Shown here piece by piece: positions 1 to 64,000 of a DNA stretch of 64,000 bases (position 1 is the stretch's first letter; every line of letters starts with the position of its first letter). Location: NCBI GenBank assembly GCA_963575745.1, contig CAUYUJ010015507.1:131732-195731 (forward strand), read 5' to 3'. A program made the position numbers and the translations under genes. Source of the DNA: Prorocentrum cordatum (lineage: Eukaryota; Sar; Dinophyceae; Prorocentrales; Prorocentraceae). Under the pieces are notes generated by a model. The model made no database searches, was not told the DNA's origin, and saw only the letters and a list, made by a program, of their open reading frames with translations.

Positions 1-620
1 GGAAGGCCCCCGAACTCAGGAACGGCGCTCTCGCTCGATACTTTCTCGTGATGCAGTCAAATTTGGTGGAGGCCCAACCACGACGACAAGGGCACCCGTT
101 CGACATTTCCTCAAGATGTATTCGCAGAGGCCCTTGCCAGAGAGTCCCCCGAACTCCATAGTGGCGCTCTCGCTCGAGACTTTCTCGTAATTCAGGCAAG
201 TTGGTGGAGGCCCAGACAAGGCGACAAGGGTTTCCGTTACCTTTCTCCATCTGTATTCCGAGAGCCCCTGGCCAGAAAGGCCGCCGAACTCAGGAACGGT
301 GCTCTCGCTCGAGACTTGTCAGTGATTCAGTCAAAGTGGTGGAGGATCGACTACGACGGCAAGGGTTCTCGTTCGATACTTCCTCAAGATGTATTCGCAG
401 TGGCCCTTGCCAGAGAGGCCCCCGAACTCAAAAGTGGCGCTCTCGCTCGAGACGTTCTCGTAAGTCAGGCAAGTTGGTGGAGGCCCAGATAATTACGGCG
501 ACAAGGGCTCCGGTTCGGTATTTCTCCATCTGTATTCCCAGAGCCCCTGACCAGAGAGGCCCCCGAATTCAGCAACGGCGCTCTCGCTTGAGAGTTCCTC
601 GCACTTCTGTCAGTGGCCGG
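1..620. repeat. Tandem array, ~139-bp unit, about 4.5 copies
   Basis: The core GAACTC...GCTCTCGCTCGAGAC recurs at 12, 151, 285, 424 and 566, giving spacings of 139, 134, 139 and 142 bases. Copies differ by substitutions and small indels. The array starts before the window. The frame at 201-728 is open only because the unit lacks stops in one frame, so I do not call it a gene. Confidence 0.85.
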
Positions 621-627
621 CAAGGCA

Positions 628-757
628 GACATTCCCCCCGAAGGAGGGGTGCAATCGAAGACGAAATGGGCGGGTATCGACGGTTGGGGTATACAGAATG
701 CAAGACACGCGTGCCAGAACCGTCTTAAAATGATTGTTGTTGTTGTTGTTGTTGTTG
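628..757 (+). mobile_element. SINE-like dispersed repeat, copy 1, with (TTG)n tail
   Basis: This segment shares an ordered set of blocks with 1352-1555: a CCCCC/GGGGG hairpin, then ATCGAAGACGA, then GGGCGGGTA, then CGTCTTA-AATGATTG running into (TTG)n at 733-757. Two copies ending in the same microsatellite suggest retroposed sequence with a simple-repeat 3' end. No promoter boxes were identified, so the SINE label is inference. Confidence 0.4.
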
Positions 758-1351
758 AACTCTCTCTACTGAAGAGTAAGTGTTGTTGATCCCCCCTCTC
801 TGGTGACCGTTGTAGTTTTCAATTGAAGTGATTCCCCGGGGGCTCGCACCCTGTTCCGTATCAGGGAAAGTCACTGGGCTCAAACTGTGTGGTTGGCCCC
901 CCAGTTTACAACAACAGCGGCTCCCGCCTGATACTTCCTCACAATTGATTCCCGAATCTCGCTCTCGCGCGGGACTTTCTCACAAGTAGTATACGAATCG
1001 CGCTCTCGCGTTGGACTTTTTTTGTATTAAAAAAACAATAATCAGATGATGCACCCTCGGCGCTCAGGAATCACGCTCTCGCTTTGGCTTTTCTGGCGAT
1101 TTTCGTGGGATGGCGCTGTCGTTCGAGAGTACCTTGCGATTCATGCAGGACCCGCGCTTCAGCAACCCGCCTGCTCGACCTGGTCGCCTGGGCCCGCCTT
1201 CCCGACCTGCCCGCTGTGGGTCTGCCCACCCGATCTGTTTCTGCTGCTTGCCCCCCTCCTGCTAATTTTTCTCGTGCTCAATTCTTCTCCCTCCCTCTTC
1301 CACCCGTCTTCTCTTCCCTTGTTTTAGGGTTTTAGGGGCTGCGCTAAATGC
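758..1351. other. No gene seen; degenerate repeat and pyrimidine-rich stretch
   Basis: From about 900 to 1140 there are degenerate GCTCTCGC...GACTTTCTC units related to the array at the window start. 1150-1330 is C/T-rich. Two TTTTAGGG-like words sit at about 1322-1337. Nothing here looks coding. Confidence 0.5.
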
Positions 1352-1555
1352 ACGTGGCAGGTAAGGAAGATATGCCCCCAAGGGGGTACGATCGAAGACG
1401 ATGAGGGCGGGTAACCGAGGTCTTCGGATATACGTATTGATTGGCGCGTGATCAGATAGGAGCAATTCGTCTTATAATGATTGTTGTTGTTGCTGCTATT
1501 GTTGTTGTTGCTGTTGTTGTTGTTACTGTTGTTGTGGTTGTTGTTGTTGTTGAAC
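1352..1555 (+). mobile_element. SINE-like dispersed repeat, copy 2, with (TTG)n tail
   Basis: Second copy of the repeat at 628-757, with the same block order and a longer imperfect (TTG)n tail at about 1478-1553 that includes GCT and GTG variants. The tail length difference and scattered substitutions suggest an independent insertion, not a local duplication. Confidence 0.4.
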
Positions 1556-2313
1556 ATTATTACTTGTAAAGAATAATTATTGTTGGGACCCCTGGTGCAC
1601 GGCCCCCCCGCCGCGCCTAGGCCGCAGCCACATTTTCATCATTTTCGTGAGGAAGTCTCAGGCAAAACGGGTTGGTCCGGATCCGGTTGTTTTGTTCCCC
1701 CCCGCCGCTTTCCCTTGCAAACAATAAGCTAAAGTGGACATTTCTTGTTCTAACTTAACCAAACTTCAAGAATCCCTTGCAAAAAATAAGGTAAAGTGGA
1801 CATTCGCGCGCGCAAGACGAAATCCTTCCAAAACCTTAGTTTTCGTAGCGATTTTAACATAAAAACATCAAAAAACCAATGGTTTTTCAAAAAAAATTGT
1901 CAAAATTCATCCCGCGCGCTCTTGCGGATTCGTAGGAAACCCAACACTTTTAAACATTTCTGTCAAACGGGCTTTTGCGAGCAACTTTTTCGAACTTCTG
2001 CAACAACGGTTGCGCACCTGCCAGGGCCATCATCCCTGTCAAATAATACCATGCGGGACACATTCGTTTTTTCTTCGCGCGCGCACGCCGTCGTCGTCGG
2101 CCGCGGGGCCCTGAATAGTAGCCACGGTCGTCCGCATGCCACGAAGTGAAGTGTCCGAACGTCATAGGGCGGGAAGCTGGGTGTGGGTGGTGGCGAAGAG
2201 TCGTTTGGAAATTTGGTAGAGCTTGAACCGGCCCCCCCACAAAGTGGGGGTATTGCCCGCCTCCTATGAAAACCCTGGCACTGGTGAGAACGGAGTGTCC
2301 CCACGTGCTAGTA

Positions 2314-2315
<2 letters not shown>
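1556..2315. other. No gene seen; contains a 60-bp tandem duplication
   Basis: CTTGCAAA-AATAAG-TAAAGTGGACATT occurs at about 1714-1744 and again at 1774-1804. The rest is unique and non-coding by eye. A short CCCCC/GGGGG hairpin at 2232-2250 precedes a (TTG)n tract and might mark a third, degenerate copy of the TTG-tailed repeat. Confidence 0.5.
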
Positions 2316-2364
<49 letters not shown>

Positions 2365-2375
2365 GCTGCTGCTGC

Positions 2376-2410
<35 letters not shown>
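2316..2410. repeat. (TTG)n/(TGC)n microsatellite
   Basis: About 95 bases of TTG triplets with a central TGC block. Its apparent poly-Cys frame is an artefact of the repeat. Confidence 0.95.
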
Positions 2411-3549
2411 TTCATTTCCCCCTATCGAAATGAACCAATGATCCTCTGCACGAGGGCGGCAGAAAAGGGACCCCTCAGTGCCTGAAAAAGGGGCCCCTTC
2501 GGGCCCAGAGGTTGCCTTTCGGGCCCGAGCAGTGCACCTTTCTCCCCCCCCCCCCCATTGTCTTTCGTCCCCCCATTAAGCGACGCCCAACCCCCCCGCA
2601 CGCGAGCCGACCTGTGCGCGGCCGGTGTCGGCAGAGCGTTCTAGGCAGGGCCTCGCCCTGGATCTGCGACCACCTGCGACGCCCACGGCCCCCCCAGAGA
2701 TCCGGGCGTCACGATCTCTTCGAGCTGGGCGTTTTTTGCTCGGCTTCGGGCCCCTGGGCCCTCACAGATGGATCCGGCGCGATGGTGTCGGGCACAGAAG
2801 TGGGGTCCGGGGCTCCCGTCGTGAATGTTCACGATGTTTTTTTTTTTTTTTTTTTTGATTACGTCGGGTCTCAGGGCCTGCGGGTCCGATCAGCACCGGG
2901 GCATCGGACACCCCCGCCGGGGTTCACCTGGCTGCGGACTCACTTCAGATTCTGAGTCCCAGAGGGTCTTCGAGGCATCGTGCCAGCAGGGGTACAGTCA
3001 AGTTTCTGAAATGCAGTGGGAACCCATGCCAAGGAACACCCTGCTTGCCTCCAGGGTGCCCTGGGCTTCTTGGGCTTCGATGATCTTGCAACGGGGAGCG
3101 TGACGTCCCCACGCCAAAAACCAATGGGTGTCGTGGGGTCTCAGGGTTGGGTTTCTTGTGGAAGGCTTCTTGTGATCGAGCTCCTGCTGTGACGACTTGC
3201 GACGAATAACCGGCCCCAGGGACGGGGTCGAGAGGTCCGGGGGCACATCCGCCACAAGAGTGTGTTTTTTGTATACGCAGATGCCCTCCAGTGAAACTCT
3301 CCTAGGCCTCATCGGGAAGGTGGCGGTGTGAAAATCACCACTGCGAGCCACCGAGTTTCTACACTGCCACCTTCCCTCGAAGGCGTACGGAACGCTCGTC
3401 GGCGGGTGTTTGTGGGCCACCTCGGGCTCGGGGGGGTATGGTCTCGGGGCCGCTCCCGAGGTCCAGGTCGTGGGCGGGGCTCGTTGGCGGGGGTCGCCGT
3501 GGCCACAAGCAGGCCTCGCTCGCTCCTCAGTCGTCGGTCTCCTGCCGGC
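2411..3549. other. No gene seen; contains a 20-base T run
   Basis: GC-rich unique sequence. A pure T tract covers 2837-2856. Overlapping open frames on both strands have no consistent codon bias or recognisable motifs. Confidence 0.5.
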
Positions 3550-4060
3550 AGCGCGATGGCCGTGGTGGTGGTCGCCTGGTCGGGGCGTCGACGGAGTCGA
3601 CATCCCTTCTCTGGCAGAATCATTGAGAACAAGAGGGGTCCCGAACCTCAGTAACGCGATGACGACGTGGCCTCACTGAGGACCTCGTCCCTCACAGTAG
3701 GGATCATACATTCTGGCGGTTTGGCCCAGCACATCTGCAGTAAAGACCCCTTATCTCTAATGTTAGTAACGATGGGCGACCTTCCCAAGGGTACCCTAGC
3801 ACCCTCGCCTCCTTGGTCCATCCTTGGCCACTCTCGCTGGCCGCGCCCCGCTCGAGAAGCTTCCAGATCTGCTTCCAAGGCCCTTGCATCCTTATCGCGC
3901 GTCTTGTCATACGGGTTGACTGTAGTAGTGGTCGCCTGGTCGAGGGGTCGACAGAGTTGACATCCCTTCTCTGGCAGATGGGCCGTAGTGGTGGTCGCCT
4001 GGTCGAGGGGCCGACAGGGTCGACATCCCTTCTCTGGCAGAATCATTGAGAACAAGAGGA
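3550..4060. repeat. Degenerate repeat with CATCCCTTCTCTGGCAGA core, three copies
   Basis: GTGGTCGCCTGGTCG followed by GTCGACA and CATCCCTTCTCTGGCAGA occurs at about 3568-3630, 3930-3979 and 3991-4042. The first and third continue into AATCATTGAGAACAAGAGG, so they share at least 75 bases. The last two are adjacent. Confidence 0.75.
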
Positions 4061-4204
4061 CCCCTAACCCTGATAACACGACGAAGACGTGGCCTCATTG
4101 AGGCACCCGTCTTCACATTCGGGGTGATACGTCTGGGCGGTCTGGCCTGGCACATCTGCAGGCAAGACCCCCTACCCCTGTTGGCTGCGGGTGGCGCCCC
4201 GGGA

Positions 4205-4319
4205 GCCTGCATTGCGCCCTCCTCCTCCTCCTCCTCCCTCTTCCTCCTCCTCCTCCTCCTCCTCCTCCTCCTCCTCCTCTTCCCCCTCCTCCTCCTCCTC
4301 CTCCTCCTCCTCCTCCTCC
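4205..4319. repeat. (TCC)n microsatellite
   Basis: Nearly uninterrupted CTC/TCC triplets on the plus strand, with a few TTC variants. Confidence 0.95.
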
Positions 4320-4476
4320 GAATTGGGTGCTTGGAGCCGTCGCGGGCGCGTGCTCTGATGCCCTGCTGCCCTGGGAGTTTCGCGAGCGTGAGCTCTCCCA
4401 ACTTTTGGGCCCCCTCCCAGAGGGTTATGGGGCCCCTTCCCTCGGGGTCGCTCGCAGGAGGCCCGCGGGAGCAGGA

Positions 4477-4680
4477 TGAGGAGGAGGAGGAGGAGGAGGA
4501 GGAGGAGGAGGAGGAGGAGGAGGAGGAGGAGGGGCAAGGGAGGATGAGGAGGAGGAGGAGGGGCAGGGGAGGAGGAGGAGGAGGAGGAGGAGGAGGAGGA
4601 GGAGGAGGAGGAGGAGAGGAGGAGGAGGAGGAGGAGGAGGAGGAGGAGGAGGAGGAGGAGGAGGAGGAGGAGGGGAGGAG
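4477..4680. repeat. (GAG)n microsatellite
   Basis: About 200 bases of GAG with short interruptions. With the (TCC)n tract at 4205-4319 it forms a large purine/pyrimidine inverted pair separated by about 160 bases. The long poly-Glu, poly-Ser and poly-Pro frames across it are not genes. Confidence 0.95.
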
Positions 4681-4852
4681 GGCGGCCGGCGGGGCCCTCT
4701 GGCGGACCTGGGGCCGGGTGGGCACGGGCAGTTCGTCCCCACGAGGTGCGCGCCTGCGGCGGCGCGCCCCCGGGCGCGGGGCCGCGGGGTCCAGCGCCAG
4801 TCCAGGGCAGCCGCGCGGAGCTCGGAGAGGGCACCCATCGGTCTCGGCACCG

Positions 4853-5011
4853 CGCAGAGGGGGGTAGGGGGAGGGGGGAAGGCTTCTTAGAAGCACCCCT
4901 GCTTCTCAGAAGGCGCTGGCCTTCTCTATAGACGTAAGGCCGGGGCCTTCTAAGAAGCAGGGGTGCTTCTAAGAAGCCTTCCCCCCTCCCCCTACCCCCC
5001 TCTGCGCGCCG
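4853..5011. mobile_element. Hairpin element (MITE-like), copy 1
   Basis: Left arm 4853-4916 and right arm 4945-5009 are near-perfect reverse complements of about 64 bases, with one obvious mismatch and a loop of about 28 bases. Each arm reads CGCGCAGAGGGG, a G/A-rich tract, then AAGGCTTCTTAGAAGC. No coding capacity. A diverged relative lies at 31863-32009 and a more degenerate one may be at 13395-13535. Confidence 0.75.
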
Positions 5012-5833
5012 CTAACGGTCGTTGAAGGTGGGCATTCCGGATTTCCAGGTACCACTCTGCGTTGAGGGCCATCCTGCTTCAATGGTCGAGTAGCTTCGCC
5101 TTTTCCGTGCTCCTCAGGGTTCGGAGGGAAGCCAATCTTTTTGTTCAACGCCTTCCTACTTCATGCTTCTACTTACTTTATTCCAACCGATGGGTATGTC
5201 TGTGGCGACATCGGTTCCTCCAGATGCTCTGGCGAGCCGATGCGGCCCGAGGCTTGCAATGGCCCTGTTGTGGATCTGGGCGCGGCCGAGGCGGTTCGAT
5301 TTTGGGCTCCGAGCCGACGCGGCCCGATGATGATTCGATGTACGCTCCGATCCGAACCGAGTGCTCCCCTCGATGCTGCCCTCTCCTTCCCGTGGGCGCG
5401 ATCCAGCTTCCCTCACCGGGCGCGTTCCACTACTCGCAAAGTGCCTACCCGCAGACGTCCGAAGCAACATGTCCTCCCCTATGTAATGGATCGTGAATCC
5501 CCCGCGGAGGATCCAGGCCATTATCGAGTAGTTACTTTGCGAGTAGTGGAACGCGCTTGTCCATTCCCTATAGCTGGAGTCGGGCCGGGCACAGAAGAGT
5601 GCATGGCTGATAGTCTCTCCCAGTTCGCTCACGGAGGCTCGCGGGGCCTCTTTCCTGTCCCCTCCTCCCTCTTTCCTCGTCGCTCTTCTCTCCTTCTCCC
5701 CCTCCTTCCTCCTTCTCCCTCCTCTCTTCTCGATCCTGCCTCTTCGCTGATCTTCCTCTTCCACCTCATCCTGACCCCCCATCCTCCTTCCTCTCTCTCA
5801 AGGAACTTGCAGACGACATCTGCATCCCGCTGA
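5012..5833. other. No gene seen; includes a 23-bp perfect inverted repeat
   Basis: Mostly unique sequence. An inverted repeat lies at 5420-5442 and 5534-5556, and 5640-5810 is pyrimidine-rich. Open frames on both strands overlap without clear coding character. Confidence 0.5.
5420..5556. repeat. Perfect 23-bp inverted repeat with 91-bp loop
   Basis: GCGCGTTCCACTACTCGCAA at 5420-5439, continuing AGT to 5442, is matched exactly in reverse complement at 5534-5556. The loop is unique. Size and symmetry fit a small foldback element, but no second copy was found. Confidence 0.7.
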
Positions 5834-6400
5834 AAACGTTCACGTACCTCCAAAGTCCCCCCCAAAGACTTCCGAAAGCCAGCCGGAACCACCCGAAAGC
5901 TTCCGAAGACGTCCGGAAGCCTTCGGCGACGACGCTGGCGAAAGGCGACGACGAGGGTGGCGACGACGACGACGACGTCAAGCAGAGCGACGCCGCCGCC
6001 AATAACGACGACGACGCCGACGATGGCGACGCCGACGCCAAGGACGACGTCGCCGGCGGCGGCTGCCACAGCGACGAGGGTACGCCGACGTCGGGGAGGG
6101 CAACGGCGACGTCGGCGACGGCCCCTCGCGCGCGCGCGTGAGAGGTCGGCGTCGTTGGCGGCGGCCTGGTGGGCAGCGGCATGCTAGGCGAGGGCGTGTC
6201 GCCAGCTGCCTCGCCGCCGCCGGGGCCCTGGGGGGGGTGTTCGTCGTAGTCGTCGTCGTCTTCGTCGTCGTCGTCGTTGCTGCCGTTGTCGCTGTCGTCC
6301 GCCGCCGTCGTCCTCGAGGGAGAAGGAGGATGAGGAGGAGAACCTCCTCCTCCTCCTCCTCCTCCTCTTCCTCGTCCGGGGGAGAAACACCTATACATAT
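5834..6400. repeat. Mixed trinucleotide region (CGA, GTC, TCC)
   Basis: CTTCCGAAAGCC-like units at 5866-5925 are followed by GAC/CGA-rich 5940-6010, GTC-rich 6235-6300 and (TCC)n at 6341-6370. All six frames are open over parts of it, as expected for such repeats. Confidence 0.8.
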
Positions 6401-7140
6401 ACACCCCCTCCCTGGGGCGACTGGCGGCCAACCAGGAACCATGCTCATCACCCCCACCATCCCTGTCAAAAAAGAATACAGAACGTACTCTGCCTCCACA
6501 TTTGGAGCATGCGCGGCCAACCCGATGCGGCCCCCCCCACCATCCCTGTCAAGAAACAGTGCAAAGTACACTTTGGGGCAACAACTTCATTCATGTTCGT
6601 GAGGCCCGCGAGCACTTTGTATTGTTTTTGATAAGGATGGGTGTGTCAGCATATTGCCTGCTGTGCGCAGGGCTACCATCACAACACCTCGCGGCTAAAT
6701 CTGGATAATGCGCGGCCATCCCGCGATCCTTGTCAAGTGGTTTTTGACAGGGACGGCGGGTGTGTGGCGTATGACCTGCTGTGCGCAGGCGCACCAGATG
6801 CACTCTGCAGGTGCCCCGAACGTGGCGCACCTGGCGCGACTGGAGTATGCGGCACACCTGGCGCACGCGGAGCACGTGGCGCATCTGGCGCACCAGGTGT
6901 GTGCCTGGCACGCTCGGGCCCCAGGGGTGCCTGGCGCGCGTAGCGCGCCCGGCACGCGTGGCGCACCTCGCCCCAGCGTCGCGCACATGGGGTCGGTTTT
7001 GGTTCCCAGTAGTTGCCCATCCAAAGACGACCGCTGAATATGCTCAGGGTCGGATGTTATTTATGTGTTGGGAGGGCAGGAGGGAGTGAGCTAGACGACT
7101 TGCTATCTAGGGGGTGCCTTGACCCCCCAAACCATTCCCT
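6401..7140. repeat. Degenerate minisatellites
   Basis: A GCGCGGCCAA...CCATCCCTGTCAA unit recurs at about 6424, 6512 and 6711. 6805-6980 is a degenerate 12-mer GGCGCACCTGGC. No credible gene. Confidence 0.6.
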
Positions 7141-7499
7141 GAGGCGGTACTCTTGGGGAAACCCTTTCTAACTTCCCCTGATCGTTCCTTAGCACAGGAA
7201 ATGCACTCCCTGAGGGATGATCCCAGTGAACAAATACGCTACCGAGGAACCCCACATGCTTTATTATATGTGTGCACCACACTATCACTACCACTGCCCT
7301 CATCGTCCATCCTCCTCCCACCGTTTTTCATTCCCTGCTTTCCTCCGCTCTCCTGGATGCGCTCCCTCGCCCTCATCGTCAATCCTCCTCCCACCGTTTC
7401 ACATTCCCTGCTTTCCTCCGCCCTCCTCCTTCTCCTCCTCCTCTTCCTTTTCCTCCTGCTCTTCCCTTCTCCGCCTCCTCATCGACCGCCCTTGGCGAC
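7141..7499. other. No gene seen; pyrimidine-rich with a ~73-bp tandem duplication
   Basis: CTCATCGTC-ATCCTCCTCCCACCG and its continuation CATTCCCTGCTTTCCTCCG occur twice, at about 7299-7350 and 7372-7421. A TCC-rich tract follows at 7423-7470. Confidence 0.55.
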
Positions 7500-7689
7500 C
7501 GTTACGGATAGCGGTCGCCCTCAGAGACCACCCCCTGCGCACACCTTTTGGTGTCGAGAATCTGCCATGCTTGCTGTGCACTGGACGACCGTCACGTATA
7601 GCGGCCGCGGTGAGAGACCACCCCCTGCGCACCCCCTATGGTGTCGAAAATATATGCCACGCCTGCCACGCTTTGCGAGCCCGTTGCCG
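7500..7689. repeat. ~90-bp satellite, isolated proximal block (2 units)
   Basis: Two units with the AGAGACCACCCCCTGCGCAC and GGTGTCGA core of the main array downstream, separated from it by a gene-like minus-strand segment. Confidence 0.8.
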
Positions 7690-8003
7690 ACATCGCCGAC
7701 TCGCCGAACTTTCACCAATGGCGAGCCATCGCCCTCTTCCGACTCCCCCGGCTGATCAGCGGGGAACCCACCCGAGGAAACGTTCAGCAGGTACTTCACC
7801 AAGCACTCCCTCTTGGTATCGTCGCCCCCTCCTTGATGGAGCAGCTCATCGTACTTGTTAAGAAGCGTATCCGGCCACCAATTCTTTAGCTGTCGGAGGT
7901 AAGAACAAAATGCGTGTTTGACCAATGCTGCCTCGCAGCTGCACAAATTGACGATGCTAACCTCGACGCCTGCGTCTGTCATGCACTTCTTCAGGTTTAA
8001 ACG
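7690..8003 (-). pseudogene. Gene fragment embedded in the satellite, dinoflagellate-type protein
   Basis: On the minus strand one frame reads LNLKKCMTDAGVEVSIVN, then a Cys-containing helix-like stretch, NWWPDTLLNKYDELL and finally KRECLVKYLLNVSSGG. It has ordinary residue composition, in contrast to the satellite on both sides, whose frames are Gly/Arg-rich. The KRECLVKYLL...SSGG ending resembles a family I remember from dinoflagellate gene sets, of unknown function; this is memory, not a search. No start codon, convincing splice sites or downstream exons were found, so it is probably one stranded exon or a captured fragment. The frame runs on into satellite units without a stop, which may be chance. 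Confidence 0.45.
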
Positions 8004-8169
8004 CGGAGGCGGTAGTGCGTCAATGGGACACTTGGGCGGCATGAGCGGCGCGGGGGGCAAGGCAGCGCCTGCAATTTTCGAGCAGATTCGGGCCAGGGTG
8101 TCTACGGTTCAGGCTGCCGCGCATGCCGCGCTTTCCCGCCATGGCACGCACATGGGGCAGCGCTGAAGT

Positions 8170-10345
8170 AGCACCCCCTGCGCACCCACTGAGTTGCCCC
8201 TGCCACGCGTAAAGCACCACCCCCTGCACGCCCCCTCTGGTGTCGAGAAGCTGGCACGCCTTCCACGCTCTCCGACCCTGGCACGCATAGAGGCCGCGCT
8301 GAGAGACCGCCCCTTGCGCCCCCCCTCAGGTGTCGAGAAAATGCCACGCCTGCCACGCTCTCCGACCCTGGCACGCATAGATAGGCCGCGCTGAAGCCCC
8401 CCCCCCCCCCCCTCAGGTGTCGTGATAGTGCCACGCCTGCCACGACTCTCCGACCCTGGCACGCCTAGAGGCCTCGCAGATAGACCCCCCCCCCTAGCGC
8501 ACGCCCTCTGGTGTCGAGATAGTGCCAACGCGTGCCACGCTCTCGGAACCCTGGCACGCAATAGGGGCCGCGCTGAGAGACCACCCCCTGACGCCCCCCC
8601 TCTGGTGTGGAGGAAGTCCATAGCCTGCCACGCACTCAGACCCTGGCCCCCACCAAAGAGCCGCCGCTGAGAGACAACCCTCTGCGCACCCCATCTGGCG
8701 TCGAGACAGTGCCACGCCTGCCACGCTCTCCAACCCTGGCACGCATAGAGGCCGCGTTGAGAGACCACCTGCGCACCCCGTCTGGTGTCGAGAAAGTGCC
8801 ACGCCTGCCACGCTCTCCGGTTCTGGCACGCATAGAGGCCGCGCTGAGAGACCACCCCCTGTGCACCCCCTGTGGTGTGGAGGTAGTGCCACGCCTGCCA
8901 CGCTCTCCGACCCTGGCACGCATAGAGGCCGCGCTGAGAGACCTCCCCCTGCGCGCCCCCTCTGATGTCGAGAAAGTGCCACGCCTGTCACGCTCTCCGA
9001 CCCCGGCACGCATAGAGGCCGCGATGAGAGACCACCCCCCTGCGCACCCCCTATGGCGTCGAGAAAGCGCCACGCGTGCCACGGCCGTCGCTCCGACCTC
9101 CTGCAGTCATAGAGGCCGCCTGAAGACCACTCCTTGCACACCCCATCAGGTGACGGACAAAGTGCCCGCCTGCCACGCTCTCCGACCCTGGCACGCATAG
9201 ACGCCGCGGTGAGAGACCACCTCCTGCGCACCCCCTCTGGTGTCGAGAAAGTGCCACGCCTGCCACCCTCTCCGACCCTGGCACGCATAGACGCCGCGGT
9301 GAGAGACCACCCCCTGCGCACCCTCTCTGGTGTCGAGAAAGTGCCACGCCTGCCACGCACTCCGACCCTGGCACGCATAGACGCCGCGGTGAGAGACCAC
9401 CCCCCCCCTGCGCCCCGCCTTTCTGTGTTCGAGAACGAGCTGCGCCTGCACGCTCTCCGAATCAGGCACGCAAAGAGGCCGCGCTGAAAGACCCACCCCT
9501 GCGCCCCACCCCTCTGGTGACGAGAAAGATGCACGCCCTGCACGCCAGCCACGCCTCTACCCCTGCAACGCGTAAAAGCCGCGCTTGAAGAGAACCCCCC
9601 CTGCGCACCCCCTCTGGTGTCGAGAACGGACCACGCCTGCCACGCTCCCCGACCCTGGCAAGCATAGAGGCCGCGCTGAGAGACCACCCCCTGCGCCCCC
9701 CCTCTGGTGTCGAGAAAGTGCCACGCCTGCCACGCCCTCCGACCTTGGCACGCATAGAGATCGCGCTCAGAGACCACCCCGTGCGCACCCCCTCTGGTGT
9801 CGAGAAAGTGCCACGCCTGCCACGCTCTCCGGTTCTGGCACGCATAGGAGCCGCGTTGAGAGACACCCCCCTGCGCCCCCCCTGTGGTGTCTCTCCGACC
9901 CTGGCACGCATAGAAGCCGCGCTGAGAGACCACCCCCTGCGACCCCCCTCAGGTGTCGAGAACGAACCACGCCTGCCACGCTCCCCGACCCTGGCAAACA
10001 TAGAGGCCGCGCTGAGAGACGACCCCCTGCGCACCCCCTTCTGGTGTCTCTCCGACCCTGGCACGCATAGAGGCCGCGCTGAGAGACCCCCCCCCGCGCC
10101 TTCCCTCCCGTGTCGAGAACGAACCACGCGTGCCACGCTTTCCGGTTCTGGCGCGCAAAGATGCCGCGCTGAGAGACCCCCCCCTGCGCCCCCCCCCCCC
10201 CCTCTCTGTCGAGAAAATGCCACGGCTGCCACGCTCCCCGACCCTGGCACGAGAGACCACCCCCTGCGCCCCCCCTCTGGTTGTTGAGAAAGTGCCACGC
10301 CTGCCACGCTCTCCGACCCTGGCACGCATAGAGGCCGCGCTGAGA
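8170..10345. repeat. ~90-bp satellite, main array, about 24 units
   Basis: The unit contains CTCTCCGACCCTGGCACGCA, AGAGGCCGCGCTGAGAGACC, CCCCCTGCGC, GGTGTCGAGAA and GTGCCACGCCTGCCACG. The CTCTCC word recurs at 8903 and 8993, a period of 90. Some units are shortened or carry C-run expansions. Minus-strand frames of up to 479 codons across the array are repeat translations. Confidence 0.9.
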
Positions 10346-10544
10346 GACCACCCGGACGCCTCAGAAGGCCATGCGAGTGGCTGCAATCCCAGGTGTCCAA
10401 CGTATGATCCTATAGACAAGGCCTCTGCTGGACACGAATCCTCGTTGTGTTTTGCGTATGTTTCTACAGGTTGTCATTCTCCTGTGGGTCTTATCCTCGT
10501 AGTTTTACATATGTTCCTGTAGCTTGGGCTTTTCCTGGGGCACG
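10346..10544. other. Short unique spacer
   Basis: Unique sequence between satellite and minisatellite, without recognisable features. Confidence 0.4.
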
Positions 10545-10745
10545 AATCCTCTTCAGGAGGCCACAGGAGGCTCCAGGAGGCTCCAGAAGGCCCCAGGAGG
10601 CCCCAGCAGGCTCCAGGAGACCTCAGCAGGCCACGGGAACCGCCAAGAGGCCACAGGAGGCCCCAAGAGGCTCCAGGAGGCTCCAGGAAGCTCCAGGAAG
10701 GTTCAGGAGGCCCCAGGAGGCAACAGGAGGCTCCAGGCTCATGCT
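10545..10745. repeat. Minisatellite, CCAGGAGGCTC unit
   Basis: About 20 copies of an 11-mer CCAGGAGGCYC with variants such as CCAAGAGGCCA. It belongs to the dispersed CCAAGAGGCCC family found at several other places in the window. Confidence 0.85.
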
Positions 10746-10954
10746 CATAGGTTCACTCGTACTACTGAGACGGTCTCTTGCGCCTCGACACTCACGGCGG
10801 AAAAGGTCCATACAAATAGATGCACATATGGGGAGCTGCGCGCAGTGAATGTTTACTCTGACCGCGCCGACTCCTCACACTCACTCCTCCTCCTCCGCCT
10901 CCTCCTCCTCTTCCTCGCCCAGAGTCACACTGAGGCTCACACATTAGGTCATGT

Positions 10955-11065
10955 TATGGTGATGAGTGCTCTGACAATGATGATGCTAATGCCGCTGCTG
11001 CTGAGGATGATGATGCGGATGCTGATAACGGCGATGATGACGCGGGTAATGATGCTGATGCTGGC

Positions 11066-11124
<59 letters not shown>

Positions 11125-11126
11125 CG

Positions 11127-11157
<31 letters not shown>

Positions 11158-11712
11158 AGACGAGGAGTAATAATAATAAGATGATGATGATGCTAATGTA
11201 TGTTGTCACTGTGATGATGGGGATGATGCTGATGAAGGTGACGATGATGATGATGATGATGATGATGCTGCTGGTAAGGATGCGAATGACTATAGCCAGT
11301 ATGATGGTGATGATGATGATGATTATTCTGATTATTGTGGTGGTAATGGTGGCGATGATGATGACATTGATGACGATGGTGATGCTGATCCTGGTGGTGG
11401 TTGTGATGGTTGTGATGATGCTGTTGCTGATGAGGATGAGGAGGATGGTGGTGCTGTGGATGATAATGGTGACAGCAATCACGATGATGCTGCTGCTGAT
11501 GATGACGATGATGATGCTGATGACGGTAATGCTGATGGTGGTGAAGAGGATGATAATGACGATGACGACGCTGATGCTTGTGGCGGTAGTGGTGGTGATG
11601 AATGATGATGATGCTGATGATGATGATGCTGACGCTGGTGCTGATGCCTTCCGCTGATGCTGATAATGATAATGATACTGATGACGATGATGATGGCCTT
11701 GATGATGTTGAC

Positions 11713-11756
<44 letters not shown>

Positions 11757-11911
11757 CGATGATAACGATGACGATGGTGCTGATGATGATGATGATGATG
11801 ATGATGATCTTGATGATATTGACGATGGTAAAGATGACGATGATGACGATGATGACGATGACGATGACGATGATGATGACGATGATGACGATGACGATGA
11901 CGATGACAACA

Positions 11912-11966
<55 letters not shown>

Positions 11967-11982
11967 CGACGACGACGACGAC

Positions 11983-12049
<67 letters not shown>

Positions 12050-12056
12050 CTGATGA
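10955..12056. repeat. Compound (GAT)n/(GAC)n microsatellite, 1.1 kb
   Basis: Over a kilobase of ATGATG and GACGAT triplets with occasional GCT and GGT changes. The plus strand reads as poly-Met or poly-Asp and the minus strand as poly-His, poly-Ile or poly-Ser, depending on frame. None of these is credible as a gene. A short TCC tract at 10876-10915 precedes it. Confidence 0.95.
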
Positions 12057-12059
12057 GGG

Positions 12060-12800
12060 CGGAGCAGTTTTTGAGGATGTCTCGAGCGAGGCGCTGGTTT
12101 TCGCACACCCACAGGGGGGCGCCAGGGGGTATTGCACGGGCCCGTTCGCGCCCTGATCGCGGGGATGTCTCGATCGGTCTGCCCGTTTGCGTGCTCAGCG
12201 TCCTCCGCTTTCGGAGCAGATTTTGTGGATGTCTCGAGCGAGGAGCTGGTTCTCGCGCGCCCAAGGGGGGGCGCCAGGGAGTATCGCACTCTTCCGTTCG
12301 CGTTCAGATTGCGGAGATGTCTCCAGCGGTTTGCATGTTTGCGTGCCCAACATCTTCCGCTTTCGGAGCAGATTGTGAGGATGTCTCGAGCAAGGCGCTG
12401 GTTCTCGCACCCCAGGGGGCCCAGATTGCGAGGATGTCTCGGGCGGTTTGTTTCTTTTGCTGGCCAGAATCGTCTGCGTTCAAAAGCAAATCCTGAGGGG
12501 TCCTCGGGTGAGGGGCTGGTTTCAGCATCGCCAAGGGCTCAGCTTGCGAGGATGTCTCGAGCGGTTTGCTTGTTTTGGTGACTAGACTTGTCTGCGTTCA
12601 GAACAGAGTCGAGGATGTCTCGAGCGAGGCGCTGGTTTCAGCACTCTCAAGGGCGAGCCGGTATGATGTTCTCACGGGCCAGTTCGTGCTCAGATCGTGG
12701 GGTTGTCTTCAGCGGATTGCGCGTTTGGGTGCCCAGCATGCTCTGCTTTCAGAGCAGATGGTGAGGTTGACTCGAGCGAGGCGCTGGTTCCAGGGCCACT
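12060..12800. repeat. Degenerate ~153-bp tandem repeat
   Basis: GATGTCTCGAGCGAGG-GCTGGT recurs at 12075, 12228, 12380 and 12614, with half-units carrying GTTTGCGTG-CCAGC and CTTTCGGAGCAGAT between them. Early spacing is about 153 bases; later copies are truncated. Confidence 0.75.
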
Positions 12801-13394
12801 CCTGGACGACTAGCCTGGCGCTTCTTCTCACGCACGCCGACGGGGTCGGCGCATTCTGGCTGAAGATTGCGGTGCGGCCCGCCCATCGACCGCATCGCGC
12901 CTTCGCTCTGCGCCCAAGCCGACGTCCCCAGACCCCCGACGGCATGATTTTTTCATAACGTCGACCCTCAGAGGTCTGGACCCATTCCCCGGCATCCGTT
13001 TTGCATCCTGAGTCGTTTGTTGACGGTCCCGAGGGCCACGTAGTGCGCCCAGAGGCCAGAAATGGCGAACAAAACCATTTCCCGTCGTGATTTCTCCACT
13101 GCCCGAGGGGGCCTGGGCTCTGCGCCCACGCCGACGTCGGCGCCCTTCCCGCCACGCGACATGGCGGGCGCCGGCCGCGTGCCCGGAGCTCGGTGCGGCC
13201 TGCCCGAGGCGGGGCCGCGCGCCGCCCGGGGCGGCGCGGCAGGCCGCCCGGCGTGCCCCGAGGGCGCCGGCGGCCAGGTGGAGCCGCTGCCCTTCCCGAG
13301 GTCGGGGAGGTGCCAACCGACTTGAGAGCCGTGGCCGCCAGGAGGAGTTGCGAGCACCAGGGAAGCACCTCGACGGCGAGCGAGGGGGGGAAGT
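12801..13394. other. No gene seen; very GC-rich
   Basis: Two CTCTGCGCCC-CGCCGACGTC words at about 12907 and 13118 hint at an old duplication. Frames on both strands are Ala/Arg/Pro-rich, as expected from composition, and carry no motif I recognise. Confidence 0.45.
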
Positions 13395-13535
13395 GAGGAG
13401 GAGAAGGCCTTCTCAGAAGGCGGCGGGGCTTCTCAGAGGGCCTCCGGCCTTCCGAGAAGTTTTTTCTGTCCTCGGGGAAGGGTTGGCAAACTTCTCAAAA
13501 GTCCCGGGAACTTCCGAGCCTTCTGAGCAGGCCTT
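13395..13535. repeat. Degenerate hairpin sequence next to the island
   Basis: AAGGCCTTCTCAGAAGGC, then GGCTTCTCAGAGGGCC, GGCCTTCCGAGAAG and later GAGCCTTCTGAGCAGGCC make several nested CTTCT-AGAAG foldbacks, resembling the hairpin element at 4853-5011. It abuts the left edge of the island. Confidence 0.45.
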
Positions 13536-13820
13536 CTTTGGTGATGGCGTTGACATATGAGATCTATGTCAGATGAAGTCACTTATAAGTTACTACAATT
13601 ATATATGAAGTTATTTGTAAGTAACTTGAAATCACTTGTAGTGAGATATGTTAAGATCCTGCAACTACCATCCACATCTAACTTAATTCATTAACATTTA
13701 TACTTAAATCACATGTAGAACATATGTTACTTGTGTGCACCCAATTGCCATACTTATAAGTTACTTGTAGTTATACTTATAAATAAGATAAGTTTAAGTC
13801 CGATAAGTCTGCTTTTTCGT
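13536..13820 (+). repeat. Left terminal inverted repeat, AT-rich
   Basis: Starts CTTTGGTGATGGCGTTGACA, runs through about 235 bases of AT-rich sequence with ACTTATAAGTTACTTGTAG words, and ends TAAGTCCGATAAGTCTGC plus TTTTTCGT. It is about 285 bases long, against 151 for the right copy. Confidence 0.8.
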
Positions 13821-14004
13821 CTGCTTTTTGAAAAGGGGGTCGGAAACCGAAAAACGCGCAGGTTTTCTTCAGCACAGTGTTTCGCCAGGCGCCAGGCGAC
13901 CGAGAAGGCCGTTCATCACCGAGCTCAACCCGCGCAGCCTGGGGGGTAGGAGAGAGGGGGCGGGAATGGCGGGGGGGGGATCGGGAGGGGATGCCATGCG
14001 CATT

Positions 14005-14521
14005 GGCGGCACACCGCCCGCACTTCTCATCGCGGCGCGTTCTGATGTGATTCGTTTCGGCGGCCCACCGCCCACGTCTTGCAAATTCTGAGCAGTTTTA
14101 TCGCATTGGCGGCGCACCGCCCATCGCTATGTTTTGCCCGCGTATTGCAATTTGTACGTTTTGCACATGTTGATTGAAGTTTCGTCGCGTTGGCGGTGCA
14201 CCGCCCACGTTCCCTTGATTGCGCGAATCGTTTCTTCACGCATCGGCGGAGCACCGCCCACGCAGCACGTTTCATCCGAATTCGTCATCGAATTTGGCGG
14301 TACACCGCCCACGTCCCCGTGATTGCGCGATGCGTTTCTTTCGCGTTGGCGGTGCACCGCCCGCGGCGCATGCTTCGCCCGAGTTTGTCATCGCATTTGG
14401 CGGCCCACCGCCCACGTCACCTTGATTGCGCGAGGTGTTTCTGCATTCGTTGGCGGTGCACCGCCTTCGGCGCACGTTTCATCATATACCGTTTGTTTGG
14501 TCGCATTGGCGGCGCACCGCC
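14005..14521. repeat. Palindrome array 1, ten GGCGG-N4-CCGCC, ~104-bp higher-order unit
   Basis: Palindromes start at 14005, 14059, 14108, 14192, 14245, 14296, 14348, 14399, 14452 and 14508. Every stem is GGCGG/CCGCC; loops are CACA, CCCA, CGCA, TGCA, AGCA, TACA, TGCA, CCCA, TGCA and CGCA. Spacers alternate between a TTGATTGCGCGA type and a TTTCATCCGAATTCGTCATCG type, so the true unit holds two palindromes. It lies immediately 5' of gene A. Confidence 0.9.
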
Positions 14522-14649
14522 CAGGAGGATAGCAGAAGGAAGACGTGAAGGGCCATGCCATTTCCCTTCGCCACAATACGCTGCCCCTGTCCCACCGAGC
14601 GCTTCTGGAGGGGCCGCGGGGCGGGCGCCCCCCGACGCGCCGCGGCGCG

Positions 14650-16654
14650 ATGGAGCGCGTCCAGGCTGCCCTGGGCGAGGCAGCCGCGGCGCTTGCAGCG
14701 GCGAGCGGGCCTTCCAGGGGCGCTGCAGAGCAGCTGCACTTCGGGAAGGTGCGCGCGCTCATCGAAGGCCAGAGGTGAGGCTCGGGTCAAAGATCCCGTA
14801 CGGGCGAGAGGCCATCCGTTCCCCCTTCGAGGAGGTCCCCGCCTCCGTTCGGCGGAACGCCGCCCGCTCCCCCCTCCTCCCCGCCGTCTAACATTCCCCC
14901 GTCGTTTTGCAGGTGGACGGCCACGGAGAAAGGGCAGCTGCTGACCCAGCTCGGGCAGACGGGGTTCAGTCACGATTTGGTCGGCGCCGCGACCGAGTGG
15001 CTCTGCGGGAGGCGCGCGAAGGCCAAAGGGCAAAGTTACGAGTGCTTCGTGGAGTTGCTGACTGCCTCCACGTGGCACGTGCTGCTGAGCCCAACCGAGT
15101 CGTTCGCTTCGAAATTTGTCACGTTGATGCGCCACTTGGAGCGCCTCGGGCTCCGGAACCCTTCCGAGCCGACGTTTGGCATGCTAGCCGCGTTCATGTT
15201 CCTGGCGTGCCAGCGATCAGGCATCGAGAAGAATTCGCCGACTCCGCAGCTCTTGGACGTGTACTTGCAGTTGGTGAAGACCACGTGGCGTTCCCCTGCC
15301 TACACAGCTGCTCGAGGCAAGGCAACCGAGTTTGTCGGCGCGCTCTCCCCCTCGGCGGCGCTGCTCCAGCAGGAGAGGCCGACGCTGTACGAGCAGGCGT
15401 TCGCCTCGGAGGGGCCCGTGCAGCCGACAATTGGGCTTCTCGAGACGCAGGTCTTCGGGAAGCTCATCAGCTTGCGCGGCAACAGGAACGCAGCGCTCGG
15501 CGCCCAGGCAACGCCGCAGCGGGCGGCGTTGCCGCCGATCGCCTTCGCGCCTCTGCCGCCGCCTTCTCCGATGCAAAGCGTTGCGGTTGCAGCCGCGACG
15601 ATTGCCGCGACGCCTCCCTTGGGGCCGCGACGCCAGCGGCGTTGCCGTTGGGGGTGATCCCAACGCACAACACCCGCGGCGGGTGGCCGAACCCAGCGGC
15701 GGCCGCCCTCGTCTCGCAGCGCGGGCCGACGACTCCCACTCCAGCAGCTCCCGCGGGCAAGCCTGCCGCGATGTCGGGAGCGGCGCCTGCGGCCGCGGCC
15801 TCAAAGTTGGGTGGTGGCGCCAAGGTCAAGGCATCGGCCGTTGACGTCATGGTGCTGAGCTCGAGCGAGTCCGAGGTGGACGCGAAGGGGGCGCCGCAGA
15901 AGAAGGCAAAGGTTTTTGGACGGTAACCTGGACCCGCCTCCGCGGCCTCCGCGATTCACGGGGGCGCGCCTCTGCCCAAGGCAGCGGCGCGCCCTCTGCG
16001 GGGCGTCGCAGGCGCGGCGATTGGTTATTGCCACTTGCCGCTGTCAAGGTGGATCCGACACTGCCGCTGGCGAAGCTGCCTGCCGACGCTGCCCTGGTTC
16101 TCCTCCAAGCGGCGGGGCAACGTACTTCCTCTGGCTGGAAAGCGGAGAAGGGCGAGAAGAAGCGGAGGAAGTCCGACGCAGTGGCGGCCTTGGCGAAGAC
16201 AAAGGCTTCAGATGGCACGGCGAAGCCATCGGCGGCGAAGGCAAAGGCAAAGGCAAAAGCCGAGGCAACACCGAAGAAGACTGCGAAGGCGCAGGCGGCA
16301 GCATGCAAGCTGAAAGCACCGCGGTATGACGACGAGACCACTCGCAGCCAGATTCTCTTCAGGAGCGGGCGCAGCGGGCCAGGCGGCACCAAGAGCAAGA
16401 AGTACAGGAACGGCAAGGAGAAGGACACTTTTGGGTCCCATCTCCTCCAATCGGCGTGGCCACGGGGCTCGATGCGCGGCGGCGGAGCGCGTTGTCGCGG
16501 CCGCGCGTGGCCTCGCTCCAATCATATGCGCAAAGAGACCCCGCGGGCCACTTTGCGTTTATGACGGTTTTCATCTGCCACTCAGGAGGCCGCCATCGCC
16601 TGGGCCAAGGCGCTGGTGCAGAGCGAGCTGGAGGCTCGCAAGAGCGAGTTCTGA
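14650..16654 (+). CDS. Gene A: conserved dinoflagellate protein with lysine-rich C-terminal half
   Basis: Spliced by eye: exon 1 is 14650-14774 (start ATGGAGCGCGTCC), exon 2 is 14913-15922, exon 3 is 16012-16423 and exon 4 is 16586-16654, giving about 538 aa. Introns 1 and 2 are GT-AG with AG|G acceptors and join in phase; intron 3 would be GA-AG. Residues 42-200 are helical, with the motif LERLGLRNPSEPTFG near 15137-15180, which I remember from a widespread dinoflagellate family of unknown function. VDVMVLSSSESE near 15841 looks like a SUMO-interaction motif. The third exon is lysine-rich (KAKAKAKAEATPKK), histone-H1-like in composition. The frame changes by one base at GGGG 15621-15624, which is a real indel, an error or an unseen intron. 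First gene of the island, after palindrome array 1. Confidence 0.6.
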
Positions 16655-16838
16655 GGCGACCTGCTTCGGTGGCGCGATGCATGACTCTCAGTCGGATTTG
16701 CCGCGGGCGGCGCGTGGGGCGCGCAGCCTGCGTTCAGAAAACAAGGAACTCGGATCGAAATCGGATCGTAATCTTATCGGGCCTTGCTTGTCCTTGCGCT
16801 GCTCAGGCGGTTCTTCGTATTTCTTGGAAGGTTTGCCT
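16655..16838. other. Short intergenic spacer A-B
   Basis: Unique sequence between the gene A stop and the palindrome pair, possibly 3' UTR. No polyadenylation signal recognised. Confidence 0.4.
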
Positions 16839-16878
16839 GGCGGTGCACCGCCTCCATCTGTTGTCGGCGGTGTTCCGC
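16839..16878. repeat. Palindrome pair between genes A and B
   Basis: GGCGGTGCACCGCC at 16839-16852 and GGCGGTGTTCCGCC at 16865-16878, 26 bases apart. Confidence 0.85.
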
Positions 16879-17190
16879 CTTCGCTGGTTCCATTACCATG
16901 GGCGTTCTCATTTCTCTGACCGCTGCCTCGCCCTTGCCCGCCTCCCTCCGCCGCCCCCCCCGCGCCTTTTCAATTCAAGCAGCCCTCCCCGCGGGTCCCG
17001 CGGCGCCCCTCCCCGCGCCGCTGCCGCCAGCGGCCGCGGGCGCTTCGCGGGCGCATGGCGAGCGAGGGCGCGGCCAGCAGCGCCATGGACAACTCCGCGG
17101 AGGCGCTGGGAATTCAGAAAACGCCTGCTCAGCCCGAAGCGTCCGCTTGGGCAGTGCAGGCTGATTTCCTGGATTCCTGTTGAGGTGCAC

Positions 17191-18270
17191 ATGGCGGCTT
17201 CAGATGCGAGCCAGTCGCTTTTCGAGCAGGTCGCCGAAGCCTTGAACCTCTTCGAGATGTTCGCCCAGGCTCGAGGGAAACGGATCGAGCGCGCCCGACG
17301 CCCATGCGGCCCCGCCCCCGTTCGCCCGCGTTGGCCTGGATGCAGGCGGCGGCGGGGCAGGGCCCAGAAGCGACGGTGCTCTCGGCGTTTACCTTGCCTT
17401 GCGCAGGAGGCAGGCATGGATGACATCATCGCCGATCCCGCGCCGCCAGGCTGGCAGACGGCGGAGTGCCCTGGCAGCAGCAGCAGCGACCCCTCGCCAG
17501 AGGCGAAGCAAGGACCGACGCTCATCCCCGTCCACAATCAGGGCGCGGCGCCGAAGTCGCCGCCACGTCGCACCCGAGACGCTGGCGGCACGTGGCGGGC
17601 GGAGCAGCAGCAGCAGCAGCAGGAGGTGCAGCAGCAGCAGGAGGTGCAGCAGCAGCCGCCGTCGGAGAAGCCTCAGCCGCCGTGGCGCCAGGCGCAACCG
17701 CCAGCAGGCGCGCCCAACGTGGGCGCCTCAGGCGCGCCCAACGTGGGCGCCTTCGTCGCCAAGGTACCCGAAGTGCCGAAAGCGTCTGCGGCGCCAGAGG
17801 ACGTGGTGCAGGCGTACAAGTTCTTGCGCTCGCTGCTGAGCGAGAGCGCGCCGATCGCCTGGAACTCCAAGCGCGTCCAGGAGCCACTGGAGCTGCTGCA
17901 GCGCTACGTCGGCATCTGGGGTCGCGCCAGCAGGGGGCCGCCCGCGCCCATGCACGGTGGCCCGCAATTCTGGCGCGGCCAGACGTGGCGCAAGAGCGGG
18001 AAGCGCTGGGGCAACCGTGGTGGTTCAGGCCCCAAGTCGGAGTGGTACGCCTCCAAATACGGCCGCGCGCCACCGCGCCGCTCGCTCCAGGACAGCGGCG
18101 GCGGCCCGTACCTCGCGCCGACGCCGCCGCCGCCACCGCCGCCACCGCCGCCCCCGCGGCCGACGGCCGCGAGTTCGGCGCCCGCGGCAAAGGCAGCGGC
18201 CGTGCGGCCGCCTCCACTGCCCCTGACGGTCAAGGCGATGCCTTCCAAGAACCGCGGGCTGTACCTCTGA
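17191..18270 (+). CDS. Gene B: Gln/Pro-rich protein of unknown function
   Basis: Start chosen at ATGGCGGCTTCAG (17191), because the frame upstream crosses the palindromes and composition changes there. A frame-neutral GT-AG intron of 87 bases (17320-17406, acceptor GCGCAG|GAGG) would remove an Arg/Pro-rich insert, leaving about 330 aa. Order: acidic helix SLFEQVAEALNLFEMFAQA; serine/acidic linker; poly-Gln (QQQQQQ, EVQQQQEVQQQ); a GAPNVGA duplication; a helical core EDVVQAYKFLRSLLSES followed by ELLQRYVGIWGRA; a Gly/Trp/Arg-rich segment; and a poly-Pro run near the end. No enzyme motif is visible. An earlier ATG at 17055 opens a coding-like frame (MASEGAASSAMDNSAEAL) that stops at 17182 and may be a separate 5' exon. 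Function unknown; co-location suggests an element-borne accessory role. Confidence 0.5.
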   Translation: MAASDASQSLFEQVAEALNLFEMFAQARGKRIERARRPCGPAPVRPRWPGCRRRRGRAQKRRCSRRLPCLAQEAGMDDIIADPAPPGWQTAECPGSSSSDPSPEAKQGPTLIPVHNQGAAPKSPPRRTRDAGGTWRAEQQQQQQEVQQQQEVQQQPPSEKPQPPWRQAQPPAGAPNVGASGAPNVGAFVAKVPEVPKASAAPEDVVQAYKFLRSLLSESAPIAWNSKRVQEPLELLQRYVGIWGRASRGPPAPMHGGPQFWRGQTWRKSGKRWGNRGGSGPKSEWYASKYGRAPPRRSLQDSGGGPYLAPTPPPPPPPPPPPRPTAASSAPAAKAAAVRPPPLPLTVKAMPSKNRGLYL

Positions 18271-18540
18271 GACTCGCGGGCCGCGGGCTTTGACAACCCC
18301 CTCGGAGGTCAGACGCCGACTGAAACATCCATGAGGGGCGGGGGGACGTGAGAGCGGAGAGGTGATGGACGGTGAGCCAGGAGACAAATGGAAAGAGAGC
18401 GGAGTGGAAGTTTCAGTCGGCATCTGATTTTCCGATTTTCAGGTGCCGTTCTTCGCCGCTGGCGGCTGTCGCGGTAGGCGTGCGCCGCGCTCGCGGGACC
18501 GTTCGCGAATATCCTTTGCGCGCGTCGCCAGCAAAAAATC

Positions 18541-18661
18541 GGCGGGGCACCGCCTGTCATGGGCTCTCGTCGGCGGCACTCCGCCTAACTTCGGCGGTGC
18601 ACCGCCCGCGCGCGCTGGACTCCCAGCACTCCCCCCCATTCAGCTTCGGCGGTGTACCGCC
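18541..18661. repeat. Four palindromes between genes B and C
   Basis: GGCGG-N4-CCGCC at 18541 (loop GGCA), 18572 (CACT), 18593 (TGCA) and 18648 (TGTA), spaced 31, 21 and 55. Confidence 0.85.
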
Positions 18662-18895
18662 TGTGCGTGCTCCACGCTCCCTGCACGCCTCCTCCATTCC
18701 TCTTATGATGTTTTCCGCAGCCGCAGGCTCCAGGCTGCGCTTGCGCCGCGCTTTTCCCGCGCGCGCCTTCGCGGGCGCCCATCCGCCGTCCTCGGCGCGC
18801 TCTCGCAGCCTTCGCGGCCGCCTCCCTTCGCGCCGTCTTTGGCGCGCTCTCGATCGCGGGCCTCCAGTGCGCCATCGAGCTCTTCTCTTCGCGAG

Positions 18896-19636
18896 ATGCC
18901 CATGATCAGCGTCTTCGGGTGCACGTGCCCGTTGTCGGGGACCTGCTCGAAAGGCGGGAGTTTCTTCAAGGGCGCGTCGCGAGATGAGGCCCTGTCGAGG
19001 CTCAAGACGCACTTGGTGAAGTCGAGCTACCACCTCCTCGAGGATGTCGACGCGGATCTTCAACTGGCCATCGCCGAGGTCGGCGCGCCCAAACGATTGC
19101 TTGCCCACGTCTTTCGGCGAACCTCGGTGGCGCTCGGCTCACCGAGGTCCGAGCGCCTTCGAGGTTCGACGAATGGCGCGAGCGATCGCGGGGCGCGCTT
19201 GAAGGTCGAGGAGTGGACTGAGGACACGGACGAGTGGGAGCGCTGGCAGAAGGCCAACGACGAGCAGTGGTGCAAGAACAACCGCCGCCGTGGCGCTCGC
19301 AGCGCGCCGTACCAGCCTCCCGAGCAGGTCGCTCCACCCAGCCAGAGTGCAGTGGCGGCGGCCTTCCCGAAGGGCAGCGGCAAGGGCGGTCCGCTTCAGC
19401 TCAACATGAGCGGAGCGAGCGCGCCCGTCAGCGCCAACATCGCGCCCGAGGCCACCGTGCAGCTGAACTCAGCGCAGGCGCAGGTGATCCTCGACAGCGT
19501 CACGAGGGCGAGGATGTGCTCGGCGGCCTGCCTGGCAGTGGCGGAGCGGTCGGCCGTGGCGTTCCGCGCCGAGCAGGCGGCCCTCGCCGACCTGCAGGAG
19601 ACGCTGGCCAGCTGGCTCTCCAACAACGCGTCGTGA
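18896..19636 (+). CDS. Gene C: small protein with N-terminal cysteine cluster, unknown function
   Basis: 246 codons from ATGCCCATGATC at 18896 to TGA at 19636. The N-terminus FGCTCPLSGTCSKGGSFF has a C-x-C-x5-C cluster that could bind metal. Helix-rich segments follow (DEALSRLKTHL, HLLEDVDADLQLAIAEV), then a charged DTDEWERWQKANDEQW stretch, and an Ala-rich C-terminal helix ending LASWLSNNAS. A 78-base frame-neutral GT-AG segment, 19127-19204 (acceptor AAG|GTC), overlaps an inverted repeat and may be an intron, which would leave 220 aa. Same strand and style as its neighbours; no homologue recognised. It follows palindromes and precedes a microsatellite block. Confidence 0.5.
   Translation: MPMISVFGCTCPLSGTCSKGGSFFKGASRDEALSRLKTHLVKSSYHLLEDVDADLQLAIAEVGAPKRLLAHVFRRTSVALGSPRSERLRGSTNGASDRGARLKVEEWTEDTDEWERWQKANDEQWCKNNRRRGARSAPYQPPEQVAPPSQSAVAAAFPKGSGKGGPLQLNMSGASAPVSANIAPEATVQLNSAQAQVILDSVTRARMCSAACLAVAERSAVAFRAEQAALADLQETLASWLSNNAS
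19119..19167. repeat. 19-bp imperfect inverted repeat inside gene C
   Basis: GAACCTCGGTGGCGCTCGG (19119-19137) and CCGAGCGCCTTCGAGGTTC (19149-19167) pair with two mismatches and an 11-base loop. It falls at the edge of the putative intron. Confidence 0.65.
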
Positions 19637-20039
19637 GGCCACGTTGGGGTCCTCCCGTCGCGGCGGCGTCGGCCGCCCCCTTCGGCCGCCTCGTCGGCCG
19701 CCCTCTTCGGCCGCCTCGTCGGCCTAGCAGCCCGCCGCGCCGCCCGCGCAGGGCTTGCATCGGCCGCGTAGGCCGCCTTGGGCCCCGCGGGGGTTCGACG
19801 CCGACTGACAGATCGGGGAGGGGCACGGTGAGGGAGGTGCGGAGGGAAGGGGCATGGAGAGGAGCATGGGAGGGGGGTGCGGCATGGGGAGGGGCATGAG
19901 AATCGGGGTGGGGCGGAAAGGCTGTCGGTCGGCTTCTGACCCCCGCAACTCTTCGGCGCATCCGCGCGGTCGCTCGCGCGCGCGCGGGCCGTGCGCGCAC
20001 TCTTATTTTTGGCGGGTCCGCCATTCTTTCTTGGAAAAC
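19637..20039. other. Intergenic spacer C-D, GC-rich
   Basis: GTCGGCCGCC-CTTCGGCCGCC words repeat at 19665-19730. 19800-19920 is G-rich with repeated GGCATGGAGAGG-like words. No gene seen. Confidence 0.5.
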
Positions 20040-20078
20040 TGCGATCATCATCATCAACATCATCGTCATCAACATCAC

Positions 20079-20120
<42 letters not shown>

Positions 20121-20400
20121 GAGTAGCATTGCCATTCTCATCCTCATCATTCCGATCACCCCCATAGGAGGAGAAGGAAGAGGAGGAGTGGTGGCGAGGA
20201 GAGGGCGAGGAAGAGGAGGAGGGGAAGGAGGAGGAGGAGGAGGAGGAGGAAGGGGGGGGGGAGGAGTCCTTCCCCACCATTTTTCATCATCATTCTCACC
20301 ATCATCATTCCGATCACCACCATCGGAGGAGGAGGGGGAGGAGGAGGAGGAGGAGCAGCAGGAGGAGGAGTGGTGAGGAAAGAGAATGAGGATGAGGAGG
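20040..20400. repeat. (ATC)n and (GGA)n microsatellites
   Basis: CAT triplets at 20044-20130, GGA/GAG at 20168-20270, CATCATTCTCACC words at 20285-20325 and GGA again at 20330-20400. TTCCGATCACC and GAGGAGG blocks occur twice, so the tract is an imperfect duplication. Confidence 0.85.
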
Positions 20401-20407
20401 AGGAGAG

Positions 20408-20862
20408 GGAACGATCTCGGCGCGGCTGCGATGAGGGCTGGTTTCCTGCGCCGCGTATCGCGGCGTATCCTGGCGTATCCTGGCGTATCCTGGCGTATCC
20501 TGGCGTATCGCGGCGTATCGCGCGACGGCGCGACGCGATGCGCCAGGATACGCCAAGATACGCCGCGATACGCCAGGATACGCCAGGATACGCCCGTATC
20601 CTGCCGTATCCTGGCGTATCCTGGCGTATCCTGGCGTATCGCGGGGTGCCGCGGAGCGCGATGCGCCAGGATACGCCAGGATACGCCGCGATACGGGCGT
20701 ATCCTGGCGTATCGCGGCGTATCCTGGCGTATCCTGGCGTATCGCGGCGCGCCGTCGCGCGATGCGCCAGGATACGCCAGGATACGCCAGGATACGCCAG
20801 GATACGCCGCGATACGCGGCGCAGGAACGCAGCCCTCAGCGCAGCCGCGCCGAGCTCGTTCC
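20408..20862. repeat. 455-bp palindrome built from a 10-bp repeat
   Basis: The outer arms (GGAACGATCTCGGCGCGG from 20408; its reverse complement ends at 20862 with CCGCGCCGAGCTCGTTCC) are inverted over about 60 bases. Inside are blocks of the 10-mer GCGTATCCTG alternating with blocks of its complement CAGGATACGC, switching strand several times, with GCGTATCGCG variants at the block ends. The centre is near 20640-20660. It could fold into one large cruciform or several smaller ones. Confidence 0.9.
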
Positions 20863-20874
20863 GATTCTTCGGAA

Positions 20875-21050
20875 TCGCCATCACCATCACCATCGCCACC
20901 TCGCCATCTCACCTTCACCACCACATCACCATCGCCACCTCGCCATCACCACCTCACCATCACCAGAAATCATCGTCAGCACCTCGCCACCACCATCATC
21001 GCCACCACCAGCATCATCGTCGTCACCACCATCAGCATCACAACCTTGCC
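20875..21050. repeat. CACCATCACC-type minisatellite
   Basis: Repeats of CATCACCATCGCCACCTCGCC and shorter variants over about 175 bases. Confidence 0.85.
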
Positions 21051-21064
21051 ACCACGTAGTCGTC

Positions 21065-21595
21065 GGCGGCGCACCGCCCATCGGTTGGACTTGTCCGCTG
21101 TGCTCCGCCCTTTGTTTTGTTTGACGTTTCCGTCGGCGGTGCACCGCCCATTGCCTGGTTGCACAATTTCGTCGGCGGCGCACCGCCCATGGATCGTCGT
21201 TGTCGGCGGCGCACCGCCCATTGTATGATTAGACAATTTCGTCGGCGGTGCACCGCCCATCGGTTGGACTTGTCGGCGGCGCACCGCCCAATTTATGATT
21301 GGGCAATCTCGTCGGCGGTGCACCGCCAATCGGTCGTCGTTGTCGGCGGCGCAGCGCGCATTGTATGGTTGCACAATTTCGTCGGCGGCGCACCGCCCTT
21401 CGATCGTCGTTGTCGGCGGCACACCGCCCATTGCATGGTTAGACAAGTTCGTCGGCGGCGCACCGCCCATCGATCCTCGTCGTCGGCGGCGCACCGCCCA
21501 TTGTTTGCATGTATATTCGTGAGCGCCACGCCGATCATTTGTTTTCCTTGTCGCGGCTGTCGCATCGCGCCGCGCGTTTTCGGCGGCGCACCGCC
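21065..21595. repeat. Palindrome array 2, exact 70-bp higher-order unit
   Basis: GGCGG-N4-CCGCC starts at 21065, 21135, 21174, 21205, 21244, 21275, 21314, 21384, 21415, 21454, 21485 and 21582, with degenerate copies at 21096 and 21345. From 21135 the spacing is strictly 39, 31, 39, 31 and so on for five units. Spacers are TTGTATG-TT-GACAATTTCGTC and ATCG-TCGT-GTC types. It lies directly upstream of gene D. Confidence 0.95.
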
Positions 21596-21759
21596 TGTTG
21601 TTCAATTGTGTAGGCTGTGTTGCGCAGCCTTGTCCACTTCTCCAGAACCAACCTGCTCTCTCATCCGCCTTGCCCCTTGTTCCCTTTCATCCTCGCGCCG
21701 TGTTCTCGACAGCCGTTTTGTGCTGGCGGTCGGCCGCGGGGGCCGCGGCGCCGCGGGCC

Positions 21760-24171
21760 ATGGCGGCCGCCGAGGAGGAGTCGCCCGTGCCCCCCTTCTT
21801 GCACGAGGGCGTCAAGTCACCCGTGCCGTCCGAAGACAGCTCGCAGGAAGAAGGCTCGAGGCCGCAGGCAGCAGACTCGTTCAAGAACGAGCCGCAGGAA
21901 GCAGGCTCGAGGCCGCAGGAGCTTGGTTCTGTGAAGGCCGAGGAAGGCGACACCTCGGCGGAGGCCAGTGCAGCTCCGCCTTGGCCCAAGGCCTCCTCGC
22001 CTGCGACTCCGCAGGAGCCCCCGCAGCGCGTGCCTGAGGAGGTCGCGGCCGCTGCGAAACCAAAGGCGGGGAAGGCGGGGCGGCCTCTCCTCAGGCGCCC
22101 CGCCGCCGTGCCGCCCGCCAAGCAGCCCCCGTCGCAGCGCTCGCTTTCTCAGTTCTTGACCGCGAAGAAGGGCGGCGGCGCACCGCCTGCGAAGGCAAAG
22201 GCGAGCGCGGAGCCCAAGGCAAAGGCCAAACAGAAAGCGAAGAAGAAGCCAGCAGCGGCGGCACCTTCGACGGCGGAGGACGCAGCAGCAGGGGCGGACG
22301 AGGCAGAGCCACAGCAGCAGGCCCAGACGCAGCACGACAAGAAGTCGGTTGCAGCCTCGCAAGCACCGCCGGCAGCGGAGGAGGATGCAGAGCCACAGCA
22401 GCAGCGTCAGGATGCAGCGCCGACGGAGGCAGAGGCGGCAGCAGAGGAGCCGCAGGCCGCGCCCTCAGACACGTTCGAGGCCGCCACGGACGAAGCAAAA
22501 GATGACTACGGCCGCTTCACGACGGGCTACGACCCACCCTGTCCAGGCCCGACGTGCGCCAAGTGCGGTCGGGATGCGGAGAGCGTCCGCTTCAGGCTCG
22601 CCCAGAAGAGCGCCAACACGTGGTGGTGTGGGAGCTGCAACAGCAAGAGTTCGATGGTGCAGCGCTGCTATGCGCACTGGCCACCGCGCTCGTTCGCTCT
22701 CATGCGCAAGGCGGACCAGCAGGCGTTCTGGCGCTCGATGGACGACCCTTCCATTGAGAACAACGCTCAGTTCGAAGAGGAGCTGGTGAGGGTCCTCAGC
22801 GTCTCGAGGAAGGAACGCCTCACGGAGACCAAGGGCGGGGATTGGAAGCCCTTGTCCGTCTGGGCCCAGGAGGGGTACGACGCGGACGCCGTCCGTGCCA
22901 ACAACGACGTGAGGTACAATTCCGACTTGAAGCAGGATTGTTACCGCATCCGCATCGAGGGCAGCAGGCAGGAGAACATCGAAGAGACAGTGAGGCAGGA
23001 GCTCCGCCAGAACAGGAAGCCGCCGAGGCCATCCCCACCGAAGCATGAGAGAGCCGTGGAGCCACTCCCGCAAAAGACGCACCGCTCGCCGAGCGGTGGC
23101 TACGAGGGCCCCACAGGCGCTGGTCGCCGTTCGACGAGTCGGAGCGGCGACAGCGACTGTTCGCAGAACCGCCAGCTGAAGCGGGGCCACTCCAGCAGCG
23201 GCGACGGCGCGGACCGCTTCCCCAGCCGCGGCCGCAAGCGCAGCAGCCGCGGCCGCAGGGCGGACAGCCGCCAGAAGCACCGCTCTTCCAGAGGTTCCCG
23301 CAGAGCCGACGCGAAGGGCCGCCGCTCGAGGAGCCGCAGGGCGCACAGCAAGAAGGAGAAGGCCCGCTCGAGGAGCCGCAGGGCGCACAGCAAGAAGGAC
23401 AAGGCCCGCTCGAGGAGCCGCAGGGCGCACAGCAAGAAGGACAGCCGCAAGACGGGTCGCTCCCAGTCTCGCGAGAAGCAGCGCTCGAGGAGCCGCAACG
23501 ACCACGGCAAGAAAGGGAGGGACTCGCGCAGTCGCATCAGGAGGGAACGCAGCGAGCAGAAGCGTGTCCAGAAGGCCATCAAGGACCGCAAGGCGTTGGC
23601 GATGAAGACGCTGGAAAAGACGGGGTCCTGGGACGTGCAGCTCGCATCGCTCCTCGACGACGAGGACTGCTCCAGGGTGCCGACCTGGGCGGTGAAGAAC
23701 GCGAAGGACAGCCACAAGGATCTCTCGAAGCTCAGGGAGGCCGCGAAGACCGCGCTCGAGGACCCCAGGGCGAGCTTGCCGTACGAGGCGAAGGCCCTGG
23801 AGGCAGCCCTCGCCGACGCAAGACCGCTGTCGGTGGCCTGCGTTCGGCCATCGAGCACGCGAGCTGCTCACGGCCTTTTCATCCATCGTGGATGGCGGTG
23901 CTCCGCCGATCGACCGCTCGACTGCCGATCGATCGATCGAAGATTTTGCTGATCGACCGCTCGACCCATCGAGGATTTCGCCGATCGAACGCCGACCGAT
24001 CGCGTTCGGATCGGTCGACCGCCGATCGATCGATCGACCGCCGATCGAGCGCCGTTCGATCGCGATCGACCGCCGATCGATCGCGTTCGACCGCCGATCG
24101 ATCGCGTTTGCGTCCCGATCATCCTTCTACAGGCCAAGAAGTACAGCAAGAAGAACACCTCGAAGGACTGA
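21760..24171 (+). CDS. Gene D: zinc-ribbon protein with RS-rich tail
   Basis: Start ATGGCGGCCGCC at 21760. Exon 1 runs to 23832, a 300-base GT-AG intron (acceptor CTACAG|GCC) follows, and the last exon 24133-24171 encodes AKKYSKKNTSKD and stop, for about 703 aa. A donor at 23842 is equally in phase. Residues 1-255 are acidic, Ala/Lys/Gln-rich and disordered. Around 261-293 are CPGPTCAKC and WCGSC, a four-cysteine zinc ribbon, followed by the conserved CYAHWPPRSFALM and GYDADAVRANND segments that I remember from a large dinoflagellate-specific family. Residues 480-610 are RS/RK-rich with 14-residue repeats (RSRSRRAHSKK), as in splicing factors. A helical segment ends the protein. Nuclear nucleic-acid binding is inferred. 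A diverged homologue is at 59250-60693. Confidence 0.7.
22174..22187 (+). repeat. Palindrome inside gene D coding sequence
   Basis: GGCGGCGCACCGCC, translated as part of KKGGGAPPAKAK. It is the one copy of the palindrome seen in coding sequence. Confidence 0.7.
23315..23450 (+). repeat. 42-bp tandem repeat in the RS region of gene D
   Basis: CTCGAGGAGCCGCAGGGCGC with ACAGCAAGAAGGA is repeated three times in frame, adding 14-residue RS units. A fourth, diverged CTCGAGGAGCCGCAACGACC occurs near 23484. Confidence 0.8.
23894..24118. repeat. Palindrome plus GATCGACCGCC-rich tract in the gene D intron
   Basis: GGCGGTGCTCCGCC at 23894-23907 is followed by about 200 bases dominated by CGATCGATCG and GATCGACCGCC words. 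It sits in the proposed intron 23833-24132, so the open frame through it is not expected to be translated. Confidence 0.75.
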
Positions 24172-24358
24172 GCTCGGCGGCGGCTGCCCTGCTCAGTCCC
24201 CAGCCGCTGCGACGCGCGCTGGGGCGCGCTGGAGGCGCGCTGGAAGTCTGCCCCCGCCCGCGCAGACTTCCCTCGCTTAGACAAAAACTATATTCCTCCG
24301 TGGTCCGCCTCCCTTTCCTCGTGCACGGCGTCCTTGTAGCCATGCTCCTCTTATTTCT
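24172..24358. other. Short intergenic spacer D-E
   Basis: Contains GCGCGCTGGGGCGCGCTGGAGGCGCGCTGG-type short repeats; no gene. Confidence 0.4.
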
Positions 24359-24628
24359 GGCGGTGCACCGCCCATGGGCAGCATCCGCCGACGGCGGTAG
24401 TTTGCCTCCTGTCCACACCCCGCACTCTTCTGGCGGTACACCGCCCGTTGCCAGCCATCCGCCGACGGCGGTACTCCGCCTCCTGTCCATGCCCCGCACT
24501 CTTCTGGCGGTGCACCGCCCGTGTGCAGCCATCCGTCGTCGGCGGTGCTCCGCTTCCTGTCCATGCTCAGGAGTCTTCTGGCGGTACACCGCCTGTTGTC
24601 AGCCATCCGTCGTCGGCGGTACCCCGCC
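24359..24628. repeat. Palindrome array 3, ~74-bp higher-order unit
   Basis: Palindromes at 24359, 24393 (degenerate), 24432, 24467, 24506, 24541, 24580 and 24615; spacing alternates about 35 and 39. Spacers carry GTCCATGC-C-CACTCTTCT and CAGCCATCCG types. It lies between genes D and E. Confidence 0.9.
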
Positions 24629-24711
24629 ATCCGTCATCCGTCGTCACCCATCCGTCATCCGTTGTCAACCTTTTCCACCGCCTCACCCACCCTACTTCAA
24701 CGGCTCGAAGG

Positions 24712-24893
24712 GCGCCCGCGGCGGCGCGCCAGGCGGGGGCGGCGCCATGGCCGAGCGATGGCCCCCTGCCGAGCGTCAGAGGCTGCAGGAGGCAGCGCTT
24801 CTGCGCCCGCGGCGGCGCGCCAGGCGGGGGCGGCGCCATGGCCGAGCGATGGCCTCCTGGCAAGCGGCAGAGGCTGCAGGAGGCAGCGCTTCT
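24712..24893 (+). repeat. 91-bp tandem duplication at the start of gene E
   Basis: GCGCCCGCGGCGGCGCGCCA through CAGGAGGCAGCGCTTCT occurs at 24712 and again at 24803. Each copy holds an ATGGCCGAGCGATGG start. Because 91 is not a multiple of three, only the second ATG (24838) is in frame with the rest of the gene. Confidence 0.85.
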
Positions 24894-27320
24894 GCGGGGC
24901 GTATCGCGGGCGGCGCTGGACAGGTGCACGGAATCCAAAAATCATAATGCGCAATGTGTTTGAAGGATGTTTTGTTTGGTCGGCTTTTTCTTTTCAAAAT
25001 ACCCAACCGATCTCCACCCGCCTTCCCCGCGCAGGGTGGCTCGCGTCCTGCTGCAGGACGACGACGAGCACGTGGCGGCGGCGACCGTGGGCGCCGACGT
25101 GGCTCGCGCGGTGGCGCCGCTTCTGGATGTTATCGAATTGCCGCGCCGAGACGGTGGCCCAGCGTTCAGGTGGACTGTATGTTTGCCCGACAAGATCGTC
25201 CCCAAGCTGGCCCACGCGGCGGGGCCTTGGAGTGATCGGTTCTGGGCGGCGATGCGGGTGTTTCCTTCGTCGCCATCGCAACCGTGGCGGATGCTGCTCT
25301 ACCACGACGACGTGGTCGTCGGCGCGCAGCTCAAAGCTGCAAACCGCAGGACGTCCATTGTTGTGTACATTAGTTTTTTGGAGCTGGGCACATACCTTCA
25401 AGAAGAGGGCGCCTGGCTCCCGCTGGGAGTCCTTCGGTCAGAGGACAAGAAGGATATCACCGCAGCGGGCGTGGTGAGGGCCATCCTGCGGCGCCTCTTC
25501 CTCGGGCCAGGAGGCGGCGGTTTCGACGTCGGCGCGTCTCGGTTGCATTTCAAGTGCCACAGGCTGATCATGGACGAAAGCGCGGGCAAGGACACCTTCT
25601 CGTACAAGGGCTCCAGCGGTTGGCGGCCCTGCTGCAACTGCAAGAACGTCGTGCTCGACCAGGGGACTGGCACCCTCAGCCGTTGGGACCCGTCTGGTTA
25701 CCTGGTGGGTATCGCTTGCGTCGACGCCTCGAGGTTCGACCCGATGACTGCGGAGGCGTCGGGGGCGGGCAATGCGCGGCCGACGCTCGGCGAGTCCAGA
25801 GAGTTCACGAACGGACTTCGCGAACTCCCTGGAATTCGCGAGCGGAGTTCGCTCGGCCGGCCCCCGCCAAGGAGTTCGCGAAGGGGTACGACGAACTCGT
25901 GGAACTTCAACGCACGGCGAGTGCAGTGGCCTTCCAGAATCTCCAATCCGCGTACGGCATCACAGTGAACGAGTTCTCGTTGATGGCCGACGTCGAACTC
26001 CGACGCGTTTGCTCGCTGGACATGTACACGCGCGACCCGATGCACATCATCCTGGCGAGCGGAGGCACGTTCCAGGTGGAGGTGTTCTGCCTGCACAAAG
26101 CAGTGGCGCGCGTGATTCCAGACGTGTGGGATCGGTGGCGAACCGATTTCCAGCGCTGGGCTCCAGGCCGCGGCGGAGGGAAAGCTCCCGTGCATCTCTT
26201 CTCCCCTGCCAGGAAGAAAGCCTGCGTCGAGGCAGGGCATTTCGTCGGCTCCGCGTCGGACTGCCTCGCCGTCCTGCCGTTCCTCAGGAACTGGCTGCGC
26301 GTGGATTTCTTGCCGCATCACGCGCCGTTCCTGCCCCAGGCGCGGTCCTTTGAGGCCATGTATGCCGTCCTGGAACTGTACCTGGCGGCGAAACGCGGCG
26401 GCTGCCCAGACACGTTCGATGTTGATTTCAAGCGCCATGTCGGGTTGGCGCTCAGGAAACACGTGCGGGCCTACACGGACGCGTGGATCGTGCCTAAGCA
26501 TCATTATCTTTGGCACGCAGCTGTGCAGGCGGCGGAGGATGGGTTGATGCTCGACTGTTTCGTGCTCGAGCGAAAACACAAGCTCATCAAGGACACCGCG
26601 GAGCACTACGACCGCTTGGGCGGCATGGACAAGGATGTGATCACCCAAGTTGTGGCTACGCACTTGCACGAGTCCTCGGCCGCGCCGCGCCAGTCGCACA
26701 AATGGTGGCCGACCCCTGAGCTCGACGGGATCATCGGGCAGCGCGGTTGGGGCCAAATGGGCTTTGGTGCACGCGCGAGCCTCCATGGGGGGCGCGCCTG
26801 CGGGGGCGCCTCTCGGGGCAACGCCGAGGCTCGCACGTGCACCAGGGCCTATCCAGGCACGGCGCAATCACTTGTCGTCGAGCTGCTGTCGGCGGCCTCG
26901 TCTACGGCAGCGGGGGCGTGTGGCTCGAGGGCGACGCCGCGTTCCACGTCCACTGCGTGGCGGTGGCCGCGGGGCGCTCCTACCTCATCGTGGAGCCGCT
27001 GGACCTGGCGTCGCGGCCTGCGCCTGGGGAGTCCGCGTGGCGGCCACGAGGAGGACCGAGCTGTGCAAGGAGGAGGGAGGGGGAGGAGGGGAGGGAGGGG
27101 GAGGAGGAGGAACAGGGGGACGAGGAGGAGGGGAGGAGGAGGGGGACGAGGAAGGAGAGGAGGAGGAGGAGGAGGAGGAGGAGGGGGACGAGGAGGATGG
27201 GATGGCCCACTACGCCGCCGCCCCATAGGATGCGGCGCGCTGGCTGCTGAGGACGCCCCGCGGGCGCCTGCGGCGTACACCCGCCGAGCCGAGGACGGGT
27301 CGGTCCGCGCGCTGGTGTAA
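24838..27320 (+). CDS. Gene E: DDE-transposase-like protein, five exons
   Basis: Model: 24838-24923, 25035-25800, 25872-26766, 26829-27047 and 27229-27320, all in phase, about 685 aa. Intron 1 is GT-AG, intron 2 GA-AG, intron 3 GT-AG, intron 4 GA-AG, every acceptor AG|G. The N-terminus RQRLQEAALLRGVSRAAL looks like a helix-turn-helix. LLYHDDVVVG places Asp120/121; CCNC near 228-231 is a possible zinc knuckle; RDPMHIIL places Asp339; VLERKHK places Glu517. That D...D-x-MH...ERKHK order matches a large dinoflagellate family in my memory and resembles the catalytic triad of DDE transposases such as the CACTA tnp2 type (DxMH). The C-terminal GGVWLEGDAAFHV-like beta segment and final YTRRAEDGSVRALV also fit that family. 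The third intron's exact borders are uncertain. Last gene of the island; a decayed homologue is at 62377-64000. Confidence 0.7.
25801..25871 (+). other. Gene E intron 2, introner-like, GA-AG
   Basis: 71 bases. GAGTTCACGAA at its 5' end and GAGTTCGCGAA just after the acceptor form a direct repeat, like a target-site duplication. Internal CTTCGCGAACTCC and GAATTCGCGAGC are inverted with respect to it. Removal restores REFAKGYDELVELQ in frame. Confidence 0.65.
26766..26845 (+). other. Gene E intron 3 region, 18-bp terminal inverted repeats
   Basis: GGTGCACGCGCGAGCCTC (26766-26783) pairs with GAGGCTCGCACGTGCACC (26826-26843), one mismatch. A GT-AG|G splice at 26767-26828 keeps the frame; cutting exactly at the repeat ends (26766-26845) also keeps it but needs a GG start. 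Confidence 0.6.
27053..27194 (+). repeat. (GAG)n tract in gene E intron 4
   Basis: Impure GAG/GGGGA repeat of about 140 bases within the proposed GA-AG intron 27048-27228. Read through, it would add a Glu/Arg run that interrupts the family's usual C-terminus. Confidence 0.75.
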
Positions 27321-27333
27321 AACGCGCGCGCGC

Positions 27334-27415
27334 GGCGGTGCACCGCCTGGCGGTGGGCCGCCTGTTGTAAAAAATCACGTTCGCGCGGCGGTAGCCCGCC
27401 TGGCGGCATCCCGCC
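27334..27415. repeat. Four palindromes after gene E
   Basis: Close pairs at 27334 and 27349 (loops TGCA, TGGG) and at 27387 and 27402 (TAGC, CATC), each pair 15 bases apart, both preceded by CGCGCG. Confidence 0.85.
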
Positions 27416-27528
27416 TGGGGAAAAGGAGGGGCGGAGAGGAGGGGGGCGGGAGCGGGGCCCCGCAGGCTGCACGGATCGATGGCGACGCCGACGCGTTTTT
27501 GAAAGCGCCCCCGCCCCCCATTTTCCAT

Positions 27529-27679
27529 ACGAAAAAGCAGACTTATCGGACTTATAAATTAGATATAAGTTACATATAAGTAAGATATAAGTAAACTAGT
27601 TTTGATGAAGATGCTAGATATAAGTAAGAAGAAGTAACATACATGCAGCATGTAACATATGTCAACGCCATCACCAAAG
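27529..27679 (-). repeat. Right terminal inverted repeat, AT-rich
   Basis: Read on the minus strand it starts CTTTGGTGATGGCGTTGACA at 27679 and ends with CGATAAGTCTGCTTTTTCGT at 27529, the same terminal blocks as the left repeat in the same outside-to-inside order. The AT-rich middle is shorter and diverged. Confidence 0.8.
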
Positions 27680-28565
27680 TTCTCCTTGTCGCTTCCCCCC
27701 TGGGCGCGCCGCCTAGTACCGGAATCGGAGGGTTTTGCACGTGTCGGGCCCCAGGAGGCGATGCTCGCTCGACACCGTTTCGCTATGTGCTCTTCCGGGT
27801 GCTCGGAACTTTGCTGCCGGCATGCGGCCCTTATAAGCACGATGAGAGCAGCATGGCCTCAGGTTCCTGGTGGACGGGGGCCTCCTCCGAGCGGCCTCGG
27901 GGCAGCCGCGGGTCGGCGGCGCCTGGCCCTGCAGCTCCCCGGAGGCTGTGCGCGGGGCCGGCGCGGGCAGCCAGGCGCACCAGGCTCGCGAGGGGCGCGC
28001 GGAGCTCGGCGCGTCGAGCCGCGCCTCGGGTGGTCCCGTGCCGGCAGCCGGGCACCGCAAACGCAGGCATCCGGCGCCTCGGAGGCGTCGGCGCGGAGGT
28101 CTTTTGTTCACAGTGTGCGGCCTCGTTGGGCCCTCGCCGGGCCTCGGGGCCGTCAAAAGCCGACTCGGGAGGAGAAGCTCGTCCCGAGGAAGGGCTCGGG
28201 GCTGGGCCCGTGTCTCGAACAGGTCGAGACGCCGGATGTCGCCTGGGAAGATCATGTTTTGTTTACCCGAACACACCAACCCAGCCCGAAGGTCCCAGAC
28301 CCCCTCCATTTCCGGGTGGGTTCCCGAGCGCCCCCACCGGAGATTGGCAGGCCCAACGGCGACTTCGGTTCGTGTTGGGGTGGATTGGGGTGGGTAGACA
28401 GAAGGATCACAGCCACACGTGGGTGTGATTTTTCCGGGAGGGCCCCTCGGGGAAAGAGCCACCGATCTCGACACGAGCACGTTGGTTGCGGTTGTGGTCG
28501 ATTTGGCCGTCCTGGGGCGCCACATCGACCACAACCAGGACTGGGGCGGTTAGGGTGTTCTGACG
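27680..28565. other. No convincing gene; GC-rich flank of the island
   Basis: Unique sequence. GGTTGTGGTCGAT and ATCGACCACAACC at about 28493-28537 form a hairpin, and GTGTTGGGGTGG/GGGGTGGGT words are duplicated nearby. Frames on both strands look compositional. Confidence 0.4.
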
Positions 28566-29027
28566 ATGTTTGGCATGCGCAGGACATCCCCCAGGGTGTG
28601 TCCTCGATGTGGTCGTGGTCGCTTGCTGTCCCCGATGGCAGACCGGTCCCATCCACCCGAGGTGCCAGTGGGCGGCTTCGAGTCGGGCACGGACCTGCAG
28701 CTGGGCGGTTTCGAGGCGGCGAGCGCGGTGACGCACGTCTGTCGACTTCGTGTTCGCGGCCGCGACCGCCGCCATCGTAACCGCCCTGTCGCCACCTTTT
28801 CCAGCTCGTCCGACGGCGGAGGCGGCGGGTCCCCGTGGACGGCCAGCGATGCGAGCAGGGCGGCGTGGCAGGGCTTCGGGCAGAACGGGCCCGTCGTGGA
28901 GGCCTCTGAGGAGGCGGGGCTCGGCGAGATCGGCGACATGGGCGGTTTCGGGGTGGGCGTGCAGGAAGCCCTCGACGCGAGCTTGGACGCTATGCTCGAC
29001 GAGCCCGCGCGCTGGAGGCAGGAGTGA
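28566..29027 (+). CDS. Hypothetical protein, weak support
   Basis: One frame has mixed composition: VPVGGFESGTDLQLGGFEAA, an Arg-rich stretch, a Ser/Gly linker and an acidic C-terminal part (VVEASEEAGLGEIGDMGGFG, then ALDASLDAMLDEPARWRQE) before the stop. It is longer and less biased than neighbouring frames. No splice sites, start context or family could be recognised, and it may be one exon of a larger gene or chance. An ATG inside the frame at 28635 is another possible start. Confidence 0.25.
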   Translation: MFGMRRTSPRVCPRCGRGRLLSPMADRSHPPEVPVGGFESGTDLQLGGFEAASAVTHVCRLRVRGRDRRHRNRPVATFSSSSDGGGGGSPWTASDASRAAWQGFGQNGPVVEASEEAGLGEIGDMGGFGVGVQEALDASLDAMLDEPARWRQE

Positions 29028-29339
29028 CCGCGAGCGTCTCTTCGGCGGCGTCGGGCTCCGCACATCCGTGGAAGGAGTGCTGGGCGCAGGCGTAGGCAGC
29101 GGGCGCGGCGAGAGCCCCGTGAGGCGGGCCTTCACAAGGCCTCGCTGGCGTCATGGACGGCTTCAGACTGGCGCTGGTCGCGTGCCAGTGGGATACGGCG
29201 CCCTGGGTCAACCTCGTTTTCCTCATCTGTCGAAGACGCCTTCGGCGAATCATCGCCGCCGCTGGCGGATCCTGTAGTGATGGGTCCTCGTGTTGACTCA
29301 GCAGCGCCGCGCGTCCTCCTCCCACCTCCTCCTGTTCCC

Positions 29340-29940
29340 TGACTCCTCCTCCCATCCATCCTTGCTTCTGCCCTCCTCATCGTATTCGTCACACTCATCA
29401 TCACGATCATCCTCACCATGGTCATCATCATCACCACCATCGCCACCATCACCATTATCATCACCATTCTCGTTCCCATCACCAGCATCACCCCCCCCAG
29501 CATCACCATAATAATCAGCAGCACCGTCATCACCGTCATCATCATCGTAGTCGTCATCACCATCATCATGAACAACATCATCATCATCATCACCATCATC
29601 GTCAACAGCAACAGCATCGTCACCATCAGCATCACCACCACCATCATCGTCACCACCACCATCGTCGTCACCATCGCCATCATTGGTGTCAGCATCGTCA
29701 TTCGTCCTCAGTAGCATCATCACCACCATCAGCATCAGCATCAGCATCAGCATCAGCATCAGCATCAGCATCAGCATCAGCATCATCAGCATCATCATCA
29801 TCATCATCATCATCATCAGCATCATCATCATCATCATCATCATCATCATTATCATTATCATCATCATCATCATCGTCATCATCATCATCATCATCGTTGT
29901 CATCGTCATCGTCATCGTCATCATCGTCATCATTACCTTA
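29340..29940. repeat. Compound (CAT)n/(CAG)n microsatellite
   Basis: About 600 bases of CAT triplets with CAC, CGT and a CATCAG block at 29728-29790. Long frames through it are artefacts. Confidence 0.95.
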
Positions 29941-29984
29941 GGGAAGCGTGCATCTGTATCATTTTCGACTGTTCACTCCGTCCA

Positions 29985-30215
29985 AGATGATCCCAGAGGC
30001 TCCCAAGACGGCCAAAGATGCTCCAAGAGAGCCCCCAGAGAGGGAGCACGCACTGACCACTCAAGCCACTTGCCTCGAAGTGACCCCCGAAGCCGCCCAC
30101 AGGGTCCCGAAAGACACCGAAGAGGCCCCAAAGAGGCCCGCAAGAGATCACCAAGGAGGCCCACAGTGGGCTCCAAAGAGGCCCCAAAGAGGCATACAAA
30201 TCGAGGAGGCATCTC
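29985..30215. repeat. CCAAGAGGCCC minisatellite, degenerate
   Basis: Words such as GGCTCCCAAGACGGCC, CCGAAGAGGCCCCAAAGAGG and CCACAGTGGGCTCC recur at roughly 11-base intervals; same family as 38580-38850 and 39590-40015. Confidence 0.7.
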
Positions 30216-30429
30216 GAAGCTCGGTCTTGGTGCGCAGCTGGCACGCTTGAGCTACTCTGCGGGGCCACGGCTGCCCGGCGCTGGCTCGTATCATGAACTG
30301 TTTCAGTTGCTCCCCCCTCCCCTTTGCATCAGGCAATCTCCTGCGCCAGGGGCGCCAGGGGCGGCGCCAGATGTGCCGCCAGATGAATCCAGGCCCGAAT
30401 CAGGACATCCAAGCGAATCCCGATCTATA

Positions 30430-30785
30430 CACATAGCTACCTGTATATGTAGATGGATATGTATATGTAGATGTGTTTGTATAGTCTTTAGGGGTACAGG
30501 TATAGGTATAGGTATATGTATATGTTTATGTATATGTTTATGTACACGTAACTGTATATGTATGTGTATATGTATGTGTAGGTGTATGTGTATATGCAGG
30601 TGTATGCGTATGTGCAGGTGTATGCGTATGCGTATGTGTATGTGTATGTGCATGTATATATATACATGCATATGTATGTCAATGCGCATATGTAGATGTA
30701 GGTGTATGTGTACCTGTATGTATATGTGTATATTTATGCATTTACATATATATACACATAAGTATATAGGTACATAAACATAGAT
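30430..30785. repeat. (TATGTA)n-type microsatellite
   Basis: TATGTATATG, GTGTATG and TATACATA words cover about 355 AT-rich bases. Confidence 0.9.
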
Positions 30786-30799
30786 GGTGGGGGCGTTGG

Positions 30800-31130
30800 T
30801 TAAGGAATGTGCCCAGGATGCTTTGGACTCTCGAGGGTTTCTTGCCTGATGATGGCGGCGGTGATATCTATCGTCGCCCCGCGGAAGGAGTTCCACCAGC
30901 TTCCAGACCTTGGATTCTTCATCGAACGGTTCCTCATCCCATGCCCGCACCGTTTACATATGCCCGCTCTTGTCCTCCGGTCCCCGGCACAGTTGCCTGT
31001 GCGCTTGTCGCCGTCCGCAGGCCGTCCGCCAGCCGGCTGGGTGGCTTCGGCGCCCTCCATCGAGACGCCCGTGGCCCGTATGCCACTGCTCGTGTCCCCC
31101 CTCGCGTTCTGCCTTGCTGCCCCGGATCGA
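30800..31130 (-). pseudogene. Exon-like segment with zinc-binding-type cysteines
   Basis: On the minus strand one frame reads GICKRCGHGMRNRSMKN, then SGSWWNSFRGATIDITAAII and RQETLESPKHPGHIP before a stop at about 30800. C-x2-C followed by WWNSF resembles short zinc-binding segments I remember in dinoflagellate proteins. A second frame (EEPFDEESKVWKLVELLPRGDD) is also coding-like over 30850-30950, so the true frame is unclear. A (TCC)n tract on the minus strand (31152-31300) lies just upstream, as for other exons here. No start codon, partner exons or recognised family. Confidence 0.3.
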
Positions 31131-31151
31131 CCACGCGCGGAGCGGGGTAGG

Positions 31152-31300
31152 GGGAGGAGGAGGAGGAGGAGGAGGAGGAGGAGGAGGAGGAGGAGGAGGA
31201 AGAGGCTGAGTGGGAGGAGGAGGAGGAGGAGGAGGAGGAGGAGGAGGAGGAGGAGGAGGAGGAGGAGGAGGAGGAGGAGGAGGAGGAGGAGGAGGAGGGG
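31152..31300. repeat. (GGA)n microsatellite
   Basis: About 150 bases of GGA/GAG with one GAGGCTGAGTG interruption. Confidence 0.95.
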
Positions 31301-31862
31301 GGGACGGCACTCTGTGACGGCTGGCCCGGGGGAGGCGCGCGCGCGCGGCAGCCTCGCCAGTGAGGGTGCTCCTTCGGGCTGCTCTCGAAGCCGCTCGGGG
31401 CCCTCCTGGCTGGTCTTTGATAGTCCTCGGGGGGCCCTCTGGGCCGTCGTGGATATCACCTCTTCACGTGGCCCTGTCCGGGCGGGGCTAGGACGAGGAT
31501 ACTCCGTTCCAGAGCGTTCTGAAACGCTTTCAGAGCGTTCCGGAGCGCTCTGAGAAGGCCGCGGCAACCGAGACATCTTCCAGAGCCGCCAGATCCCAGA
31601 GATTCTCGGTTTATCCGCACACGATGTTATCCTCGTCCTGGTATCGTCGTAACTCTGGGCGCGAGTCTTTTGCAATGGCCTTACCCCTGGCGGCCCCAAG
31701 GGGTGCCCAAGTGCCGCGCCTGCTATCATTTTGGCGACCTTGTTCGGCCAAAATTCGTCTTCTGGGCCTCGGTGCGGGCACAAACGTTCGCGCACGCTGC
31801 CTGCACCAAGGATACAGAGCGGGGCACGACGTCGCAGGTCGCGCAAATCCAGCCATCGTGCC
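31301..31862. other. No gene seen
   Basis: Includes a cluster of short foldbacks at 31508-31556 built from CAGAGCGTTC and GAACGCT-like words. The remainder is unique with no credible coding frame. Confidence 0.45.
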
Positions 31863-32009
31863 GACGGGGGGCAGGCTTCCCAGAAGCACACCTGCTTCCC
31901 AGGAGGCGCGGGCCTCGTCTGAAAGTGAAAGGCCGGGCGCCTTCTAACTAAGGAGCAGCCTCCTCCTAAGAAGCCTTCCCCCTCCCTCTACCTCCCTGTG
32001 CGCGCCGCC
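31863..32009. mobile_element. Hairpin element (MITE-like), copy 2
   Basis: GGGGGGCAGGCTTCCCAGAAGC at the left and TAAGAAGCCTTCCCCCTCCC near 31966-31987 at the right align with the arms of 4853-5011, including the final TGTGCGCGCCGCC. Its arms are more diverged from each other than in copy 1. Confidence 0.6.
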
Positions 32010-32124
32010 AACCAGAGCGGGACACCCCAAACGGCCTCGGCTCCCTGCGTGTGTTCTCGGGGCAGGCTAGACTGGACCAGTTCATCCTAGGCCTCCCAAT
32101 TGGGCTCCGAGCAGCTGGTGTCGA

Positions 32125-32300
32125 AGGATCTTTCCGCATCGTCGATGCATCAGCGATGCGGCTCGATGTGGATCTCGATTTCCTCCATGTCGATGTCGCC
32201 GATGCAGCGTCGAGGTCAACGATTCATCGCTGATGCCTCGGCGATGTGGCGCCATCCTCCGACCCCATCTACTCATACCCCATCTGGGAGGCCCCTCACG
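32125..32300. repeat. Dispersed GATGCATCGGCGATG repeat, copy 1
   Basis: GATGCATCAGCGATGCGGCT, GTCGATGTCGCCGATG, GCCTCGGCGATG and CATCCTCCGACCCCATCT occur in the same order at 52445-52640. Confidence 0.7.
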
Positions 32301-32354
32301 CGGGTGGTCAGACTGGGCCAGCTCATCAGAGCCGCAATCTCTAGTGTGGCTTCG

Positions 32355-32522
32355 TGAGGAGGAGGAGGAGAAGGAGGAGGAGGAGGAGGAGGAGGAGGAG
32401 GAGGAGGAGGAGGGGAGGAGGAAGAGGAGGGAGGAGGAGGAGGAGGAGGAGGAGGAGGAGGAGGAGGAGGAGGAGGGGGAGGAGGAGGAGGAGGAGGAGG
32501 AGGAGGAGGAGGGGGAGGAGGC
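32355..32522. repeat. (GGA)n microsatellite
   Basis: GAG/GGA triplets with short A and G interruptions. Confidence 0.95.
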
Positions 32523-33310
32523 GGAGTGGGTGCTGTCGCCCGGGGCCGCCGTGGAGAGAAGCAGGCGTGGGCGACGCCGGCGCCTTCGGCGTGCGGCACG
32601 CCCCAGCAGGGGCGGGTAGGCCACGCAGCTTCTCTCTCGGCGGATCGACCCGGAGCCGCTCGGCTCCTGCGTGGAAGGCGCCATCCTGGCGCCCAATTCT
32701 CAGAGAAGGAAGGGCATCGATGCGGCTACCCCTCCCTCGCTTTCGCCTTTTTGGGGCCCTCCCTCGTCGCCAGGGCTGCAGTTCCCTCCGGTGCATGATC
32801 GGGTGCCCGGCGCGGCGCGCATCAGCTTGCCATGGCCAGCCGTGGCGCAGGCGCTAACCACCCTTGGCAGTGCTGCCCTGCCCAGCCGGATCACTGTTCC
32901 GCACTTCCGCTGCAGATTGCCTCCAGTCTGGTCCTCCTGGCATGCCCGACGCAGTGTGCATCAGCTTGCCATGGCCGACCTGGACAGGCGCAGGTGTACC
33001 CCTAGGAAGCAATCAGTACCCCCCCCGGGGCCCGGGCACCTTAGGAAGCAATCAGTAACCCTAGGAAGCAATCTAACCGAGGAAATTACAACGCTTCTGG
33101 CACCGGGGGCCAGGGCGGAAGCGACATCCCCCACAGAGGCCCGCGACCCGAGATCCTCCGGGAGGGCAGGAGCAGTAAAGGGTTCCGACGACAGGGTCCC
33201 AGTGGATCCCAGGAGATTCTCTCGCGAGGCGCTCAGAGCTGGGGATCCTGCCCAGTCCTACCCGAGATGGGCGGAGGGAGAGTTTCTTCAGCTTCGAATG
33301 GGGCTCCTTT
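32523..33310. other. No gene seen; ~130-bp duplication and triplicated word
   Basis: GCATCAGCTTGCCATGGCC occurs at 32818 and 32957 with similar flanks. TAGGAAGCAATC occurs at 33003, 33042 and 33062. Confidence 0.5.
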
Positions 33311-34207
33311 GAGATTACTCTGGGGCTCCTTATGCCGTACTTCACTTGCTGCTTCTATGAAACTTTGAAGCTTTCACAGAGCATTGAGCATGGTGTGTAT
33401 GGATCCACACACGTATACTTGGACGCACACTGTTACATGCTCCGTTACAGTATTGCTTTACTTCACGTTGTTTAAAGGTGTGGGTAATCATGTATTGTAC
33501 TTGCTACGCATCCTTATTACATACGCATCTGGTGTCATGCATGTTTTTTCCTTTACATGCTTTTCGAATATAGTATGCCGAGTAGCTGTACGTGTCTGAG
33601 TTTCATATAATCGCATTTTGCTATGTGTTGCTTGAGAGAGGTCCCCTGAAATAATCGATGTACGCGCTGATCGCGCATTTGGCATTGCCTATGTCCACGA
33701 GTGTCCGCGTCCTCCAAATTCCTTAGACTCCTTTGGGATTCCTTTGAGTTTCCGTTGAGTCTCCGTTGGGGCTCCTTTGACATTTTCCAAGGCGAAACAA
33801 TTGTATTATTTTCATATGCTATCGCCAACGTGGTGCCGCCGAACATCATTTCCAGTCAGTTCCATTGTTGGTGCTAACGACCTTGCCGGGGGGGTACGGC
33901 TTGCTTCCCAGGGTTACGCGATCGACGAGCCGCGATCGTGTCCTCCTGCACGTGTTTCCTCCGATTGCGCCCTCAGGCGCTAGGTATTCACTCAGCTTGG
34001 CACCGAAGTATCGGCGGGGTGGGATGGGGTGGTTGTGGAGGAAGTTGGGCTTGCAGTGTGCTATGTGGAGCAATTCGCCTTGGGATCCTGCAGGGACGGA
34101 TGTTCGACTGTGGTTCCGACTCGGCTCGTGTACAGTGGCGGACTGCGAGGGCGGAGATTCCGGGTGGTGAGAAGAAATTCCGGTCAGTACGCACCCCTGG
34201 AGAGGCC
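33311..34207. other. No gene seen; moderately AT-rich
   Basis: Short CTCCTTTGAGATT and CTCCTTTGACATT words recur. No credible frame, RNA gene or transposon end recognised. Confidence 0.4.
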
Positions 34208-34330
34208 CGGGAAGTACAGTCGGACCGAGGTCTAAGATTGAGGTCGGCTTGGGGAGGGTACCTTGGTGTTCTTCGTGTTTGTTGGATGTTCTTGTGCATC
34301 CTGGGGAGGGCACCCTTGGATGTTCTGTTT
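34208..34330. repeat. Dispersed repeat pair, copy 1
   Basis: CGGACCGAGGT, GGGGAGGGTACC, TGTTGGATGTTCTTGTGC and ATCCTGGGGAGGGCACCC align in order with 51748-51860. Confidence 0.7.
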
Positions 34331-34744
34331 GTTTGGCCGACGGAGGGTCTCATGTTCTTGATTGATGTGATTTGGCCCAAGTCCGACTGTAGTGCAACCC
34401 GCATGGGTTGTGGCAGCGTTGTTGCCGCACTGGCTGCTGTGATGGCTTCGTGGTTGCGTGCTAGTGTGCAGCTTTCCATGCCCCTCACGCTGGATTTCGC
34501 TTCGTCTCTCCCTGCGGTCCCCTGTCACCGCATTCGTTGGTGTACGCTGTTTTTTGCTAGGACCTTCGAGCCTTCCACGCTTTAGGTCGATGGTGGCACT
34601 CCTCAGGACATCGGTGCGTTCACCTCGATCGCTTCGCATGGCATTTTTCGAGCTCCTGCGCTTTGACCAGTCTCGGCGACTGGCGTAGTACTGCTCTCGC
34701 AGATACGCCACCCCGTTGAGCTGCACCGAAAAAGGTCAGGAGGA
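34331..34744. other. No gene seen
   Basis: Unique, non-coding by eye on both strands. Confidence 0.4.
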
Positions 34745-34895
34745 GAAATAACACACAGACACAATTAATCCCCGATTCCCCAGAACATTCGGAAAAATAT
34801 GGGAGGTGGAGGGGAGGACAGAAATCCAGCAAATATGGGAAGATATGGGGAATCATTTTATTTGTGTGTTTATTTGTATGTCCCAGGGCTCCTTC
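34745..34895. mobile_element. ACACAGACACAA hairpin family, copy 1
   Basis: Begins AACACACAGACACAATTAATC, contains ATATGGGAGGTGGAGGGGAG and AAATATGGGAAGATATGGGG, and ends ATTTGTGTGTTTATTTGTAT. The ends are inverted A/C-rich against T/G-rich. Two more copies are at 55550-55705 and 55866-56012. Confidence 0.65.
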
Positions 34896-36345
34896 AAAAG
34901 GGCCGATGTGGCGTCTTTGGTCTTTCGTGGCAGCCAGTAGCCGCCAATGCGGCCTCTGCTGCCCGGTCTCTCGGGGGGCACTCCTTGGGACGTCTCGACG
35001 CCTTCCCCTGGCGTCCTGGGCCCCCTCTCGGAGCTGCCCGGGGGCGGTCTGGGGTGCTGTCTGGGGCACTCGTTTGGCTCGCTCTGCTCCCCCCGCTGCC
35101 CTCTTGGAGCCGCCTCGAGCCGAAATGCAGACCTCCTGAGGCTGGCAGTCTTGGAGAGAGCTCCCGGTCCCGACAGGGGCCGCCAAGTGGGGGCCCCACG
35201 AGGCGTCGGGGCGATGCGTGCGACCAGAGGGACAGGCCGCACGCGGCAGTCTTCCTCGCCTCCGCGTGCCAGCGGGCACGGTAGCGGATTGCAGGAGGGG
35301 GGGGGGGCGAGGAGGAGGAGGAAGGAAGGACGGGCGATGGTCAGGAGGGCGAGGACGAGGGACCACGAGGGCATGGCGAGGAGGAGGAGGAGGAGGAGGA
35401 GGGAGGAAGCGGAGGGGGGGTGGGCGGGGGACGACCGACACGTCTTGCTGCGCGCCAAGACGGCGCCCTGGGCAGAAGGAGCATGAGCGATCTGAGGATG
35501 AGGCTGAGGTGGAGAGAGGACGGAGAGACATAGATGAGGGGGTTTGGAGGGCGGATGGGAGTGGGGGGAGAGGTGGGAAGGGGAAGGGGAGCGAGGGAAT
35601 TGTGCTTCGAGGAAGGAGAGGGGGAGGAGAGGAGAAGTAGAATGAGGACAAACATGTGTGCGCTGAGTTGACAGCATGTCTGGGGTCAAGTGTGTTTTGT
35701 TGTTGCAAGGCCCGCGGCACAATGGCCGATGGCTTTCCGCTCGGGATAATAATTCACTCTGGTCGGTTCTTTTGCCCGTGGCAGCAAAGCCGTGGCACGT
35801 TTTTGCGCCCCCCTCGCGCCTTCAAATGGCTGGTGGAGCTGAGTTTAAGTTATGATGAGCCCAATCGGCTACACGACATTTCATGCATAATCCAAGTTCG
35901 CGTAACTTGCTGTGCTATCGTTAAGTCGGGTCTGTCCCTCTACAGGGGGAACATTGAAGGATAGTCAAACCATATTTTGGGGACTATGTTTTTTGTATTT
36001 TTTGACCAGGTTGGAGTATTTCTCGTGTTGTTTAATGTTTCGTCGAAAATCCCTCTATAGGGGGACACGCTCGACTTCATGCTATCGTTATGTTACTCCT
36101 GCCACCGCTCTGAGTGAGAGTGTGAGAAAAACTTGCCCAGTGCCTGTCGGAACGCCTGCGTGTATCCTTGGCGCCACGTCCTTCCCGTGGTCGGCGGCCG
36201 AGCAGCATCCGTTTTTTTGCAGCTGGCAGCGGGTCGGCTTAGCTCTCCTTCTTTCGAGGAATCCACGGCAAATACTACGCCTGGTTGTGGGTTCGGGGAG
36301 GAGGAGGAAAACAAGCGATCGTGACAAACGTCGTGCAGTTCTGAT
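34896..36345. other. No convincing gene; GGA tract and unique sequence
   Basis: 35290-35420 is GGA-rich; 35480-35640 is G/A-rich and on the minus strand forms a long pyrimidine tract. 35650-36340 is unique, with CCCTCTA-AGGGG-ACA words at 35936 and 36050. Confidence 0.45.
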
Positions 36346-36682
36346 AGGGAGGAAGATTTCGAGACATGGGTGAAGAGGATTCAACGAATAGCCCAGGATA
36401 TCGAACAGCGTCTGGATGACGTTGGGATGGCCCATTGGATTGCCCAGTGCAGAGCCCGAAAGAGAAAGCTAGCGGGGAATTTCCTGTCAAGTGATGCACA
36501 CGAATGGTCTTACACGATGCTGTTGAGGAGCTCAGGCCCGGCCCAGAGCAAGAGAGACTGCATCGGGCGTCCTGCGAAGAGGTGGGCCGACGGCTTCGCT
36601 GACACGTACGGCCCAGAAAGATAAACATTGCCCAGAACCTGGAGGATTGGGCTGAATTTGAAGATCGTTTCACCACGCACTG
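36346..36682 (+). pseudogene. Non-LTR (LINE-type) retrotransposon ORF2 C-terminal remnant
   Basis: The plus strand reads WVKRIQRIAQDIEQRLDD, then HWIAQCRARKRKLAGNF, HEWSYTMLLRSSGPA and IGRPAKRWADGFAD. The G-R-P-x-K-R-W-x-D-x-F pattern followed by a Trp-rich tail is typical of the region just after reverse transcriptase in many non-LTR elements. The frame stops at TAA 36622-36624, but a shifted frame continues NIAQNLEDWAEFEDRFTTH and stop at 36682, so one indel broke it. The reverse-transcriptase and endonuclease domains are absent: a 5'-truncated, inactive copy. Confidence 0.6.
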
Positions 36683-37440
36683 AACTCTGAGCCTACAGTT
36701 GTCCTCACTGCCGTGGGTGGGCCTGCCTACCTGCGCGTCGTACGCCGCCCTCCCCTTGACTGGGGCCAGTCTGAGTGTGCAGGGCGCGAGTCGAGTCGAG
36801 TCTGCGTATGCTGTTGCGTATGTGGAGGATTGCCCGCAGTGCACGGGTTCCACAAGCACGCTCTCTCGGACAATCTGCGTGTGCGTGTGTTTTTGCGGGG
36901 GACGTATCCTCGACTTCTTTCTCCAACGAGTTTCGGACCTCCTTGCTCTCATCATCTCGTTCTTTCCTTCCCCCTTCTTGCTTATTTGCCCCTCTCCATA
37001 CTTTTCCCTAGCAGTTGTCTGTTGCTCGTCAGCTCAGGTTGCCGCAGCTGCCTCCGAGTGTAGCAGCGTGAACTCTTGAGCGCTAAGAGGGGCACACGGT
37101 GAGCGGTGCAGTTGATGTCGTCGGATTGGCAGCCTCAATATTTGAGCAGGACCTGGGAAAAAGTTCGATCGCCATCGCGTCGCCATCTTTTTTCGCCCGC
37201 CAATTCTCTTCTCCCACCCCGCTCCCCCCACCCTCCCACGGCTTTCCCGCCCAGGGGGGCGTTGCCACGGGCGCGGGTGTGGAAAGGCCGTCGGGGTTCG
37301 TAACCACGAGGCAATGGTGGCACTAGGGCATCTTAGGTTATTTCGCCGCGGGCCAAGGCGCGGCCCGTGCGACCGCCGAACCCCCGAGAGCGTTGTAACA
37401 CGCGTTTGGTCGGTTATCTTTTTTCGTCCCTCCGCCTACT
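36683..37440. other. No gene seen
   Basis: Unique sequence after the LINE remnant, possibly including its 3' end. Frames overlap in all six directions without clear bias. Confidence 0.4.
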
Positions 37441-37690
37441 CTAGGCCTGCCCCGGGGCCTATCCCTTAGGCGTTGCCCCAGGGCTATCTCTTGGGCTGCC
37501 CTGGGCCTGGCCCCTGGCCCCGCAGAGGTTGGGCCCTTGGGTCGGCCCTACCCGTGCCCTGCCCTGGGCCCTTGGGTATGGCCTGTCCTTGCCCTTCCCT
37601 GGGCCCCTGGGTAGGGCCTGCCCAGAGCTCCCCTGGGCCTTGGGCAGGGCCTGCCCAAGGCTACCCGGGGCCCCTGGGTAGGGCCGAGGG
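37441..37690. repeat. Degenerate GGGCCTGCCC/CCCTGGGTAGG repeat
   Basis: GGGCC(T/C)TGGGTAGGGCCTGCCC-like words about 30 bases long repeat over 250 bases. Confidence 0.7.
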
Positions 37691-37894
37691 CAGCCTTCCG
37701 CCCGGGCGATCTAGATCGGCCTGTTGCGATCCTCCGCTTGTCTGGCTCGCGATGGCAGGGCGGGGCCCGGGGTCGCCAGAGCCCGCGCGGCGCCAGCGCA
37801 TCGACCCTTCCCGCCTGACTCGCGACGACTCCACTCGCCCAGGGCCTCCTGCCAAGGGGCCCGACATACAGGGGCCCCTCGCGACGTCTTCGCC

Positions 37895-38033
37895 GGGGCG
37901 CGCACGTTCTTCGCATTCCGATCCGCGGGCGCGGCACGGCACGCGGGCACGGCACAGCACGGGACGGCATCCGGGTGGCACGTTTTCCGCATTGCTGAGC
38001 GCGGGCACGGTACGGCACAGCACGTACGCGTTT
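37895..38033. repeat. Short tandem repeat, GCACGGCACAGCACG words
   Basis: CACGTT-TTCGCATT and GCGGGC-CGGCAC blocks recur at about 88-base spacing. Confidence 0.6.
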
Positions 38034-38034
38034 G

Positions 38035-38101
38035 TTGTTTGTTTGTTTGTTTGTTTGTTTGTTTGTTTGTTTGTTTGTTTGTTTGTGTTTTGTTTTTGTT
38101 C

Positions 38102-38149
<48 letters not shown>
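38035..38149. repeat. (GTTT)n and (TA)n microsatellites
   Basis: GTTT units at 38035-38088, then TA dinucleotides at 38107-38149. Confidence 0.95.
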
Positions 38150-38153
<4 letters not shown>

Positions 38154-38579
38154 ACATGCACGGCGCAGCACGCGGGCCTGGATCGTCACGCGGGCGGCGC
38201 ATATTTTGCATTCCAGAACTCGGAATCTATTCGCTGGTATTGGCGAGGCCTTGCGGCCACTTCCGCCGACCCTGAATGGAAGATCAGAAGGGGAGCCCCA
38301 GGAAGACCGCGGATTCTTGGAGGCTTGTTGGGGTTCTCTTGGGAGACCTTCTGGGGGCCCCTCGGAATCATGTTTTTTAAGTTTCTTGGGGTCTCCAGGG
38401 GGGGTGCTGACGGTCCTGAAGGTATAGATGACGGAAAGAGCGTTCACGCGGTTCCGTTTTTGGTAGGGCGTCAGCCCAAGGGGTGGTCCAGGGGGGGGGG
38501 GGACGGGAGGGCGAAAAGTCAAATTGCCCTCCGGCCTCGATATTTATCGAGTGGGATGGCCCTCTGGGCGGCTCGATGC
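38150..38579. other. No gene seen
   Basis: Unique sequence with CTTGGGG words related to the minisatellite downstream. Confidence 0.4.
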
Positions 38580-38850
38580 CCACGACGGCCCAAGAGGCCC
38601 AAGAGATCGCCTCAAGGCTTCCGTAAAGGCCCCAAGACGGCCCAAGAGGGCCCAAACAGGCTCCCAAGAGAGACCCAAGACGGCCCAAGAGAGTCTAGAG
38701 GCTCCCAAGAGGCTCCCAAGAGGGCCCGAAGAGACCCCCAAGAGAGCCCCAAGACGGTCAAAGCCTTCAAACACGCCCCGAAAGTGCTCCAAGTCGGCCC
38801 AAGCGGGCCCCAAGATGGCCCCAAATGACCCCAAAACGACGCCCAAGAAA
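38580..38850. repeat. CCAAGAGGCCC minisatellite
   Basis: AAGAGGCCCAAGAG, CCCAAGACGGCCCAAGAG and similar words repeat every 10-12 bases. Confidence 0.85.
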
Positions 38851-38939
38851 GCTCGGATACGCCACATAACAGGGGCTTCCAAGAGCTCACAGTGACGTCA
38901 TAAGCTCACAACACCATGGCTCCTCGTTAATAACGACGA

Positions 38940-39235
38940 CTGGCGCAAAAAAGCTCTGAGGAGGAGGAGCACCACGAACAGGAGGAGGAGGAGGAGGAGG
39001 AGGAGGAGGAGGAAGAACAGCAGGAGGAGCAGCATGAGGAGGAGGGAGGCGGATGAAGAGGACGAGGATGGAGGCGGAGGAAGAGGAGGAGGAGGAGAGG
39101 AGGAGGACGAGATGGAGGAGGAGGAGGAGGAGGAGGAGGAGGAGGAGCAAGCAGAGGAGGAGCAGAGGAGGATGAGGAGGATGAGGAGGAAGAGGATGAG
39201 CAAGGAACAACAGAAGAAGGAGGAGGAGCGCTGAT
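38940..39235. repeat. (GAG)n microsatellite, impure
   Basis: GGA/GAG with GAC, GAT and GCA interruptions over about 295 bases. Confidence 0.9.
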
Positions 39236-39589
39236 TTTCGATTGGTTGGTGAACAAGGAGGAGCAGAAGCAGGAGCAGGAGGAGCAGGAGTAACCAGGCT
39301 ACGAAGAGTGAATGTCGGCGCAAACGACTCTTAATACCAACTCGAGGGGCGAATGATGCCATGAGCATGTTCGCGCAAAATTGCTGAGTGCGCTCTTTCC
39401 GTTCCCGTGCCGGCCCAGGTAACGGAAAAAGCAAAGTTCGAGTGATGACGTTGTGTTTGGACGAAGCCCTCTAGGGAGGGGTCCAGGGGAGGGGGGTGGT
39501 ACGGATGGATGGGTGTTGATGGCCGTTTTCGGATTTTCCTTAGGGTTTTTGTATGTTTTTCAGGTTCTCCCCTTTTCCGTCCCAGAAGG
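39236..39589. other. No gene seen
   Basis: Unique spacer without recognised features. Confidence 0.4.
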
Positions 39590-40015
39590 GCCCCAGACGG
39601 CCCAAGAGGCCCCAAAGATCGGCCCAAGAGGCTTCCGAGACGCCCCGAGAGGTGCCCAAGAAGCGCCCCAAGAGGCCCCCAAGAGGTCAAAACCATTGAT
39701 TTTCCATAGGAAGACGTACATTTTTAGCATGTACGGCTTTTCGGCTTTCACGGCGTTGACGACAAGAGGCCCCCAAGATCGCCCCAAGACGGCCCAAGAG
39801 GCTCCCAAAAGGCCCCCCAAACGGCCCAGGAGGGCCCCAAGACCCAAGAGGCGCCCAAGAGGCCCAAGAGGGCCCCAAGACGGCCCCAAGAGGGGGACCA
39901 CGAATTGAAAAGTCTAGCCTTTCGCCCCAAGACGCCCCCAGGAGGCCCCAGGAGCCCTCCAATAAGCCCCAAGAGGCCCCCAAGAGGCGTCCCAAAAGGC
40001 CACCAAGAGGCAAAT
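39590..40015. repeat. CCAAGAGGCCC minisatellite, large block
   Basis: Many copies of CCCAAGAGGC and CCCCAAGACGGCC. It is interrupted at 39715-39762 by a unique segment (ACATTTTTAGCATG, GGCTTTTCGGCTTTCACGGC) that recurs at 40044-40083. Confidence 0.85.
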
Positions 40016-40738
40016 TTTCATTGAATTCCTATCGGAAAACAGACATTTTTAGCATGCACGGCTTTTCGGCTTTCACGGCGTTGAGGCCGGTCCACGAGGT
40101 CCCACATCGCCCCACAACCATCCGAAAGGGCTCCCAGGCAGTCCAAGAGAGCTCCCAAACGGCACCACAGGGGCCAACTATTGCCCTAAGAGAGCCCCAT
40201 GACGGCCCAAGACGGCCCCAAAACACTCTCCGAAGTTTTCCAAGTCGTTTTTCCGGTCGTTCAGGGAAACCGCGGTTGGAGGCAGGGTGGCCCGAGGAAG
40301 TTCCCAGAACCTCCAGAACACGCCCAAGAGGCCTCCAGAAGGCCTTAAGAACACCTGAAACTTTTGTGGGGCCCCCAGAGGCCCTCCAAGGAGGAACCTC
40401 TACAAAAAGAGCTGAGGAGGATGGGGAAAATGCGCAGGGTATGGCAAGAATGAGGAATTACCCTGTGACGTACCCAACCCATGTGTATCAATGGAAACGA
40501 GGAGTTGGCCGAAACTTGCATGGACAATCAACTTGATGTGTAAGCTACTTGGGACACGCGCCTATGGCATGATGCGCAGGAGAACCATACAAGAACGAGG
40601 GGCGACAGCTACAGGCTCGAAAAGGACATGGGGAGTCGGGAACGCAGAGCAAGAGAAAAACGTGCGGGAAGCCGAACCATCAGCACGGCAGCAGCAGAGG
40701 GAAGGTGACTGCAGGAGGAGAACAATGACGAAAGCGGC
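40016..40738. other. No gene seen; second copy of a 48-bp segment
   Basis: 40044-40083 repeats the segment at 39718-39757. Degenerate CCAAGA words continue to about 40400. The rest is unique. Confidence 0.45.
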
Positions 40739-42380
40739 GTCTAATTTGAGTCTGCGGTGGGTACCCACTGTGCTGGGCCCCTTAAGCTGCCCTCGAAAGT
40801 GGCGACAGTTTCACAGATCGCAGCCCCCCAGGGATGGCGAGGTCTAATTTGAGTCTGCGGTGGGTACCCACTGTGCTGGGCCCCATCAGCAGCCCTCGAA
40901 AGTGGCGACAGTTTCACAGATCGCAGCCCCCCAGGGATGGCGAGGTCTAATTTGAATCTGCGGTGGGTACCCACTGTGCTGTGCCCCTCAGCAGCCCTCG
41001 AAAGTGGCGACAGTTTCACAGATCGCAGCCCCCCAGGGATGGCGAGGTCTAATTTGAGTCTGCGGTGGGTACCCACTGTGCTGGGCCCCCTCAGCAGGCC
41101 TCGAAAGTGGCGACAGTTTCACAGATCGCAGCCCCCCAGGGATGGCGATGTCTAGTATAAGTTTGCGGTGGGTACCCACTGTGCTGGGCTCTCAGCAGGC
41201 CTCGGAAGTGGCGACAGTTTCACAGATCGCAGCCCCCCAGGGATGGCGAGGTCTAATTTGAGTCTGCGGTGGGTACCCACTGTGCTGGGCCCCATCAGCA
41301 GCCCTCGAACGTGGCGACAGTTTCACAGATCGCAGCCCCCCAGGGATGGCGAGGTCTAATTGGAGTCTGCGGTGGGTGCCCACTGTGCTGTGCCCCTCAG
41401 CAGTCCTCGAAAGTGGCGACAGTTTCACAGATCGCAGCCCCCCAAGGATGGCGAGGTCTAATTTGAGTCTGCGGTGGGTACCCACTGTGCTGGGCCCCTC
41501 AGCTGCCCTCGAAAGGGGCGACGGTTTTCACAGATCGCAGCCCCCCAGGGATGGCGAGGTCTAATTTGAGTCTGCGGTGGGTACCCACTGTGCTGGGCTC
41601 TCGGCAGCCTTCGAAAGTGGCGACAGTTTCACAGATCGCAGCCCCCCGGGGATGGCGAGGTCTAATTTGAGTCTGCGGTGGGTACCCACTGTGCTGGGCT
41701 CTCAGCAGGCCTCCGAAGGTGGCGACAGTTTCACAGATCGCAGCCCCCCAGGGATGGCGAGGTCTAATTTGAGTCTGCGGTGGGTACCCACTGTGCTGGG
41801 CCCCATCAGCAGCCCTCGAAAGTGGCGACAGTTTTCACAGATCGCAGCCCCTCAGGGATGGCGAGGTCTAATTTGAGTCTGCGGTGGGTGCCCACTGTGC
41901 TGTGCCCCTCAGCAGTCCTCGAAAGTGGCGGCAGTTTCACAGATCGCAGCCCCCCAGGGATGGCCAGGTCTAATTTGAGTCTGCGGTGGGTACCCACTGT
42001 GCTGTGCCCCAAAGCAGCCCTCGAAAGTGGCGACAGTTTCGCAGATCGCAGCCCCCCAGGGACGGCGAGGTCTAATTTGAGTCTGCGGTGGGTACCCACT
42101 GTGCTGGGCCCCTCAGCAGCCCTCGAACGTGGCGACAGTTTCACAGATCGCAGCCCCCCAGGGGTGGCGAGGTTTAATTTGAGTCTGCGGTGGGTACCCA
42201 TTGTGCTGGGCCCCTTCAGCAGGCCTCGGAAGTGGCGACAGTTTCGCAGATCGCAGCCCCCCCAGGGATGGCGAGGTCTAATTTGAGTCTGCGGTGGGTA
42301 CCCACTGTGCTGGGCCCCTCAGCAGCCTTCGAAGGTGGCGACAGTTTCACAGATCGCAGCCCCCCAGGGATGGCGAGGTC
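40739..42380. repeat. ~103-bp satellite, 16 copies
   Basis: Each unit begins GTCTAATTTGAGTCTGCGG, continues TGGGTACCCACTGTGCTG, then CTCGAAAGTGGCGACAGTTT and CACAGATCGCAGCCCCCCAG. Starts at 40739, 40842, 40945 and 41047 show a 102-103-base period. Copies are over 90 percent alike by eye, far more uniform than other arrays here. Open frames through it repeat one peptide. Confidence 0.95.
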
Positions 42381-42655
42381 AAAGGCAGGGGGGAAAAGAG
42401 GGACGGGAAGGAAGGACGGAGACGCGCGAACAGTACTTTATTCAAAACGAGAACCCAACGCAGGAGGGCTGGGGTCAAAAAAAGCATGGAGGAAGGATAA
42501 TGAATAACATCATTTTAGCGGCGATGTCGGAAGAAACAACAAGGTGTTATCGCTAAAGTGTCGGCTTGGCCTTCCTGCCATTCCGCCTGCATCACAAACT
42601 TCAAGGACCAAAGTGCATGGCGCGAAGCGCCACTACGGTATACACACATGTGTTT
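42381..42655. other. Short unique spacer
   Basis: No features recognised. Confidence 0.4.
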
Positions 42656-42878
42656 GTACACACATGTTTTAATGTATGTATGTGCGTACGAGCGAATGAC
42701 TGAATTCATGCATGAATGTATGTATGTATGCATGCATGCATGCATGCATGTACATATATATACATATATATATATAACAATGTACACATGTATGTATGTA
42801 TGTATGTATGTATGTATGTATGTATGTATGTATGTATGTATGTATGTATGTATGTTATGTTATGTTATGTTATGTATG

Positions 42879-42912
<34 letters not shown>

Positions 42913-43032
42913 TGTATGTATGTATAGATGTTTGTATATATATACATCTATATGATATATATATATGTGTTATATATATATATGATATGTTATGAAATGA
43001 TACGATATGATATGATATGTTATGATATGGTA

Positions 43033-43074
<42 letters not shown>
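42656..43074. repeat. (ATGT)n, (TTATG)n and (TA)n microsatellites
   Basis: ATGT/GTAT units at 42716-42930, GTTAT units near 42855-42875, ATGATAT words to 43034 and TA at 43035-43071. Confidence 0.95.
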
Positions 43075-43249
43075 GGGGGGGCCCTTGGGGTGGCGTTTGG
43101 GGGTCCCTTCCCTCTGCTCGGAGCGTCCGCCGCGGTCCTCCCGCGGCCGTGCGGGGCGCGCCCCGCCCGCGCCGCCACGCCGCCCCGCGGGCCCCGAGCG
43201 AAGGCCCTGGTCCAGGAGCGGACCCCCAACGCACCCCGAGAGGCCCAAG

Positions 43250-44690
43250 TGCCACCTGCGTGTGGAGCCCCCCCATCCCGCCCTCCCTCGCGGCCTCGCC
43301 CTCCTTCTCTCCGCCGTGCCGCTCGAACGAGCCCTCGACGCGGACCCCGAGCCTGTCTGCACCACGTTGCCGAGGGACTCTGTCTGCTCCACCGTGTCGC
43401 AGGGGGTGCGGCCGAGCTCCTGCAGCCGCCGCGCCTCCGCGCGGAGCTGCACCAGCAGGGGCTCCTCTGCCTTTCCCCTGGATGTCCTCCAGCTTCGGGA
43501 AGCCTGGCACCGTCTTCAGCACCGCCTGAATGGTGCCACTTTCCTTGCCCTTCTGCTCTACGATCTCGTCCTCCGACTCCCCCTCGTCATTCTTATTCCC
43601 TTTCTTGTGTTTCTTCTTCTCTTCCCGCCGCGGTCCTGCTCCACGGCCGTCTGTACATCCTTTTCGAAGCAGTCCTCGACGTCGAAACGCGCCTCCGCCT
43701 CCGCCTCGAGGTCGTTCAGCTTGCAGCCCAGATCTGTCTTGGGTCCCTGGGATTCGGCCCAGACATTCTGCCCACAACCTGTGAGGTCCTTCACTTGGCC
43801 GCCGACATTCTCTGAGTCGCTGCCGTCGGTCACCACTGCCAGGTCCACGGCGCCTCTGGGAACTTTTCGATCGGCCTCCAGACCCCGCGCTTCTCCGCCA
43901 TTGCCGTTGATGTCGACCTGGCCGGCGCCCTTCTTGAGCGCGATCGTGTCCGTCTGGGATCCTTCTGCTTCTTCTGCTTCTCCTCCTTCTTGTCCTTGTT
44001 CTTCTCTTCTGTCTTGGCGCTCAGGTTGCTCGAGGAAGAAGCCGACCTTCGCCTCCTCCTGCGCGACCGTGAGCGCTTCTCCTTGACCGTCATGCTGCTC
44101 TTCCTGATGACCTGCTCCGACTCCTGCTGCGGCGCCTCCACTCCTGTCAGAGCCGTCTCTTCCTTCCCGTACTCCTCCTTGATCGCCACCTTGGCTTCTT
44201 CCGCAGCGCAGTCCAGGCTGATGAAGTGCTCGTCGAGCTGCCTGGCCTCCTCCATGCGCTTCGCCACGTGGGGGGGCACCTCCTGAGTAGGCATCGCCCC
44301 ACGCCATTCCCTGGGAGGTTGCGGCTCCCCTCACTACCCTGGGGGGGGGCCTCCTCCTCCTCCTCCTCCTCCTCCTTCTCCTCCTCCTCCTCCACCTCCT
44401 CCCGAGGTTGCGCTCCTGGGCCTGGGCCCCACTGGCCGCGCCTTCGCTGGCGGAGGCCCCCGTGGCGTACTGCTCGGCATGGGTCCAACGACCGCGATGT
44501 GGAAGTCCCTCTTGCCGAACCTGTCCTCGACGGTGCCCAGCAGCTTCGCGACTGCCTCGGCCCCGTCCTCCTTCACGTGGTCCACGTGCGCGAAGATGCT
44601 GATCATCGCGGCATCGGTTCCTGCGGGCTGCGCTCCCCCTACGTGCGCGCGCAGATGGCTCCCTTGAGCCAGGAGGGGCTTCAGCCATAA
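43250..44690 (-). pseudogene. Broken or multi-exon minus-strand gene with RS/KE-rich segments
   Basis: Several minus-strand frames are coding-like in succession: 44680-44450 (AAMISIFAHVDHVKEDGA, VEDRFGKRDFHIAVVG), 44294-43990 (MPTQEVPPHVAKRMEEARQL, a cluster of RSRSRRRRRR, then EEKNKDKKEEKQKKQKD), 43960-43610 (KKGAGQVDINGNGGEA, DVEDCFEKDVQTAVEQD), 43640-43480 (NDEGESEDEIVEQKGKE, VLKTVPGFPKLEDIQGK) and 43450-43350 (LRAEARRLQELGRTPCDTVE). The pieces fit one protein of about 450 aa with basic and acidic low-complexity parts, perhaps an RNA-binding protein; no domain is recognised. The first piece starts just after CCCGTCAG that ends a minus-strand (TCC)n tract. Frame changes between pieces could be introns or decay; I could not place clean junctions. 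Confidence 0.45.
44337..44402. repeat. (TCC)n tract within the minus-strand gene
   Basis: CTC/TCC triplets on the plus strand, poly-Glu on the minus strand between the first and second coding-like pieces; possibly an intron or a linker. Confidence 0.8.
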
Positions 44691-44699
44691 TGCTGACGG

Positions 44700-44723
44700 G
44701 GGTGGGGGTGGGAGGAGGAAGAG

Positions 44724-44764
<41 letters not shown>

Positions 44765-44834
44765 GGAGGAGGAACAAGAGAAGGAGGAAAAGGAGGAAGA
44801 GGAGGAGGAGGAAACGTAGGACGAGGAGGAGGAA

Positions 44835-44927
<93 letters not shown>

Positions 44928-45003
44928 GGTGGTGGTGGTGGTGGTGGTGATGGTGGTGGTGGTGGTGGTGGATGATGAGGAGGAGGAGGAGGAGGAGGAG
45001 GAC
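44700..45003. repeat. GGA/GAAGAG, (ATG)n and (GTG)n microsatellites
   Basis: GGAAGAGGAGG at 44710-44830, ATG at 44837-44910, GTG at 44910-44970 and GAG at 44975-45000. Confidence 0.95.
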
Positions 45004-45700
45004 CAGTGTAAACACAAACCGCATCAACGATGCTGCTGTACATCCTTTCTTCAAGTTTCCTCTTCATGGGGAGTTACCCCGCTGGTATACATCCGTTTGA
45101 AAGTCCTCAACCGTGCCAAAGCATTATTCCTGGGACTCTGGCGCTGCGAGTCATGCTTACTGCTGCGACCTGACAGTGCCAAATCGTGCCAGAGCACCAG
45201 TTCGGGGAGATCAGCGCCCCGAAGCGACGTGACTGTCGCGCCCTGACGATCCTAAACCGTGCTGCCAGAGCGCCTTTTCTGCGACGCCGGCCATACGCAT
45301 CCTTGGAGGTGCTGCAAACAGTTGAGGCGAAGGTGCGCGGCGCGCAGGGCGAGAGAGACGGAGCTGCCCTCCCTCCGTGAGGCTGCTGCAGAGTTTCAAG
45401 GCGACTGTGTGCGGCACTCCGGCGAGAATCACATTTTGAATTTGGCCCGAAACGACTGTGCGCGGCGCTGAGGCGAGAGCCACATTTTGCACACTGCCCG
45501 CCCTCCATCCGCGAAGCTCTTGCACACTTTGACATGAATGTGCGTTGCGCTGAGGTGAGAGCTGCCTTTGAACCACTGTCCGCCCTCCATCCGTGAAGCT
45601 CTTGCGAACTTTTAGGACGAGTGTGCGCTGCGCTGAGGCGAGGAACTCGATTTGAGAACGAACCGCCCATCATCCGTGAACCTGTTGCAACTTTCAAGCT
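44990..45700. repeat. Segmental duplication copy 1, with ~83-bp repeats
   Basis: Begins GAGGAGGAGGACCAGTGTAA. From 45310 an ~83-base unit (CATCCGCGAAGCTCTTGC, GCGCTGAGGCGAGAGC) repeats about five times. The same layout recurs at 45960-46450. Confidence 0.7.
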
Positions 45701-45859
45701 TCAGGATCATAAGTGGTGAGGAAGTCTCAGGCGAAACGCCCGGTCCGCCCTACCGAACCGTTTCGGGGTGCAACAGACGGGAATTAATCAGAGGGGAGAG
45801 GGATGGAGGAGGAGGAAGAGGAGGAGGGGGGGGGGTGGGGGTGGGGGGGGGGAGTCAGG
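45701..45859. other. Short segment with a dispersed word
   Basis: GAGGAAGTCTCAGGCGAAACG at about 45718 matches 1651-1672 closely, and the following CGCCCGGTCCGCCCT...TTTCGGGGTGC recurs at 46817-46858. Confidence 0.5.
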
Positions 45860-45975
45860 GGGGGAGGGGGGAAGGAGTGATGAGGAGGAGGAGGAGGAGG
45901 AGGAGGAGGAGGAGGAGGAGGAGGAGGAGGAGGAGGAAGAGGAACAGGGGGAAGAGAAGGAGGAGGAGGAGGAGA
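45860..45975. repeat. (GAG)n microsatellite
   Basis: GAG triplets leading into the second segmental copy. Confidence 0.95.
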
Positions 45976-46450
45976 AGGACCAGTGCAATTCCAAGGCCCG
46001 TACGGATTTATATTCACTGCAGGAAAGAGCCCCGATGGAAGACTGGCTGAACAAGAACCAGCCGTGCCGAAGCACCACTCCTGGGACTTTAGCGCCGCGA
46101 GTCGACGTTTCTGTTGCGAACGAAAGATTACAACTCGGGTCAGAACACCGTTTTTGGGACGCCAGCCATAAGAAGCCTTGAAACGATCGTAGGCTGTTGA
46201 GGCGCCTGTGCGCGGTGCTAAGGCGAGAGCCACACTTCGAGAAGGAACCGTTCTCCATCCGCGAAGCGTTTGCCACATTTTTTGGACGAGTGTGGGCGGC
46301 GCTCGGGCGAGAGCCGCACCTCTGACGCCCCCCTTCCCCCCGAAGCTCTGGTAAACTTTTGAGACGAGCGCGCGCTGCGCGAAGGCGAGAGCTGCATGTT
46401 GAAGACGGCCCGCCGCCCTCCACCCGTGCAGCTCTTGCAAATCTCAAGCT
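45960..46450. repeat. Segmental duplication copy 2, with ~83-bp repeats
   Basis: Begins GGAGAAGGACCAGTGCAA. It shares AGCACCACTCCTGGGACT and GGGACGCCAGCCATA with 45125-45295, then about three units of the ~83-base repeat at 46190-46440. Confidence 0.7.
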
Positions 46451-46810
46451 CCCTCCTCCCTTCTCCCTCCTCCCTCCTCCCTCCTCCTCCCCCTCCTCCT
46501 CCTCCTCCTCCTCCTCCTCCTCCTCCCCGTCCTCCTCCTCCTCCTCCTCCTCCTCCCCCTCCTCCTCCTCCTCCTCCTCCTCCTCCTCCTCCTCCTCCCC
46601 GTCCTTCCTCCTCCTCCTCCCCTCCTCCTCCTTCTTCCCTCCTCCTCCTCCCCCTCCTCCTCTCCTACTCCCCCCTCCTCCTCCTCCTCCTCCTCCATCC
46701 TCCTCTCCTCCTCCTCCTCCCCTCCTCCTCCTTCTGCCCTCCTCCTCCTCTCCCCTCCTCCTCCTCCCCCTCCTCCTCCCCCTCCCCCTCCTCCTCCTCC
46801 TCCTCCCCCA
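46440..46810. repeat. (TCC)n microsatellite, 370 bp
   Basis: TCC triplets with CCC and TTC interruptions, ending CCCCCAGCG. Confidence 0.95.
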
Positions 46811-46847
46811 GCGTTCCAGGCGAAACGCCCGGCCCGCCCTGCCGACC

Positions 46848-46995
46848 CGCTTCGGGGTGCGCCAGGGAGGAGGTATTCGCAAGCCGGAGGGATGGAGGAC
46901 GCACGCACCGGATGTCCACCCCGCTTCGGGGTGCGACAGGGAGGTATTTGCAGGCAGGAGGCATGGAGGACGCACGCACCAGGTGTCCACCAGGA
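46848..46995. repeat. ~72-bp tandem duplication
   Basis: GCTTCGGGGTGCG-CAGGGAGG through ATGGAGGACGCACGCACC occurs twice. Confidence 0.75.
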
Positions 46996-47009
46996 GAGGA
47001 CACGTGTCC

Positions 47010-47850
47010 ACCCGTGAAGCGTTTTGGGGCCCCTGGGTTTTTTTTTGGGGGCCTTTTTGGGGCCCCTCTTGGAGTTTTGTGGCGCCTTTGGCGGGCTCGG
47101 GGGTCCTTTTTGGGTGGAGGCACTTCGTTCGGGTCCCCTCTTGCGGCTCTGTTGGGGTCCTCTTGGGCCGTTTTTGGCGCCTCTTGGGCCTTCTGCAAGA
47201 CCGTACGTGGGAAGTTTCATCATCCAGCTGCCTGCGTCACGCCCCGCCACCGTGCCTGTGCAACAGCGTAGCAGGAAGTAGAATTCAGCATCGCGTGCCC
47301 CCACCAGCCCATCCAGGAACGGTGCCCAGGGGAGCTGCCCTGACCGGGGGGAGCGCGGCATCATCTGGAGAGCTCTGGGAGCCTCCGTGGGCCAGAGGCT
47401 TCTTCGATGCATCTCGGAGTCTCGTGGCATGTCCCTCGGGGTCTTGGGACCTCTTGGAGGCCTCTTGCGACGTCTTAGAGGGCCTCCTGGCGGTCGTCAG
47501 AGTCTCTTGGGGCGTCCTGGGTGCGTCTTGGGGGTCTGTTGGGGCATCGAGGGAGCCGCTTGGGGGCCTCATGGGCCGATTTGGGGTCCTCTCGGGGGCC
47601 TCTTGGGTTCTCTTGGAGCTATGTTCGAGGCCTCTTGGGCAATCTTGGGCGGTCGCAAACCCCAACAGACGAGAACCTCAACATCCTTCAACAACCGCAG
47701 CGTAATCCGTGCTTTTTGCATCCCCGCGCTTGGACCCCTCTTGGGCCGTCGTGGAGTCCTTTTTGGCTGTCTCGAGGCCGTCTTGGGAGCGTTTTGAGCG
47801 GTCTTGGGCCATCTTGGGCCGTCTTGAAGTCATCTTGGCTGTCTTGGAGG
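47010..47850. repeat. CTTGGGGGCCTC minisatellite, degenerate, two blocks
   Basis: TTTTTGGGGCCCCTCTTGG words at 47020-47200 and CTTGGGACCTCTTGGAGGCC-like words at 47390-47850. This is the complement of the CCAAGAGGCCC family. 47210-47380 between them is unique. Confidence 0.75.
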
Positions 47851-48904
47851 CTGGAGGCCGAACAGAACGCCAGAGACCCATTTTTGTTAAGGCGGGGGGA
47901 GGGGGAGCGGTTTTCGAACGATGCGCGCGGCGAGGGGTGGGTGGGTGGGTGGGGGTCGGCCTTAGAAAAGATTGAAAAGCTTCACCCGAAGACAGAAGAG
48001 CTTTATAACACGCCCACTCCGCTCAGACACGGTGCCATTTCGCGATGTGTTTAGGTGTGGAGCCCTGAATTTTGTCGAATGTGACCCTTGTCTCAGCCAA
48101 CAGATTTGGCGCGTCGTGCAGCAATGCCTGGTGCCACAAACCATCCATGAGATTGTTCCACGTGAGGAGCTCGAGCGTGCGACGTTGAGCCGTGCAGAAC
48201 AAACTTGTTATCAGGTACTGTCATTTCTGCTGGTGTGAGCAAGGTGTCTCCTAAGACGAGACGGAGAAACGAGCTATACCAACTCCTCTTCTTTCGGATG
48301 GGTCTGTCACCTTGCATGGAGTTGCAGGCCGGTCTTCCGAGGATCCGCGACCGAATAATACCAGGCCTTGCGCCAGTTGTTACTCTCGGGTCTCCACCCA
48401 CACTCTCCCCACAGACTCCAGAGGTAGGCGCGTTGATAGATGATCAGTTACAGGCTTGCAGGCCTTCTAGCATGGGCGGGAGCTTGCTCCGCCGCACTGT
48501 GTGCAGTAGCGCGGATGCTCATTTTTGTTTTTGTTACACTTTTCCGATGTTGGCGGTCGCCAGTGGTCCCCGCAGGTGCTTCTCGAAGGTGAACAGGTCC
48601 AGATCCCAACGCCTTTTTTTGTGGCCGTACAGTCAAGACGCTGAAATATGGAACAGCTTGGGTTCGGAAGGGGCGCGATGTTCCTTAGGTTCCTCCAGTG
48701 CTGTTCCTCTAGCCCTCCTGGGGCACGGAGGCGCTTACGGGGCCAAGAAGGGGCTTCGTTCCTTATTCAGCGTTCCTTCTTTCAGCGGCCCGACTGCAGA
48801 GTGAGAGCGCGCTGCTCGAAGAGCCCGCGGACTCGACCACGGGGGGTGTCGTGCCCCCACGGTGCTCGGCCGTCGCGGCGCGGAGCCAGGACCGCCTCGG
48901 GCCA
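47851..48904. other. No convincing gene
   Basis: A GGGTGGGTGGGTGGG run is at 47937-47955. A frame of about 200 codons at 48205-48804 lacks coding character (Ser/Arg/Leu-rich, no motif) and is not called. GGCGGGAGCTTGCTCCGCC at 48475-48493 is a palindrome, but it does not match the island type. Confidence 0.4.
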
Positions 48905-49030
48905 CGCTCCACCCCCTCCTCCTGCTGCTCGTGCTGCTCCTGCTCCTCCTGCTGCTCCTCCTCCTCCTCCTCCTCCTCTTCCTACTCCTCCTCCTCTTCC
49001 TCCTCCTTCTCCTCCTCCCCCCTCCCTCCC
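48905..49030. repeat. (TCC)n-rich tract
   Basis: CTCCTGCTGCTCCTCCTCC grading into TCC triplets and TTCCTCC. Confidence 0.85.
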
Positions 49031-49084
49031 GTCGCGTGTCTCCCTGGCCGTCCCAGCCGTCCCGCCGCAACCGTGGCGCCCTCT

Positions 49085-49250
49085 GATTACTCCACGCGCC
49101 AGCCAACACGATCATCAATGACGACCTTGACGACATCTCCTACGCCGTCAAGAGAAGATTTTACAAGGCCGCCAAGAAGAACGCTCCCAAGAAGAAGGCT
49201 CCCTGGCCGCCCTGCTCTACCCTCTTTGCCTCGGCGGGCGCGCGCAGTAC
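49085..49250 (+). CDS. Exon-like segment, unknown protein
   Basis: Directly after the (TCC)n tract one plus-strand frame reads TIINDDLDDISYAVKRRFYK followed by AAKKNAPKKKAPWPP. Composition and placement resemble an exon behind a pyrimidine tract, as for the NADH dehydrogenase exons downstream. It may belong to that gene's 5' part or to another gene. No start codon in this frame and no recognised family. The competing frame (MTTLTTSPTPSREDF) starts with ATG but is less protein-like. Confidence 0.3.
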
Positions 49251-49369
49251 CAAAAGGAGGCCAGTACCAAAAGGAGGCCTGTTGGATTGCAGCTGTCGGG
49301 TCAATTTTCTTCAGGGGGCACTCAAGCGCACGAGCATGGCCGTGTGGTTACTTTCAAGGAGACGCAAGC

Positions 49370-49560
49370 ATGGGTTCAGCGGCGCGTGGATCAGCGACGG
49401 GTTCCGCTTCCGCGCAGAATCGGTGCGCCCCCGCGCCGAATCAGGCGGCATTTGCACGATGTTTCGGGATGGCCTTCCCCGATGTGTGCACCGTGCACCA
49501 ACGCGCCAGGTCCACCGATCCCTGATCCATGTTGGGGCGTGCGCGGCATGTGAATGCATT
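49370..49560. repeat. Dispersed repeat, copy 1 (GCGTGGATCAGCGACGGG)
   Basis: CGTGGATCAGCGACGGGTTCC followed by TTCC-CG and a GATCC-TGATCCATG end corresponds to 54965-55130. Confidence 0.6.
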
Positions 49561-50310
49561 GGGCTACTGAGCGCGCGTGCGATCGCGAACCGTCGTATCC
49601 GTGCGCGGAATGGTGCAGAGTTAGCTGCGGCGTCGCACTCGCGTTTTTTTGACACCGATATTGCGCCGACGACGCAACTCTGTCAGCATGGAGTGTTGTA
49701 GCTACGTGGCACACCGACATCGTATTGTGACAATGTTGGCCGCCGTAAACAGTTTATACCTACAATGCCTTAATCTACACATAGATATGCTTTCCGTGCT
49801 GCCAACTCCCCTCGGCATTTTTTTCTGTCTGTCTGTTCTTTCCCCCCTCTTCCTTCCGCTTCCTCCTCTGCCCTCCTGATCCCATGCTTCATCTCATCCT
49901 ACTCCTCCTGCTTCTCTGCCCGCGTCCTCCTCGTCCACTTACTCCTCGTCCACCTCCACCTCTTTCTCATCTCTCCCCTCCTCCTGCTCCTCTTCCTCCT
50001 CATCTTCCTTCTCCTCCTCCTCTTCTCCTCCTCTTCCTCCCCCCCCCTCTCCCTCCTTCCTTCTCCACCTTCGCCACTTTCTCCTCCACCTCCTCGTGCT
50101 CCCTCCTGCTCCTCCTTCTCCTTCTCCCCTTTATACTGCTCCTTCGCTCTCCTCCTCCTCCTCCTCCTCCTCTTCCTTTCCTTCTCCTCCTCGTCCTCCA
50201 TGTTCCTCCCTTGCATCTGTAGCTCGTCCTTCTCCCCCTCTTGTCCTTCCTCCTTCCCCTCCTCCTTTCCTCCACCTCCTCCCCCTTCCCCTCCCCCTCC
50301 CCGCCCGCAG
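49561..50310. other. Unique sequence, then a long pyrimidine tract
   Basis: 49561-49830 is unique. 49840-50300 is almost pure C/T with TCC, TTCC and CTCC words and leads straight into CCGCCCGCAG, the acceptor of the NADH dehydrogenase exon. Confidence 0.6.
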
Positions 50311-50912
50311 GTCGTGGTGCTTGGGTCTGGGTGGGGAGCCCTCTCTTTCGTGCGGAAGCTGGACGCGGACGAGTACGACGTCACGGTGGTCTCTCCCCGG
50401 TGCGGCCGCCGCCACGGGGAGAGGGACCCCCACCTCTTCTCGTCGTGGAAGAATCGCGGCGGGAGATTTTGACAATTCTCGGCTTCGGGGGGCCCTCACC
50501 AACGACTCGGGATGGAAAGCCAGACTTGGGGAAGGGGGTCCGGGCCTCTCGGGGTCCACGTCGTGGCAAAGTGGCGACGTCGGAGCTCTGGGAAGGGCAC
50601 CCACCCCGATCGGGAGCAGATCGATCACCTCGAGTGCCCTCGGCGGCGGGGGATATCGAAGGGGGAGGGGGTGGGGTACACTGCCGTCCGAGGGGGAGGG
50701 GGAGGAGGAAGCTCTCCTTAATTCTTGGAGTGCACGCACGTCGCTTCGAGGTGCCTTCCCGCAGCCGAGCCTCGTCGAGGGCTTTCCGAGCGGTGGCCTC
50801 TGACCAGTTGGGCAACGGAGAGGGGGTTGAGAACTAGGGACACTTGTGTGTGTTGTGTGTGTGTGTGTTGGTGCTTGTGTTTGTTTGTGTGTGTGTGTGT
50901 GTGTTTTTGTTT

Positions 50913-50976
<64 letters not shown>

Positions 50977-51071
50977 GGTTGTTGTTGTGGTTGTTGTTGT
51001 GGTTGTTGTTGTGGTTGTTGCGGTTGTTGTTGTGGTTGTTGTTGTGGTTGTTGTTGTGGTTGTTGTTGTGG

Positions 51072-51114
<43 letters not shown>

Positions 51115-51412
51115 GTGTGTGCTTGTGTGTTGTGTGTTGTGTGTTGTGTTTGTGCTTGCGTTTGTCACAGGGACCTCGTGGCCCCACTCCTCCGCGGCTC
51201 GTCCCGCACGGCGGCCGGAGACGCGAGGGCCACACCGCCTCTCTGCTGCAGTGAGGTCACGACGGCGGGAGCCTTGCGGCAGCGGCCTCCCCGGGGGCTG
51301 TCGCCTGGCCCGTGGAGGCCGTCGAGCACGACCCGGGGGACAAGAGGCCGGCACTCTGCCGCCCCTGCCTCGAGGGGCCTCTCTCTCTCTCTCGTCTGGG
51401 CGCCCGAAACTG

Positions 51413-51452
<40 letters not shown>

Positions 51453-53310
51453 TCTTGGATAGGGCCGAAGCTGGTACGGAAAGATAAGTTTGTGGGGTTT
51501 ACGGAGGTACGGTGGGGGGGCCCCCCAGGCCACACTTGTGACTCCCCACCTGCCCAGCGTGGGCGGCGCGGCCCCCCCCGCTCCGCCCCGCTGTTGCGCT
51601 GGCCGCCCCCGCTTCTGCCTTCAAGTTGGACCAACAGACAAACGTCCCCGCGGCTGGCAGCGGGCGCGTGTTTCCGGCGCCCGGGGGAAATCTGACGACG
51701 AAATCCTGTGCAAAATGAGCAGTGCCTGTTGTTGGGCATCGTACGTTCGGACCGAGGTATTAGATCGGGGTCGATTCGGGGAGGGTGCCCTAATGTTCGT
51801 CGTGCATGTTGGACGTCCTTGTGCATCCTGGGGAGGGTACCCTTGGATGCTCCGTTTTTGACCTGGCCGATGAAGGGCCTCACGTTCTGCAATGCTGTCC
51901 TTCTGGCCTGGGTCCGACTGCACCCATTTCGTTCGTGCCCATCTCTTCCTCCTCCCCGTCCCCCTCCGCGGCAGGACCGTGCCCGAGGTTTTGGGCTGGG
52001 CCTTGTTGTGGCGCAGGGGTTTTTTTTTCTTTTTCTGGGTCGCGGCGCTGGGGGGGCCAGGGCTACACGCCTGTTGCGCCCTTGCGGGTCTTCGGGCCGC
52101 CACCGTTCTCCTGCGGCGCCCACATGGGGCAGCCCCGTCGCGGGCCCCCCCGACACCTCCCTCTCTTGGCGGACCCGGGCTACCTCGGCTGCCATCTTGT
52201 GCCCATGGGTCGGGGCTCCGCGTTGGCCTGAGCCTCTTTGGGCCTCCTGGGCTGGGTGGATGGGGCGTCCGGGGGTCCTCGTACTCGTGTAGTACGTAGG
52301 GGGGTCGTATCCGTTATAGTAAGTTAGTCGCGTATTTAGCAGATTCGCGGGGTCGTAGTTCCGGGGGCGGCTGGCCCGTGGTCGTGTAGTAACGTCTCCC
52401 TGGCGTATCCGGGTGGCGTGTACGTAGTAGCGGTGGGCGGGCGGAGGATCGCGTCGCATCGCCGATGCATCGGCGACGCGGCTGGATGTGGAGTTCGATT
52501 TGCGTCACGTCGACGTCGCCGACGTCGACGATGCATCGCTGGTGCATCGCCGATGCATCGCCGAAGCATCGCCGATGTCTCGGCGATGCCGCGCGATCCT
52601 CCGACCCCATCTTCTCCGACCCCATTCAGGAGGCCTCTAGCCTCTTCGAGTGTGTTCGTTTTTCTTTCGCTGACGCATCTCGACCAATGAACAAGCGACA
52701 CCACCCCACCTACGGCCCTCCATGTTGCGCTACGGCACATCGGCGGCCGAGCAGCGCATACCGCGCAAGAGCCCACGCCAGATGCCTTGGTGTACGCTGA
52801 GCCCCGTGGGGCCGTAGGTGGGATGATGTCTTTTTGTTTTCTTGCTCGATGTCGGACTGGGCTCTGGCTCCTCCTCTCCTCCACCCCCTCTCTCTGCACG
52901 CCCGGCCCATGACCGGGGCGCCCTCGAGGCCGTTCTTCTTCTACACGCCGCTGCTGGTGGGCAGCACGACGGGCGTGGTCTCCCCCGGCGCCCCCGCCCC
53001 GACCCGCCGCCCGGGGTGGAAGCAGCGCTGGTCCAAATACTTTGCGATGAGAGGAAGATCGAGCACCCTCCTTCTCCTCCTCCTCCTCCTCCCTCCTCCT
53101 CCTCCTCCTCCTCCTCCTCCTCCTCCTCCTCCTCCTCCTCCTCCTCCTCTCCTCCAAGTGCCGATTTCGGTACTTAAGCTCCTCCTCTTCCTCGTTCCTC
53201 TTCCCAGTTCCACCCTGGAGGGCCGGCGGAGCGAAGCGCGGACCGTGGTGCCGCCAGGCGCCATCATCGAGCCGATCCGGGACAGCGCGCCAAACTGCGA
53301 CTTCCTCCGG
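50311..53310 (+). CDS. NDH2: Type II (alternative) NADH:ubiquinone oxidoreductase, partial, first recognisable exons
   Basis: Exon 50311-50399 encodes VVVLGSGWGALSFVRK, then LDADEYDVTVVSPR, the G-x-G-x-x-G/A FAD-binding beta-alpha-beta start of NDH2. Exon 52929-52987 encodes PFFFYTPLLVGSTTGVVSP and exon 53258-~53310 encodes GAIIEPIRDSAP; together they give the family's FTPLLPSV-GT...IIEPIR block in the right order. Joins are in phase: a 2,529-base intron with GT start and CGAG|GCC acceptor, then a 270-base GC-AG intron (CCC G|GCGCCC to CCAG|GCGCC). The product would oxidise NADH at a mitochondrial membrane without pumping protons. N-terminal targeting exons, the second dinucleotide fold and the C-terminus were not found within the window, so the gene is incomplete or a 5' fragment. 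Confidence 0.7.
50845..51145. repeat. (GT)n, (TTG)n and (GTTGTG)n microsatellites in the NDH2 intron
   Basis: TGTGTG at 50850-50905, then TTG and GTTGTTGTG repeats to 51110 and TGTGTTG to 51145. Confidence 0.95.
51379..51455. repeat. (CT)n microsatellite
   Basis: Two CT blocks separated by CGTCTGGGCGCCCGAAACTG. Confidence 0.9.
51456..51747. other. Intronic unique sequence
   Basis: No features recognised within the large NDH2 intron. Confidence 0.4.
51748..51860. repeat. Dispersed repeat pair, copy 2
   Basis: CGGACCGAGGTATTAGATC, GGGGAGGGTGCCC, TGTTGGACGTCCTTGTGC and ATCCTGGGGAGGGTACCC match 34208-34330. Confidence 0.7.
51861..52444. other. Intronic unique sequence
   Basis: GTAGTACGTAG, GTCGTAGTTCC and GTGTACGTAGTAG words at 52290-52432 are mildly repetitive. 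No gene. Confidence 0.4.
52445..52640. repeat. Dispersed GATGCATCGGCGATG repeat, copy 2
   Basis: Palindromic GATGCATC and CGTCGACGTCGCCGACG words followed by GATCCTCCGACCCCATCT, as at 32125-32300. This copy has several extra CATCGCCGATG units. Confidence 0.7.
52705..52822. repeat. 14-bp inverted repeat, 90-bp loop
   Basis: CCCACCTACGGCCC (52705-52718) and GGGCCGTAGGTGGG (52809-52822) are perfect reverse complements, inside the NDH2 intron. Confidence 0.7.
53070..53156. repeat. (TCC)n tract upstream of an NDH2 exon
   Basis: TCC triplets inside the 270-base GC-AG intron, about 100 bases before its acceptor. Confidence 0.9.
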
Positions 53311-53363
53311 ACAGGACCCGCCGCTTTCCGACCTTCCGTCCATCACTTGAAGAAGGAGAGGAA

Positions 53364-53500
53364 TGTTGTTGTTGTTGTTGCTGCTGTTGAAGATGGTGCT
53401 GCTGCTGCTGCTGCTGATGGTGACGATTCTGACGATGATGAGGACGACGGTGATGCTCGTCATGATGATTAGGAGGAGGAGGAGGAGGACGAGGGGGATT
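53364..53500. repeat. (TTG)n, (GCT)n and GAT/GAC tracts
   Basis: TTG and GCTG triplets, then GACGATG and a GGAGGAGG run. Confidence 0.85.
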
Positions 53501-53519
53501 AACACATTGAGGAGGCGGA

Positions 53520-53762
53520 CAAGATGAGGATCTTTTCCTCCTCATCCACATCCTATCCCACTCCTCCCCCTCTTTCAAGGTTCGCCCCTCCTCCCTTCCC
53601 GCTTCCTCCTTCCTCTCCCCCTGGGCTTGCCTGGCCTCCAGATCCCCCTCCGCCTCATCCCCCTCTCCTGCCTCCACCACCCCCTCTCCCCGTCGCCACC
53701 GTCCTCACCCTCTCTCGCCCTCTCCCCCTCTCTTACTCCCATCTCCCTCCTCCCCCTTTCCC

Positions 53763-53802
<40 letters not shown>

Positions 53803-53810
53803 GTGAGCTC
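53520..53810. repeat. Pyrimidine tract with (CT)n
   Basis: C/T-rich over 290 bases, ending with (TC)n at 53768-53801. Confidence 0.85.
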
Positions 53811-54949
53811 AATCCCAGACCCCCCCTTTGCTGTCCCCCCCCCTTCGCCCGGCCCGAAGGGTTGAGGGGTGAGCAGCGAACGGCCCAGTGACCGACGCGG
53901 CAGTGGCTCGGTGCGACGGAGGACCCAGCGAGGGAGGACGTCGGCACTCCCTCACGCAGCGCCTTCCGGCGGCCAGTCGCCAGCCGCAGGGTGACCGCGA
54001 AGCGGTCCTCATCGCTGGCGTCAACACGCTGCAGCAGCGGGCCAGCGCCTTGCCCTGTCGCTCACCTCGTCCAGGACGCAGTCGGCCCACCGTTGACGAC
54101 TGCATCGAGGCAGGCTTGCCTTGGGACGGCCTCCAGAGGCTTCTGGCCTTGCCCGGCTTCCCTTGGGCCTCCCTCGAGCCAGCCTCAGGCTGTCCTGGCT
54201 GCTCAGGCGCGCGCACACCAGTGCTGCGCCACTCTCCCGGAAGTGGAGCTGGGCGCATCTTCCGTTTCTGTCTTATTGGGTCTCCAGGGGGAATGCCCCA
54301 ATGTGGCGCTTTCTGTCGTCCAGGAGCCATATGACGCTTGCCGAATCGTAGGTGTGCAGCCAGCGTCTCTCAGTCCGCGGGCGTGCAGAAGGGCCAAGTC
54401 TCGCCCTGGTCACCACTGCCGTTGTTGTTTTTGCTTTGCTTTCCAGCCGGTGTCCTCACAGAACGCGCCGCGGGGAAGTGGAGTGGGTTGTGGACAAAAT
54501 AAACGACAGAAAACAAGAAGAGCCGACATTAACGGGCAGGCTGCCCGCCGCGCCCCTCCTCTCCCTCTCCCCCGTCCTATTCCCCCTCCTCCGCCTTCAC
54601 TCCTCGGCTGACCCTCCTCTGTCCCCCGCCGCCCTCCCTCCCCCCCCCTCAATCCCCCACCCCCTCCCCCCCCCTTCCCCCCCCACCCCCCTCCCCCCCC
54701 CCCCACCCCCCCCCCCCCCCCCACCCCCCCCTCTCCCCTCCCCTGTCCCCTTGCCTCACGGAGCCGCGGCCCGCCGAGCTCTGGCTGCGCCCAGGGGGCG
54801 CTTGGGGGCCGCAAGCCGACGGCGAACGGCCCGCTGCCCAGGCGCCCATGACCAGACATCCGATTGGATGTGTGTTCCGTGCGCGGCCCCAGGCTCCTCT
54901 CCCAGGGCCACTTTTTCGCGCCAGATCCCCAGATCATTCTTTCAGGCGA
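53811..54949. other. No convincing gene; C-run at 54630-54735
   Basis: 53880-54350 has long frames in several directions but no motif, and I could not link it to NDH2. 54630-54735 is almost pure C with scattered T and A. Confidence 0.4.
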
Positions 54950-55130
54950 TCGCAAACGTGGATCAAGGGGGCGTGGATTAGCGACGGGTCCCGTTTCCAT
55001 CGGAAATCGCGCCTGTCGCCGCCGAGCAAGGCGGCACCGGCTGCATTTTGGGGAGGGTGCCTCCCCCGATCCATGGATTTGGCGACTGCGCGCCAAATCC
55101 ATGGATCGCTAACCCATGTTTGCGCGCCCC
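54950..55130. repeat. Dispersed repeat, copy 2, with 18-bp perfect hairpin
   Basis: GCGTGGATTAGCGACGGGTCCC corresponds to 49394-49416. Inside, CGATCCATGGATTTGGCG (55067-55084) and CGCCAAATCCATGGATCG (55091-55108) pair perfectly around a 6-base loop. Confidence 0.75.
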
Positions 55131-55549
55131 CGATTCTTTGATGGTCCTGGGGCCCGATAGCGGGCCCACCTGCCGAAGTCCCAGAAACACGCCGGGCTCA
55201 AAAACAAAATCACACTGTCGGATACTCGTTTTTTTGTTTTGTCGACACGCATCCAGCCGTGGCGGCGAGATGCCACCAGGATATCCGGAGAGGGCCAGCA
55301 AAGCCGCCAGGCAATGCCGCCGCAGCTTCGCCTGTCCTTCACCGAGATCGGCAAGTCCGCGCTCCAGAGGCCACCTCTTGCCCCAAGGGCGCCCTCGAGG
55401 GCGCGAAGTGCTTCGCGCTTCGCGCTTCGGCTCCGGCTCCTCCTCGTCCTCCTCGTCCTCCTCTTCTCCCCCCAGGGGGCGGCGCGAGAGCGCGAAGTTA
55501 CTAGTCGCGCTTCGCGCAGCGCGAAGCGTGAACTCAGGAGCCCTGGGGG
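55131..55549. other. No gene seen
   Basis: CGCGAAG and CTTCGCG words at 55405-55530 form short foldbacks (GCGCGAAGTGCTTCGCGC near 55406). Confidence 0.45.
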
Positions 55550-55705
55550 GAAAAACCACAGACACAATTCACCGTCGATCCCCAGCACCATATTATTATG
55601 GGAAACTATGGAAGTGGGGGTGAAGACGAAAGTCCAGAACATGTGAGAAAACATTGGGAATCTGGGGATTTGTGTGTGTGTGTGTGTGTATTTGTGTCTC
55701 CCTGA
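55550..55705. mobile_element. ACACAGACACAA hairpin family, copy 2
   Basis: Starts AACCACAGACACAATTCACC, carries TTATGGGAAACTATGGAAGTG and ends GGATTTGTGTGTGTG...TATTTGTGTCTCCC. The (GT)n near its end has expanded. Confidence 0.65.
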
Positions 55706-55865
55706 GCGCCGTCATTGTTGCCCCTGCCTTTGCCCGCGTCGTGGGCGCGGCCGGGCGGGCTGTGCGCGCCTTGGCGTCCGAGCGGGCTGCCCCGACATCG
55801 AGAGATGTCGGCCGCTCGGCATGCTGCTTCGTCGAGGGGAGGAGGGGACCCTGCCTCCTCCAGGA
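55706..55865. other. Spacer between two copies of the same element
   Basis: Unique GC-rich sequence. Confidence 0.4.
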
Positions 55866-56012
55866 GGGGAAAAAGCACACAGACACAAGTAATCGTCGGC
55901 TCTCAGGAAAATATGGGAAAATATGGGAAGTGGGGCGGAAGACGAAAACCCAGAAACTATGGAGAAATATGGGACAACCTGGGATTTGTGTCTATTTATG
56001 TGTGTGTCCCAA
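55866..56012. mobile_element. ACACAGACACAA hairpin family, copy 3
   Basis: Starts AAGCACACAGACACAAGTAA, carries ATATGGGAAAATATGGGAAG and ends GGATTTGTGTCTATTTATGT. Confidence 0.65.
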
Positions 56013-56599
56013 GGCCTCTTTACTTTTCCTCGCCGTGAAGGTCACTGCGATTTTTTGCCGATTGTCTTCTTCGCAGCTGTTTTTTTTGTTCTGTTGTTTG
56101 CTTGTCTCTCAGAGGAAAAGGTACCCATACCGCTACCCTTCCTTCGTTTTCAACTTGTTGGGCCTCCTGGGAGGCCCTCGTCGCCACCGCTGGATTCGCT
56201 TCAACATGCTGGCCAGAGTGCACTTTGATCGTGGGGTGGGTGTAGGTGCGATACGAGCGTTTATGTATTTTGAATAGAGTTAGCCTGTCGTTGATACATC
56301 TGTTGGGCGAAGGTACCATCTTATACGCTTCCACAATAGTATAGATGTAAGTAATTTATCAACTCAGGTATCTTAGCTAAGTCTATCAGGCCCGCTGTGC
56401 CTTCATTTCTTGAAATGTTCCAGAAGCTGTCTCATTTCAATTATGTTTTTGGTTTGTTTGTTGTGTTTGATGTGTTTATTGATCCGTAAGGGCTTCGCCC
56501 CCATGCCGCCGGCCCCCTGTCTCGGATAATGGAAGATGCAAATGCTAAATCATGAGGTCTGGGCGCCGCCGTGAAGCAGTGTCGGGACTTGTTTGTTTT
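56013..56599. other. No gene seen; AT-richer spacer
   Basis: Unique sequence; 56280-56470 is AT-rich but lacks the island's terminal blocks. Confidence 0.45.
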
Positions 56600-56965
56600 T
56601 CGACTCTGACCCTACGGATCTGCGTTACAGGTGCCACCGAATTTCAGAAACGTGGCAAATCCCTCGTGTAGTTGGACCCTGACCCTACGGATCTGCTTGA
56701 GGGGTGCCGCCGAATTTCAGACATGTGACACATCCCATGTGTTTTTGGACCCTGGCCCTGCCGCTCTGCGTGATGGGTGCCGCCGGATTTTCGAAATGTG
56801 GCACATCCCATGTGTTTTTGGACCCTGACCCTGCCGATCTGCGTGAGGGGTGCCAGCGAATTTCGGAAATTTGGCAAATCCCATGTGTTTTTGGACCCTG
56901 ACCCCGCCGATCTGCGTGAGGGGTGCCAGCGAATTTCAGAAATGTGGCATGCCCGTTGTGGGCCT
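56600..56965. repeat. 73-bp tandem repeat, 5 copies
   Basis: GGTGCC-CCGAATTTCAGA starts at about 56631, 56704, 56777, 56850 and 56923, exactly 73 apart, with GACCCTGACCCTGCCGATCTG and CATCCCATGTGTTTTTG in between. Confidence 0.95.
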
Positions 56966-57296
56966 CCCCCCTCGCGCGGTCCATCAACAAGGAACAATAA
57001 GCAGCAAGAAGCAGAACTGTAACAGTGGAAATTGGAAACTGCAACTGTTACAGGAAATTCTTTACGCTTCGCGTATCCCCACCAGCCCATCTCACAACAG
57101 CAACTCATGCGAAGCATGCCGACAGTCGTGTTTTTCAGGCGCGTGTCCGTTTGGCCCCGCATATCTCCCCTGTTCCTCCTTCCTCCCGCCTCCTTGTACA
57201 TCTTCCTTGTGGGGGGGGGGAGCGGGAGAGTGAGACGGGGACGAGGCGGACGGAGGAGAGGAGGAGGGAGAGAAAGCGCTCCTCGTGATTTGAATC
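56966..57296. other. Short unique spacer
   Basis: Contains a G-run at 57211-57221 followed by GA-rich sequence; no gene. Confidence 0.4.
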
Positions 57297-57682
57297 GTTT
57301 GGGATTTCTCGTCCTGGTGTGAGTCGTTCGGGCCCTTCTTCCTGGTGTGAGTCGTTCGGGCTCTTCGTGGTGTGAGTCGTTCGGGCTCTTCGTCCTGGTG
57401 TGAGTCGTTCGGGCATCTCGTGGTGTGAGTTGTTCGGGCCCCTCATCCTGGTGTGAGTCGTTCGGGCCCCTCCTCCTGGTGTGACTCGTTCGGGCTCCTC
57501 GTGGTGTGAGTCGTTCGGGGCCCGCGTCGTGGTGTGAGTCCTTCGGGCTCCTCGTGGTGTGAGTCGTTCGGGCGCCTCGTCCTGGTGTGAGTCGTTCGGG
57601 CCCCTCCTAGTGGTGTGAGTCGTTCGGGCTCTTCGTGGTGTGAGTCGTTCGGGCCCCTCGTCCTGATGTGAGTCGTTCGGGC
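57297..57682. repeat. TGGTGTGAGTCGTTCGGGC repeat, 15 or so copies
   Basis: Units of about 24 and 31 bases alternate, differing by a CTCCTCC-TCC or CTCGTCC insert. Confidence 0.9.
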
Positions 57683-57684
57683 TC

Positions 57685-57915
57685 CTCGTGGGGCCTCTTG
57701 GGGGTCTCTTGGAGCCTCTTGGGGCTCTTGGGGGCCTCTTGGGGACCTCTTGGGGGCCTCTTGGGGGCCTCTTGGGGCCTCTTGGGGCCTTTTGGGGGCC
57801 TCTTGGGGGCCTCTTGGGGGCCTCTTGGGGCCTCTTGGGGGCCTCTTGGGGGCCTCTTGGAGGCCTCTTGGGGGGCTCCTGGGGGCCTCTTGGGGCCATC
57901 TTGGGGCCTCTTGCG
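57685..57915. repeat. CTTGGGGGCCT minisatellite, nearly perfect
   Basis: About 20 copies of the 11-mer CTTGGGGGCCT, the most uniform block of the dispersed family (complement of CCAAGAGGCCC). Confidence 0.95.
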
Positions 57916-58399
57916 ACCTCCTCAGAAGCGCAAAGAAGCGCGGCCCCCCTGAGAAGGACAAAATGAGCCCAAAACCTTCGTAAAATCAATGGTTGTGAGA
58001 ACAAGGAAGAGGAGCGCTGCCCCCTCAGAAGGCCGACATGGGGCCAAAACCATCGTAAAATCAATGATTTTGGCTTCAGAGAAGAGGAGAGCATTTTTCT
58101 CACTCCCCCCGACGGGGCCAGAATCCTCGTGAGGGTCGTCGTTTTTTTGGTCCCCCCAGGAGTCGAAAAAGACCCCTCCAACGACCCGCTGCCCGCCCTC
58201 TCCAGACCCAGGGGGAGGGGGTAGGGGGAGGGGTAAACCCCTCCCCGAAGGGGAAGAAGGGGGTTGGGGGATTGAGGACAGAGGGGGCTCTCTAAACCAC
58301 TCACGCCCTAAAGGGCTGGTGGGACTGCGAACCTTCGCCCTATAGCCTGGTGGCCCCACAAGGGGACTGGCGGGTCTTTATTTTTGTTTTTGATGTGCA
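57916..58399. other. No gene seen; ~85-bp tandem duplication
   Basis: CCAAAACC-TCGTAAAATCAATG occurs at about 57970 and 58036 with similar AGGAGAG-GC flanks. A G-rich/C-rich foldback lies at 58210-58270. Confidence 0.5.
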
Positions 58400-58519
58400 G
58401 GACAGGCATCGCAGTTCAATCCCGCCCGAGCACGCGGCGGCGCTGCGGCCGCGCCCTTACGCCTTGGGGGGAGGGAGGAAAATGCATCTCCCCTCGTCCT
58501 TCCTTCTCCTCCCCCTCTC

Positions 58520-58819
58520 GGCGGCAAACCGCCTTCCCCTCCATCCCTCTTCGCCCCTCCCCTGCCCTTCCCCCCCATGCCTCCCCCCTCCCCCGCCCCC
58601 TCTCCCGCTTGGCGGCGAGCCGCCTTCCCCTCGCCTCCACCTTTCCCCCCCGTTCAGCGGCAGACCGCCCTGCCCCCCCCTCCCCCGCCCTCCTTTTACG
58701 GCGGCAAGCCGCTTCGACCTTCGGCGGCGGACCCCCCCCCCTTCTTCGGCGGCAGACCGCCTCATCCCTTCGGCGGCAGACCGCCCCTCCCTCCCCTCGC
58801 TATTCGGCGGCAAGCCGCC
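58520..58819. repeat. Palindrome array in the second element, CAGA/CAAG loops
   Basis: At 58520 (loop CAAA), 58611 (CGAG), 58656 (CAGA, first base A), 58700 (CAAG, last base changed), 58748 (CAGA), 58772 (CAGA) and 58806 (CAAG). None has the TGCA loop common in the first element. Confidence 0.85.
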
Positions 58820-58925
58820 TATCCTCCCTTTCTCTTCCGTTTCCTCATCCCGTTGCATCAGCGGTGACCTCCCTTCGACCTCCGCCGCCCTCGCCGCGGA
58901 AGGGGGGGGGGGCGATGGGAGCAGT

Positions 58926-59065
58926 GGGGTGGGGTGGGGTGGGGTGGGGTGGGGTGGGGTGGGGTGGGGTTGGGGTTTGTGTGTCTGTGTGTGTGTGTCT
59001 GGGTTGTTTTGTGTGTTGTTCGTGTTGTGTGCTTGTGTGTGAGTGTGTGTGTGGTGGGTGGGGCG
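58926..59065. repeat. (TGGGG)n and (GT)n microsatellites
   Basis: TGGGG repeated about ten times at 58926-58976, then GT-rich sequence. Confidence 0.95.
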
Positions 59066-59249
59066 GTCTGAAACGGCGGGGGGGAGGGGGAGGGCGCGGG
59101 GTGGCGGGGGTGGGGGGAGGGCGAAGGAGGAGGAAGATGGGCGAGGAGGAGGAGGAGGAGGACGAGGACGAGGAGGACGAGGAGGAGAGGGAGAAGGAGG
59201 AGGACAAGGAGGAGGGGAAAAGGGGGATTTCCGCCGCGCGCCCGCTCTG
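59066..59249. repeat. GA-rich tract (GGA, GAC)
   Basis: GGGGGAGGG and GAGGAGGAGGACGAG words. Confidence 0.8.
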
Positions 59250-60693
59250 GCTTGAGCTTTGTGTTTGGGTGGCGCGCGCGCGCGGACGCGCGCGTTCCGC
59301 GCGGCGCGCGCGGGCGCCACGTCGCGGGCCCGCGCGGCGTGCGCGCGGCTGGTGGCCGTGGACGCGATCTTCCGAGGCCGTCTGGAGGAGGCGCGCGCGG
59401 CGTCAGCAGCACGCGGCAGCGCGCGGGATCACCGTGCTGCGTGCGTCCAGGCTGAACGCTTGTCAGTGCGACTTGTGCAATACAAATGGCGCGTGGGTGT
59501 CGCGCAAGTTCGGGGGCTGGCCCCCGCGGTGCTTCGCGAAGATGAGGAGCGACTCCAAGGCTAAGTCCTACAGCAACCTCGCAGAAGGTCCTGAGCTACA
59601 GAACCGGAGTCCGACGGAGGAGTACGTGGCCAATTCGATCACGGCGCAGAAGATCGAAGAGGCGCGGGTTCGGACAGGAGGCCACCGCCATCCGCTGAGG
59701 AAGCGGGCGCGCGTCGGCTTCGACGCGGAGAACATCGAGAAGGGTGTGGAGGACAAGAGGTGGAACCGTGGCCTCGGAGAGTGGGCGCGCCGCCCCCAGC
59801 TCGAGGCCGCGTGGTCCGACGCTGTGGGGTTGGCTGTGAGGAGTGAACTCTATGTCGACAAGCGCCGCGGCGGTGCCCCGTCGTCGGCCCCGCCTCTCGG
59901 GGGCGCGGCGGCGGCGGCGGGGGGCGCGGAGGAGCGCTACTGCGCGGGCGAGGGCGATGGCGAGAGCGGCAGGAGCCGCGAGCGCGCGCCGCAAGCGCAG
60001 CGGGGGCGATGGCCGCCGCAGCAGAGCCAGGAGCCGCAGGCGCGACCGCAGGAGCAGGTCGAGGCGCTGCAGTCGTTGCAACGAGAGCAGGCGCGACAGG
60101 AGCCGCTGCCAGGTCAGGCGCAAGAGCAGGAGCCGCCGCTAAGACAAGAACAGGAGCCTCGGCAAGGACAGGGGCAAGAGCAGGCGGCTCGGCTTTCAAA
60201 CGGGGGCCACTTGGGCTCCGCGCTCGCGCGATCGTTCGACCCCTGTCGAACGATCGCGCAATGGATTCGATTTCTGCCAGTTCGAACTTGCGCCCCGCAG
60301 TCCCGCGGGCGTCGCAGTGGCGCGGAGGATAGCGCGCGCCTGCAGGAGCAGGAGAGGGATGATAATAAGCTCGAACAGAGGGAGCAAGCAGGGCGCCAGA
60401 ATATGGAGACCCAGGAGAAAAACCTTGCATTGAAGTGTGCAAGGATTGCATCGAAGCTGGTCGCTGAGTCGGGGCAGTGGATTGGGCGCGAGGCCGCGTG
60501 GGAGACCCCGTCGTGAGCCCTGGGGGGTGCAACGGCCGTGCTCAAGCAGGAGGAGGCTGAAGGGCGCATCCGCCAAGGCGCGAAGATGGCGACGACCGCG
60601 GGGGACTGCGACGGGATCCAGAAGAACGCGCAGAGCGCTACCAGGTGCATTGCAGGCATGATCAACGAGGCGCGGAAGCACTGGTCGGCGTGA
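59250..60693 (+). pseudogene. Gene D homologue: Cys/WPP protein with RS region, decayed
   Basis: Acceptor GTCCAG|GCTGAACG (about 59451) opens LNACQCDLCNTNGAWVSRKF then GGWPPRCFAKMRSDSKAKSY, matching WWCGSCNSKSS...HWPPRSFALMRK of gene D. RARVGFDAENIEKGVEDKR parallels the GYDADAVRANND part. The RS region (RRKRSGGDGRRSRARSRRRD) is in another frame at 59980-60140, and the reading frame returns for EQREQAGRQNMETQEKN and GQWIGREAAWETPS. An in-frame TGA at 60514-60516 interrupts this before the coding-like end KQEEAEGRIRQGAKM to HWSA-stop at 60693. An upstream exon may hold LVAVDAIFRGRLEEARAA. I read it as a pseudogene, though unseen introns could account for part of the disorder. Confidence 0.6.
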
Positions 60694-61139
60694 TGATGCT
60701 TCTCGGGGCCGCTCGGCAGTTCGCCCGCCCGCTCGGCCGCGCGGAGTCGCGGCCGCTCGGCCGCCCGAGCGCCCGCCGCGCGGAGTTGGCGGCGCGTGTA
60801 TTTTGGCAGTGTCGGAATCAATGCGAGATCTCGGCCATCGTAGTCACCCCTCTCGTTGTCGTCGCATTCTCCTTTGCCGGCCCATTCGTTTGGCGGAGAG
60901 GCCGCTTTGCCATCGCGACCGCCCTCGCTGCTGATCCTTCTGCCGCGCCGCGCCCTGCCCCCGCTATTCTCGGCATCCTAAGCCCTTGCCCTCGTCCATT
61001 TCTCGCTGCTGGTCCATCTGCCGCGCGGCCCCCGTGCTCCTGCTATTCTCGATATCCTGAGCTCCTCGCTCTCTTCCTCGCTAATATGCTCGCCCGATCG
61101 CCGTTTTGAGCCGAGCTCGGCCCTCGCCGCGCGCGCCGC
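60694..61139. other. Intergenic spacer in the second element
   Basis: TCGGCCGC words near 60720-60775, and CTGCTGATCCTTCTGCCGCGCCGC against CTGCTGGTCCATCTGCCGCGCGGC form a ~75-base tandem duplication at 60928-61060. GGCGGAGAGGCCGC at 60892 is a near-palindrome. Confidence 0.5.
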
Positions 61140-61848
61140 GGCCTCGCCCGCCATCGGCGACGGCGCGATCGCGAAGTACGGGGGGCGCGGGCGGCCCGCC
61201 CAGGCGTGCCGCTGCAAGATCAAGGCCCAGGGCCAGGGCCGCTGCGAGTGCGACCCATGTCGGTGAATAATCCAGTCTGGAGGAGCGTCACTCGCGAGGG
61301 GCGCCTTCCAGACGGTGCACAAAGCCGACCAGGGGATCCTCAAGGGCGCGTCATTGTCGCGGGAATATTGGGGCGACGGGGGCCGCTTGTTCGCAGAGAT
61401 GAACGAGGTGCGCGGCGGCTTTCGCGCGATCTTCGCGGGCCCCGACCAAGTCTTACCCGGGCCCCTGCTGAGCGAGAAGTTTGGCTGCAGAGTTAGGGGC
61501 GACGTCGATCCGCCCCTTCGCGCCATCTGCAAGCTCACCCCCGGCGCCATCGAAACCATAGAAGAAAAAGCTGGTCGCAGCGAATGCTGCGGGGGTGGCC
61601 TCCGAGGCGGTCATCGAGACGGCCAGTTTGCGCGGGGCGCTGGGCGCGATGGCGGCCAAAGAGCTCTGCGCCTTCCGCGCGCCGAAGGGGGCGCAGCGTC
61701 TGTGTCAGCGGCCTCGGGCGGCGCGGCCACTCAGCCTCCAGCTCGGGTTGGTGGGGGCGCCGCGGCCTTTCAGCCGGCAGCGCCAGACGATGGAGATGAT
61801 GGCCCAGCTGGCACGCAGACTGCGCACGCAAGCGAAACGTCCGATTAG
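61140..61848 (+). pseudogene. Gene-like stretch with Cys cluster, unknown; possible gene C counterpart
   Basis: A first frame ends KYGGRGRPAQACRCKIKAQG plus QGRCECDPCR and stop, with a C-x-C...C-x-C-x2-C cluster comparable only in spacing to gene C. A second reads VHKADQGILKGASLSREYWG, then GRLFAEMNEVRGGFRAIFAG and GCRVRGDVDPPLRAICKL, followed by another frame VASEAVIETASLRGALGAMA. Each is protein-like but they are not in one frame, so either several introns or decay separate them. Position between the D and E homologues suits an element gene. No recognised family. Confidence 0.4.
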
Positions 61849-62018
61849 GCATCCTAGGTGGGCGGCCCCGCGCGCGCATCTCTCGGTGGCGCGACGGGGC
61901 GCGCCCGTTGAAAAATCATCGTCCGCCATCGTCATCATTGCCCCCCTTCTGCGATCCCCCTTGCAGCCTCCGTAGCAACCCTCGCTTCGCGCCGTCGCCC
62001 GCCCCTCCCAAGCCCCTA
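61849..62018. other. Short spacer
   Basis: No features recognised. Confidence 0.3.
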
Positions 62019-62091
62019 GGCGGCTACTCCGCCCCTCCCGAACCCCCGGGCGGCTACCCCGCCCCTGCCAAAACCTTTCGGCGGCTGCGCC
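62019..62091. repeat. Palindromes upstream of the E homologue, five-base loops
   Basis: GGCGGCTACTCCGCC (62019-62033), GGCGGCTACCCCGCC (62049-62063) and a degenerate GGCGGCTGCGCC (62080-62091), spaced 30 and 31. Confidence 0.8.
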
Positions 62092-62376
62092 CCCCCCCCC
62101 GCCTCTCCGACGGCGGCGCTTTCTTGCTTGTGCATGTCCGCAGCCCCTTTTCGGCCGGAGCCTCGCGCTGGGCCCCCGCGTCGGCGCCGCGGCGGCGATT
62201 TGCCTGGCGAGGCGCGATCGCGCGCAGAAGTGCCTGGCCCTGCGCGGCGCATCTGCGAGTTTGCTCCAGCGGGTCGCGGCAACCTTTGGCGACGGCGCGG
62301 GCGACGGGAAAGTGGGCGCTCGGACCATGCGGCGATCGCAGGCAGCATCAGTGGCATAATCTTATAAGCGACTGCA

Positions 62377-63077
62377 ACCCAAGATCGGCAGGCCGCCCAC
62401 GTGGAAAGTCGCGCGGCCGCATCGGCTGGCGCCGCGGTTCGCGTCGGAGTGCGCTCCCTGGAGTTCGGTGTTTCGGGAAACCTTGCGTCGTTTCCCTGCG
62501 TGGCGCGATCGGCCGTGGAGGTTTCTGTTGTGCTGTGACGACATTGGCGTGGGTAGCTCCTTGGAGATATATAATCAGCGGAACCAGCTCGCGGTGTATG
62601 CGAGCTTCCTCGACTTCGGATCCTTCTTGCAGAAGGAGGTCAACGGGCTGCCGATCGGCGCCTGGCGCGTCGTCGTGAAGAGGGCTGTCGGCGGATCGGC
62701 CGCGGCGCGGGCATTGCTCCGGAAGCTCTTTCTCGGGCCGCAGAGCATATCGGAGCACGGCTTTCCCGTTGGCGGGGCGCAGTCTTTCGCCGGGATCCAC
62801 CGCTCGAGTGCAGACGAGGCCGCTGAACAAGAACCATTCTTCACCACGTGCGCAGCAGGTCTGAGACCGCGCTGCAATAGTAACAATCTTGCATTGGATC
62901 AGGCAGAATGCCGCGCGGACTACGACGACGAGATCTACCTCGCGCCTCCTCGGCGCGCTGACAAGTCGTTGTTCGACCCGCTGTCGTCGGGGGAGTTCCT
63001 GCGGCAATATGGCGACCTGGCGTCGCTGCGGGGCTCGGCGACGGGAAGGGGGCATCGAGAAGTTGGAGCGGGTGGTG

Positions 63078-63167
<90 letters not shown>

Positions 63168-64000
63168 TGTGTGTGGGGGGGAGGAGGGGCCGGGGGCGCG
63201 GGCGCGGGGCCCTCCATCGCATCCCCCACCCTTCTCCCTCGCGATCCCCCCCTCCCCCTTTTTCCCAAGAAGACTGCCGCGGGCGCGTTCTGGTCGACCG
63301 CTCTCTAGCGGCGTGCGCGGCGCTGCGGAAAGTGGCGCCGCCGAGCGTGCGCGCGAGGAGCCCCGCGCGTGCTGGAGGGGCTTTGCAGGTTGAAATCTAC
63401 GCTCTCCTCAGGGCGGTGAAGAATGTCACCCCCGACCCGCGGGGCACGTGGCGGGGGCGCTCGGCGGCGCGGCGCGCGGGCAGGCGCGGCTGGGCACCGA
63501 CGCTGTATCTCCTCAGTTTGGCTCGGAAGAAGGCGACTCCCAAGGCGTAGCACATCGTCGGCAAAGCTTCGGACTGCCTGGCCATCATCCCTCTGCTTCG
63601 TCGTTGGGCGCGCGTGGACCTGCTTCTTGGCGGCGTGGCGGACGCCGCGGCGCGGTCGTTCGAGGCGATGTGCTCGCTGCTCGACATTTACTTGGAGGGT
63701 AAAGGGGCACGTGGCCGCGGCTGAAACGCGAACGCCGCCCTGTGCTTTCGATGAGGCTCCACGTCGGCCCGCAAGCGATTCGGCCGCGCCCAGAGGATCG
63801 GGGCCGCGGCGGGCCTGCAGGGGTGGCGGGGCGGCGCGGTCTCGACCGCTGTAGCGTTGCGCGTGGTCTCGCACGGGGCAGTCTTGGCAAGGCCGAATCA
63901 CCGCTACCTCCGGCACGTCGCCGACCAGCCTGCGGCCGATGGCATCTGGCTGGGTGCCGTCGTTCTCGAGCGGAAACACAATCTGCTTCGGTGGAGGTCG
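62377..64000 (+). pseudogene. Gene E homologue (DDE-transposase-like), decayed, 3' truncated by the window
   Basis: PWSSVFRETLRRFPAWRDRPW and FLLCCDDIGVGSSLEIYNQR then YASFLDFGSFLQKEV match gene E (PWRMLLYHDDVVVG, YISFLELGTYLQEEG); the Asp pair is at 62537-62542. A (GT)n insertion at 63074-63176 splits the gene. VEIYALLRAVKNV and LYLLSLARKKATPKA follow, then TAG at 63548-63550, after which the same frame continues HIVGKASDCLAIIPLLRRWA and RSFEAMCSLLDIYLEG, aligned to gene E's HFVGSASDCLAVLPFL and RSFEAMYAVLELYLA. Near the end, NHRYLRHVADQPAADG and VVLERKHNLLRW keep the Glu-Arg-Lys-His motif. A stop codon plus microsatellite argue for an inactive copy. Confidence 0.75.
63074..63176. repeat. 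(GT)n microsatellite inside the E homologue
   Basis: About 100 bases of GT with one GTTT and a GTGC run, followed by a G-run. It lies within otherwise coding-derived sequence and probably within a former intron. Confidence 0.95.

Follow-up and report, generated by a model that had tools for sequence, protein, structure and literature searches.

Dinoflagellates have huge, repeat-rich genomes. A 64,000-bp stretch of the Prorocentrum cordatum genome (assembly GCA_963575745.1, contig CAUYUJ010015507.1, positions 131,732–195,731; here called the window) raises the question of whether a gene-bearing block within it, at positions 13536–27679, is a mobile element and, if so, of what kind. Our analysis identifies this block as a complete DNA transposon of about 14 kb with about five genes. 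The original prediction had described outer and inner blocks in inverted orientation at the two ends with AT-rich filler between them, and both the coordinates and a shuffle control agree with that description. The left outer terminal inverted repeat is 24 bp long (CTTTGGTGATGGCGTTGACATATG; 13536–13559, plus strand) and its exact reverse complement forms the right one (27656–27679, minus strand), so that the element's termini read CTTTGG..CCAAAG. An inner block of 26 bp at 13795–13820 (plus) is repeated in inverted orientation at 27529–27554 (minus); the longest inverted word common to both ends is 26 bases, against a maximum of 13 in 2000 base-shuffled end pairs. AT-rich subterminal stretches separate the outer from the inner blocks on the left (13560–13794) and on the right (27555–27655), and the G+C content at the element ends is as low as 0.36 and 0.44 in 250-base bins.

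The element has inserted into repeat DNA, as had been supposed for both sides: a query made of the joined flanks returned 5354 first-look candidates genome-wide. The dinucleotide TT borders the element at 13534–13535 and again at 27680–27681, and joining the flanks recreates uninterrupted repeat copies with one TT. Such insertion-free copies of the flanking repeat exist in the genome, with a single TT and no element; for this one insertion site, itself within repeat DNA, 38 paralogous sites extend across the junction, three of which were aligned base by base. The prediction had asked whether a short target duplication flanks each copy; the two sides carry an identical 2-bp duplication in 24 of the 26 copies in which both ends were read (shuffle mean 4.5). 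Its sequence is mixed, TA accounting for 5 of the 24.

Matches to the exact 24-bp terminus number 93 in the 4.13-Gb assembly, compared with none for the reversed control. They form 24 inverted neighbour pairs, every one 13.3–16.9 kb apart, with only two same-contig neighbours not in inverted order, and so recur as inverted pairs roughly 14 kb apart, within the 10–20 kb that had been anticipated. Identity to the window is 98–100% for the left end (295 bp) in 40 of 40 scored places out of 129 candidates, and 99–100% for the right end (164 bp) in 40 of 40 out of 138. The boundary is identical in 20 of 20 fetched copies, with the first base changed in one. The gene set travels with these ends: 20 of 20 other fetched copies align colinearly with the window from gene A through B and C to halfway into D, and gene E is present in five of five further copies. 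Neither termini confined to this locus, nor termini without the genes, nor genes always lacking such ends were encountered. Short non-autonomous derivatives were absent among the 24 inverted pairs of the exact terminus, to which this search applied and of which none is below 13.2 kb; derivatives with changed termini fall outside its scope.

The defined ends, the unit of about 14 kb, the 2-bp duplications, the insertion-free repeat copies, the near-identical copies and their common gene set together argue that the window element is a multi-gene DNA transposon that is autonomous and has been active recently, to which we assign a probability of about 0.93. Fixed-boundary inverted repeats, a duplication of fixed length and empty sites place it among the class II transposons with terminal inverted repeats. 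Many copies of high identity could also arise from segmental or satellite-like duplication of a gene block, and two element copies on contig C18678 do share a left flank; however, the boundary stays constant while the flanks otherwise differ, and target duplications and repeat copies without the insertion speak against such an origin, which we set aside as next to inconceivable. The window copy itself lacks one base in exon 2 of gene A that is present in 20 of 20 other copies. Close to the 3' end of gene D it also lacks a single base at two positions where all five copies read there have one, so it is slightly degraded or mis-assembled. Since purifying selection was not seen among the element copies, the case for coding is made from the open frames and splice sites, from the distant homologues that D and E have, and from the annotation at NCBI.

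All five gene models lie on the plus strand, in keeping with the five same-strand genes first proposed, and are refined by introns in A, D and E. Gene E (24838–27320) encodes a spliced transposase, with exons at 24838–24923, 25035–25755 and from 25872 onward; its first intron is GT-AG and its second GC-AG. The 3' end is uncertain, homology reaching to about 26750. In the window and in five of five other copies the junctions are the same and the translated stretch contains no stop. Gene E has homologues (P0001–P0006). Putative DDE and zinc residues, D209, C228-x2-C231, H480-x3-H484 and E502, are conserved in six aligned sequences, and D120 is conserved in the five of five that cover that position. 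The predicted model (pLDDT 72.7, pTM 0.72) finds its best structural matches in RAG1, RAG-like and Transib proteins. No Pfam family scored above cut-off for six members of the gene E family, and its profile gave chance matches only among PDB sequences. The motifs and the predicted fold support the earlier guess of a DDE-type protein and, with catalytic residues assigned by motif and model, the assignment of gene E as a putative transposase of the RAG1/Transib/CACTA (CMCT) type.

Does the element then belong to a named lineage? In PMC12730594, CMCT transposases are defined by D, D and E with C(2)C and H(3-4)H. Gene E carries C(2)C and H(3)H between the second D and the last E and has a RAG1/Transib-like predicted fold, and its 2-bp duplications lie within the 2–5 bp of the group. 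The 5'-CA..TG-3' termini, which the same text ascribes to most but not all CMCT members, are replaced here by CTTTGG..CCAAAG, which fits no named lineage checked. Membership of CACTA/EnSpm, Transib, Plavaka, ESTA or ProtoRAG would account for the motifs and fold, and 2-bp duplications also occur in Plavaka (PMC12730594). Against it, the termini are neither the CAC..GTG of CACTA/EnSpm nor the TGT..ACA or CATCA..TGATG of Plavaka, the duplications are not the 3 bp of EnSpm and, being mixed, are not the TA of ESTA, and none of six family members matched a Pfam family above cut-off; we consider such membership improbable.

Each relative shares only part of the design. Transib and ProtoRAG have 5-bp target duplications and CAC-type ends, neither of which is found here. 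The window element resembles RAG1 and ProtoRAG in its predicted transposase fold and zinc motifs, and ProtoRAG also in carrying a further gene, as ProtoRAG has a second one, but differs in having no recognised RAG2-like gene, a 2-bp duplication, other termini, about five genes and a dinoflagellate host. Short repeated sites near the ends, known from Spm, recall CACTA. With CACTA/EnSpm and Plavaka it shares a DDE with C(2)C and H(3-4)H and duplications of 2–3 bp (PMC12730594), whereas the CTTTGG termini, the zinc-ribbon gene D, the lack of a Pfam match and palindrome arrays before every gene, rather than just near the ends, set the present element apart from them. For fungal ESTA, structure-based comparison likewise gives a RAG1-like transposase, and it makes 2-bp duplications and has an accessory gene (PMC12730594), but the window element belongs to another kingdom, has duplications beyond TA and shows no TET/JBP domain by Pfam. 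Polinton/Maverick elements have a 6-bp duplication and genes for polymerase B, integrase and capsid. A virus-like or Polinton-type element with a borrowed transposase would likewise be large, with several genes and inverted ends; the 2-bp duplication, the lack of a Pfam match above cut-off in any element frame scanned (sequence profiles only) and the viral contigs, where the exact terminus had no match and none of 59 pattern matches to the gene E family was confirmed, led us to set this identity aside as extremely improbable.

The zinc-ribbon gene D (21760–24171, plus; CxxC...CxxC, RS-rich tail, intron at about 23869–24129) has related P. cordatum proteins (P0007–P0009), and also homologues that adjoin distant transposase relatives. 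At least four further groups of such transposases exist in the same genome (sister elements at C16082:243668, C19329:68117, C15878:245961 and C12491:22769), grouped here according to frame length and their identity to the query rather than by a tree. Two of these distant groups, 1 and 4, likewise have a zinc-ribbon gene D homologue upstream of their transposase. Directly compared with the group 1 neighbour, gene D gives a BLASTP E of 0.095, which is not significant, an hhalign E of 0.0085 but with a probability of 4.7, and a Smith–Waterman score of 64, above 2000 of 2000 shuffles. The link rests on group 4, whose homologue matches gene D at 2e-25 (BLASTP) and the group 1 neighbour with a Smith–Waterman score of 212 (shuffle maximum 72). 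For groups 2 and 3, the reading covered only the C-terminal end of the gene upstream, and its suggested relation to D is one of position and visual impression.

The palindrome GGCGG-N4-CCGCC occurs 47 times in the window and 42 times inside the element, where the prediction had placed most copies; first-order Markov resampling of the element gave a mean of 0.23 and a maximum of 2 in 200. Thirty-eight of the 42 lie outside gene spans, clustered on the plus strand ahead of all five genes and behind the final one: 14005–14521 before A (10 copies, spaced 49–56 bp, once 84), a pair at 16839–16879 before B, 18541–18661 before C, 21065–21595 before D (12 copies, spaced mostly 31/39/70 bp), 24359–24628 before E and 27334–27415 after E (four copies). 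In four of four sister groups the transposase has palindromes on both sides, before it and after it, with a sequence unlike that of the window element, a pattern to be expected of a site that changes along with its reader.

These palindromes may be recognition sites of an element-encoded protein, D being the first candidate, or transcript hairpins, and in either case would serve expression of the element genes as one set. That they act in RNA, as hairpins punctuating a polycistronic transcript before spliced-leader trans-splicing, is possible, if doubtful. The genes share one strand, the stems are short and the loops small, and the centres are oriented with the genes: of the 42, CA closes 20, another 4 have it in the opposite orientation, 11 consist of the symmetrical TGCA and the remaining 7 are of other kinds. 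Among the sites of groups 1 and 2, 36 of 37 have G as the fourth base following AGCGA[T/C], and trans-spliced multi-gene dinoflagellate transcripts are described in PMC11453091. However, 8 of 9 group 4 sites ahead of the transposase have the centre TCA, but 3 of 3 behind it have TGA, a change that a loop reader should not tolerate; moreover, an array also follows the last gene, and an oriented promoter element would give the same strand bias.

From sequence and model, we propose that the gene E protein would bind the inverted ends, excise the element and join it to the target at cuts with a 2-bp stagger, most of them at pyrimidine–purine steps. We give even odds to an undescribed superfamily of large multi-gene RAG1-related transposons, abundant in a dinoflagellate genome, with a conserved zinc-ribbon and DDE pair and palindromes before each gene as the address for their own protein or a transcript hairpin. 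If so, several transposon families could operate side by side in a single nucleus with little cross-talk. The element places RAG1-like transposases, a group whose past is relevant to how V(D)J recombination arose, in a large radiation within an alveolate. Palindromes exchanged in sequence at kept positions offer a natural series for finding their readers, in organisms for which the understanding of promoters and of transcript processing is poor. The open-access literature searched yielded no described element of this kind and, in the portions examined, no autonomous dinoflagellate element. Introners, which point to DNA transposons as shapers of dinoflagellate genomes, are likewise DNA-transposon bursts in the same organism group (PMC9860276, PMC10666404), but are short and lie within introns, whereas all 24 exact-terminus pairs here span at least 13.3 kb. 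The partner-end search described in PMC9860276 reached only 10 kb downstream, so a 14-kb element would escape it. The element described here is complete and comes with its ends, its target rule, its genes and a set of sister groups, which makes activity directly testable.

Gene A (14650–16654, plus; exons 14650–14774, 14913–15911, 16049–16423 and 16586–16654) has no Pfam match; it has an open frame over exons 1–3 in copy L009, whose exon 4 carries a 1-base insertion, and the NCBI P. cordatum protein P0010 stops at the proposed exon-2 junction. Two homologues, both from P. cordatum, are among the matches listed (7996 candidates scored), and its structure model has a pLDDT of 44.5. Gene B (17191–18270, plus) is an open frame for a Pro/Gln-rich protein, with an uncertain start and a possible intron near the 5' end. 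Gene C (18896–19636, plus) is an open frame of 246 amino acids with Cys/His in the N-terminus; it is indel-free in 20 of 20 copies and has a premature stop in one. Between genes C and D lies a 455-bp quasi-palindrome of 10-bp units (20408–20862), and the stretch that holds it shows more length differences among copies than any other.

The element at 13536–27679 of the window spans 14,144 bp, and the window itself lies on contig C14658 (131732–195731) of the 4.13-Gb P. cordatum assembly. Proteins encoded by the element match NCBI entries of P. cordatum. Each end consists of a perfect 24-bp inverted repeat followed by an AT-rich stretch and then a perfect 26-bp inverted block; the longest inverted word shared by the two ends is 26 bases, compared to a maximum of 13 in 2000 base-shuffled trials. 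When the assembly was searched with the left end (295 bp), all 40 scored matches, from 129 first-look candidates, were 98–100% identical, and the right end gave 99–100% matches in 40 of 40 scored (138 candidates). The exact 24-mer terminus occurs 93 times genome-wide, with no occurrence of its reversed control. The original prediction asked whether the terminal blocks recur as inverted pairs 10–20 kb apart and whether the gene set travels with them, and both points were borne out. Where exact termini are neighbours on the same contig, 24 pairs are inverted and measure 13,283–16,902 bp from outer edge to outer edge, and two are not ordered in this way. In 20 of 20 other copies the first ~9.5 kb, from the left end through genes A, B and C into D as far as its middle, is colinear with the window. 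Over this region 14 copies align as a single piece with 97.4–99.3% identity and five as two pieces of about 98.5–98.7% and 96.0–96.7%; the remaining copy, L014, aligns at 95.0% and 90.7%. The right end is at its expected place in 17 of the 20 fetched copies, while one of the others enters unknown bases and two enter other sequence.

Two of the inverted end pairs, C10735:113200–128841 and C10890:802222–819123, measure 15.6 and 16.9 kb rather than the usual 14.1 kb and are possibly copies with later insertions. The copies at C18678:166955 and C18678:211643 have the same left flank and the same altered base at position 1 of the left end, suggesting that a segment already bearing the element was duplicated. 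Length differences between copies are most numerous around a 455-bp quasi-palindrome between genes C and D (20408–20862), whose 172-bp arms are 85% complementary; it is composed of 10-bp units resembling CGTATCCTGG, with ATC and GGA microsatellites nearby.

Both flanks are known for 26 insertions, from the window, the fetched copies and eight further copies read at their ends only. Identical dinucleotides flank the element in 24 of them (TG 7, TA 5, CG 4, CA 3, TC 2, and TT, GA and GG once each), whereas 100,000 shuffles of the right flanks averaged 4.5 such pairs and never exceeded 14; thus, the target duplication is 2 bp, and 19 of the 24 are pyrimidine-purine steps. The short duplication that was to be sought beside the copies is therefore present, and so are empty sites. 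A query of the window flanks joined by a single TT gave 5354 first-look candidates, and 38 of the 40 scored span the junction in one stretch, some 30–45 bases past it, at 88–93% identity; the other two are the halves of the window's own flanks. Base-by-base alignment of three junction-spanning matches gave GGCCTTCTCC at the place of the window's insertion. Hence the insertion sits within one copy of a different, very abundant repeat, of which the insertion-free matches are paralogous copies. The flanking short repeat (13386–13535 and 27680–27715) weakly matches itself in the inverted sense. We put the probability that 13536–27679 is a transposon at 0.93.

Gene models were built with the splice sites reported for P. 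cordatum in PMC10666404 (AGG acceptors with GT, GC or GA donors). Four exons make up gene A, and NCBI protein P0010, its homologue, terminates at the modelled exon-2 junction; the modelled C-terminal exon of gene D is present in its NCBI homologue P0007. Gene E has three exons separated by GT-AG and GC-AG introns, and its frame is open with identical junctions in the window and in all five other copies read. Substitutions in A–D among the 20 copies have a neutral pattern resembling that of non-coding controls, as expected from a recent burst from few sources. Frame-changing indels affect gene A in the window and in four of the 20 copies (L009, L011, L014, L023), gene B in three (L018, L019, L020), gene C in none and the first half of D in six (L011, L014, L019, L021, L024, L028). 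The majority of frames are intact, yet many copies carry damage somewhere.

Motifs reported for the CMCT transposase clade are present in E, which would perform cut-and-paste, and the element resembles a CACTA or RAG-like transposon in its working mode. None of the named lineages checked has the termini and target duplication of the window element, and the open-access literature searched yielded no description of a comparable dinoflagellate element. The element probably represents a new lineage of multi-gene CMCT-type transposons.

Sister groups were sought in the genome with the distant E homologues P0006 and P0004. The P0006 query gave 3430 candidates, of which 66 were scored, 36 at about 80–86% and 30 at 67–68% identity to P0006, with no internal stop in 63 of the 66 matches. 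With P0004, 64 of 3815 candidates were scored: 22 copies at 37–40%, with frames of ~700 codons or longer (18 without internal stop), 36 copies at 34–36%, none with an internal stop, and six other or fragmentary matches. These copy sets indicate that at least five groups of E-type transposase multiply in the P. cordatum genome. Groups were sorted by identity and frame length, and their parts were read from one copy each, two for group 1; groups 1 and 2, which the direct comparison with E covers, are 29–30% identical to it. A D-homologous gene lies upstream of the transposase on the same strand in group 1 (L070, L071) and group 4 (L075). The group 4 protein matches D with a BLASTP value of 2e-25, and the group 1 and group 4 proteins align with a Smith-Waterman score of 212 (shuffle maximum 72, n = 2000); for groups 2 and 3 the C-terminal part alone of the upstream gene was read. 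A further open frame adjoins palindromes downstream of the transposase in L071 (5130–6400) and in the group 2 piece L072 (4312–4998), so gene order there is unlike that of the window element. Beyond the last array read, G+C falls to 0.36 in group 3 and 0.43 in group 4, compared to 0.52–0.53 over whole pieces; these stretches resemble the ends of the window element and are putative ends. Elsewhere in the window, 42751–43000 has ~20% G+C, compared to 62% for the window.

Of the 42 GGCGG-N4-CCGCC palindromes inside the window element, 38 are intergenic, ahead of every gene and behind the last. The sister groups carry palindromes of other sequence on both sides of the transposase. These are AGCGA-N6-TCGCT in groups 1 and 2 (10, 14 and 13 sites in L070, L071 and L072; for each piece, at most one in 200 Markov controls), RGCGG-N5-CCGCY in group 3 (four before, three after) and AGCGA-N5-TCGCT in group 4 (nine before, three after; control at most one). 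GGCGG-N4-CCGCC has no site in L070 or L071 and a single one in L072, within the upstream gene. The palindrome is common to groups 1 and 2 and differs in more distant groups, and this kept position with changing sequence points to a reader that changes together with the palindrome. The palindromes would be used by D, by another element protein or by the transcript itself, giving joint expression of the genes, and we see about an even chance that the elements form a superfamily whose palindromes serve as addresses. Asymmetrical centres in the window element are in gene sense in 20 cases and opposite in four, and in groups 1 and 2 they are oriented with the genes at 36 of 37 sites. Such a bias would be in keeping with either a directional promoter element or a hairpin in RNA; both orientations are present in group 4. 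Five further GGCGG-N4-CCGCC sites lie outside the element at 58520–58819, with the centres CAAA, CGAG, CAGA (twice) and CAAG.
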